Shown here: piece after piece, positions 1-50,000 of the stretch
Layout: each line of letters begins with the position of its first letter
Position numbering within the stretch: position 1 is the stretch's first letter
Made by a program: the position numbers and the translations under genes
The notes under the pieces: generated by a model
The model's input: only the letters and a program-made list of their open reading frames with translations
The model's database searches: none
Told to the model about the DNA's origin: nothing
Origin: Nitzschia sp. pyKryTriq1
Lineage: Eukaryota; Bacillariophyta; Bacillariophyceae; Bacillariales; Bacillariaceae
NCBI GenBank assembly: GCA_956465555.1
Contig: OY101120.1
Coordinates: 1,360,001 to 1,410,000, forward strand
DNA: 50,000 bases
Direction of reading: 5' to 3'

Positions 1-2
1 TC

Positions 3-122
3 ATCTTCCTTTCTTGCAACCCCTCCACCACCGCAAAGGGGGGCGCCTTCCGCACTGTGCACCTACTCGACTCGTACCGCTACGTCAACGTTGTCGGCAT
101 TTCCATTTCATTCATGCCTTGA
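3..122 (+). CDS. Possible 3' end of a protein-coding gene (partial)
   Basis: Frame 3 is open from the window edge to a TGA at 120-122 and encodes about 39 residues containing KGGAFRTVHLLDSYRYVNVV. The composition looks protein-like, but I recognise no family. Frame 1 is also open, to a TAG at 421-423 (about 140 codons), so the frame choice is uncertain. The start lies outside the window. Confidence 0.25.
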   Translation: MFLSCNPSTTAKGGAFRTVHLLDSYRYVNVVGISISFMP

Positions 123-743
123 CGCAACCCATCCGGCCAGATTGGCTCTACTTCAAGGCGTTCCTGACTTTCTCAAGGCTGTCACTCGACGCTCGCGCTT
201 GTCTCATCATCTGTCTTCTTTGATTCGAGCCAACCCCCATTTGTCGGTCCAAAACCAGGTTTCACGCACCAAGACGATGGCACTGCAATCTCGACATCCA
301 AACTCGAAAGATCTCGAAAAAGATCCACACAAACAAGGCTGCGCGACAGTCCTCCACGCTTTAGCATCGAGGAACAAGAAGTTAGTCGTGATCTTGGAAC
401 GCCACTTGCTTCGTTCGTTCTAGTACTGATACGATCGACCGTACAAGTACGTGTACCGTAATCCGATCCCAATCGGCCGAGCAATTACAATTCCCAAGGA
501 TGTCACTCGATTGGACCCGGCGCCGATCATTTGTTCCGAATATTCTTGTCTCATTCTCATTCTCGTTGGTTCTTTCAGACCACCCCGTCACGAACTGTTT
601 TCGATCAGAGCAACCGTCACCTCCGACCTACTAATTGTCTCTCCCTCTCTCCATTCCTTCAAGCTTTAGACTAGTACCTCGGCGCATCTCCACATCTCTA
701 AAAGGCCCGCCTTCAGCGTTGATCAGCGTTGACGCCACCCCTC
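123..743. other. Intergenic, no convincing gene
   Basis: Several overlapping short frames occur on both strands, but none has recognisable motifs or clear coding character. It is probably the 3' flank of a gene to the left and of the convergent APC5 gene. Confidence 0.4.
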
Positions 744-800
744 CTCGTGCCACGCTCACTCAACAATCTCGTGCCACGCTCACTCAACAATCTCGTGCCA
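744..800. repeat. 24-bp tandem repeat, about 2.4 copies
   Basis: A 24-bp unit starting CTCGTGCCACGCTCACTC is present at 744-767 and 768-791, with a partial third copy after it. It lies just downstream of the APC5 stop codon, in its probable 3' UTR. Confidence 0.8.
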
Positions 801-3071
801 TTAAAACTTGCTTTGTACCGGGACGGTTGAACTAAGATACTCCAAGGGGTGGGGCTCGACAGGCTTCCTTCGTTGCAGCACCAAGTACTCTTTCGACGCG
901 ATCTCGCATTCCTGAGCACGTTCTAGTAGGGAAAAGACTCGTGCCTGCAGATAGTAGACTTCCACTAGACGAGAATCATTCTGGCACTGTCGAAAAAGAC
1001 TTTCACTTGTCCTTAGCCCCCGAATTGCTTTCTGGTACCGTTTGCGCTTCAACGCTACGCCATTGGGTGCTACCACTGATGCCTCGGCAACTTGAATGTA
1101 GCACTTTGCTTGTGTCAAGTATGCTTCCGCATGATGAGAGCGCTGAGCGCGTGGAAGTAGGGCCGGAATCGTCGTCTTGAGAACGGAAAGGGCTCTTTTG
1201 GGATTTCTCATTCTTAAAAATACTCGAGCGAGGACCAATAGTGCGACGGCATGAAGATCGTACATGGACGATTCCCCGCAGATTGTGATAGCTTCCAGCA
1301 GGTGTGGGAGGGCCGAGACAAAACGGTTAGCAGTCGACTCCAGTTCCATGCCAGCTAGCAAAATTAAAAGCTTGGGTCGATGCACAGTCTTGACCAACTG
1401 CAACAATTCCAAAGCCAGTTCTCGCGCCTTTGACCAGTCCTTGCGATGACAAAGCCGGTAACAAGTTTGGATCCCGATTTCAACCATGAATTTATCTCGA
1501 CAGGGCAATCCAGGAGGCAGGGAAGAGTGCAAAATGCTTTCGAGTGTCTTTGCTGTTTGTAGGTCTCTCGTTTTCAAACACTGTTGGTGAAGTTGGAGAA
1601 TCAAGGGCGGAAGAAAGTACTCTTTAAAAGACTTTCGATCGAGCCCGTGCATTTGTTGAGCTTGCAACAATTCGGACACTGGATTGTCAAGGTCCTTTGT
1701 GGAATCTGATGGCAGCGATGACAATAGCTTCGATGGAGCACCATAATAGTACAAACGGGCCAGATGAGTTAGCGCGGAAATTTTTTCCTCCACAGAAGAT
1801 TGCTGATGGCAGCTCAAAACGGCTAGCGACGCAAGCCCCGAGAACACTGGAACCCCCAAGGATTCCCAGATTCCTGCCTCGACCAATGCTTGCCTGGCCA
1901 ATCCCTTGGTAGTTTCTTGAGGCGAATGCGACAAGTAAGTTGGTCGATCCCAACTGGGCATAGCATCCGCAGTAGATTCGGAGGTTGCTTCCATATGGTG
2001 CATCCAAACAATGGCAGGATCCCTGGTTTCGTCCTCCAAATAGTTCAAACTCAATCCCAGACTCGAACCAATGATCAAAGGCCGAATCTGTTCTTGAGAG
2101 GCTCGTGCGGCACATCTCTTCAGGAGCTCTCTACGCCCCGAAGATCCGTTTCCCTCGTTCTGAAAGAGTTTGCCAAGAGCAAAGGCGACGCAAGTCTGAT
2201 CCTTCGCCTGCTGAGCAACTCGCACCGCCTCTTCTGTCGCCATCAAAGCCAGAGTTGGATCGCCGAAGGAATCATGCACAAGTGCTAGCAAAATGGCTGA
2301 GAACTGCAGTATTTCCTTGGTTGATGACTGCTTTTGGAGCATGGCGTGATCAAAGAACTGATGCAAGGCATCCAGAGCCGTTCGGTCTTTGTGGCGAAGA
2401 CAGTTAAAAAAGCGCAAAAAGTAAGCGGCCGAGGCGTCTGGCGCCCTTTCCAGCATCGAACGCACTTGAAGCTCCACTCGCTCAAACGAGAAATGAGCTT
2501 GATCTAGTTGACGACACGTTTGCTTCAAGAGTTCTTCCACTTGCGTCATGGAGAGCGGCCATGCCTGACTATCAAAGTCATGATGCTCGCGGGCTGACAG
2601 CGAGCAGTCTGCTGCAAGTTCCATTTCTTCGTCATGCAGATCAGGCACGAGATCCAGCTGATCACAGAATTCCTGCCACAAGAACGTCACCGATTCGAAC
2701 GAGAGTTGTTCGAATCCCAGGCACACTTGACGGAGGTAGACCCCGTGGACACTGACGGCATCCACGAGGCCTTCGACCACGGCGGCACACAACGAATCCA
2801 GCAAGTCGACCAGCGAGTCTACCGACTCGGATGCCATGTAGAGGGTGTCTAGGAGAAGCTCTGCTACTTCTACCCCTAGAGCATCACGCAATTTCTTCAT
2901 CCAGGAAGGCAACGGAGCGACGGATTGAAAGACGGAATCCTCGAGAAACGCTGTCATCTTGTCTTGCTCATGGGGATTGAATTCGATCTCATGAAGTGGT
3001 GACGACGGGTCCGACCTCAAAGCAATCAAGGCGCAGACGCCAATAGAGCGCGGCGTTGGTCGGTCTCCCAT
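801..3071 (-). CDS. APC5: Anaphase-promoting complex subunit 5 (APC5)
   Basis: Single-exon 756-aa protein starting at the ATG at 3071. APC5 is a TPR-type scaffold subunit of the APC/C, the nuclear E3 ubiquitin ligase that targets cyclins and securin. Residues 217-245 (AAYFLRFFNCLRHKDRTALD) match the family's signature, in which a conserved LRFLNCLR-type block precedes a short helix and a 'DY/DH' turn. Residues 256-300 form the following TPR helices (ILQFSAILLALVHDSFGD, then EEAVRVAQQAKD). The rest is helical repeat, as expected. The N-terminus (residues 5-20, TPRSIGVCALIAL) resembles the family's usual start, which supports this ATG. Length is close to the human protein (about 755 aa). The gene is divergent from VPS29 across a 1.4-kb spacer holding a MITE. 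Assignment is by motif only. Confidence 0.8.
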   Translation of the reverse strand: MGDRPTPRSIGVCALIALRSDPSSPLHEIEFNPHEQDKMTAFLEDSVFQSVAPLPSWMKKLRDALGVEVAELLLDTLYMASESVDSLVDLLDSLCAAVVEGLVDAVSVHGVYLRQVCLGFEQLSFESVTFLWQEFCDQLDLVPDLHDEEMELAADCSLSAREHHDFDSQAWPLSMTQVEELLKQTCRQLDQAHFSFERVELQVRSMLERAPDASAAYFLRFFNCLRHKDRTALDALHQFFDHAMLQKQSSTKEILQFSAILLALVHDSFGDPTLALMATEEAVRVAQQAKDQTCVAFALGKLFQNEGNGSSGRRELLKRCAARASQEQIRPLIIGSSLGLSLNYLEDETRDPAIVWMHHMEATSESTADAMPSWDRPTYLSHSPQETTKGLARQALVEAGIWESLGVPVFSGLASLAVLSCHQQSSVEEKISALTHLARLYYYGAPSKLLSSLPSDSTKDLDNPVSELLQAQQMHGLDRKSFKEYFLPPLILQLHQQCLKTRDLQTAKTLESILHSSLPPGLPCRDKFMVEIGIQTCYRLCHRKDWSKARELALELLQLVKTVHRPKLLILLAGMELESTANRFVSALPHLLEAITICGESSMYDLHAVALLVLARVFLRMRNPKRALSVLKTTIPALLPRAQRSHHAEAYLTQAKCYIQVAEASVVAPNGVALKRKRYQKAIRGLRTSESLFRQCQNDSRLVEVYYLQARVFSLLERAQECEIASKEYLVLQRRKPVEPHPLEYLSSTVPVQSKF

Positions 3072-3815
3072 GACTGAATATTACTCAAGTGCGTCCGGTG
3101 TTGTGCAGGTGTTGTGGAGGCGAAGGGCAGTACTGTGGTACTTTAGCTGGTCACGAGACGATTTTACATTATTCATGAAACGCTCTTATCTCATTTCGTC
3201 ATCGTCGTCGCGCGTCGCGATTTGAAAAAATCAACGCTCATGGCATGTTGAATGAATGTCATCATTCAAAAAATGACGGACCGTCCATCCTTCCGTCCGC
3301 CGTCCCGTTCGGCGGCAGATTGAGTATTGATTCATTCGACCACACGTAACTGGAGCAAGACCAGGGTGAGAGGATATTCTATCGTTTTTAATTGAAATTA
3401 TAACAAAAGGTCTTATCTGCGATACCTTTCCTCTTTCTGTTATTCAGCGATTCCTCGCTCATGACAAATAACAACGAATAATACTCAACGGACAATTATC
3501 CTCTGATGTCACCTTCACGAATACAACAGGTGAGTCACGAATTAACAACAAGGTGAGTCACGACTGCTTGAGAAGTTGTACGCAATATTCAGTCACGACT
3601 GCTCAACATGTCAAGACTACCGAGGCAGATTGATCTCAGCTGGCTCCACCTATTTAAAACTCTACTACTACCGAACAAGACGGAGCGGTAGACTCTTTGG
3701 TTGAACTTGCGGTAGAAGCCTCCATGGGCACACCCACACAACAACCATATTCTATAAATCTAGAGTAGTATGTTGTGGGTTTTCTATCATCTTTCAATTG
3801 TAGACTAGCTCTCTA
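3072..3815. other. Left part of the APC5/VPS29 divergent spacer
   Basis: No gene seen. It holds the probable APC5 promoter and two imperfect copies of a GGTGAGTCACGA motif near 3529 and 3552, followed by GTCACGACTGCT-like words at about 3555 and 3592. Their role is unknown. Confidence 0.4.
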
Positions 3816-4086
3816 GGAGACCGCGCAGATGCGCATGGAACACTTTTAGGGGTCCGAGTTTCGAGGGCCCCCGAAAACCAGAATTGTTCTTTTAGTCAAA
3901 TATGTCATTAACCTCAACATAAATGTCCTTTCGAGGCTTTCAACAACTCTTAGTAGCTGTTCTAATGAGATAGTATTGCGAAAGGACACTTATTTTAGAT
4001 TTGTGATGGCCATGGTCCGCACCAAAGTCGGGGGCCCTCGAAACTCGGACCCCTAAAAGTGTTCCACGCGCATCTGCGCGGTCTCC
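3816..4086. mobile_element. MITE with 59-bp terminal inverted repeats and TA target duplication
   Basis: Positions 3816-3874 (starting GGAGACCGCGCAGATGCGC) are repeated in inverted orientation at 4028-4086, with one mismatch in 59 positions (base 20 of the repeat, A versus G). TA dinucleotides flank both ends (3814-3815 and 4087-4088), consistent with a Tc1/mariner-type TA target site. The 150-bp centre has no ORF, but has an inner partial inverted repeat (TGTCCTTTCG near 3926 and CGAAAGGACA near 3979). So the whole unit can fold into one long hairpin. No transposase is present; the element is non-autonomous. The near-perfect arms suggest a fairly recent insertion. Confidence 0.85.
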
Positions 4087-4500
4087 TAGTAGAGGGTCGA
4101 TTTCTCGTGGTTTTCGTGTACTCGTACTATTTTACGCGTTGGACGACTGTCTTCGCGTACAAATGCGCGTATTTTTCTATCGCGTGATTCCCTCGCGGTT
4201 TTTTATCGCTTACCGGGCGGAGAACGTACAGTACCAGCTGCTACTGGGGTACTGGTACAAGTACACATACCTACCGGTGGTAGAAAAGGAACAAGCAACC
4301 CCATGAAACATTCAACAGTCAGTCAACAGTCAACACGCGACACGCCCGATTGATTCTTCAAGGTCGAAAATCGAAACAACAGTGAACTTGCCCGTTGCGC
4401 ATTACATCTCTACTCTCTCTCTAGAGATAGGTTCTACTCCGTAGTAGAGGACAGGACCCCGTCTAGTTTCTGTTTCAAAGATTAAGCCACAATATCAAAA
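4087..4500. promoter_or_regulatory. Upstream region of VPS29
   Basis: No gene is seen in these 414 bases. The region ends at the VPS29 ATG and must include its 5' UTR and core promoter. A CTCTCTCTCTAGAGA stretch near 4414 and a short GTAC-rich stretch near 4226-4270 are the only visible features. Confidence 0.35.
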
Positions 4501-5282
4501 ATGGGAAGCTTTGGTGAATTAGTTCTTGTCCTTGGTGATCTGCACATACCGGGTCGAGCCAACTCCATCCCGGAGAATTTCAAACGGCGAGTGACCGGAA
4601 ATTCTACTGTACATGGCAATACTGAAATCGTTGTCTCCCCCTCTCATCCTCGTTCTCTTTGAAATTCTCAGAATGCTAGTCCCCAACAAAATGAAACATG
4701 TCATCTGTACGGGGAATGTAGGTGTGGATCAGTACAATGAATTGTTGGCCTTGGCTCCGAATGTCCATGTTGTCGCGGGCGATTATGAAGATCCGACGCT
4801 GACGTTCCCGGAATGCCAAGTCTTGCAAGTGGGACACTTTCGAATTGGCATCATGCATGGGCATCAAATTCTCCCCCATGGATCCAAAGAAGCCATGGCT
4901 CGAATGCGACGTAAGTTGGGGGTTGACATCTTTATTAGTGGCTTCACGCATCAAAATGAAGTCAGTCTGCAGGAGGGGTTCTACTACATCAACCCGGTAC
5001 GTATGCGTTTGTATCACACTACTCGAACTCGGTCATGTTTTGCTTATTTGCTGCTACTTGTTATTTCCTCTCTAGGGCTCCATCACGGGAGCTTGTACGG
5101 CGCAAACAGACACCGTCATACCATCGTTCGTATTGCTTGCGATTCAAGAGAATAAGCTCGTCTGTTATGTCTATGAACTGGCCGAGGGGGAGGTTGAGGT
5201 CTCGAAGACGGAATTTACGAAAGCTGTCTCACCTGAAGGTTCTGGAGCCAATCCTTCACTTATGCAATCCCTATTAGCTTGA
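4501..5282 (+). CDS. VPS29: Retromer subunit VPS29
   Basis: Three exons: 4501-4586, 4672-4996 and 5076-5282, joined to 205 aa (human is about 182). VPS29 is a metallophosphoesterase-fold subunit of retromer, the endosome-to-Golgi retrieval coat. The product starts MGSFGELVLVLGDLHIPGRA and contains the family blocks CTGNVG, VVAGDYED, GIMHGHQ and YYINPGSITGA. The first intron is inferred to be a GC-AG intron (donor GCGAGT at 4587, acceptor ending 4671), because only this restores the PENFKRMLVPNKM junction. The second is ordinary GT-AG (4997-5075). The metal-site motif normally written GHTH reads GFTH here, so one ligand is missing. VPS29 is generally regarded as a non-catalytic scaffold, so this may be tolerated. 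The gene converges on the CDPK gene, with 152 bp between stop codons. Confidence 0.92.
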
Positions 5283-5434
5283 AATGAGAATTCTGTGTAT
5301 AAAATACCATTGTGCGGAGTAGCTTACGAAGCAGAGTAGAAAGGGCTTGCCCATTCCATTCTAGACGACAACATAGTTTTGATGCATGAATAGTGGTAAA
5401 CTTTCGATGAATTAATCCAACCTCTAACACAATT

Positions 5435-7421
5435 TTATGGCTCGTAATCAACAGATTCCTCCATGGCGCATCGAAAGTCTTCGAAGCTAACCTTCCCATC
5501 CCGATCACTATCAAGATAATTAAATATTTCCAAAGCCTGCCCCCCAGATTCAAAGATTGCTTTAAAGTCGTCCAGCGTCAAGTAATCCGTATCCGAGTGC
5601 TTGAAATGGTCAAATGCAATCTTGATTTTATCCTCGCGCAGCACCAGATTCTTGTCCATGGCGGCGGCCAAAAATGCCTTCCAATTTAGAGTATCAGAGT
5701 CGGACAAAGCCAATTCTTCCTTCATGGCGCTAAGCTCTGATTGAATCTCTTTCGAAAAATTTCCGTGTGCGATGGCATTGTCGAGTTCTGTTAGAGTCAT
5801 TGTCCCATCTCCTGCCTGGTCGATGCGCCGAAAAATATCCCCAAGAGATCCAACTTGATCATGCGTAAGATTGGAAGCTATTACCACAAGGGCGGCTTTT
5901 TTCAGTTTCTGCAATGCAAGGTATTTTTGGAAGGTGGTACTGCGGTGGCTAGCTTGTAGCAATGAGGGTTTCTCTGAATTTATGTTGGATTCGATTGGAT
6001 CTGAGTGCATTGTGATCCATTTATGCTCCATAGCTTGAGCGGCTGTCGGTCTATTGAAGCGGTGAGTCGTCGCGAGTCCAGTAGAAAACGAAGACAAAGA
6101 TTGAGGGGGTATTACCTAGATTCAGGGTCCTTTTGCAGCATAAAACGAACAAACTGTTTCGCCGTATCGCTGATAGTGTCCCACTCGGGCGACGGGAAGT
6201 CAAATCTTCCTGTCCTGACCGAGTCGAAAATTTCCGTGTCCGACTCGCCATAAAAGGGAGGGTATCCACAAAGTAGAATGTACGTAATGACGCCAATGGA
6301 CCAGATGTCACAGCTCTTCGTGTACTGACGCCGCAATACCTCGGGCGCAACGTAGTACGGGGTTCCTGTTGTAACAATTATCGAAGAAGACAATTAGAGG
6401 ACGCTCTCCTCAGCAGGAGCAACGTGTGGCCGGCTATACTCACCAACTTTAGTCTTCATTATTCCTTGATTCGCATCATTGTGTCTTGACAACCCAAAAT
6501 CAATAATTTTGATGGGGGCATCCTCCGCCTCCGTCAGAAAGAGGAAATTCTCGGGTTTCAGATCACGATGGACGATCCCTTTGACATCGTGGCAATAAGC
6601 AATCGCATCCAAAATATCACGGACTAGACATGCAGCGTCGTGCTCCGAAAAGTGCCCCTCTGCAGACTGAGTTTTAGCAATGATGCGATCAAATAATTCT
6701 CCTCCAGTGCAAAGCTCGGTGACCAAATGCAGATATTTAGAATCTTCAAAAACATCAATCAGTTCAATAATGTTCGGATGCTTCACCTCCTTCAATATTT
6801 GGATTTCCCGTTTGAGGACCTCGATCTTAGAAACTTTCGCCTTTCGAATCGATTTGATGGCATACCACTCCTTAGTCTCACGATCCATGCATTTGCGCAC
6901 TACGCCATAGTGTCCGTGACCTAATTCCTTCGGGTTGATGTGATACCTGGATAGCATTCGGCAGCGTTGTAAGACGTGGTCGATCTAAAAATGTCGCACA
7001 TGAAGCACTCACGGACAAGCTATACATGTACTTACTTAACCCGCACATCTGCCAGGGCATCGGTGATCATAACAGGATCACTTCGATCTCGACGGGCTGA
7101 AGAAGGTCCTGCAAAGCTTCGAACGCTCGGTTCCATGGTTACGACTCGTTTCTCTGCTTGAGGAGTAGCATACGGAGGATCTGCACCAGTGGCCTTTGCA
7201 GCACCACCTGTCGCGTCTACTCGGACATGCTTGTTCGGTTTCTCTTCTGCAGCATCACCCGTTTTCCCTTTTTGAAACGAACGTTACGTGTCAGACGTGT
7301 CAGAGGAGGATTAGAGCTCCAACAAGGCCGGCCGATCCCGAACGCTGAGCAAAAAGCAACCTGGCGTACCTTTTCCTTTTCGTGCAGGTCCGCTCTTGGC
7401 GCTGGAAACGTCGTTTCCCAT
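5435..7421 (-). CDS. Calcium-dependent protein kinase (CDPK)
   Basis: Five exons on the minus strand: 7421-7370, 7267-7036, 6946-6444, 6365-6116 and 6050-5435, joining in frame to 550 aa. The first exon encodes MGNDVSSAKSGPARKGK, a good N-myristoylation signal (Gly2, Ser6/7), suggesting membrane attachment. A variable, polar N-domain (18-94) follows. The kinase domain begins at residue 96 (INPKELGHGHYGVVRK) and includes HRDLKPEN, the DFGLS activation segment, TPYYVAPEVL and WSIGVITYILLCGYPPF. A junction-like helix leads to four EF-hand positions: EF1 at 423-434 and EF4 at 526-537 (DSDRDGKVSFED) look functional, while EF2 (about 461-472) and EF3 (about 496-507) lack ligands. A shorter model starting at the ATG at 7136 would lose the myristoylation exon. 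That upstream stretch is open, has matching splice phase and ends in an upstream stop, so I prefer the longer model. Confidence 0.88.
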
Positions 7422-8146
7422 CCCTCACACTTCTGGTGCCGTCAAAGAAAAGGATTAGCGAGAAAGAACGATCTGCAATGTGCAATGCAAAATGGGTCTG
7501 GCGGTTCAATGAATCATCTACAAGTATTCAGTATTCTTTTTCATGAGCGCCATCATGCCACCAGCCACCAGGGTACTGTGCTTGTACCAGTGCAGTACAG
7601 TACTCGTAGCGTCGCCGGTTTTTTTTTCTGCCCTGCGAGCTAGCGAAGCGAACGCAATGCTATCTGCTACCGGTACCCCGGTACGTGTACCGGTATCGCT
7701 TGAAATAAACCAAAATATCGCCACGGTGCTTGGCCTCTCGACCCGTAGTAGAACTCAGTACCAGCTTCGAAATGTACACGGATCTAGTACCATAACCCAA
7801 TCGAATCAGTCAACGCCGACGCGCATGACGGACGCTATACAGGCAACTTCGTACTATACTTTAGTTTGTTTCAATGCTACCTTTCGAAGCCTACAGTATG
7901 CTATAAACATTAGATAAAGAATCAAATCGATTGAACTATATATTAGTGAGCTATTCGAATAAAGGAATCCAGTGGTCTTTGTCCAAACAACCAATATAAT
8001 CCTCCCTTCTTACTATGCTGGGAACCAAAAACCTTGATGACTGGGGGCATTTTGGGACCTAGAGAACAACAGCTGCATCTTGTCGTGGGCTTCTTGCGGC
8101 AACTTCCCACTCAGACACTGAGCTAGCTTGCATCGCGCTTGACACT
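7422..8146. other. Intergenic with GTAC-rich repeats; CDPK upstream region
   Basis: No gene supported. Positions about 7571-7697 hold several GTACC/GGTAC words, including CTACCGGTACCCCGGTACGT. The rest is AT-richer and unremarkable. Frames crossing this region start with non-ATG codons and have no motifs. Confidence 0.45.
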
Positions 8147-8869
8147 TCACTTTCCCGTCGTCTGGTATCGGGGGCAGGAGTAGGTCGCCTCTCCCGTCTT
8201 GTGATGCGGCAGTTTCGGCCAGTGTGACAAGAATGGGCGCTTCTTTTCGTTGTTAAAGTTGAATATCTCCTGAAAGCTTGCCTGCTCGAACTCCGCTCCG
8301 GTCAGCGGGCATTCAGCAATACATTCTTCTTCAAATTTTACGTTCGTTGCATCAGCCGGCGGAAATTCCTGCTAGCGAATCACATACAGTAATGGTACAT
8401 CACTTACAGCTAATATCATCCCTAGCTGGTTTTCCAGCGCAGCAATCCACTTTACCCACATCTTTTCCCCGGTCAACATGCCCAGTGAAGCGTTCTTGGC
8501 AAGTGTTTCATTACTCTCCTTGCTTGCCTGCCAAATTCTGTCACATTCGGCAACTTGGGAAATTGCAACCATGAACTCATCCTTGTTCATTCGGCCGATA
8601 TCAGGTACCTCGTTGCATCTAAGCCTATCATCAACCCAATGGGCTACTGCACGGATCCTATCGGTCCTCTTGGATCCGATAATTACTTTGGAAATGGCTG
8701 GCTTTTCTTTCATGTCAGTGGCGAGCTCTTTAGCATGCTTCTTATCGTAGACCGCTATGGCTTTTAGACCTTGTCCACACTCTATTTCATTACCTACTTT
8801 CTGGGCAGCACCGGCATCAAAGCCAATGTATCCCAATACTGTGTCAATAGGGTCCAAACTGACTTGCAA
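8147..8869 (-). pseudogene. Decayed Ty1/copia gag-like fragment
   Basis: The minus strand reads from 8869 to an in-frame TAG at 8372-8374 and then stays open in the same frame to 8147. The segment before the stop ends in WIAALENQLGMILAVSDVPL and YVIR. After the stop it continues with EEECIAECPLTGAEFEQAS. This 'ALE..L......GVPLSYVIR' then 'ECIACAPLTG' order is what I recall from the gag of diatom copia elements. No LTRs, protease or reverse transcriptase are seen nearby, so it is a truncated relic. Attribution is from remembered family pattern, not a search. Confidence 0.55.
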
Positions 8870-9411
8870 TTATGATGATGATCGGTCGTCACACAGTCCT
8901 AGAATTTTCAAATTCACGAGTCTTGTCAAATACTGACTAAAACTACCGGTGATCTCTCAACAAGATATTTTCCACCGATATACAATTGCTCTGTATAGCT
9001 GAATAGACTAATGGGTCGTAATAAACCGAATAAATCTAGCCAAAGAGTGTAGGATAATTGCAAGTAGTAACATGACAGTTATGAAAGTATTACGATCAGC
9101 AACAAGCGATCGGTGACAGTCATTCTCGAAATGACCCGACTGCTGCTAGTCTGACTAATATGACCACATCAATTCGGTACAGAACAGCAAGTACATACTC
9201 GTACAGAGTACCAGGTACCAGGTACGCGTGGTGAGGACTACCAGGTACCCTCCCTCCCTCGTCGGAACTCCTCAGACCCCTCAATCGATCCTGAGGACTG
9301 AGGATTCATTCTTCCTGAGAATGAGATCAACGAAGAGTTGGATGATGATTGCATTCGTACAGTAGGAGTACTCGTAGCAGAACCTGTAACCCTCGATGTT
9401 GTCAGAGTGAA
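8870..9411. other. Intergenic, upstream of the LSM11-like gene
   Basis: No gene seen. It may include the degraded 5' part of the gag relic. A GTAC-rich stretch (about 9189-9250, with repeated ACCAGGTACC words) precedes the gene's probable promoter. Confidence 0.4.
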
Positions 9412-10514
9412 ATGACATCTCCCTACGGCCGAGGTAAAGTTGTTCTTGGAAAGCTGTAAGTTCGTCCAATCTTATGTTGCTTAGCACCCATTTTGCCACA
9501 CTGTCACGGCAACGATTCTTACCTACGGAGTACGGCTTTCCTGCTCATTACAGAAGCCTCAAAACGCGGCTGGAAGCATACTATTCCCTGATTTCCCCCG
9601 AAACTATTGCCAACCCGGCAGAGTGGAGGTCCAAGTTTGACCAGATCTTTGAAAAGTACGGGGGGTCCTATGACGGCGAGCGGAAGCTAGCGTCGAAATT
9701 GGCAAAGAAATATGGTGCAGCAGTCCGCCTACTCGTAGCGCAACAACCTTCAGCAATTCAGAATGAACAAAACTCGTCGGATTTTCCAGACGGTGAGGAT
9801 CTTGATGAGTCATGGTACGCCCCCCGACCAGCCGAACGAAACTCCGGGGATGTTGGTTTTGTGTCGAATAGATTTGACCCCCATGCGGCTCTATCGATGC
9901 ACGAAACATCCATGATAGAACGGAACCCTTGGCTCAAGGAATGTTCTAAGCTTGATACCGTAGGGCAATTCGCGTTGCATTTACCGAGAGGGGATCCTTT
10001 GAGGATAGATCCCGCAAAATCTCGCAAGCGCCAACTCACGCACCGCATCGAAGGTGGACCGAGCATCAAAGCAGCACGCGATCTCCATCCTTTCGATTCC
10101 GTCTCTCAAACTATCGAGGTAGGACCATTATCTCGTTTGCACCACTTCCGAAGGCATCGGGTGAGAATCGTAGTTAGGTATGTCAATGCGATCCGAGGAA
10201 TATTGACTGGTTTTTTGGTTGCGTTCGACAAGCACATGAACATGATTCTCCGAGACGTGGAAGAAGAATACTCCATGAGACCCTCTGAACCGGAAAGCTC
10301 GAATATGGAAATAGAACTAGGTCGTCGACAGAAATTGGCCGGTAAGATCCCTTCTTCTGAAGGGGATTGGTTTGGGAGGAGACGGCGAATGAAGCATTTA
10401 TTAGTTCGGGGTGACAACGTGGTGTTGATCTCGAAGGCCGATCAGGAAAAGAAGACGACGACGTCTCGGTTTTTCAAGAAAATGTGCAAGATAGATCCTC
10501 AGGTAAACTCATAA
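9412..10514 (+). CDS. LSM11-like Sm-domain protein
   Basis: Two exons: 9412-9455 and 9554-10514 (98-nt intron, GTAAGT donor), giving 334 aa starting MTSPYGRGKVVLGKLSLKTR. The C-terminal half is an Sm fold split as in LSM11. Sm1 spans residues 217-254 (RIVVRYVNAIRGILTGFLVA then FDKHMNMILRDVEEEY). Then comes an insert of about 40 residues, followed by Sm2 at about 297-307 (LLVRGDNVVLI). A long spacer between Sm1 and Sm2, and an N-terminal extension with a short FVSNRFDPHAAL motif, are both features of LSM11, the U7 snRNP subunit for histone mRNA 3' processing. The N-terminal block FEKYGGSYDGERKLASKLAK (residues 47-66) is well formed but unassigned. An intronless start at the TTG-proximal frame (9474) is possible but less convincing. 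The gene converges on the next one with 43 bp between stops. Confidence 0.65.
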
Positions 10515-10557
10515 GAAGTTGATGGCACAATCATCTGAAACCCTACGCCAGTTATTA

Positions 10558-11801
10558 TTAGTTAGCACTTTGCCTCCGAAATCTCCAAATGATCCTGTTG
10601 GGCTGCTTGCCACTATCGTTCGGGTGGAAAGTGCTTTCACAGACATACGTGTCCCCATCCAGAAAGCGTTTGCTTTCAAAGGCACCTCCACCGTATTTCT
10701 TTACACCTCGAAGCCACGAGACGTGGACACGGCCATCGTCTTCCCACCAGCTTTCGGCCTCTACTTTCTCTGAATCGGCTGACATGACTGGAATGATCAA
10801 AGGGGTGTAGTCATCCTGTCCGATTTCCGTACCCGAAGCGACCAGAGTCCGATCCCACGTTCCTCGCACATTCTGCCCTCGGATCAAAAGTGATTTTCCG
10901 CTGTCGAATTGTTTCGTCACTTCAGTGGTCAGAGAAATGATTCCCAATGCAACTGACCTCACCAACATCGGTTGCCCTAGTTGTGTGAGATATCGATCAT
11001 ATTCTTGCTTGAATTCATCGGTCACAAGCACCACCCATTCTCCCGTGAGGTCAACATCTGGTGCCGCCACGGCCCATCTTGTTCCAGCTGGCTTCGAACT
11101 ACTGGATATCCTTTTCTGTTGGACCGTGTCTTTCGTTGGAGGGGCTAGTCGACGTGCCACAGTAGATCCTTCCTCGTTTGTCTTCAAGGGACCACCTTGT
11201 ATACTTACACTTGTGTCATTTGTAGATTTCTCATCTTGCACAACAACCGGCAATTCATCGCATGCTTCCTCCAGCGGCTGAGCAACGATCGCTGTGCCAT
11301 CCTCTAGATCGATCTCATCCACAAGAAGCTCCATAAGGTACCTAATTGGCCTCATGATAAAGAACCTCTGACCAACGCATAGGCTTTCGTCAGAAGAGTA
11401 TCGCACATCAATCTTTGCGTATGGCTACTTACAAGTGGGAAGAAGATCAACTTCCGAAGACTTCGAATGATCCCGACCTTCTTTTCAGCTGGTGGCAAAT
11501 TCGTTGACTGACCGGCAAACAGCGGCGATGCGACCTTCGCTGGTGATGGACATCGTTTATTGTGTAGCTGACTTGCTTGAAGTTGAAGGGACCGGCCATT
11601 GTTGTCGTGTCTCTTCAGCGCGAAGTGCTCACCAGCAATACCGTTGAACCCTCGAGCAAAGTGTCTTCTGGACCATTGCGACGTGATCGTTGATCTACAG
11701 ATATTAAGTCCATGATAGTTCGATGAGAACGATACAACTGGCAGGAAATAAAACCACAACAATGCAAGAATGCATCTTGCACCTCTTTTGATAGACTTCA
11801 T
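10558..11801 (-). CDS. Plastid-targeted lipocalin-like protein of unknown function
   Basis: Two exons: 11801-11433 and 11367-10558, with a phase-0 65-nt intron, giving 392 aa. The N-terminus (MKSIKRGARCILALLWFYFL then PVVSFSSN) is a signal peptide with a Phe at the likely cleavage site, followed by a basic, serine-rich stretch: the two-part diatom plastid presequence. The mature C-terminal domain opens with DLTGEWVVLVTDEFKQEYDR, whose G-x-W resembles the first strand of lipocalin/calycin barrels. It continues with beta-rich segments (GKSLLIRGQNVRGTWDRTLV, GRVHVSWLRG, NRIIWRFRRQ). No catalytic residues are recognised. The family is inferred from the strand pattern only; a stramenopile-specific domain is equally possible. 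The middle part (about 210-260) is low complexity. Confidence 0.6.
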
Positions 11802-12571
11802 CGTCCCGTTGCCTTTTGTTTGACCAGGAATGACTGATTCAGAGATGGAAGTTGATCAGAAACTCGATCTCTTGTTCAGAGTGGATTTATAGGTGATAAA
11901 GTAATAAGGAAGGAAGTACAGTACGAAGATTTTTGTGGGCCCGTCGCGTTCTGGCTACAGTACAGTTGAGTGTGTACGAGTGCTTCGTAGAGTAAATAAT
12001 ACGTACTTCGAAAAAAGCTGCCTGCGTCATCATTCCACTGGGAATCAATAAGTTCGTGGTCGTCTTCGTACGCTACCGGTACTACTACCTGTACCGGTAC
12101 AGTACCGGTACATACCAGGTACGGTACAGTACAAGATGGACTGGTAGAGAGAAAATAACGCGCATGATTGTCTTCGAAAAAACTTTTATGAGACTCTCCT
12201 GGTCGGGGTACCAGTACCAGTACCAGGTACCGGTACTCCATCCATGCCTCGTCGACAGTGCGTACTATCAGAAATAAGAACACCAGAGCGGTTTTGTACT
12301 GCAGAGCAGAAAAGGCAGTACTGTACTTGTACAGTACCTGGTACTGGTACGCACATCATAGTCTTATTCGTCGTCCCCTGATCACGCACCACCAAGGAGC
12401 GCCCAACAAAGCCTGAACCGCACTTTCGCAAACAGAGGAAGCCCAGCAATCAGCAATTTGAAATTGAAAAGATCGTACCGGTACAGTCACTGCTGCTACC
12501 ACTGCTACCACTGCTGCCACTGCTGCCACTGCTAATACTAAGACCACTACCGGTAGTCAAAGTCAACGACC
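11802..12571. repeat. Divergent spacer with dense GTACCGGTAC-type repeats
   Basis: No gene supported. Between about 12060 and 12355 the sequence is packed with self-complementary GTAC words (CTACCGGTACTACTACC, CAGTACCGGTACATACC, ACCAGTACCAGTACCAGG). At about 12488-12537 there is a separate imperfect 9-bp tandem repeat (CACTGCTAC/CACTGCTGC). The spacer must also hold the promoters of the lipocalin-like gene and FNTB. Confidence 0.7.
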
Positions 12572-14032
12572 ATGTCAGCACAGGAGAGCAGGAGAGACCG
12601 GATGCGCGAGCCACTGTATGTGAGTGAATCGACTGTGGCTCAACGCGAAACGGAGGTCGAATGTGAACCGTACTTTGCAAATTTGACAGATCTCCCCCCG
12701 GATCAAATTGATCATTTACGACAAACTGGCCTGTTGCCATCCTCGGGACTTGCAATTCAACTTCTCCGAGACAAACATGTCGAATATCTTTCGCAAGTTT
12801 GGAAGCGTTCCCTGGGTGGTAAGAAAGCTCAATGTTCGGCGTATTGGTGTGTTTGTGGTCGAAGACTGGTGCTTTTAGAAAACCTTACGTCCCGCGTGTT
12901 TTGTTTTGTGCAGCTCCTTTTGTTAGTTTGGATGCTAGTCGACCTTGGATCCTGTACTGGTGTTTGCACGGGTGTGACCTTTTGGAAGAAATGCCTACGG
13001 ACCACGACAGATGTCGGATGGTGTTAACACTCGAGCATTGTTGGACTAGTTTCGCAGTGACGGAACATCCTGTTTCAAGCGAAGAAGACCCACTCTACTA
13101 TTCTTCTGACACCAGTAGTTATGTTGAGGGACAATCTTTAATTGCTGGGGGGTTTGGTGGAGGACCGTCGCAGATACCACATGCTGCCACTTCATATGCA
13201 TCTGTGTTATCGTTATGTATCTTGCTGACATCTGGAGGAGAAGCTAGTAACCGGGCGAGGACGTTGATACAAAAAATTCGAATACCCATGTACCGGTGGA
13301 TGCTTGGATTGCTGCAGGCCGAGACAGGCGCCTATCGCATGCACACAGACGGGGAAGTGGACATTCGAGCTAGTTACACCATCCTTTGTTGCGCCACGTT
13401 GCTCGGCCTTGCATCACCCGCCTTGTGTCAGGATAGTGTCGTACAATACATTCAGCGCTGCCAGACCTTTGAAGGAGGTTTGGGTGGGGAGCCATGGACT
13501 GAAGCACATGGTGGATATGCCTACTGTGGGGTAGCAGCGCTGCAAATCCTTGGGAAACTGCACATGTTGGATGTGCCTGCACTCACGGGATGGTTGGCCC
13601 GAAGACAAATGGAATTTGAAGGTGGATTTTCTGGCCGCTGCAATAAATTGGTCGACGGATGCTATTCGTTTTGGCAGGGAGGTAAGCACTCAAAGTTCGA
13701 AGTCGGTTTACGAACACCGTACTCTGACACGTTGCTTGGCTTATACTTTTTTAAAAGCTGCCATGGCGATCACTAGCACACTACACGAATCAGACGACAG
13801 ATCCATCCTTGTTGATACAGGCATGCTTGAGCGGTATATTCTGCTGTGTGCCCAAGATATCCATGGAGGCTTGAGAGACAAACCGAGCAAAAGCAGAGAC
13901 TTTTATCATTCTTGCTACAATTTGAGTGGACTTTCTATTGGCCAAGGCGACGGGGGTAGAGTGGCGAAAACACATCCGTGCTTCAACATCCGGATAGAGC
14001 GTGCACAGGAGATTCTTGCTATGAAGTGGTAG
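12572..14032 (+). CDS. FNTB: Protein farnesyltransferase subunit beta
   Basis: Three exons: 12572-12818, 12914-13681 and 13758-14032, giving 429 aa (human about 437). This is the catalytic subunit that, with the alpha subunit, transfers farnesyl diphosphate to CaaX cysteines in the cytosol. After the first junction the protein reads APFVSLDASRPWILYW, the family's LDASRPWL block. It then shows the prenyltransferase alpha-alpha barrel repeats: GGFGGGPSQIPHAATSYASV, DIRASYTILCCATLLGL, FEGGLGGEPWTEAHGGYAYC and FEGGFSGRCNKLVDGCYSFW. The zinc ligands are present: Asp and Cys in LVDGCYSFW, and His in DFYHSCYNLSGLS from the last exon. GGLRDKPSKSRDFYH is characteristic of FNTB rather than GGT1 beta. 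Introns are 95 and 76 nt, both phase 1. The gene converges on the kinesin-like gene. Confidence 0.93.
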
Positions 14033-14380
14033 GAAAGCGGTGCAAAATCTGAGAGTCTATCGAAGCTCGAACGCGAAGTCTCAGGGCGTGTTTTCTGTGG
14101 TTTGACTCGTGTTTCCGAGCTCTAAAGTAATTCCTGAGCTTATTCCATGTGTAATACCATTGAAAGCGGCGAAAGTGTGGTAGGGCTAATTTTGCAGTGC
14201 CTTGGCCAAGGCTCTGCTGTCGGTGCCGTTGGGGCTTCTTGGCTGAGATTAGCACGGGTCGATGGTTCATGGCCTAATATTTTAAAAGTAGCAAGCACAA
14301 GGCAAAAGCAGCGAAGAGTGGCAAGTCTAGATTATTAGAGGAGCCGTATCTTCGTCTCTACATTCCCCTATAGGTGCAGC
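14033..14380. other. Convergent 3' spacer
   Basis: These 348 bases lie between two tail-to-tail stop codons. Nothing is seen except 3' UTR-like sequence; no repeats and no RNA gene were recognised. Confidence 0.4.
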
Positions 14381-17300
14381 TTAGACCAACGGGAAGGGTC
14401 TTTGCACTTCTCTCTCTAGAAATTTGATTCGATTCTTCAGACTAGCCACTTCTGCTCTTTTTCCCTCTTCTATCGAGTGCATCCGTGATCGAAGGTTTGA
14501 ATTCTCGTCTTGGCTGTCTTGAAGCGAGGCCTTTGCCGACACTGCGAGGCAACTGACTATTTCCTCGGCTCTAAGAGCGAGATATCGATCCACTGGATGG
14601 TCTGTAATATAAATGTCGGTCGAGAGGTGGCATGGAATACTATCTACGGCGGGACCACCATCCAGGGTTGCCATGGGACCAAAAATTTGAGCCTCCAGAA
14701 AGTCCTGTTCATCACAATTTTTGAGCAAATGAGAAAGCTTTTTACGGCCAACCTCAAGACAACGGCGACAAGCATCCCTTTCTCTCTCTGTGTTTGAGAG
14801 TCTCGTTCTCAGTCTGTCTCCTTCTTCTTTCAGTGAATCAGTGAGCCTGGTGAAGTCCTTTCGTTCATTGACGAACAGCTCAAAGCGCTCTCTAGTGTTA
14901 ACTTGAAGCTCGTCGACAGATTTCCTCATCATCGAAAGCTTTTTCTCCTGCGCAGATCTCTCAGACTCGCTTTCTTCCAAGCTATGCTCGAGGCGACGAA
15001 GATCTCTTCTCGTCGCAGAAAGCTCTTCTCTCGTTCTTTCGAGTTCAATTGAAAGAAATCTATGGGTTGAGTGCTCTTCTTGCGAGATTTCTGATGGCAT
15101 TTCTCGCTCCTGTGTTGTTGTGTTAAGATCGCCTTCGAGTTCCTCGATGCGTCGTTTGAGATTTTGAACGTAAACGTCGGAACCTTTTCTCTCGTTGTCG
15201 CGCGCAGCGTTCAATTCTTCTTCCGCACGGATGGACTCAGAGCGATATCTCTCGATTGTGTCATTCATAGCAGAAAGCCTATCTTCCGAGGTTCGCACTT
15301 GAAGCTCTAGATTGAAGACCTTCGTGTTTGACGCTTCGAGTTTTGCCATATAAGCCTCCACCTCTCTCTGTAAGCGAGAAATCTCGCCATCTCTCATCGA
15401 GGAAGACTCAATTTCCCGCTGTTTCAGCATTTGAACTTCGTGCTCAAGTTGATCTGCTCGATTCTGAGACTCGGCTATTTCTCTAGATTTTCTTTGAGCC
15501 TCATCATAGTACTCGGTTTTGTAGCGCGTCAGAACCGTATCAAGCTCTTTCCTTTCTCTCTCGGACTGCATGAACTTTTCTCTTAGCCTTTCGTTTTCTA
15601 GCCTTGCAGATTCCTCGTTGCCAAGTCGATCTTCCAGCTGGTCTATCTTGACTTCATCCGACTGCCTCTCCCTTGTCAGCTTCCTGACTTCGTCCTCGAG
15701 CTTCTCGATCACTCGGTTCTGCTTCTTCCTTTGTTCCTCCCAATAGCTTTTGTCTGACCCATCTTGGATATTTTTTTCTTCAAGATGTTGACACCTCTCC
15801 TTCAAACGAGCAATTGAAATCTCTCGGGTTGCAGCCACCTCATCTGCAAAGCTCAACCTTTGTTCCAACTCGTCAATTTGAGTTTTCATCGTTCTCTTAT
15901 CGGACTCGACGTCATCGTAAGAGGAAATTCTTTCCTGTAGATCCTTTTGAAGTCTCTCTATTGTGCCCCTGTCTCGAAGTCGCCCTTCTTCAAGAATTGT
16001 TCTTTCCTTGTGACTTTCCTCCACTGACGAAGACAAAGACCTGTTGGAAAATTTCAGCCTCTCCAATTCGAGTGCTTCCTGCCTCCTGGACTTTTCCACC
16101 TCGCGTAGATGCTCCTGTAGTTCCCGGTGATTCTTTTCGTTCTCGTTCAAACGACTGGTAAGAGCACGGATTGTGTTTTCTTTGGCGCTTGCCTCGCAGG
16201 TCAAGGTTGTGCTCTCTTCTTCTACGGTTGCAAGAGTGTGCTGGAGACTGGCGCAAGTTCGATCTATAGCTTCTTTCTCTCGCTTCAATTCGTTGAGCTC
16301 AGCCGTTACTTTGGTTATTTCCGCTTTAAGCTCACTGTTGGCATTCATAACACCATAATGCGAATCTTTTAGGGTGAGGAGCTCTCGCCGTGTTTCCTCA
16401 AACTCGCTTTCAATGTTAGCCATTGCGATTTTCATCTCATTCCCGGCCGATGTTGCCCTGTCTACAGCATTTTCGACTTTCTTTCTCTCAGAAATCGCAT
16501 CATTAAGTTGATTCTCTAACTGTTGCGCTTCTTCTTCGTATCGTTGTAGCCGACGGTCATGTTCTTCTGAAATTTTTTTGATTTCGTCCTTGAGTCCCGC
16601 AACGATGTTGGATAGTACCTCACGCTCATCAGCTAGAACAGTTATCTCATGGTGCTGATGGCTCAGCGCATTCCTGAGTTTGGAGAGGGAGTCTGCACTG
16701 GATCTCCAAAGACCACTTTGCATGTTCTGAAATTGACGAACCGCGCCCTCTAGAACATTGATGTCATCCAGATATTGCTCGCCATCTCTCTGATTTAGCC
16801 CAATGCGGAATGCGTACCCGTTTCGTTCCAATGTCGGTCCTGAGCCATAATGGCTCGCGGGGGACTGCTTTGACGGCGAAACGGACTGAAAAGCCGAGTT
16901 TAGTTGCCATTCAGTATCTTGTCGGATTCCAATTTGCGGTGAATGAGGGCCCCCAGAACGCCCGCCTTCCTGGTCAGAAGGCAGAGCTTCAATACGAGAA
17001 CGGCCCTCGGGGGATGGAAGAGAAGATCTTGATTCGCTTCGACTGATAAAAGAGTCGACGATGCTCGACTCTGGATGTGAGGTTCCATTTTCAAGTGACC
17101 CTTTCAGTTCTCTTAGATCATATTCTATCTGAGATTGCGGGTGAAGCGCTTCACTTTGGTCACTTTGTGACTGCCACTCCAGAGTCATCATTGGTTCTTC
17201 AGACGGTTCCTCCGAAGGATCCCAGCCTTCCTGGAAAATGATTTCTTCCGAAAGGTCACGAGGGACGTCCTTGCCGGCATCTTCTAATTGTACTTCGTCG

Positions 17301-19420
17301 TTGCTGCCACCTTCCAGCAAAACCACATCAAAAGCTTCTTCATACCCTCCCAAGTTCTCACCAATCTCACTTTGTCCGTCCCCGATCACCCAAGCCTGGT
17401 CGTCATCTTTGATGCTCTCTGTAGCGACATTGAATTCGGGTTCCTGTATCGGGTCATGGAAGGATGCCTCATGGCTCACATCTTGTGACTTTCCCGTACT
17501 CTCCGCCGAGACTGCATGCTCTTGTTCCTCAAAGAGTTGCCGCTCGTGTTGCGGGGTAAATTCATGCATTGTTGATGAGATATTTGAAAAGTTAAGCTCA
17601 TCCGAAGTAAATGGTCTTGATTTATCCTCTGGCTCCTCCATGCTCCACAGATCCTCGGGTTGTTCTCCGTCTTGTAGGACGATTATCTGTGGTGTGGACC
17701 GTGAGGTAGAGGGTTCTCGCGCTTCTTCCCTAGCGGGTGCGGGCGACTCCCATGCTGGCACGTCGACATCCAGACCTTGCATGTAATCAATCGGATGGTA
17801 CTCCTCTTCCACAGAACCTTGTGATTCAATGGGAATCTCTGGTTGGGTGCTACGTGGTGGTGACTGTTTGAAGATTTTGGCAAGCCGTTGTCGTGGATCG
17901 GCAATAATTTGTTCCAACAAGCTTTCATCGTTGGCATACTGCTGCAATTGATCGGTCGCGGCTGAGCTGTAGGGGGCACCAATATCCGCAATGTTGGTCG
18001 TTTCTTCTTCCGGTTGGTCCTTGCTGTTGAACGGACTACTTGCTGTCTTGCCTGGTTTGACCAGCAAACTTCTAAGAAAGTTGAGAGTGACCAAGGTGGC
18101 TTCATAGTCTTGCGAGAGTTGTGAGACGGATGCGATCAAGGCAATTTTGGAAGACTCTAGCGAGCGTTGCAAGACCTTGGTGATGGTGGATTCTCGGTAT
18201 GAAATGGCGGGATCAGTTCCGAAAGAAGCATGAATTAGGAGCTGTCGAAGTGCCAATCCTAAACTGACAGTACTGCTACTTTTCGAAGAAGTCTGCGTCG
18301 GATCAGAGGATCGTGCCAATTCGATGCAAGTGATTTCGGAATCCGGGGCCCGTTTCAACTCCTGCGAGATTGCATTGTCCCAGATACTAATTGTGGCCAC
18401 GATTGTATGTTTCTGTTTCTGTTTTTGTATTGTGGGCCACAAATCCGCCAAATCATCCAAGTGCACCTGCGTCAGCCCCTCCAACACAGCGCCTTTCATA
18501 TCGTGGTGACGAATGAAAATCGCTTTGTTTTTTCGATTGAACAGATCGCGAAAAGAATCCTTTTCCTCTCGCAATTCAACCATGGAAATGGTGGCCACAG
18601 CTTTTGGTTCCATGAGTCGTTGACAGTGCGCTACGATTTTCGCAAACAGGCATGATGAATCAAAGTTTTGCTGAGGTTCGATGCAGGCGGGAGCCTGTCC
18701 CATGCTAATCAAGAGGGAGGACTGACGTTCAACGAGTGCATCTTGCACTACGGCTCGACTGAGCGAGTCCATGGTACTGAATTGATCTGGATCGTTGGTT
18801 GAATTTGATCTTTGGTCCTCCCCGTCCTGCTGCAACGGATCAGGCCACATGACATGATGGAATTCATAAAGCCTCGCCCAGTCTTCCGACGAGATGTGAG
18901 CAACTTGCGCCACCAGTCGAGCGGTTTCCATGGTGACTTGGCTGGGGATAACTTTTCCAAAGGCGGAGGGTTTGACAACCACCATGTCGTGCGGCGATTT
19001 CGGCTTCTGGATGACATCGTTGTTGCTCTTGACATGTGGAAAGAGGCACCGCTGTTCTGACTCGTCGCACGGCAAGACGCGAACGACGATGCTGACTTTG
19101 CGACAAGGTCGCAGTGACACGAATTCCAGAAACTCCTCGCGTTGTTCACGTTGCTTCAGCAGAGGAGAAAAGGGCGACAGCAAACCATTCACGAAGGAAC
19201 GAGCCTCGGTCAACTGAGGACTCGCCATCCCACTGAGAGGGGTTTGGCGTCTTTGCTGGGACTGGGATCTGTCGTTCGCCCGGAGATGAGGGCTGGCCTG
19301 TGAAGTGTCCAGCCGTCGCAGCTCTTCGTCTTCCTCAAGCTCGTGGCTTTCCCCAGCCACGTCGTGCAGGTAGTCCTCGTAGGACTTCTTGGGCGCAGTC
19401 TCGGGGGTGGGGACGTGCAT
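14381..19420 (-). CDS. Kinesin-like protein with degenerate, nucleotide-binding-dead motor and long coiled coil
   Basis: Single exon of 1679 aa. Residues about 108-452 follow the kinesin motor fold in order. The first strand is KVSIVVRVLPCDE (108-120). YEFHHVMWPD (185-194) matches the F-x-FD-x-VF-x-P block. VVQDALVERQSSLLISMGQA (224-243) stands where the P-loop GQTGSGKT should be. IFIRHHDMKGAVLEGLTQVH (301-320) matches the 'I+E....V.GLTEV' region. ITCIELARSSD (363-373) replaces switch II DLAGSE. ISYRESTITKVLQRSLESSK (406-425) matches PYRDSKLTRLLQDSLGGN. QDYEATLVTLNFL (437-449) matches NYEETLSTLRYA. Walker A is absent and no switch I NxxSSRSH is seen. An acidic, low-complexity linker (about 460-870) follows, then a heptad-rich coiled coil (about 880-1500). 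It is probably a microtubule- or partner-binding scaffold rather than a motor. Low-complexity content and an intact frame argue against a pseudogene. Confidence 0.7.
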   Translation of the reverse strand: MHVPTPETAPKKSYEDYLHDVAGESHELEEDEELRRLDTSQASPHLRANDRSQSQQRRQTPLSGMASPQLTEARSFVNGLLSPFSPLLKQREQREEFLEFVSLRPCRKVSIVVRVLPCDESEQRCLFPHVKSNNDVIQKPKSPHDMVVVKPSAFGKVIPSQVTMETARLVAQVAHISSEDWARLYEFHHVMWPDPLQQDGEDQRSNSTNDPDQFSTMDSLSRAVVQDALVERQSSLLISMGQAPACIEPQQNFDSSCLFAKIVAHCQRLMEPKAVATISMVELREEKDSFRDLFNRKNKAIFIRHHDMKGAVLEGLTQVHLDDLADLWPTIQKQKQKHTIVATISIWDNAISQELKRAPDSEITCIELARSSDPTQTSSKSSSTVSLGLALRQLLIHASFGTDPAISYRESTITKVLQRSLESSKIALIASVSQLSQDYEATLVTLNFLRSLLVKPGKTASSPFNSKDQPEEETTNIADIGAPYSSAATDQLQQYANDESLLEQIIADPRQRLAKIFKQSPPRSTQPEIPIESQGSVEEEYHPIDYMQGLDVDVPAWESPAPAREEAREPSTSRSTPQIIVLQDGEQPEDLWSMEEPEDKSRPFTSDELNFSNISSTMHEFTPQHERQLFEEQEHAVSAESTGKSQDVSHEASFHDPIQEPEFNVATESIKDDDQAWVIGDGQSEIGENLGGYEEAFDVVLLEGGSNDEVQLEDAGKDVPRDLSEEIIFQEGWDPSEEPSEEPMMTLEWQSQSDQSEALHPQSQIEYDLRELKGSLENGTSHPESSIVDSFISRSESRSSLPSPEGRSRIEALPSDQEGGRSGGPHSPQIGIRQDTEWQLNSAFQSVSPSKQSPASHYGSGPTLERNGYAFRIGLNQRDGEQYLDDINVLEGAVRQFQNMQSGLWRSSADSLSKLRNALSHQHHEITVLADEREVLSNIVAGLKDEIKKISEEHDRRLQRYEEEAQQLENQLNDAISERKKVENAVDRATSAGNEMKIAMANIESEFEETRRELLTLKDSHYGVMNANSELKAEITKVTAELNELKREKEAIDRTCASLQHTLATVEEESTTLTCEASAKENTIRALTSRLNENEKNHRELQEHLREVEKSRRQEALELERLKFSNRSLSSSVEESHKERTILEEGRLRDRGTIERLQKDLQERISSYDDVESDKRTMKTQIDELEQRLSFADEVAATREISIARLKERCQHLEEKNIQDGSDKSYWEEQRKKQNRVIEKLEDEVRKLTRERQSDEVKIDQLEDRLGNEESARLENERLREKFMQSERERKELDTVLTRYKTEYYDEAQRKSREIAESQNRADQLEHEVQMLKQREIESSSMRDGEISRLQREVEAYMAKLEASNTKVFNLELQVRTSEDRLSAMNDTIERYRSESIRAEEELNAARDNERKGSDVYVQNLKRRIEELEGDLNTTTQEREMPSEISQEEHSTHRFLSIELERTREELSATRRDLRRLEHSLEESESERSAQEKKLSMMRKSVDELQVNTRERFELFVNERKDFTRLTDSLKEEGDRLRTRLSNTERERDACRRCLEVGRKKLSHLLKNCDEQDFLEAQIFGPMATLDGGPAVDSIPCHLSTDIYITDHPVDRYLALRAEEIVSCLAVSAKASLQDSQDENSNLRSRMHSIEEGKRAEVASLKNRIKFLEREVQRPFPLV

Positions 19421-19850
19421 CGTGGTGAGTGGTGGATGACGGCCGATGCGATTCCTGCTGACTTGTACAAGTACGTGTAGTAGAGCACCTTCGGGTGCTT
19501 TGTGCCATGGTCGACCATGAAGATGATCGATGATGATGGATGATGATGAGATGATTCTTCGACTGCAAGGATGGCTTGTTTTCTTACTCTCTGCTTGTTC
19601 CCGCGCGTCGTCATTGGGCGTGGATCAGGCTTGAAGGCTACCGGTACGTACCGGTACGTACCGGCACGTACAAGCTGTCCCGGTTACCGGTGGTTATACC
19701 AGAGAGGTATAACAAGACTCGATTCAGGACTCAGAGAAGAAGGACGTCTCGAGTCACGAAGACCATGACGACACGATCAGGTATGCGACACAACCGCAGG
19801 GTACCTCTGTTCTCTGACTTACACGAAGACAAAAAGCACGTGCTTTCACT
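19421..19850. other. Upstream region of the kinesin-like gene
   Basis: No gene seen. It contains ATGATG-rich sequence near 19518-19552 and a GTAC cluster at 19640-19682 (CTACCGGTACGTACCGGTAC). Confidence 0.4.
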
Positions 19851-19965
19851 GTGCATTACTACGTACTACATGGCAGAGTAGCCAACAATAGGAGCTACTA
19901 CAGCAGCTACTACATTACTACTGTAATACGAGAACACAACACAACACAGCACGATGACTCTAGAC

Positions 19966-20280
19966 CAAGTAGTAGTCATAGAACAGGAAGAATTCAGATC
20001 CACCATCGAGAGGTAGATGATGGAGCAGCCATCATCGGTGGTGATCTTGACCTTGGAGAACATTTTGCTGAGGATCTACAAGACACTTTGCAGCAAGCGA
20101 TGAGTGATGCTGTGAGGCACAACTACCAAAGAAGACTACTGCGTAATATCCACTATCTGAAAGCCAATTTTTCAACCTATTATGAGCAAGGAGTAGTACA
20201 AGTCTTGGAGGTTGATCTTCAAGATCCCTCCAAGTACTACTTCAACAAGTACAAAGTAGATCTCAAATACACTGGACTTA
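19966..20280 (+). pseudogene. Fragment of an integrase/recombinase-type mobile ORF (tentative)
   Basis: An open frame without a usable ATG encodes EHFAEDLQDTLQQAMSDAVR, NYQRRLLRNIHYLKANFSTY, YEQGVVQVLEVDLQDPSKYY and FNKYKVDLKYTGL. The 'YY..GV..L....L.DP..YYF.K.K.DL.YTGL' pattern recalls the N-terminal region of abundant diatom tyrosine-recombinase (Crypton-like) ORFs; this is from memory and unverified. The coding sense stops exactly where the 41-bp minisatellite begins, so the 3' part, including any catalytic domain, is missing. Frame-matched residues further upstream (from 19851) are low complexity. Confidence 0.35.
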
Positions 20281-21135
20281 GTGATAGACATTATGTTCTT
20301 TTCATTCACGCGATAACGCTAGTAATAGACATTGTTTCTTTTCGTGCACGCGATAGCGCTAGTAATAGACGTTAATTCACATTCGTGCACGCGATAGCGC
20401 TAGTAATAGACATCATGTTATTTTCATTCACGCGATAGCGCTAGCAATAGACAATATTTTATTTTCGTTCACGCGATAGCGCTAGTAATAGGCATTAATT
20501 CACATTCGAGCACGCGATAGCGCTAGTGATAGACATTATTTTATTGTCATTCACGCGATAACGCTATGTAGTAATAGACATTATTTTATTTTCGTTCACG
20601 CGATAGCAATAGACATTAATTCACATTCGTGCACGCGATAGCGCTAGTAATATACACTATGTTATTTTCATTCACGCGATAGCGCTGCTAATAGACAATA
20701 TTTTATTTTCGTTCACGCGATAGCGCTAGTAATAGGCATTAATTCACATTCGAGGACGCGATAGCGCTATTAATAGGCATTAATTCACATTCGAGCACGC
20801 GATAGCGCTAGTGATAGACATTATTTTATTTTCATTCACGCGATAGCGCTGGTAATAGACAATATTTTATTTTCGTTCACGCGATAGCGCTAGTAATAGG
20901 CATTAATTCACATTCGAGGACGCGATAGCGCCAGTGATAGACATTGTGTTATTGTCATTCACGCGATAGCGCTAGTAATAGACATTAATTCACATTCGTG
21001 CACGCGATAGCGCTAGTAATAGACATTCTTTGATTTTCATTCACGCGATAGCGCTAGTAATAGACATTAATTCACATTCGTGCACGCGATAGCGCTAGTA
21101 ATAGACATTATGTTATTTTCATTCACGCGATAGCT
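20276..21135. repeat. 41-bp minisatellite, about 21 copies
   Basis: Every unit carries a CACGCGATAGCGCTAGTAAT core with the 8-bp palindrome TAGCGCTA. Two variable halves alternate: one reads ACATTAATTCACATTCGTG, the other ACATTATGTTATTTTCATT. Both make a 41-bp period, and in places they form an 82-bp higher-order unit. Single-base variants (GATAACGCT, GACAATATT, CGAGGACGC) and one shortened unit near 20600 mark older divergence. The array ends abruptly at about 21135. It has no spacers and is not a CRISPR. Confidence 0.93.
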
Positions 21136-21960
21136 CAGCGCTTACACCAATCCACAGGTTACCACTACGGGGAGGAGTCCAGGAAGTCAAAGAACTCGCG
21201 GGAGTCGACTATTGTTTCACTACCCTTTTCACTACCTTGATTGGGAAGCTATTCGGCACCTTCTCGTCATTGACAACTGACCCAGTATGACAAGATATTT
21301 TATGAACGAGAAACCCAACATCATCTACAAACACATGGATTCGGGCAACAGGTTGCCTTCTTCACGGCAGAGATGACTAGGAAGTACCGACTTTCTCTGG
21401 TGGAAACTACATCGGTCCAATTGGCGTTGTGGAAGCGGTTCTTGAATAGGAGCGCTCGTACAGTACCAGCAAGGAGGTACCAGTACTGGGTAATGTACTG
21501 GTACAGTACCAGTACCGGTACTGAACTGTAGGCGTGGATGGAGCGGCCGGCGGATGGACGGAAATGGATCGGATCAATCAATAATACAGTAGAAAGAGCT
21601 CAACTGACTCACTCGACTAGTCCTAAATTATCATATCCATACACGAAGGCTAGAAATACTCCGCGCGAAGGGATTGGCACAATTATGGCGGTTGCAGTCG
21701 TGCAAAGGGAAAATTTGCCTTCCATCATTGGATGCTGATGAAGTGCTGAGCATGCATCTCCCACCACTGCTACTACCGGTACCTGGTACGTATCCAGTAT
21801 TCACACTCCACGAAGAAAACACCTCCGTCGTTGTTCTCGTGATCCTTCTGGTACCAAATACCAGTACTCGCATCGACAATACTCGTATTCTCTACTAGCT
21901 AGACAACTCTCTCCATTTCTCAACAACAATACATAGCAGTCGCACCCGGCAGTTGGCAAA
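21136..21960. other. Upstream region of the LRR gene
   Basis: No gene supported. A GTAC cluster lies at about 21455-21525 (ACTGGTACAGTACCAGTACC), and another short one at 21774-21792. The promoter and 5' UTR of the LRR gene must lie near the right end. Confidence 0.4.
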
Positions 21961-24900
21961 ATGAAGTTGGGTTCGATCTTTGGATGCGTACTTGTACTGC
22001 TGCTCCAAGCAGCAGAAGCCAAGATTAACGAGCGCGAGGTTCTGTTGGAATTCTTCCAGGCGACAGGAGGGCACGCATGGAACGAAAACTACGGCTGGGC
22101 CTCTAAGAGTGGCGATATTTGCGAGTGGCATGGTGTCGTTTGTGACGGTCAAGAGCTCAAGGACCAAGGCCGCCGCGTCCAGGAAGGAGGCAGTGCTGGC
22201 AAAGTCCTGGGCTTGCTTCTCTCCAGCAACTTTATGACGGGAAGGACGCCAGCCTCTTTGTGGACGCTACCCGCTCTAGTAGCTGTGGACTTCTCAGACA
22301 ACCCCCGCTTGGATGTCGATTTTTCCGGACTGCAAAGTGATGACAGCTCGCCTCTCCAGAGCCTCAAACTCCGCTCTTCTGCCACCACCAGCGTGGTAGG
22401 GCTCGCAGGAGCTTCGGCCACCCTGGAAGAAGTCGACCTGTCGAAGACCAAACTCAGCAGTCAACTGCCTCCGGACATTTACTCGCTGACACAGCTTTCT
22501 TCGCTCCAGCTGGCCGAGTGTGGCCTCCTCGGAAGCATCCCCGATGAGATTCAACGCCTAAGTGTTCTCCATGAACTCAACCTCTTCCAAAACGCCCTCA
22601 CCGGCAACTTGCCGGAGGGGGTGGCTCGCCTCGTGCACTTGAGACAGTTCACGCTCAGCTACAATCAATTCCATGGCACTATTCCCGCATACATAAGCGA
22701 CCTTGTCCTACTGCGAGAATTCTGGGCCCACAACAATGACTTCACAGGCCCGATGCCAAGTTTTCACCAAGCCCCTGATATTCACAAGATCTACCTCAAT
22801 GATAACTCGTTGAGCGGAGAATTTCCTCCCAATTTCATCCAAGCCACGCTTGGTGGCATGCAGGAATCTGGAACCATCCATATCAATATCGCCAGCAACG
22901 AGTTGACGGGGTCCGTCCCCGCATCCTTGGATGACCTGGAAGAGCTTGACATTATTTGGATGCTTGGAGACAATAAATGGACAGGAGTCCCCGACGTCGT
23001 CTGTGACAACTCAAACTGGAACGACGGAGCCATCGAAGAATTCGGCTGCTTTGGATTCCTTTGTCCTCCTGAAACCTTTTCACGACATGGATTTCAGACC
23101 CCGGACACGGAGTGCCAACCATGTGCGTCAGCAGCGTTCTTTGGAGCCACTAATTGTTTTGACAAAGACGATAGAAGTGTCCTGGTAGAACTATACGTCG
23201 AAACTCAAGGAGAAAAATGGGATCGATCCGATAACTGGTTGAAGGAAGACGACTTTTGTACTTGGTACGGTGTGGAATGTTGGGATATCGGAGACTCAAA
23301 GACGGGAAGAGTCCGCAAGATCATGCTACCTAATAATGGCTTGGTGGGGACCATCCCGGAAACCATGTACAGTATGCATCACTTGACGACAGTTGACTTC
23401 TCTCGAAATGAAATTGTCTTGCCATTTACAAATATTGGTGAGGCCCAGCATATTTTCAGTGTGAATGTTGCCAAGACCAGAACCAAGGATTTCGATGGCA
23501 TCGAAGACGCGACCGACTTTTTCCATGAACTCTTCGCTGATCAGACTCCCATTTCTGGAAGCTTTCCCACGGAAATCTTGGCAGTACAAAGCTTGAAAAT
23601 CCTGTCACTGCAAGAATGCGACTTATCCGGCGCCCTACCGGACAAACTCTTTGATCTCGTGTCTCTTGAAGAGCTGTATCTTTCCAACAATAATCTCCGA
23701 GGAAACATACCTGATCGATGGAACGAACTAAAGAGCCTTCAAGTGTTGGCTCTTGCGAAGAATCAATTCAAGGGCCCAATGCCTGCTTCTCTGGACAACG
23801 CTATTAGTTTGACCGCCGTATCTTTGCAGGATCAAGTCTCCAAGGGCGGAGGTCTTTCAGGGGTCGTTCTTCCCTTTTCGACTACAACTACCATTCGCAC
23901 GCTCTTGTTGGGAAGCAACAAGTTGGAAGGTGATTTGCCTGAAGACCTTCTGACCGGTGTCGAAGGAGAGTTACCCATTACTGTTGATCTTTCCAATAAT
24001 TTGGTCACGGGTAAAGTTCATGGAACCTACGATAGGTTCAAGAGAATGAACCTCTATCTGGAAGGAAATCTTATCACCCAAGTTGAGGAAAAACTCTGTT
24101 CGCAGGAGAATTGGATGGAAGGTAGCGTGGGACAGTATGGATGCGACGCTATTCTTTGTCCTTCAGGCACCATGGGGGGACGCCGACAATTCTCGGACTC
24201 AACTTGCCAAAAGTGTGACAAAAATCGCCCAGGTGGCGTCTCCTTCTTGGGTCAAGCCGGCTGTGGTGATGATGATGCCAGTAACTTGTCGGAAAGAGAC
24301 ATTCTGGAACTACTGTACGATCGTGGTGGAGGTGTTGGTTGGCATGCCCGTGACAATTGGATGTCGGGTTCCTCCATTTGCGAGTGGTACGGAATCGATT
24401 GTAATGAAAACGGATCAGTAACCTCTGTACAACTCGGCGGCAATCAACTGGTGGGATCGTTCCCCACCGAGATGTATCTTCTCCCAAATCTTGTGCATCT
24501 CAAGCTTTATTCGAACACGTTATATTTCAACTTCGACGGCATTGAAAACGCCAAGAAACTCAAGACGCTTGGGCTGGACAACACGGGCCTCACTTCCTTG
24601 AGCGGTGTTGGCGGAGCTCGGTCACTACAAGAGCTCAATGTTGCATCAAACAAGCTCTCTGACGCCATCCCCGAAGAACTCTCGCGTCTGGTAAATCTTC
24701 AAACCTTGGATATTTCTCGGAACAATTTCAAAGGGTACCTTCCGTACTGGCTTCGAAGCTTGATTTCCTTGACAACCTTTACGGCCTCCCACAATAAGTT
24801 TTCGGGTCCAGTCGACGATTTTGCGTCTTTGAGAGACTTGATTTATCTGGACTTGAGTCACAACAAGCTAACTGGTTCTGTCCCCGCCACACTCCTCAAA

Positions 24901-25281
24901 AGTGCGCCGGCTGATCAGAAACTAGTTGTCGATCTTTCCTCCAATTCTTTGACAGGGCAAGTTCCTGCGGCTCTCTCTCGCCTTTCTCGACTGTCTTTGC
25001 AGGTACAAGACAACCAGATCTCCGGAGTGGACAATAAACTCTGCCAAGTCGAAGGATGGAATGACTTTGCGGTGAAAAGTTTTGGATGTGATGCCATTTT
25101 GTGCCCTGCTGGGACATGGAATCATCTGGGACATCAATCAAATAGCAATTCCCCCTGTACCGATTGTCGTAAAGCGAAATACATGGGGACCACTCATTGT
25201 CATGGAAGCGGGGCGCCCAGCATGTGGTCGACTGGTACAGCTTTGACTTTGTGCTTGCTTTCCTGGGTTATGTTCCTGTAA
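21961..25281 (+). CDS. Secreted, probably GPI-anchored protein with three tandem LRR modules
   Basis: Single exon, 1106 aa. It begins with a signal peptide (MKLGSIFGCVLVLLLQAAEA). It then has three copies of one architecture: an LRR N-cap with the plant-type LLEFFQATGGHAWNENYGW, CEWHGVVCDG pattern; a run of plant-type LRRs (L..L.L..N.L.G.IP); and a Cys-rich C-cap ending FGCDAILCPSGT, C..C. The N-caps start near residues 23, 402 and 780 (CEWHGVVC, CTWYGVEC, CEWYGIDC). The C-caps are near 355-395, 700-765 and 1030-1082. No kinase or obvious cytoplasmic domain follows. The C-terminus is a small-residue stretch (HGSGAPSMWSTG) plus the hydrophobic tail TALTLCLLSWVMFL, the form of a GPI-attachment signal. 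It is probably a cell-surface or frustule-associated recognition or adhesion protein. Function is inferred. Confidence 0.8.
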   Translation: MKLGSIFGCVLVLLLQAAEAKINEREVLLEFFQATGGHAWNENYGWASKSGDICEWHGVVCDGQELKDQGRRVQEGGSAGKVLGLLLSSNFMTGRTPASLWTLPALVAVDFSDNPRLDVDFSGLQSDDSSPLQSLKLRSSATTSVVGLAGASATLEEVDLSKTKLSSQLPPDIYSLTQLSSLQLAECGLLGSIPDEIQRLSVLHELNLFQNALTGNLPEGVARLVHLRQFTLSYNQFHGTIPAYISDLVLLREFWAHNNDFTGPMPSFHQAPDIHKIYLNDNSLSGEFPPNFIQATLGGMQESGTIHINIASNELTGSVPASLDDLEELDIIWMLGDNKWTGVPDVVCDNSNWNDGAIEEFGCFGFLCPPETFSRHGFQTPDTECQPCASAAFFGATNCFDKDDRSVLVELYVETQGEKWDRSDNWLKEDDFCTWYGVECWDIGDSKTGRVRKIMLPNNGLVGTIPETMYSMHHLTTVDFSRNEIVLPFTNIGEAQHIFSVNVAKTRTKDFDGIEDATDFFHELFADQTPISGSFPTEILAVQSLKILSLQECDLSGALPDKLFDLVSLEELYLSNNNLRGNIPDRWNELKSLQVLALAKNQFKGPMPASLDNAISLTAVSLQDQVSKGGGLSGVVLPFSTTTTIRTLLLGSNKLEGDLPEDLLTGVEGELPITVDLSNNLVTGKVHGTYDRFKRMNLYLEGNLITQVEEKLCSQENWMEGSVGQYGCDAILCPSGTMGGRRQFSDSTCQKCDKNRPGGVSFLGQAGCGDDDASNLSERDILELLYDRGGGVGWHARDNWMSGSSICEWYGIDCNENGSVTSVQLGGNQLVGSFPTEMYLLPNLVHLKLYSNTLYFNFDGIENAKKLKTLGLDNTGLTSLSGVGGARSLQELNVASNKLSDAIPEELSRLVNLQTLDISRNNFKGYLPYWLRSLISLTTFTASHNKFSGPVDDFASLRDLIYLDLSHNKLTGSVPATLLKSAPADQKLVVDLSSNSLTGQVPAALSRLSRLSLQVQDNQISGVDNKLCQVEGWNDFAVKSFGCDAILCPAGTWNHLGHQSNSNSPCTDCRKAKYMGTTHCHGSGAPSMWSTGTALTLCLLSWVMFL

Positions 25282-25702
25282 AGAAGGAAACGTAGGAGTA
25301 TGAATCCGTATGCAGTGTTGTTGCAGATCATTGAATACAATAAGGCAGACACAATCCACTGTATCTCTAATATGAAACTCATAGCGTCCGCCAATTCAAA
25401 CTCTACTAGTAGCTCGTGAGAAGTGTGTCATGTGTCATGGTCGACAGTTTTGTGTAGACGACGGAGAACCGAATGAGACATGTTTGAATCCCAGCATGAG
25501 GGATTATTTGACTCCAGTTAGTCAAAATGATCATCCGTTGGGTCATTCCGGATCCTCCGGAAATGACCGGAGTACGTGTGACGTATTCTAGAAGAACAGT
25601 AGTTTTCAATTAAAGTGATTCTATCATTTTGACCATCAAACGATCATCCTGAAGGCCGGCAGGGCTCGCCAAAGGGAGGTCATGCCGGCTCTCTATATTA
25701 AT
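25282..25702. other. Spacer between the LRR gene and the gypsy relic
   Basis: No gene. A short hairpin GGTCATTCCGGATCCTCCGG followed by AAATGACC lies at about 25540-25567. An imperfect inverted pair (GTCAAAATGAT near 25521 and ATCATTTTGAC near 25622) flanks it. These may be remains of an LTR, but no paired LTR was found. Confidence 0.4.
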
Positions 25703-26137
25703 CTACAATCCGTGTATGATATACTCCAAATGATCATGTGCATCCACATTGATGACGTGGCAGTTCCGTAAGGATACTGCACTCTTGTTCCCCTCCAGGA
25801 TCTTAGTCCCATAAAAGATCCGATAATAGTATTGGCGTGCGAGAAAACCTTTCATTGCTGGCGAAAGGGAAAAACTCGACGCAGTGATATTCATTCGCTC
25901 CGTAACGTTGGGAGCTCTCCGAATAGTAAGTGTTCCATTTGCATGAACTTGTACGATGCGGAATGGTCCCTTTGTTGGTGGATCTAGTTTTCGACCGCCC
26001 TTATCCTTGACTAGTACTTCCTGGTCAATCTGATAATCGTAGTGTCGTCGTTTAGGGATGAGGCGAATGTCCAGGTCTGTTTGTCCTATCACCTGCGCGG
26101 GTTTTGTTATACCAACTGCTTGCGCCAAAGCACACAC
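25703..26137 (-). pseudogene. Ty3/gypsy-type pol fragment: integrase C-terminal part
   Basis: A 144-residue frame carries YQIDQEVLVKDKGGRKLDPP, TKGPFRIVQVHANGTLTIRR and APNVTERMNI. This is the chromatin-proximal barrel after the integrase core of gypsy polyproteins ('GD.VLV......KL.PPT.GPF.I..V..NGT..I......ERINIR'). No integrase core, reverse transcriptase or LTR pair is seen upstream (26138-26300); stops interrupt the frames there, and the frame start is non-ATG. It is a 3' remnant on the minus strand. Confidence 0.7.
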
Positions 26138-27016
26138 AAGGTGCTCGTCGGAGTCACCAAGACGAAGTTCGACGAATTCGTGGATCGAGATATAGACAGT
26201 TGGGAGCGAATATTACTATCTTCATCGCGGAAGATATGATTAATTGGATTCGGCAGTTCCAAGACTGATCTGCGAAAGCAAGAATCCAAATCCAACAAGT
26301 GCAGTTATCAAAAGTAGAATAACATTGTCATAATCTTGAGTTTGAGACGAAAGTTTACTTTACTTGAGACAGGTTCGTGCATCGGAAGATCAGACGAACT
26401 ACTAGTACTACTGCACGACACGGGACTGAGGAAGTGGTTCCACGAGTCATTAGTCAGCTGACGAAGTACAGACTACGGAGATTTCAACACACGCATGTGG
26501 CGGTAGCCACTGTACTTGTTGGGCCGGCAATCGTGCATTGCAGGCGGGGCACTACCTGGTACTGCTAACACGTTCGTATAGTACTCATTCTACAGGAGCC
26601 AGACATGCAACGCCCGTGGTGTGCTGGCTCAGCATTCATTCTAGAGGAGCCAGCCAGATGAGTACGTGTACCTGGTACCTATCTACTCGTCCACCGAACC
26701 TGCATGAAATCTACCGAACCTGAAAAAACGTCATTTCCCCCAAGCCCCATAAGTCCCCGCCGAACTCCGATCCGAACTTCGAACCTGACCTGCCGCATAC
26801 TGTATCGGTACTTGTACGAGCAAGTACTGGTACCAGGTACCAGGTACTGTACCGGTACCGGTAGTTTCAAAGTTGATGATGATGATGATTCTTCTTCGTC
26901 GATCTTCGATGATTCGATTCTTCTCAGCATCACTCTTCTTTATTTCTACGAATACTGCCATGGGATATCCTACCTGTGGCGCTCTCCTTTGCGATAACAG
27001 ACTACAATAGACTATA
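26138..27016. other. Intergenic with GTAC repeats; upstream of unknown membrane protein
   Basis: No gene supported. GTAC-rich stretches lie at about 26660-26690 and 26808-26865 (TGGTACCAGGTACCAGGTAC, then TGTACCGGTACCGGTAG). A GATGATGATGATGATTC run starts at about 26874. An imperfect direct repeat, TTCATTCTAGAGGAGCCAG near 26633 versus ACTCATTCTACAGGAGCCAG near 26581, is also visible. Confidence 0.45.
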
Positions 27017-28087
27017 ATGGAGGCACAAGAGGAAGTCATCAGAGACCCGTGCGGATATGTGACAGTGCCGCCGTCCGTGGTAGTAAGAGTCACTGGAACC
27101 GGACGAAACGACATCAACGGTTTGTTGGGAATCGTTGTCAGTTTCAATGTCGAACGCGAGCGCTATCTGGTCCATATGACCAGGTCGCAATCGACCATGG
27201 CGTTGAAGAAGGAGCACCTGTCAAAAGCAAGTATCATGGAATCCTACCGCGCCCAATCGGAACAACTTCGCAACGATGCTCGCGTACGCGAAAAAATGAG
27301 CAAGTATTTGAATCTCTGCCGTCAGTTTGTGGCTCCTATGAAGCTTTCTCATGTGGTTGGAGGAGTTTTGGTGTTAATCACTAGCTTGGTCGTCACGGTG
27401 GGCTTTCTGAAAACAATGATGACAACATCCTTGATTGCTTTGATTGCTACAATTGCGAGCCCCGATGCCTCGTCAGGACCCCAGGCCATCGTAAACAACT
27501 TCCCCGAAAGAGCCAGGACAGTCATCGAAAAGCAAATACCGATACTGCGCGGAAAGTTGACAAACCGTCTGGCTCTGGGGGTGATTCTTATGCTGGTGGC
27601 TCTCTGCGCACAAAGTCTTGTTCATTCGGGCGCCAAGACAGACTCGTACAAGCCTCGAAGATCTTTCTCGAAAAAGCCAGTTATCGACATGGCTATGCTG
27701 GAGCGATACTACAGTCTGGGCTACGAAGATGCCGCAAAGGGTCGCCAGCATGGCTCTAGTCTCGCAGGAGACATTGACAAGATGAAATTGGTACACGCCG
27801 AAGAGGAAGTCGTTTCACAAGAAAGCGACGACGAACTTGACGACGAGGACGTGGGCAACGAGGGAGGAGGGAAGAGAAGGAATACCATTTTTTACAAGTT
27901 GACCAGCATGACTAATATTGCATCCATGATTTATCTGTACAGGTCGATGATTGAGTTGGGTACAGATCAGTCTACCAGTCTATTTAGCATAGGGCAGCTA
28001 GCAGCCAATGTTCAGCACAACACAGAGTGGTGGCGCAAGGCATTGTTGGGTCTCAGCCTCTACAATGTCTTGCGAATATTTGTTTAG
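27017..28087 (+). CDS. Unknown membrane protein with N-terminal beta domain
   Basis: Single exon, 356 aa; I do not recognise the family. Residues about 20-75 (VVVRVTGTGRNDINGLLGIV, RERYLVHMTRSQSTMALKKE HL) look like a small SH3/KOW-like barrel. Two or three hydrophobic segments follow: 115-133 (GGVLVLITSLVVTVGFLKT), about 136-148, and 191-207 (ALGVILMLVALCAQSLV). Residues 235-253 (LERYYSLGYEDAAKGRQHG) form a compact motif that I recall from other diatom proteins but cannot name. An acidic linker (about 262-290) precedes a conserved-looking C-terminal amphipathic region (SMIYLYRSMIELG, WWRKALLGLSLYNVLRIFV). It is probably an organelle or endomembrane protein. It converges on SF3B4 with a 145-bp gap. 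Confidence 0.75.
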   Translation: MEAQEEVIRDPCGYVTVPPSVVVRVTGTGRNDINGLLGIVVSFNVERERYLVHMTRSQSTMALKKEHLSKASIMESYRAQSEQLRNDARVREKMSKYLNLCRQFVAPMKLSHVVGGVLVLITSLVVTVGFLKTMMTTSLIALIATIASPDASSGPQAIVNNFPERARTVIEKQIPILRGKLTNRLALGVILMLVALCAQSLVHSGAKTDSYKPRRSFSKKPVIDMAMLERYYSLGYEDAAKGRQHGSSLAGDIDKMKLVHAEEEVVSQESDDELDDEDVGNEGGGKRRNTIFYKLTSMTNIASMIYLYRSMIELGTDQSTSLFSIGQLAANVQHNTEWWRKALLGLSLYNVLRIFV

Positions 28088-28232
28088 TAATTTTGTTGCA
28101 ACCGTTTCCCGTTCTCTCGCTGCAATACGTGGTGCTGGACGTCTTCACTTGACGATTACAACTGCCATTAGTTTGATAAAAATAAGAGTACTTGTACTAT
28201 TTACGCTTTGCTCTCTTTCCTTGAGCACCTCT

Positions 28233-29199
28233 CTACATCGGAGGCGGCGGAGGAGGAGGCGGGACGAATGGTACTTGAGGAGCGTGGCTACCAACAATCG
28301 GAGGTGGTGGAGGAGGTGGAGGTATCGTCGTGGCAGCGACACTGTATGGAAATAAGAAAACGAGTGAGAAAAAGAGCTATTGGGGTTGATCGATGCCAAG
28401 CGACTTTTCCTTGTACGTACCCAGGGGGCGGGGGAGGAGGAGGAGGTGGTGGTGGTGGTAATCCTGGCGGCAATGGAGCTGAATACGTCGGGGGGACAAA
28501 AGGAAAAGATGCTTTATTTTGTGGCATTGGTTGTTGCATGTTTCTTCTTTGTGCGGTCAGCATTCTCTCTGCCCTGCTCCCGTGACGCTGAGCCTCACCA
28601 GCTGGCCGCCCCACCGCTTCCGAGTCCCCTGAGGAATTTACATCTTTCTTGAAAGCGTATTGCACAATGATTTGTCGATTCCCGAGATATTGGTTGTTCA
28701 TGCACTCCAATGCAGTATCTGACGCCTCAAACGAATCGAAGCTGACGAAGCCAAATCCTTTGGATTGATTTGTTTCTTCGTCCCGCATGATTCTTGGCTG
28801 CCTAATCAGAGTCCCAAAGGCCGAAAATGTGTCATATAGCAAATTCTCGTCGACGTCGATTGGATCTAGATTTCCAACGAAGAGATTGGCCCCGACATCT
28901 CTGGTAAGTTCTGCTTTGTTGTTGAGCGAAGATTTGGAGACTTTCAAAGGTCTCCCAAAGAACTTGACCATGTTGAGAATGGTAATCGCGTAGTCGGCAT
29001 CGACCACATCGAGAAACTCCACAAAGCCATAGCCGTTGTGTGACTGTGTCACCTTGTCCTTCGGCATGTATACGGTTTTGACACGGCCAACCTGCACAAA
29101 CAGCTCTAGCAAGAGATTCTCGGTGCAAGAGGCTTCAAGATTCCCGACATAAACCGTCGCATCTTGGTTTCGATGCTCCACTTGAGCTAGACTCGCCAT
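28233..29199 (-). CDS. SF3B4: Splicing factor 3B subunit 4
   Basis: Two exons: 29199-28421 and 28341-28233, with a 79-nt phase-2 intron (GTACGT donor), giving 295 aa. SF3B4 (yeast Hsh49) is the two-RRM subunit of the U2 snRNP SF3b complex and contacts pre-mRNA near the branch site. RRM1 is at residues 15-90 (RNP2 VYVGNL, RNP1 NGYGFVEF) and RRM2 at 105-185 (RNP2 LFVGNL, RNP1 KGFGFVSF). The spacing and the start ([20 protein letters not shown]) are diagnostic. The C-terminal tail is proline-rich, as in the family. The intron splits two proline runs, and the last exon ends in a second polyproline stretch. Reading through the intron gives a different, non-proline end, which supports splicing. Confidence 0.92.
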
Positions 29200-29486
29200 T
29201 TCGCCACTGAGAAATACCGGTAATGATCACCGCCTCTTCTTCCCTATGCATGCGGTCGCTCTCTAGCAAAATTAGAGAGAGAAGAGTATGGTGTAACGAA
29301 AAACGGAACTACTGTAGAGGTAAGCTACAGAGAGAGTGCGCACCAGGTACCGGTACGGTACGAACTGACCGCTTGATTTTTTGATGATGATCTCTTAGCG
29401 TTTGGCTGCATCGCTCATCGCCCATCGCTCTTGCGGAGCTCGCTTGCTCTACGGGTATGGTACGGTACTACACTACAGTAACTAGT

Positions 29487-30020
29487 TCAGTCGGGTGTTC
29501 GTAGTCGGGGAACAAGGACGGAGGAGGGCCAGACCTTGGCAGCGTTGAAAGAACCGCTGTGCGAAGTCATCTCGTCGGCACTCGAGCAGCGAGAGTCATC
29601 CAACCCTCGTGCAGCCAGAGAGTCGTGGAAATTTAGAAGGGTAGCGCAGTTTGTTCCGTCGCCGTTCCCCATGAAGTTGGCCGCCAGGGTCTCTACTCCT
29701 TCTCTTACCGTGAGGGGACGTAGACAGTACCGCATGTAGCGATGGGGGACTGGTACACAGAAACAAAACGGCACTACATAGCTGTACTCCCACGTCGTGA
29801 GCAGTGTACACGTAGGGACCCAGTGTGATAGCGCCCGGGTCCGCGTTATACTGGGCTACGGCACACTGGTAATGGGGAATGTAAAGGGCATTTCCAGTAT
29901 TTACCAGATGGAAGGCGTTGGTAGAGAACTCGTAGACGGAAGCCAGGGAGCCATTGATCACGTCCCCAGTGCCCGAGTAGATGCCCCCGTTGTCCCACAT
30001 GGATGCCCCGTGGCCCACCT
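29487..30020 (-). other. Coding-like segment, structure unresolved
   Basis: Two overlapping minus-strand frames look coding: few stops and third positions biased to C/G. One reads HGASMWDNGGIYSGTGDVIN then EFSTNAFHLVNTGNALYIPH (about 29770-30020). The other reads ETLAANFMGNGDGTNCATLL then LAARGLDDSRCSSADEMTSH (about 29530-29695). Neither starts at an ATG and no intron joins them with correct phase. It could be a pseudogene, an unrecognised multi-exon gene, or chance. No family recognised. Confidence 0.25.
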
Positions 30021-30124
30021 CTCGAGTAAAAGGAGCTACCGTGTGGTGGGCAACCAGGTATCCGAGGTGCGCCGGTTAGACAGAGACGATCTCTTGTGCG
30101 AACTCGTGTTTCCACGAAACACAC

Positions 30125-30729
30125 AAAGATGCAATGGTGTCGTCTCTACAAGATATAGATAAATATTGCTCTTATTAGTATTGTAACAGAATGTTTCTTT
30201 CTGAATAGTATTGTGAGCCTATTTTATTGTTTACTTTTGCTACTCCTCTTGATCTTCCAGAAAAACTTCCAGCAGTAATTGCAATTGCATTTCCAGTAGT
30301 AAATCCACAGGATTCTACTGTCTTTCACCTTCCCACATCAACAATACATGAGTAGTTCATCAGTCGTCAATCGTCATGGTCGACATTATTTTTTGTACAT
30401 ACCGGTGATGAGTGATGAGGGAGTAAAGTTTCTGACTTCGCGTAGCCTCTGGTACTTGCCCTACGAAGCCATTTTAAAGTGCCTCGGGAGGCATTTAAAG
30501 CTCTTTCAGTACCTCGGCTGGCACATCAATCTCACTATATGGATATCGGATCTGTTCCACGAGACATGACCGATGTGAGATTACGAGTACGTACTGTATG
30601 TATGTTTAATGTTTAACCTTGCACTTTGAACTTATTTGTTGATGAATCTATCGATTGAAGTCTTTCTCGACTTTCAAATATCGAATCTCGGCTGCCCACG
30701 AAGTTGCACTACAAGAGCCAAGAAAACCA
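30125..30729. other. Upstream region of the kinase-like gene
   Basis: No gene seen. The region is AT-rich. An imperfect repeat reads CTACGAAGCCATTTTAAAGTGCCTCGG and then GGCATTTAAAGCTC near 30460-30500. Confidence 0.35.
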
Positions 30730-32007
30730 ATGTCGCACGAAGGAGATCTTGAGGAAGACAAGGCTGCCAAGCTCAAGCTTGTGCTCGAGAAGCTTACGCC
30801 CTACTGCACGGAAGACTCGGAACATGCAACCTTCCGAAAGATGGCTACTGCGATCGCGGTGGGCCATGAACTTGTTGGAGAAAACCTAGAGGGCTCCACA
30901 AACTTCTCGTACCGCGTTCACCTCAAAGGAAAGCCTGAGGATTCGCTCTTTGTGAAAATCGCCTTTGACTATGCTCGCTGGAACCCAGGCAAATCTTTCT
31001 ATGACTTGGACCGAATCACCACTGAATTTAACATGCTGGAGCAGTTCTCCGAGCTTCTCAAGCCCTCCGCACCTGTAGCAAAGCCATATCTATGTGTGGA
31101 TATAGCGCCAAGCATCAGAATGCTGGTTGCTCAATGGGCGCCCGCCCATGAAGTCTGGGGTAATCAATTCGTCAGGGGGGAGCTCGACAGCCGCGTTACG
31201 AGACAAGTTGCCAGCTTCATCGCGAGGGTCAACACGGAGAAATTTGATGATATCAATCTCAACGATGGCATCAAAGATTCATTCAGAGGCCTTTACCCGA
31301 TCGCCAAGGGTGCCTTTGGACAAATGATCAGCGCCGAAGGAGAACCGGCCAACCACTTTTTCGCCTATGCACGCGAACTTGGTCAAGAAAGATTTGACGA
31401 AATCATCGACGGACTGGCGGCGGCTTACGAAAGAACCGATGTCCTCTTGCATGGCGATACACACGCCATAAACATATTAGTGGAACCTAACTCCAAAGAT
31501 GGCACTTTTGGCGAAAAGGGCGAGTATTTTGTCTGCGACTGGGAAATGGTTCATGTCGGGGACAAAGGAAGGGACCCTGGCACTTTTTACGCATGGCCAA
31601 TCCTCTGTGCCTACTTCTTGGCGGCTAGGGGGGAGAAGAAGAAAGCGTATGGAGTCTTGGAATCGATGAAAGAGTTCTGGGACGTTTACTCTGCGAGTTT
31701 GATTGAAAACGAGAGCAAGTACAAAGATGACCTGGTGTCAGTCCTCCGATCATCTCTCGGGTGGTGTGGAGTCTACATGTTTATTGCAAACTATTTGGTC
31801 GGGGTTCAACGAAACTACATGCCATTTGATCTGGTATCCAAGGAAGCCTCCGACTTGTGTTTGGCCTGTGTCGCCATTACGGGTGTAAAGTGTTTGGAAA
31901 ATGGATTCCTCAATGTAGAAGCAGCATTAACAGTGGAGGAGCTCTGGAAATGGTTCGACGACCTAATTGCGGAACAGATTGAACTCGTCGCCGACAAATG
32001 CTCTTAG
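30730..32007 (+). CDS. APH-fold small-molecule kinase, methylthioribose-kinase-like
   Basis: 425 aa from the first in-frame ATG at 30730; the longer frame upstream begins with TTG. The fold is the aminoglycoside/choline-kinase type. A glycine-poor nucleotide loop (NLEGSTNFSYRVHL, about 52-65) leads to the Lys of SLFVKIAFDYA (about 76). The catalytic Brenner motif is LLHGDTHAINILVEP (about 239-253), and the metal-binding DWE is in YFVCDWEMVHVG (about 271). The segment after it (GDKGRDPGTFYAWPILCAYF) and the helix YGVLESMKEFWDVYSASL resemble S-methyl-5-thioribose kinases of the methionine salvage pathway more than choline kinases. The substrate is inferred, not shown. It converges on tRNase Z with a 216-bp gap. 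Confidence 0.7.
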   Translation: MSHEGDLEEDKAAKLKLVLEKLTPYCTEDSEHATFRKMATAIAVGHELVGENLEGSTNFSYRVHLKGKPEDSLFVKIAFDYARWNPGKSFYDLDRITTEFNMLEQFSELLKPSAPVAKPYLCVDIAPSIRMLVAQWAPAHEVWGNQFVRGELDSRVTRQVASFIARVNTEKFDDINLNDGIKDSFRGLYPIAKGAFGQMISAEGEPANHFFAYARELGQERFDEIIDGLAAAYERTDVLLHGDTHAINILVEPNSKDGTFGEKGEYFVCDWEMVHVGDKGRDPGTFYAWPILCAYFLAARGEKKKAYGVLESMKEFWDVYSASLIENESKYKDDLVSVLRSSLGWCGVYMFIANYLVGVQRNYMPFDLVSKEASDLCLACVAITGVKCLENGFLNVEAALTVEELWKWFDDLIAEQIELVADKCS

Positions 32008-32223
32008 CCAAGGGCTTCATTGAACGAAAGCGACTACTGTCAGTCAGAACATTTTTCCTCCCTCCAATACATTATTCGATTAATTAACGTCAAAATATCA
32101 CCAGTAGCGGTAGAAAAACACTGCGAGTAGACTCTGCAGCAGTAGTAGGAGCGTAATTGGCAAAAGAAAATGGTTTATTCGAAAGCTTCAATGTGTTTTG
32201 CCGCCGAGTCCCCGGGCTTGCGG

Positions 32224-34551
32224 TCACTCTTCCGCAGATCCTTTACTTTGCCGTACCGGCAGGATCATGAAATCCCAGGCAGCTGCCACTTTGTTCGATT
32301 CAAGACCCGATGCCTTCACTGCCTGGCCTTCAAGTCTCATCATGATCGACAAGCTGTCGACTGACTGATCACCCTTGTAGCGAGCGCTGAAGTGGTTCAG
32401 GACTAATTTCTTTGCTCGAACCCGCCTCGCAAACTGCCCAGCCATATAAGGTGTGGAATGCCCGTGAACGATGGCGTCACGGGTAACCGCTTGTAGATTT
32501 GTATCCTTGTCAATACCGGATAAAAAACTGTTAGTTGCTTCGTGCACTACGACGTCGGCGCCGATGGCCAAACCTGTAAAAGAATATGAAACATCAGAGA
32601 CCGAAGTGTCGAATTTTTCAACGTCACATGCTCTCGTTACCTTCAATTGCTCTAGAGCTTGCAGTGTCACCACATATGACCACTTTTCTGCCTCTTCTCG
32701 GAGGTTCCACTGCTTCCTCTTGAGTGATCACCGTCCCATCAGGAAAAGTAAATGCACTGCCTACTGGCAAATTTTTAATGACCGCAAGAGCTTTCATTGG
32801 AATTTTGAAACCAGCTTCTTTCAATGCATCAAGGTTGTTCCTGACAATTGGTGTGACCACTTCATCACGAAGTCGTCCGGGCTTGCTCTTCTCCTCCACC
32901 ACGTATCCAACGCAGGGGACAGAGTGTGACATCGGAGCTGCGAAAACTTTCACATCCTCCTCGTCTTCAACTTCCCAGACTGGGGCATCATCAGAGCTCG
33001 AAGGGTGATCGTAAACAGGGTAGATGTCACGCCCACCATCAAGCTCGCCAAACTGCACGGATGGTTGCAAGTTCATCTTATCTGCTTGCGATATCCAACT
33101 TTCTCGATCTTCGCCTGCAAGCCCCTGGTATCCCCATCGAGGTGAGTTTTTATCCTTCGTGCTTAAACCCCTGTAAAAATAGCGATTCGCTCGTCTACTG
33201 AGCTCCCACTCGGGAGCAATTGGGATGTCTTTGAGCTCATGCACTCGATAATTTGGCACGATTCTAGACACAGAGTATCTTATTGCAACCCTCAACCACA
33301 TTCGCAAGCCCTCGGGTCCATAAATATCAATTGGTGCGGACGTCTGTCGGTCCCGATCTTGGCCCATAAGACACAGCAAACCCGGTAAGCCAAAGCTATG
33401 GTCCCCATGCGCATGAGTGATGAAAATCTTGTTTATTTTGCCTGGTCTCACCGAAACAGTTCTTTGGACTTGCAGCTGAAAGCAGAAGACAGAGTATGAG
33501 CAGAGATCAAGAGCTCTTCCAAACAACGCACCACTCGTAGAAAATGCATCAGAAAAGTGTATCAATAATAAGATGAGTATCACCATCGAGAAAACTTCTC
33601 TCAGACTGGTGCCAGCATCTAAATTTTCCTCATCTGCAATTTATCTCCTGTGTGTTGAGTTTCCTGTTGCAAACCACGTACCTGCGTGCATTCGCCACAA
33701 TCAAATAGCCATGTTCCTCCATTGAACGATCCACCGACGGAACTATTGGTCCCCCCAGGTACCCCATGAATTGCCTGTCGATTCCAATTTAATCTGAGTG
33801 CTGTGCAACTTACACCACGGCTTACACCCGGTGTACAACTCGCCGTTCCAACAAAAATAACGTCCATGTCACCCGTTAGTTGCGTTGATTCGCCGTCAAA
33901 AATAGGATGATATTTTTGCCGTATATCTTCTTCACCCAATCCGCTACAATCGTTGTCTCTGAGAGGCGGGTATTGTTGATAAACCCTCTCAAATGAGGCC
34001 TCTTTTGCCGTCTGAGACGAACTTGATCCATTCGCACCTGCATTTTTCTTTGGCATTGAAAGAGGGCCATGTTTACTTCGTGAGCTTGGTTCGTGTACGG
34101 CTTCCTTACTCGTAGTGCCCTCGCCAGAAGACGCCCCCTCCAACAGATCTGTCGGAGAAGCATCGAGCGACGACGGGTCCAGATTCTCCTTAAGGAAAAG
34201 GACCAAATCTTTTTTCAATTTGAGACGCGAGAGAACTCCTCTCTGATTCAAGGTTGAAACCTTTAAAAGATCTCGCAGCTCCTTGACAGTCATCGACTCT
34301 AGTTGTTTTTCGAGTGCATATATCGATGATGATGTCGTTGCTGCCGCAACCTGCAATCTAGAATTTCGCGGATGCAACGCTATGGGCAGCAGAGAGCTTT
34401 GGCAACTTCGCTGCTGTAGGAATGCCGATACAGGAGGACCGTGTAATGTAGGATGCAGCAGAAGCCCAAGTGAACATAGGCGAAACATACCCCCACGAGT
34501 CCTCTTTCGTGGAGCATAATGGCGCGGAGAAGACTCGATCCAGCCGTGCAT
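32224..34551 (-). CDS. tRNase Z (short ELAC1-type) with SAP domain, probably plastid-targeted
   Basis: Three exons: 34551-33682, 33475-32641 and 32573-32224 (introns 206 and 67 nt), giving 684 aa. tRNase Z is the metallo-beta-lactamase-fold endonuclease that removes tRNA 3' trailers. Motifs seen: DVIFVGTASCTPG at the domain start, WLFDCGECTQ, the zinc motif FITHAHGDHSFGLPGL, VVICGDTASS, ADVVVHEATNSF and NHFSARYKG. About 100 residues are inserted in the middle. The N-terminal extension includes a SAP-like helix-turn-helix (about 82-127, MTVKELRDLLKV, LKLKKDLVLFLKENL). A second in-frame ATG at 34488 (Met22) begins MFRLCSLGLLLHPTLHGPPV then SAFLQQ, a signal peptide with the plastid VSA|F motif. 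So Met22 is probably the plastid-form start, giving 663 aa. Confidence 0.88.
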
Positions 34552-34878
34552 GCTGCGAGAAAACGGGCGACGGGGGATGGAGGTAAAAGGGAAAAGGGGA
34601 ACAAGAAAGTTGCTCGGCCAATTTACCTACAACCGGTTTCCAGCATTGGGAAGCAACTTCTCTAGTCTTCTTTAGACCGCCGTGAATAGAAAGAGGAAGG
34701 GACTCTACTGTGTTCGTGGAGAAATAAAGGTTTCGCTGCTATCTTGCCATCAATAATGCTATTGTACGAGTGAGTATTATTAAGTCGGCCGGTCGATGGT
34801 CGATGGTCGATCATGAGTGATGATGGGTGGATGTGATGAGAGCTGTGGATCGCGGACGCCGCCGGAGGGGAACTGTAT
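34552..34878. other. Upstream region of tRNase Z
   Basis: No gene in these 327 bases. Two GTCGATGGTCGATGGTCG-like words lie at about 34793-34811. The left target-site duplication (TGTAT, 34874-34878) of the adjacent LTR element is at the right end. Confidence 0.4.
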
Positions 34879-35031
34879 TGTCACTACGTGTGAAGTAAAT
34901 CAATAGGAGGAGCTTAGTAGATTTATGAGACTAGTGGTGATGAGAGCATCATGGCTCCGGTATCGGTCGTTGACGGACGATGGACGGACAGTGACGTCAC
35001 ATATGGATCTTGGATACCGATAGGAGAAACA
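34879..35031 (-). repeat. 3' LTR (relative to element)
   Basis: 153 bp, TG...CA, matching the other LTR at 36103-36255. It carries the palindrome TGACGTCA at 34992-34999. The end of the RNase H-like ORF runs into it. Confidence 0.93.
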
Positions 35032-35570
35032 CACCCTCGCATATGAGTCGTGACTGTGTTGGCTTCAGGACGCTGTAGATACTGGTAGCGCATGATTTTG
35101 TGATGGGAAGGTGGGTGGTGTTTAGTGAAATAGTCTGCTTTGTTGAGGCGACCGGGTGCCCAGTAGAGGTGAAATTGTTTTTGGGCAATGCGGTCTTTGA
35201 GCCAATGATACCGCATGTCGAAGGCTTTGGAACGTTTCATGCGGACTTGGGCTTTGAGAATGTCATGTGCGGTGGAGTTGTCGGTCTCGAGAGGCGTGCC
35301 GGTGGTGGGCTGGGGATGGCCCATTTCTTGGAGTGCAGTGATGATGGGGATGGCTTCTTGAGCAGTGACGAAGAGGCCGCCGGTTTCGGCTTCTGAAGCG
35401 GATGCTTGGACACCACGAAGAGTCTTGCAAAGAACATGAATGGGACCATTGGATGTTGGTAGGGGAGGATCGCTGAATGTGCGATTGCTGAGAAAGTAGA
35501 TGCTGGCGCAGCGGCTTCGCGCGTTGGGAAGAACGAGGTAGGCGGCGTCAGCGATGATGTAGAGGATCAT
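34923..35570 (-). CDS. RNase H-like C-terminal pol ORF of the LTR element
   Basis: 215 aa from the ATG at 35570, overlapping the gag stop by ATGA. Copia RNase H features: IIADAAYLVLPNARSRCASI, SASEAETGGLFVTAQEAIPI, LETDNSTAHDIL, RSKAFDMRYHWLKDRIAQKQ and LYWAPGRLNKADYFTKHHPP. The ORF lacks the reverse transcriptase before it. The reading frame is intact and extends into the 3' LTR. Whether the protein is made is unknown. Confidence 0.75.
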   Translation of the reverse strand: MILYIIADAAYLVLPNARSRCASIYFLSNRTFSDPPLPTSNGPIHVLCKTLRGVQASASEAETGGLFVTAQEAIPIITALQEMGHPQPTTGTPLETDNSTAHDILKAQVRMKRSKAFDMRYHWLKDRIAQKQFHLYWAPGRLNKADYFTKHHPPSHHKIMRYQYLQRPEANTVTTHMRGCVSPIGIQDPYVTSLSVHRPSTTDTGAMMLSSPLVS

Positions 35571-36073
35571 ATCGCTGGGGTAGTACCGAATCGTGGCATC
35601 GGGATGAGTAGCAGATGCAGTAGTAGCGCGCGGATGCTTGCGGAGTACTGGCCGGTGGCTCTGTTGAGTACTGCACGTAGGTAGATAGGGTCAATGGTTT
35701 CGACTATCTGCGCGATGAGCGCTTTTTCTGTAGCTTGACAGAGGTCGAACGTTTGCTTCAGTTCGCGCCAAACGTCTTTGGCCGCTTCAATTTGAGGGCC
35801 CGTGCCATTGGCGGGGGGGACGAATGGTCCTGGGTTCGCTGGGGACACCCATGGGACAGTGTTGGGTAGCGTTGCGTACCTGACGTCGGACAAAATTAGG
35901 CCCAAATGGCCGTATAGTCCGCCACCGATAGTGGTGGGCACAGAACTGGCGTTGGCCTTGAGTTCTGTGAGTAGAGTTTGTAGGGACTCGTACACAGGTT
36001 GACCGTGGAGACGAGTGAGCACTTTGTGCTGGAAGTAAGTGTCTTTGACACTGGGAATACGGGAGGACATCAT
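35567..36073 (-). CDS. Gag-like ORF of the LTR element
   Basis: 168 aa from the ATG at 36073, shortly after the 5' LTR. It includes LTRLHGQPVYESLQTLLTEL, SSVPTTIGGGLYGHLGLILS, YATLPNTVPWVSPANPGPFV and ETIDPIYLRAVLNRATGQYS. The last two match the copia gag pattern I recall from diatom elements ('NPGP', 'IDP.YL..L.N..TG'). It is shorter than a full gag (about 300-400 aa) and stops at a TGA overlapping the next ORF's start (ATGA). Confidence 0.75.
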   Translation of the reverse strand: MMSSRIPSVKDTYFQHKVLTRLHGQPVYESLQTLLTELKANASSVPTTIGGGLYGHLGLILSDVRYATLPNTVPWVSPANPGPFVPPANGTGPQIEAAKDVWRELKQTFDLCQATEKALIAQIVETIDPIYLRAVLNRATGQYSASIRALLLHLLLIPMPRFGTTPAI

Positions 36074-36102
36074 GGTCAAAACTAAGAAAAATCACTAAGC
36101 TC

Positions 36103-36255
36103 TGTCACTACGTGTGAAGTAAATCAATAGGAGGAGCTTAGTAGATTTATGAGACTAGTGGTGATGAGAGCATCATGGCTCCGGTATCGGTCGTTGACGG
36201 ACGATGGACGGACAGTGACGTCACATATGGATCTTGGATACCGATAGGAGAAACA
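36103..36255 (-). repeat. 5' LTR (relative to element)
   Basis: 153 bp, matching the LTR at 34879-35031. It carries TGACGTCA at 36216-36223, which would sit in the element's own promoter region. The sequence just inside it (minus strand, GAGCTTAGTGATTTTTC) is where a primer-binding site would be. It does not look like the usual initiator-Met type. Confidence 0.93.
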
Positions 36256-36995
36256 TGTATGTACCGGTACCATACCAGAACAGGTACACAAGTACTGTAC
36301 CAGGTACAGAGGAACGGGGTACACGGACTGTACGTACTGTCGCGCGTCTAGAGATGGGGCCCGGGAGCGGGTGCGGGGGGGAGGGGGTACGACCGGTATG
36401 GTACTGTACGTATGTACTACAGTGCATACACTAGAGCGCGGACCCCGGACAGACCCATGGGGGGCGCCGCCGGCCGCCGGCGGCCCCCCCCCTCGGACCG
36501 ACCCGGGGATGGAACAGGCATCATGCATGCATCCATTTACATTCTACCGGTCGAATACTGGTACGTACTGTACAGTTGACTATCACAAGAACCTGTAGAA
36601 TTCTTGGTGGGTGAAGGCAGGCAGGTTGAAGCAAGCAAGGTATGTACGGGTCCATCATTATCATATTCATATTTGTATAATAACAACAAACGCAATTATT
36701 GAATCACATACAAGATTTGGAATTGACATACATTTCTGTAGATAAGATAAAAGTTCCCGCCAGCCGGCCCTCGCTAAAATGGGGGGAAACAAAAATATTG
36801 CATCAAATTGAAATGTTTTGCATGATCTTGTTCTTCTCCTACGAAGTACTGTAAGAACGATTGCACGCATGGTCACCTTGCCCCTGTCCTCAGCAACAAC
36901 ATCGACAAGCAAACATACAAGAGGGTAACAACAACACTACAAGTGCGAAAAGGAATTACTTCCACCGAAAAAGAAACAGAACCAGAACCAGAACC
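36256..36995. repeat. GTAC-rich and C/G-rich spacer
   Basis: No gene supported. Positions about 36256-36330 and 36395-36430 are GTAC-rich (ATGTACCGGTACCATACC). A GC-rich self-complementary stretch (GGCGCCGCCGGCCGCCGGCG) starts at about 36463. The 5' end of the next gene lies at the right. Confidence 0.6.
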
Positions 36996-38444
36996 ATGAT
37001 GCAGGAGGAGGAGTCTGCCTCTAACTCGCCGTTAAATCACGGTCAGCCAAGTCCTCAGACAGAAAGCAGGGAACCGATGGACGAATCATCCACCAGGCAA
37101 CAGTACACCGCCCCAACTCCCTCTGCGTCCATCGGCCCATCGACAGGAGGGGCTTCCATCCCGCAAAAGAACCCAAGGAAAGATCGAGAGCGCAAGAGTG
37201 GATTCGAATCTGTGCAAGATGTAATCTTCGAGTCGATGCAGGAGACACACCGTTTGAGTCATTCGAGGTCGGGAAATGTAGGCGTATTGGATTCGAACGC
37301 TAGCGTCTTCTTGGATACTGTCAAGGATCTGCAGGTCGTAGCCTCTGGGACGATATCCACCATCAAGGGATGGGCGAAACAACACTCACAGGAGGCTGAG
37401 AACGATCTTAGTTCAACGCAAGTCCAACAACAAAAGACAGCAGCGAGCCAAGCAAACGGCGAGGCTACTTCCGGTGTCGAAGAAGTCGGAGCGGTGGCCC
37501 AGTCACAGGCTCCAACTAACAGCCCTTTCCCAGATCTAGTGTGGCCGTTCGCCATGTGCGGGATCGATGTGCAAGCGAGGTTGCCGGAGAAAGACAATTT
37601 TCGCCCTCACATGCACAAAGTTAAAGAGGCCATGTCCAAGGCCGTAAATGGAGATCTAAACAACGTAGCGAACGACATCTGGAAGTTTGCAGCAGGCAGC
37701 AAAGATGATGACGATAACACAGTTGGAAGTCTGGACACTTTACAGGAAGAGAACAACCAACTCCGCCGCCTTGGATCTTGGGGAACCGTTAATACTGCCG
37801 GTACTGGAGGCACAGCTGATACTGGTTTGAACGGTTTGGAGTCATCTGGGCCCACGCCGGATGAGATCCACATTAATCTGGAAGATGATGATGGAAATAT
37901 CATTCACCCAGTCCTGTTGCAAAAAACCCAACAGGCCCGTGAGAAGCGGACCCCACGACGAGAGAAACTCGTCAAATTCGACTATCCGCCCATCAAGTCT
38001 CTTCGCCAATGCCCTCGGCCGGACCCAGAGGACCTTCCCAATCTTTTCTTTACTGAACACGAACTGGATCAAATTGAAGACGATAGATATTCGACCATGA
38101 GCACAGATGACATTGAAATCGTCGCTGTCTCATCGAAGGGAGAGGAAACCCAGCCCGCAAAGTCAAAGCTTAATAATTACAAGTCTCCCAAAGCAAAGCA
38201 AGGGGTTCAAACTACTTTTGATGACTCCCCTCCCATGGAGCACAGTCCTTGCAATCCTCGAGATCAACCAGAAACTGGATGGAAGCAGACTCGAGGGAGA
38301 AATTCCACACCTTATAGGCGTAGACGTGATGAAGACGACGAGGAGGCAGACTTTCCCACTCACCAATCGAAATCACCATCAAACAGTGGTCGTCTCGTCA
38401 AAGGAGTCCAAATATATTTGCGGGAGCGGTCAACGGGAGCTTGA
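36996..38444 (+). CDS. Unknown, largely disordered protein
   Basis: 482 aa from the ATG at 36996; the longer frame upstream starts with TTG. Most of it is polar and low complexity. Three islands look conserved-type. One is GFESVQDVIFESMQETHRLS with FLDTVKDLQVVASGTISTIK. The second is PFPDLVWPFAMCGIDVQARL. The third, near the C-terminal third, is KLVKFDYPPIKSLRQCPRPD followed by EDLPNLFFTEHELDQIEDDR. I have a memory of the YPPI-S-LR...PR...LFFTE-EL motif in other diatom proteins, but no functional name. No signal peptide or membrane segment. Function unknown. Confidence 0.7.
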   Translation: MMQEEESASNSPLNHGQPSPQTESREPMDESSTRQQYTAPTPSASIGPSTGGASIPQKNPRKDRERKSGFESVQDVIFESMQETHRLSHSRSGNVGVLDSNASVFLDTVKDLQVVASGTISTIKGWAKQHSQEAENDLSSTQVQQQKTAASQANGEATSGVEEVGAVAQSQAPTNSPFPDLVWPFAMCGIDVQARLPEKDNFRPHMHKVKEAMSKAVNGDLNNVANDIWKFAAGSKDDDDNTVGSLDTLQEENNQLRRLGSWGTVNTAGTGGTADTGLNGLESSGPTPDEIHINLEDDDGNIIHPVLLQKTQQAREKRTPRREKLVKFDYPPIKSLRQCPRPDPEDLPNLFFTEHELDQIEDDRYSTMSTDDIEIVAVSSKGEETQPAKSKLNNYKSPKAKQGVQTTFDDSPPMEHSPCNPRDQPETGWKQTRGRNSTPYRRRRDEDDEEADFPTHQSKSPSNSGRLVKGVQIYLRERSTGA

Positions 38445-39093
38445 GCTGTCACTACTTCTGCACGCTTCACTTCGTGTTGCAATGTTGGTCTAGCCCACTA
38501 GTCGCATCTCCAAAGATTGCTGACGCTCTGAGTTTGGAGCCTAGCTTCGTTTCGATTCATTTGGAATGTCGGAATCTAAAGCACGGCTGCCGGCGTCCAT
38601 CAAGTCGTCGAGCTCCAAGTCAAGGCTCTTCGTCACGACCCTACTTACTACAGGTTCCTAGTTCTCACACGATCGAGTCTATCTAGGAGGCTTTTTAATA
38701 GATTTTTTAATATTTTATGTTTTCTTTACGTCTGGAGAGATCAAGAAGTTCCTTCGACTTGCAAGAAGCACGAACAGCATATCATGTGCATTAGAATGTC
38801 TACTAGACTACTAGGACTGACTGGTTCTGTTCGACTACTGACTGTGTAGAATCATCATCATGTGAAAAATAGCATGCAGCACTCCCGTCAGTCTTGACTC
38901 TGGTACGAATGTATTCGTGTACGTAACAGGAGGTGAGGAAGGCCCGAAGTATGTACTCGTACAGAAGTTGTCTGGCGGAAATGCGCTGACTGGAAACCAT
39001 GCTTGCACTGGATTGTGTCTTGGCCTAGTAGACTAATGCATCTTACGTGATATCTACTTGTAGATTCAAAGGCTCTGTGCAACCGATATTCGA
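38445..39093. other. Convergent 3' spacer
   Basis: These 649 bases lie between two stop codons. No gene, repeat or RNA gene was recognised. It is AT-rich around 38690-38730 (TTTTTAATATTTTATG), possibly a 3' end signal. Confidence 0.4.
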
Positions 39094-41276
39094 TCAAGAA
39101 AAGCCGTGGCAATCGTCTGCTCTGTCAAATACTTTGTGTCTGCGATTTTCTTGCCATTTTTCGTACATGCTCCAAAATTCAGGATTGTTCGCTGGACCCC
39201 TGTAGAGACTATGATTCCCCTTCTGCATCATCCTCCACTTACGGTCCAATTCCAAGACGTCCAGGCCTGTAGTTTCTGGAACAGCCCAAAAAGTCACAAG
39301 CGCAGCAAGAAAGCAGGCATAACCGCAAACGACGAAGAAATCGAGGTCATTTTTCAAGTAGTTAAAAAAGATAGCAGCACAAAGTGCCCCGACCTTCCCA
39401 GATGCAGCACAGAGGCCATGACACACAGTTCTCATCTCGGTTGGAAAACATTCAGTCGGAACTAGGAAGGTTGTTGCATTCGGTCCGAGCTGACCAAAGA
39501 ATGTGGATCCTAAGTACAAAACCACCTGCCAGAAAATTGAGAGTTTTTCGAAAGAAAAGCCAGTAGCGACAAACATAAGCCCTGTCAAAAATAAACCGGC
39601 AGCTTGCAACCGACGACGTCCAATATTTGGATGATCAACCAAAAATGCTGCACCAAAGTATCCAAAGAGAGCCACTGTCGAATTCAAAGTGGCTGATAAC
39701 GCAAATTCAAACAACGTCGTTTCCTTCCCGGTCAAGGCCAACAAAAAGTTAGACTGGAAAAGCTTGTTTCCATAAAACGCAACATCCCATAAAAGCCAGG
39801 AGGCGCTTGCTCCAAACAAGCGCATCCCATAATGTCTCATCAGCAACAAAAAAACAGAGCCCTCCACACAATCATCTCTATAAGTGGTTGTACTGGGGTC
39901 GAGCTGTGATTCGTCGAAGGTGTCCACGGCAAATGACAAATTACCAAGTGAAGAATTCGGAGGTTGTACGCACGAACTTTTAGATGGATCGGAATCATGC
40001 GCATCTAGCTTAGCGCCGTCTCCTTTCTGATCAAAGATACCTTCCCGTCGTTGTTTGTCATCCGCCCATACGATGGATTCTTCCAAATATTTGAACCGAA
40101 TGATGAGAACAAGAAACAAGATTACAGCCCCAAACAGATACATAATCCGCCAGATTGCCATGAGCGCCTTGGGATTGTAATTGCCGGCTCCCATCTGCCC
40201 AGTCAGCAAGAGCAGCAATATCAAAGACGTCGAATTCAACCAGATCCCAACGCCTTGCATCGTGAACACAAGTTGGACTTGACGTCCACGAAGCCGGGGA
40301 ACTAGATTGACACTATGACCTACAAGCGATTCACTGCTTATAGATCCATTTTTTGCGTTGACTCTCTCGTGCTCCTCTGTAATTATTCTGTCTTCTAGCT
40401 GTCCTAACATCGCCTTTTCGGCGGCCGAAGATGCCGAGAGTGGATACTCACCACCAACACCAACTCCGAAGATGAAGAACAGAACACTCATTGCTCTGTA
40501 CAACCAAACTGGTGATGGTATTAATGTAGCCAAAAATAGCCCACTGGCTACACCAAAAGAGGCCGACGCATGAGAACACATAAGCAAGGTAGATAATCGA
40601 CGCAAGGTTCCCGCTGAATTACTATTTGTATCATCTTACCGGAACAGCTCATCAGAGAAGCTGTAAGAATTGATCCCTGCCTTCGGCCAATGTTGTTCGC
40701 CAAGTATCCAATCACGACCATGCCAAAGATAACTCCAAGGACAACACTATACGTGAGTGAATTCAATAGCCGAGGACTGCACGTTGCGTACTCAAAACAT
40801 TCGGGAAAGAGGCTGCGACCGTGGGAACAAACGCGGTTAGATCGTCATCGGGCTTTGTGTCATCTCTGCGAAAGGATCACTCACCTGGCCCAGATTGGCT
40901 TTAGCGTTCCCGTTGAAAATAGAAGGTACGATTCTCTGAAAAAAGGCGGACGCACACAAGCATACATGAGGAGGACAGAGAATCTATGCGAACTTTCCTC
41001 AGGATTCTTATTTGTATCGCCTTACCCGAACAACCCCATTCCAGGCCAAGCGCTTTCACGAAACCATCGCATCGACCAGGATTGCAGCGTGTCGAACGTC
41101 GGGGCACGCAAACCGGGGAGTAGGTACCAAAATTCGTCATCGTTGAACGTTCCGTCTCGACGAAGTACCTTCGGTGGAATGGGTCTATCATAGGATAGGT
41201 TTGAGGAGTCCTCCCTATGCATCGCATAGCGATATTGCTGGGCCATCTGGGAATAATCGTCAATTTTCGTTTCCAT
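39094..41276 (-). CDS. MFS transporter, phosphate:H+ symporter-like
   Basis: Four exons: 41276-41026, 40935-40885, 40812-40640 and 40547-39094, joining in frame to 642 aa. It is a 12-helix major facilitator of the Pho84/Pht1 type, placing it at the plasma membrane or an organelle membrane. Family blocks: GMGLFGESYLLFSTGTLKP at TM1; MVVIGYLANNIGRRQG (the MFS G...D/N..GRR loop); VLFFIFGVGVGGEYPLSASS (signature GIGIGGDYPLSA); LLWDVAFYGNKLFQS; and TTFLVPTECFPTEMRTVCHG (the Pht1 'F.PAE.FP...R...HG' block). A hydrophilic central loop (about 310-380) is present. Substrate is inferred from the signature. Introns 1 and 3 share sequence (see findings). A second related gene copy is not in the window. 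Confidence 0.85.
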
Positions 41277-42133
41277 GGTGTCCTATGTATCTTGAATGAC
41301 CCTATAGTTCACGTGGTAAATAGCAGAGTATGCGAGGGTTACGACTTGGGTACTTTGAGGTGCTTCATGCTACTGTAGCTTTTGTTGTGAAATACAAATA
41401 CTGTACGAAATCTTCAGCAAAAAGCACAACAAATGTTCATAAAAATCGAATTGAAATTCGGGTGTGCGGGTAACGGTCAACGGTTATTACAAGTACGCCT
41501 GGTCCGGGCGCGGCGGCTTCCTCCATTGCTGTACAAGTACAGTACCAGTACTCGTACTGTTCCGCTAACTGGTACAAGTACTTGTACTGTGCCCGGTACT
41601 TGTACCGTACTGTCACTTCGAAATCGTACCTTACTCGTACAGTACTCGTATTACTTGTTAGACTACTCTCTCTTCTCTCTACTAGTATAGAGTAGACTAG
41701 AGAGAGAGAGAGAGAGAGAGAGGAGTCGTCGGCATGTACTTATACGCTCTCTACTACTAGAAAGAGTACCGGTACGAGTAGAGTACTCGTATGATGATCC
41801 CGGCTCAGCAGACTACAAAGTACCAAATACTGTACTGAACGGGTCTGGTTCAGGGGCCCGCAAAGAGCGGGGTGGGAGATGTTTGCTGGCAAACCAGAAA
41901 AGTCTACGAAGTTCGAGATGAGGGCGCGTTTTCGTCTAAAACTGCGGTGGCAAATATTCGTTCCCCCTAAAGCAACAAGTACTTGTCTAGTACCGATAGG
42001 TTGCAGTACAACCATCGTCATAGAATCATCACTACCACTAGTACTGTACATACATACTGTACACAAAATAATGAGGCCCCGAACCAAGAAGTACTCGCAC
42101 TCTTGCGTTCCTGCGACGCATCCGAGGCAGGGC
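41277..42133. repeat. Spacer with GTAC cluster and AG microsatellite
   Basis: No gene. It holds GTAC-rich sequence at about 41530-41655 (CTGTACAAGTACAGTACC, repeated ACTTGTAC words), an (AG)12 microsatellite at 41699-41722 and further GTAC words near 41766-41795. It must contain the transporter promoter and the SMC3 3' flank. Confidence 0.7.
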
Positions 42134-45100
42134 CTACGCAGCAAGTTCCGCGGTGCCCGCCGACATATTGGCGCCTTCTTCGCTCGTGGCAGGAAGAGAC
42201 GTGCGAGCAGTGGTGTCCTCTTCGATAGCTTCCGCGGACTTTCGCTTACGGGATTCACGCATAGAACCCTTGGACTTGACAGTAGTGATCTCACCGACAG
42301 CCTCCTCCTCGCTCATCAAATTGGCGATGAACTTGAGAGCGTCGTTCTTGCTCATGTGGTGGATGCTGCTAACCTTGTTTTGGTGGCTAATTCCATAGCA
42401 ATTTTTCGCAATAGCCACCAATTCTGGTCGGAATGTACTTGTGATGAACTGTGTTGGATTGTCCACGTTGTTTGCTTGCCTTTGGATAAGATTCGCAACA
42501 GCCTGGCGATATGTCGAATCCAGAGCTTGATCCAGTTCGTCAAAAATGTAGAACGGCGCGGGGTCGCAGCGTTGGATTGCAAAGATCAACGCCAATGCAA
42601 CCAATGCCTTCTGGCCTCCGCTCAGCTGGCTCATCAAGAAATTCTCTCCTACTTTCGAAAAGCGGACCTTGATGCCAATGCCGCGATACAAACTGACGTC
42701 CGGATTTTCTGGATTGAGCTTCTTAGATTTCTTCGATGGACTTTCACCATCGCTTTCCATCTCGTCATCTGTTTCCTCGTCCTCGTTACCCTCATCCAAG
42801 GTCGTTCGCATGATTAGCTCACCACCTCCAAGAGGAACCAGCTCCTTGAAAACCTCGGCAAAGTGTTTGCTCACGCCGCGGAATGTGCGGTTGATAGCTT
42901 CATCCTTCTTTCGATCCAAGCTTTCTACAAGTTCTTTGACCTTCTCGGCCCCCTTGTCCAATTCCTCCTTGCGTTTGATGAGTGATTCTCTCTGCTCGCT
43001 GAAGTTGACATACTGATCGAACGCTTTCTTGTTGACGTGAGAGTACTTTTTGAGTTTCTTATTCACGCGCTCCAGCTCCTTTTCGAGCTCCGTAATGGAC
43101 TTGTTCTGGTAGTTTCGGAGCTCGGACGGTGGAGGCAGAGAGCCAAGCTCTTGAATCTTGCGCATATAGCTGTCACGCTTGGCAATATTCATTGATTTCT
43201 GAACGGCAAAGAGCGTGGAACGGGTTAGTTCTGGTGTGCTCTAACGGCAACTCCAATCCACCATGATGTGCATACTCACCTTGCTCATAAGCTTTTCCGA
43301 GCGTTCCGATGCTTCGTCCAAAAGCTTAGAGTTCTTGAGATCCTGCCCCTTCAATTTGTCGAGGTCGTGCTTCGCCGCACGAAGTTCGCCCTTGATTTGT
43401 TCTTCGACCTTGCGGCATTCTTCCAGACGCTGATCCACCGCGGCGACGTCCTGTGTCGCCTGAACAAGATGCTGTCTGCGATCCTCCAATTCCCGTTTTC
43501 TCTGATCTTGCAACATTTTCGAGGATGTGGCAACAAGTCCACTATCATCATCGCGGTAGACCTGGGTGAGCTCCTGGCGGCGCTTGAGGAGATTGTCCTC
43601 CAAAAGAGAGTCGACACGTTGACGTTTACCCCTGAGATCCTCGACCAATTCGGATTGTTCGGAGATGCTTTGCTCGAGAGTCTTCACATCTTCCTTGAGC
43701 TGATTCAAAAGACTACGGTCTTCGTCCGACAAAGCAGACAACAGTTCAGTTCCAATCTCGTCCTGAAGACGACCAATGTCCCCCGATATGGAAGCGATTT
43801 CTCGTTCGACGGGAGGCACGACTTGGCCTTCGATACGCTCTGCCTGCCTCTTGCTGGCCGCTAGTTGTGCCTCACGCTCGGTTACTTCAGTTTCGATGGT
43901 TCGAACCATTCGCGATAGCTGAGATTGCTTGCTTTGGAGACGAGTGACTTCCTGGGCAACGTTGGTGACGTCCTGCTCGGCTTGTTTTGCTTTGGCATCG
44001 GCCTGGCGGAATTCCTGGTCCAGTTGGCGAAAGCTTTGCTCGGCTTCCTTTTTTACAGCATGGGCACGAAGGCGACTTTTTTGAAGGTCGACGTAACCAC
44101 CGGTCAAAGCACCCTTTCGGGAGCAAAGATCGCCATCGAGGGTGATGCAATCCATTTGAGCTTTCTCGGCCCATGCCGACGCGATTTCCGCATTCCGTGC
44201 CAGAAGCTTCCGATGGAAGACATGTTGCATCGCCTTGACGACTTTGGGGTCGTAATTAATGCAAGTATCCAACAATGGGGTCACATCATTAGATTGCGGG
44301 TAACGTGAATTCGGATCGACGCGGATTTGATTGAGCGGCATAAAGGTCACACGTCCGAGACGCTCTCGTTCCAAGCGAGTCATGAGACGAGCTGCCGTCG
44401 CGTCTGTATCCACGATCACGTGAAAGAGCGCATTTTGAGTTGCGGCCTCTACGGCTGTTTGGAACTTGGGATCCTTGAGTTCCAAGTTGTCCATGACCAT
44501 ACCAAAGTATTGCTCCCCGTGAATAAGACCCTCTTCTTCTACAATTCTGGGAAGTGCTCGGATTCCCATGGCTGTTGCACGAGGCATACTTTTGCGAAAG
44601 ACTCCAACGGCCTGTTGGTAAGTCTCCCTGGCTTCCTTAGCCCTGTCCTGGAGGCTCTCGGCATCCCGCCAGCTATCTTTACGAACGTCAATCATGGCAA
44701 AATGATTCTTGGTCTTGTCGTCCAAGGTTTTGTGGAGGCCCTGCAGCGATTCCGTCTTGCGCACAAGCTCTTCCTTCTTGGAAGTAATCTCCTGCTCGTA
44801 CTCCTTGGTGCTTCTACGCAAATTTCCGAGAGTTTCTTGCTGTGCAGAAAGATATTCCTGCTTCTCGTTTTGAAGGTTTTGCAAGTCCTTTATTTGTTTC
44901 CGCAGCGCACGATCGCGATCTTCTTTGGAAGCATACTCTTTGCCTCTCCCTTGTTTGGCGTAAATGGCGTCCGCCTGACGAGACGCTTGGTCCTTTTCCC
45001 GGAGCAACTTTTGAAGTTCCGTCTGGCCGTCCTTCAAAGCACCGTCCTTTTCCTCCAGCTCCGCCTGGGCCGATTGAATCTTCGTCTCGAGCTCTTTGAG

Positions 45101-46190
45101 TTCGGTCTGCGTCCGAACTAAAGTCTCTTCTCCTAGCTGGACTTGCTCTTGGAGTTCTTGGCACTGCAAGTCAAGTTTGGTTTTCAACGTGACAGTTCTG
45201 GTCTTGTCCTCTTCCAGATTCTGTAACTGTACTCTGTTCCTTTTGAGGGCTTGACTCTTGATCTTGAGCTGAGCTTCAGCATTTTGAATCTGATCGTGAG
45301 TCTGCTTGGTCGCTTCATAAAGTTCGGCCGTAGAGTGGAGGTGGTCGGAGCGCTCGTGCTCCAAATGATCCAAGACATGTCTGGCCTTGCGCAATTCCTT
45401 GTCATACAGTGTGTACTCCACGGCTTTGCGGGTCCGGTCGCAGTTCTGGTAGACGGTCAATTCTTCCTTTTCGCCCTTGAGCTCGTTGAGGCGCTGATCG
45501 ATGTCTTCCAGGATCGAGTTGATCTTTTCAATGGATTGCGCGTTCTCTGTCATCTTTACAAGAGACTCGGCCTTTTTGTCTTCGTACAAAGTGGTGCCAG
45601 CCACTTCTTGGAGCAAGGCAAGACGCTGGGCATCTGTCATCAAACAGAGTGTTTGGATCTTTCCTTGCTGAACCATGAAGTAGGGATTCGACTTGGAGAA
45701 TCCAGCTCCTTCCAGTAAGCTCTGTACTTCTTGCTTTGTCGCTCGCTTTCGCTGGAGAAAGAATTCGTCCTTCTTGGCTCCCACCGTTCGGCGGAGAACT
45801 ACTTCGTCCGAGTTTTCGAGGGAGAAACGGTTATCAGAATTGTCAAAGACGACTTCCACAAATGCATTGACTGCGGCGCTGCCGCTTCCTTCGTGAAGCA
45901 ACGCTTGGCGCTCTTCCTGCGTGCCAGAATTCGAGACAATGCAATGCAAGCAACTACGGAGTGAGAGAACGTCTTTTTATTCCTGCTGCGCAAACTCCAC
46001 CCGCAATACTTACGGATCGCAAGGTGGCAAACCGCGGGGCCAACAAGACAAATTGGATCGCGTCGAACAAGTTCGACTTTCCACTGCCATTGCGTCCCAC
46101 GACGCAATTTGTCGTCGCTGCAAAGGGATGAATCTCTGGCTGCTGCCGAAAAGACCGAAAATTCGAAATAGTAATTTGTTTGATGTGCAT
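42134..46190 (-). CDS. SMC3: Cohesin subunit SMC3
   Basis: Three exons: 46190-46014, 45916-43280 and 43198-42134 (introns 97 and 81 nt, phase 0), giving 1292 aa. SMC3 is the ABC-type ATPase of cohesin, which holds sister chromatids together. Walker A is GRNGSGKS (residues 32-39). The head has SEERQALLHEGSGSAAV and RRTVGAKKDEFFL, where Lys107 and Lys108 match the two acetylated lysines of human SMC3. Two long coiled coils flank a hinge (AMGIRALPRIVEEEGLIHGE, LDGDLCSRKGALTGGYVD). The C-terminal head has the signature LSGGQKALVALALIFAIQRC and Walker B FYIFDELDQALD, then FITSTFRPELVAIA. About 70 extra C-terminal residues, Ala/Ser/Glu-rich, exceed the human length (1217). The assignment to SMC3 rather than another SMC rests on the LLHEG, GAKKD and ELDQALD details. 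Confidence 0.95.
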
Positions 46191-47644
46191 CGTGAGATGA
46201 GGATTGGTATGGAAGATTAGAAGGATTGCGAGAATTATACCTGGTACCTCGAAGTCAAGTTGGAGCAAGCCAAACAATGATGATCATCATTGATCATTAT
46301 TGCAATGCTTCCCCACGTTATTTACACGCTACGAGTATGTACTGGTACAGTGCGGTGCTGTAGGGACGGTACTAGTACCAGTAGACCGGGTACTTGTACC
46401 ATACAAGTACCGTACCGTCTACCCTACCGTACGTTCGGTACGGTTCAAGTACAGTACCGGTAACAGGTACCATACTGCAGCGCACTGCACTGTCGGTAGC
46501 AAGCAGTACCGACCGGGTACCGAATTATTATTCCTCGCGCGCCAGAATTTTCTGGAAGCCCTTGCTTGGGGGCTACAGAGTACCAGTACCTGGTACTGTA
46601 CCGTACTTGTACTGTACTTCGAACGAAATTGTTCTGTACGAACACCGTCAAGCGATTAAGTGTGAGCGGGGATTTTACGCGATAATAATTTCAGCCGTAA
46701 GCGCTGGTACTAAATGTACTGAGCGACTCCCTTGGGCCATATTTTGATGGCGGCATCTTTCGCCCCGCTTCCGACAATGATGTTCCGTCGTCATTGCTCT
46801 CATTCTTGAGATTCTCCACTTCTAACTTCTACTGGTACAAAATATGAAGCCTGGTATCATTGTCGATCCTCTAGACGCCGTTACTACTAAAGCTACAAGA
46901 GATAGTGAGAATAATGCATCAGGTAACGGGTAGCGGTTCATCATTCCAGGGTGCGTAGTGCCCTATGCACAAGGTAGTCCACAAGAATGATTGAAAGTGA
47001 AAATTATGAGCTAGAAATGAATTGCTGGTGGTTGATTTTGGAATAAAAATGAAAAAGTGAGGTGGGGCTGGTGGTTTAGGTGCCTGAGGTGGGTGGAGTG
47101 TCGGGATGAAAGGTGGCATAGGGCAGCATCGACGTATATTCGAATGATCACGTCACTGACCGCACGAATGGGACATTGGGACGGACTGCAGGACACAGAC
47201 AGGACACAGGACATGCCGCTTCCATGGCCTGGCCGCCGCCTGCCTAGTCTACGTCTCTACTCTACCGGTACCTGGTACCAGGTACCGTAGAGTCTACCGG
47301 TACAGTACAGGTACAAGTACTACCGAGCACCCGTAGCGCCACACAGCGTAGCGGTACGATTAGGCCGCGACAAACAGAAAGAACGCGGCTCCACCAACCA
47401 TAAAACAAACACAATAATAGTATCGGCGGATATTCAATCATCGGATCGGCATCCCTACAAGTACCGGTAGACGGTAGACTACAGTATCATTTTAAGTTGG
47501 TTTCCATTGATCACCACTACAGTACCGGTACCGGTACACTTCTCCGTACTCGTATCATCGTTTTGACCACGCGTCTGTTTAATTGCTCAGTCGATCACAG
47601 CTGTATTTACATCCCGCGTCCCCGGTCCATTCATTTTCTGCATC
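46191..47644. repeat. SMC3/PRP19 divergent spacer with GTAC repeats
   Basis: No gene supported in about 1.45 kb. GTAC clusters occupy about 46330-46620 and 47260-47330, with another at 47455-47545. Words such as CTACCGGTACCTGGTACCAG recur on both strands. Promoters of both genes must lie at the edges. Confidence 0.7.
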
Positions 47645-49269
47645 ATGTCCTTCACGTGCGAACTATCAGGCGAGCCCATCGCCACCACCAAGGAAACCAT
47701 TGTTACGACTCCTTCGGGTCACATTTGCATCAAGCGATTGCTCCTTCAGAAGTTAACCGAAAATGGGGGCATGGATCCCTTTGAAACCATCAAAGAACGC
47801 CCTCTTTCGGAAGACCAACTCGTAGAGCTCCACACCAAACTAGAACCTCCCCCGCGTCCTCAAGCCACCTCCCTGCCCAATCTTTTGCAAATGATTCAAA
47901 CGGAATACGATGCACTCGTGTTGGAATTGTTCGATACTCGCAAGGCGCTGGAAGAGACGCGTCGAGAGTTGAGTCAAGCCTTGTATCAAAACGACGCGGC
48001 GGTCCGTGTGGTGGCGCGCCTTTCGATGGAACGAGATGCGGCGCGGCAAGAATTGGAACGATGGAATGCCAGTGTGGGTGCGGCTCCCACTGCTGCTGCT
48101 ACCACCAAAGCGACTGCGCCTGAACAGGAAGAAGCACAGGAGCCCCATTCTAAACGACGAAAGGTGGAACGACCCTCTGGACCGCTTTCCAATGATTTGC
48201 CAGAGGAAGATTTAACGGCCATGGTTGATACCTGGCAACGACTCCACCCCCAACGCAAACCCATGCTCAAGGCCGCTGCTGCCAAGGCACCCACACCAGA
48301 GATTCTGGCAAGTTACACCAAAAACAATACCAAGAACTGGCATAAATCGACCTGTCGAAGTGTAATTTGCATGGCCGGCAATGGGAATCTTTTAGTTACT
48401 GCTGGAAAGGAAAAGCAAGTGGTAGTCTACTCGGCGGAAGAGGAAGTTGTCAAACATACGTTCAACGTTGGAAGTGTACCAATTGGTGTGGATATATATG
48501 AGTCCGTAGTGGTTGTAGCTGCTGCGAAGGGACAAATCCTGGTCTATTCAGCAGACGATGGATCAACGCTCGGGGAACTACAGGTCGATGGCGGAGAGGT
48601 CGTAGACGTCAAAGTACACCCCACCACCAAACATATTTGTGTCGCCACGTCGGATGGACGTGTTTTATTGTGTTTGCTGGAAGAAGGAAAGCTCTTGATT
48701 GTGGCAGAATTCAAAGGTGAAACGTCAGTGGAATATTCATGCGGTGCTGTGCATCCAGATGGTCTGTTATATGCCGCTGGAACGAACACTGGCGAAGTTC
48801 ACATGTGGGACTTCAAGAACAAAGCCTTGGCGAGTACAATGAAGGTGAGTGTCCTTCTGTTGCTTGTTCTCTTGTGGTTTGACTCGTAACTCACTGACAA
48901 AACTGTTTGTTGCAGGACGGGGACGATGCTGTCACAACCATTGCGTTTTCAGACAATGGGTATCATTTGGCCACGGGACATCAATCGGCGGCAGTTCGAT
49001 TCTGGGATCTGAGAAAACAAAAGACCATTGCTACTTTGAACGGAGATGGATCGTTGTTGCAATCGATTACGACCATAGCATATGACGACAGCGGGAAATA
49101 TGCAGCCTTTGGAGGCAAAGAGGGATTCGTTATCACCACCGTCAAGGAATGGGGCATCACAGCGAAAATGGCAGCCGACAAACCAATTTCGGGAATCGTA
49201 TGGACCAAGATGGGAATTGCTAGTTGCAGTGACAAGGAGCGAGTCATTTCTTTCTATGGTCCACCATAG
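47645..49269 (+). CDS. PRPF19: Pre-mRNA-processing factor 19 (PRP19)
   Basis: Two exons: 47645-48844 and 48916-49269 (71-nt intron), giving 517 aa (human 504). PRP19 is the U-box E3 ligase and scaffold of the Prp19/NTC complex in the spliceosome. The N-terminal U-box starts MSFTCELSGEPIATTKETIV with SGHICIKRLLLQKLTENGG. A coiled coil for tetramerisation follows (about 75-145, PNLLQMIQTEYDALVLELFD). A low-complexity linker ends with SKRRKVERP (nuclear-localisation-like). The C-terminal half is a seven-bladed WD40 propeller (HKSTCRSVICMAGNGNLLVT ... AVRFWDLRKQKTIATL). The intron falls inside the propeller and restores TIAFSDNGYHLATGHQSAAV after splicing. Confidence 0.95.
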
Positions 49270-49824
49270 GAGGAGCAACGCCCCCAGCCCTCAAGTTCAG
49301 CGCTCCGGAGTGGTTTCTCTGCTAGAAATATTTTGCGGTATCGTTTTATATTTTCATGCTATAGTACTAGTCTGCTTGATGTCTCTGCCACTAGACTACA
49401 CATGCGACACGAGTGGCTCCATCGCACTTCTAGCGACAACGTAGGGCCCCTACGGGTCTTATTTGACTGGAGAAAATTCTCGTAGGTTGAGAGAGCTGCC
49501 CACTCTACTCTCTTCTCTAGAAAAAGTAGGACGGAGTACGTGTACTGTGTACTGCAGCTAGGCATTTGGGTATTCCTCTCTCTCTCTCTCTCTACTCTAC
49601 ATAGAGTAGAGACAAAGTTAGAGCGGGGGGTTCCGGATACACATTTTTTTGAACGAGTTGGTTCAGTCAAAGCGCTACTCCTGCCGGTGGGTGATTGTTT
49701 CGCAAGGCGCGTGATTTTGTACGCAAGAGCAAAAGCTACTTGTGCGGTACGAGTATGTGCGTGTACAGGATGTAGATCATGGATCCTGCCTCGACTACAT
49801 GGTCGTGTGGTGGTAATATAATAG
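49270..49824. other. 3' flank of PRP19
   Basis: No gene clearly supported. A (CT)9 run lies at about 49576-49593, followed by CTACTCTACATAGAGTAGAG, a short perfect palindromic hairpin near 49592-49609. Other sequence is unremarkable. Confidence 0.4.
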
Positions 49825-50000
49825 AAGGAAAATGAAGCAACCGGAATACCAGTAGAGATATTTGGAGCCGATGATGTGTTATCACGCATTTTGAAAACAC
49901 GTAGTGAAGGCATTTTTACTGAGAAGGCTGTGGGTGTGCGTCGAGTATTCACGAGAGCACCCACGGTGGGAGCCAAAAAATGCAGTGCTGCGATCGATGC
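49825..50000 (+). CDS. Possible partial exon running off the right edge
   Basis: After an AG at 49823-49824 the plus strand is open to the edge, encoding KENEATGIPVEIFGADDVLS and RILKTRSEGIFTEKAVGVRR before the window ends. Composition and helix pattern look protein-like. Two stops (TAA, TAG) immediately precede it in frame and no ATG is in frame, so an upstream exon would be needed, and the acceptor's pyrimidine tract is poor. The minus strand is also open here to the edge (from 49359). No family recognised; could be noncoding. Confidence 0.3.

Follow-up and report, generated by a model that had tools for sequence, protein, structure and literature searches.

Pseudo-motors reveal what the kinesin fold is worth without ATP, and several are already known. 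KIF26B, which lacks the IFAYGQT and DLAGSE motifs, has no ATPase activity and is associated with microtubules (PMC3387196, in the excerpt available). Vik1 and Cik1, the yeast kinesin-14 partners, have a microtubule site but not the elements for ATP binding and hydrolysis, and they serve as a foothold (PMC4338441, also in excerpt). A 2016 analysis recognizes a fungal orphan group, pseudoKinesin-21, and a family of chromists and protozoa, Kinesin-20 (PMC5076506, as excerpted). For diatoms and stramenopiles, no kinesin without nucleotide motifs was among the matches listed from the titles and abstract starts of the open-licence literature. Genes of this kind can escape kinesin surveys, because a 2006 survey of photosynthetic eukaryotes, in the portion available (PMC1434745), dropped rice candidates without conserved regions (e.g. 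ATP-binding sites) and also dropped truncated Thalassiosira candidates.

Here we describe a diatom gene whose 1679-residue product carries a divergent kinesin-type head at its N terminus; what is new is such a case in a lineage that has none in the open-licence literature listed. The gene lies in a window of 50,000 nucleotides (positions 1360001-1410000 of contig C6), and the genome searched comprises 40.65 Mb in 20 contigs. KIF26A and KIF26B (kinesin-11) resemble it by description, the head likewise being without P-loop and switch II consensus, whereas their roles are in animal signalling and a coiled coil of ~680 residues is not among the features described in the excerpt of PMC3387196. Vik1 and Cik1, again by description, share a motor homology domain without ATP elements in a dimerizing protein; however, their domain is C-terminal and the present one occupies aa 107-452 of 1679 (PMC4338441, in excerpt). 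The comparison with Vik1 made in an earlier note on this DNA is fair in function, therefore, but not in architecture, and KIF26 appears to be the closer published parallel (PMC3387196, in excerpt). None of KIF26, Vik1 and Cik1 was among the best 60 of 75 PDB matches. A third case, yeast Smy1, has an N-terminal head in a much shorter protein. Its ATP pocket is likewise deviant by description, and so are its microtubule-binding sites (PMC3387196, in excerpt).

A kinesin-type head in one long open frame

The coordinates first proposed for the head, 18040..19110 on the minus strand, are right and correspond to aa ~104-460 of a single ATG-to-stop frame, which bears out the proposed length of 1679 residues (Table 1). 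At this base composition, the probability of so long a frame staying open by chance is ~1e-38. Codon usage preferred frame 0 over the other five frames in all five segments tested, its closest rival being a minus-strand frame in aa 101-270 (0.136 vs 0.147). Together, the open codons and the frame-0 codon usage favour a working gene. No close paralogue emerged from a protein search, in which the two further matches had E values of 0.127 and 0.399.

Table 1. Coordinates of the gene, its parts and four further kinesin genes that have lost switch motifs. Positions without a contig prefix are those of the window.
Feature	Position	Strand	Basis or remark
Whole gene P0001	19420..14381	minus	one unbroken ATG-to-stop frame, 1679 aa
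Kinesin motor homology domain, aa 107-452	18065..19102	minus	Pfam, hhalign, shuffles, control segments
Pfam Kinesin stretch above cut-off, aa 272-448	18077..18607	minus	Pfam and genome search
Strand 1, aa 112-117 VVRVLP, degenerate RxRP base-binding motif	19070..19087	minus	alignments
P-loop position, aa 240-248 MGQAPACIE, without GK	18677..18703	minus	hhalign and 3/4 global-alignment gap settings
Near expected switch I (NxxSSRSH), aa 333-341 KQKQKHTIV	18398..18424	minus	phmmer and profile alignments
Degenerate switch II, aa 365-373 CIELARSSD (canonical VDLAGSE)	18302..18328	minus	PDB and profile alignments
L12/alpha5, aa 407-424 SYRESTITKVLQRSLESS, part of best-conserved region	18149..18202	minus	PDB and global alignments
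Strand 8 and alpha6 of head, aa 425-449	18074..18148	minus	alignments
Acidic linker, aa 461-890, no domain match	16751..18040	minus	89 D+E vs 28 K+R in 430 aa
Coiled coil, aa ~891-1568	14717..16750	minus	heptad periodicity
C-terminal segment, aa 1569-1679, no domain match	14384..14716	minus	aa 1569-1624 without heptad signal
L021	C10:1150821-1151885	minus	switch I ETTSH, switch II VDLAASN
L029	C4:918139-919029	minus	P-loop GTSGSGKA, both switches gone
L030	C1:2078765-2080015	minus	switch I gone, switch II DMAGLE
L031	C4:2304361-2304891	plus	both switches gone

By sequence, the head is recognizably a kinesin motor, with homology above chance. The Pfam Kinesin model (PF00225) scores 42.7 bits against aa 272-448 (cut-off 29.3, E 4.5e-11), and a six-frame search of the genome recovered the same head at 45.6 bits. 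Against PDB chains, phmmer ranked kinesin-5 Klp61F (E 6.9e-6) and KIF13B (E 7.7e-6) best. The profile search that the earlier note had proposed was run with hhalign, single sequence against a profile of the genome's other kinesins, and returned 98.9% over 308 of 345 columns; the match is co-linear over aa 107-452, as expected from the kinesin motor order claimed for residues 108-452. With the head scored alone and HMMER filters off, our own profile, built from this genome's other kinesins only and excluding the window sequence, gave 44.5 bits (best single stretch 36.8), compared with a maximum of 7.9 among 2000 whole-head shuffles, 1679 of which were reported.

The two halves of the head contribute unequally. 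The C-terminal half (aa 271-456) lies at z 13.9 above its shuffles, none of 300 scoring as high, and its kinesin homology, as judged from these scores, is certain. Homology of the N-terminal half (aa 101-270), which holds the P-loop position, appears weaker: z is 4.1, with 0/500 shuffles as high, and the score of 5.8 compares with 1.5 for the best of 107 control segments (27 drawn from farther along this protein and 80 from six other window frames). HMMER gives this half 6.8 bits against a shuffle maximum of 5.8 (2000 shuffles, 1722 reported), and hhalign of the half by itself returned 0.2%, without significance.

AlphaFold modelling of the motor alone reached a mean pLDDT of 33.4, too poor to judge the fold. 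A second model, made with one partial relative row, had a mean of 36.3. Its C-terminal half shows strands and helices in kinesin order, an arrangement that carries no weight here because pLDDT is below 50 at 329 of the 351 residues. It is from sequence that we infer a kinesin fold for the head.

Three scans of viral contigs for relatives confirmed none. A scan of genome contigs, whose query profile combined three of this genome's canonical kinesins, listed among its matches an exon-split, eukaryotic-looking kinesin (L032, JAIYDP010000249.1) in a Verrucomicrobiaceae bin, a bacterial metagenome-assembled genome. It is probably eukaryotic contamination of that bin, and its exon pieces gave no sensible alignment with the N-terminal half.

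Nucleotide motifs of the head

A Walker A motif, G-x4-G-K-[ST], is absent from the whole protein and from the three minus-strand frames of 18001-19500. The earlier placement of MGQAPACIE at the P-loop is borne out by hhalign and, at three of its four gap settings, by global alignment, in which MGQAPA is paired and the GKT columns fall in a gap; at the remaining setting the P-loop stays unpaired. A MAFFT alignment that included one foreign fragment preferred a different register, likewise without GK. Because the N-terminal half is insignificant in hhalign by itself, the evidence for the register at the P-loop is co-linearity together with the shuffle tests.

At switch I, profile aligners leave a gap of ~9-12 columns, and phmmer pairs KQKHTIV with SRSHTVF of Klp61F. 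The motif appears from these alignments to be deleted or replaced. The statement that no switch I is found is thus correct in that NxxSSRSH is absent, but its place can be located, either as the gap or as KQKHTIV. The degenerate switch II reported as IELARSSD is seen in the PDB alignments, ELARSS occupying the position of DLAGSE with E for D, R for G and S for E. The broader statement of the earlier note, that all nucleotide-binding motifs are lost, holds for the P-loop, switch I and switch II; RxRP is partly kept, as RVLP.

Fifty positions are near-invariant, each at least 80% constant among the 20 other kinesins of the genome. The head keeps 6/18 of those in nucleotide motifs (33%) and 12/32 of those elsewhere (38%). 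Since these proportions are alike, divergence runs through the whole head, and motif loss cannot be called cleanly local. The case for motif loss therefore rests not on their count but on the identity of the lost residues: the 12 lost nucleotide-motif positions include the P-loop G-K-T, the N, S, R, S and H of switch I, and the D, G and E of switch II.

On this sequence, ATP binding by the head is very unlikely. It could be argued that nucleotide is still bound through non-canonical residues, given that RxRP retains R114 and P117, the P-loop position G241, and switch II L368, A369 and S371, and what is left of the P-loop and switch II scores positive against the profile (8.5 and 8.2 bits). However, the P-loop has lost its lysine and threonine, switch I is gone and switch II is without its D, G and E; we regard such binding as the least probable of the readings considered.

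Other kinesins of the genome

The genome search returned 36 kinesin matches in 21 places, and we count these as at least 21 genes: the window's and 20 others. The heads of the others are co-linear with the window's head, in which the best-preserved parts are strands 4-5 and L12-alpha6. All 20 have the P-loop lysine, leaving the window's head as the exception; the lysine was found at the aligned column in 18, by motif search in L017 and in a short exon in L022. In some genes it was identified in the exon downstream of an intron, with intron borders that are approximate.

Among the 21 heads the window's diverges most: its identity to the 15 canonical heads averages 17.9%, and those 15 are 28.6-38.9% identical among themselves. 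Four other genes have lost switch I while retaining the P-loop lysine (Table 1), and three of these (L021, L029 and L031) are also without the switch II consensus. L028, in which switch I is altered in part, was placed neither with the canonical 15 nor with these four. By pairwise score, L029, L021 and L031 are each nearest to a different ordinary kinesin, which suggests separate losses. For L030 and the window head alike, the nearest is L013, by narrow margins.

In about nine of the 20 other genes (L015, L016, L017, L018, L022, L023, L025, L026 and L027) an intron appears to interrupt or immediately adjoin the P-loop codons, which makes a mis-read P-loop conceivable and the window's gene, in principle, a damaged copy or mis-assembly of an ordinary kinesin. 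We consider this highly improbable, given that 1679 codons are open with frame 0 preferred throughout by codon usage, that kinesin similarity is found in one and the same frame before and after the P-loop position, and that the loss hits three separate motifs rather than one; a Walker A motif is also missing from the head region in each of the three minus-strand frames.

A proposed static tether

The preferred explanation, which we think on balance probable, is that of a pseudo-kinesin: a nucleotide-free head of kinesin type, an acidic linker and a dimerizing coiled coil that together act as an ATP-independent tether or scaffold. The protein would then be a non-moving relative of a motor and probably not a motor itself. 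The sequence supports the view, put forward in the earlier note, that the protein is large, carries its pseudo-kinesin head at the N terminus and has a long coiled coil. Besides Kinesin, no Pfam family exceeds its cut-off anywhere in the protein. A simple heptad test of our own making, run in blocks to aa 1624, gave a signal at p <= 0.05 against shuffles in 9 of 12 56-residue blocks between aa 897 and 1568 and in none of the 16 blocks before. By this test the long coiled coil is present as described, but extends over ~680 residues and not 600, and a dimer through it is likely.

A head that had lost ATP binding and hydrolysis would have no nucleotide cycle and would be unable to step. The acidic linker would join this head to the long coiled coil, through which the dimer would form, and the paired heads could then grip one surface constantly, leaving the coiled coil and C-terminal segment to hold a different target. 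The gripped surface would most likely be a microtubule, contacted through the preserved L12/alpha5 side. That the heads bind a microtubule is nevertheless a guess, to which we give somewhat less than an even chance. The microtubule scaffold suggested in the earlier note is likewise conjecture.

The distribution of signal along the head bears on this choice of surface. With region names that we assigned from kinesin anatomy as we take it to be, strand 1 scores 16.6 bits, columns 20-50 score 3.4, strands 2-3 25.4, the P-loop 8.5 (6/11 columns aligned), alpha2 11.1, strands 4-5 44.4, switch I 2.7 (3/15 columns aligned), strands 6-7 3.8, switch II 8.2 and L12-alpha6 56.7. Helix alpha4 has no recognizable signal, at -0.2 bits over 31 columns. 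L12/alpha5 and alpha4 are tubulin-facing elements of a kinesin head, and the absence of signal from alpha4 speaks against ordinary microtubule binding. With L12/alpha5 kept and alpha4 apparently lost, altered binding and lost binding fit about equally well.

The head may therefore belong to a scaffold that no longer binds microtubules, its kinesin fold re-used as a protein-binding module, which is the role it has in yeast Smy1. The missing alpha4 signal and the degenerate switch II would suit such a use, as would the precedent of Smy1, deviant in both ATP pocket and microtubule-binding sites (PMC3387196, in excerpt), whereas L12/alpha5 falls within the best-conserved region of the head. We judge this reading unlikely, though worth keeping in view. 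Alternatively, the head could be the non-catalytic partner in a heterodimer with an active kinesin, giving a foothold as Vik1 and Cik1 do for Kar3. That mechanism is published (PMC4338441, in excerpt), the genome offers 15 canonical kinesin genes, together with L028 and its partly altered switch I, as candidate partners, and a long coiled coil is present. The N-terminal head is unlike Vik1 and Cik1, however, and with a coiled coil of ~680 residues placed after a linker of 430 the two heads need not be close; a partner head is improbable. We thus rank the microtubule tether first, the scaffold off microtubules second and the partner head third.

The characterized cases are fungal or animal in the excerpts of PMC3387196 and PMC4338441, and a diatom case would put the change from motor to static protein in another branch of eukaryotes. 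It is tempting to speculate that diatoms evolved lineage-specific N-terminal, nucleotide-free kinesins as dimeric, permanent microtubule tethers, with the window gene standing at the far end of a broader drift within one genome, 5/21 heads showing motif losses that are probably separate; we hold this broader proposal to be doubtful. The spindle and microtubule centre of diatoms are unusual, and a static microtubule tether, if true, would be a testable component.

Neighbouring sequence and genome

Between the kinesin gene and a leucine-rich-repeat gene, a 41-bp tandem repeat runs for 21 copies (20279-21134), also readable as a 123-bp unit. Beyond it, on the opposite strand, the leucine-rich-repeat gene (21961-25281) encodes 1106 residues with an N terminus that by eye resembles a signal peptide. 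The segment 34923-35570 resembles, also by eye, the end of a Copia-type retroelement polyprotein. Across the genome, the silicon transporter family PF03842 has eight matches, which make a diatom the likely host: one scores 451.5 bits and each of the other seven more than 870.
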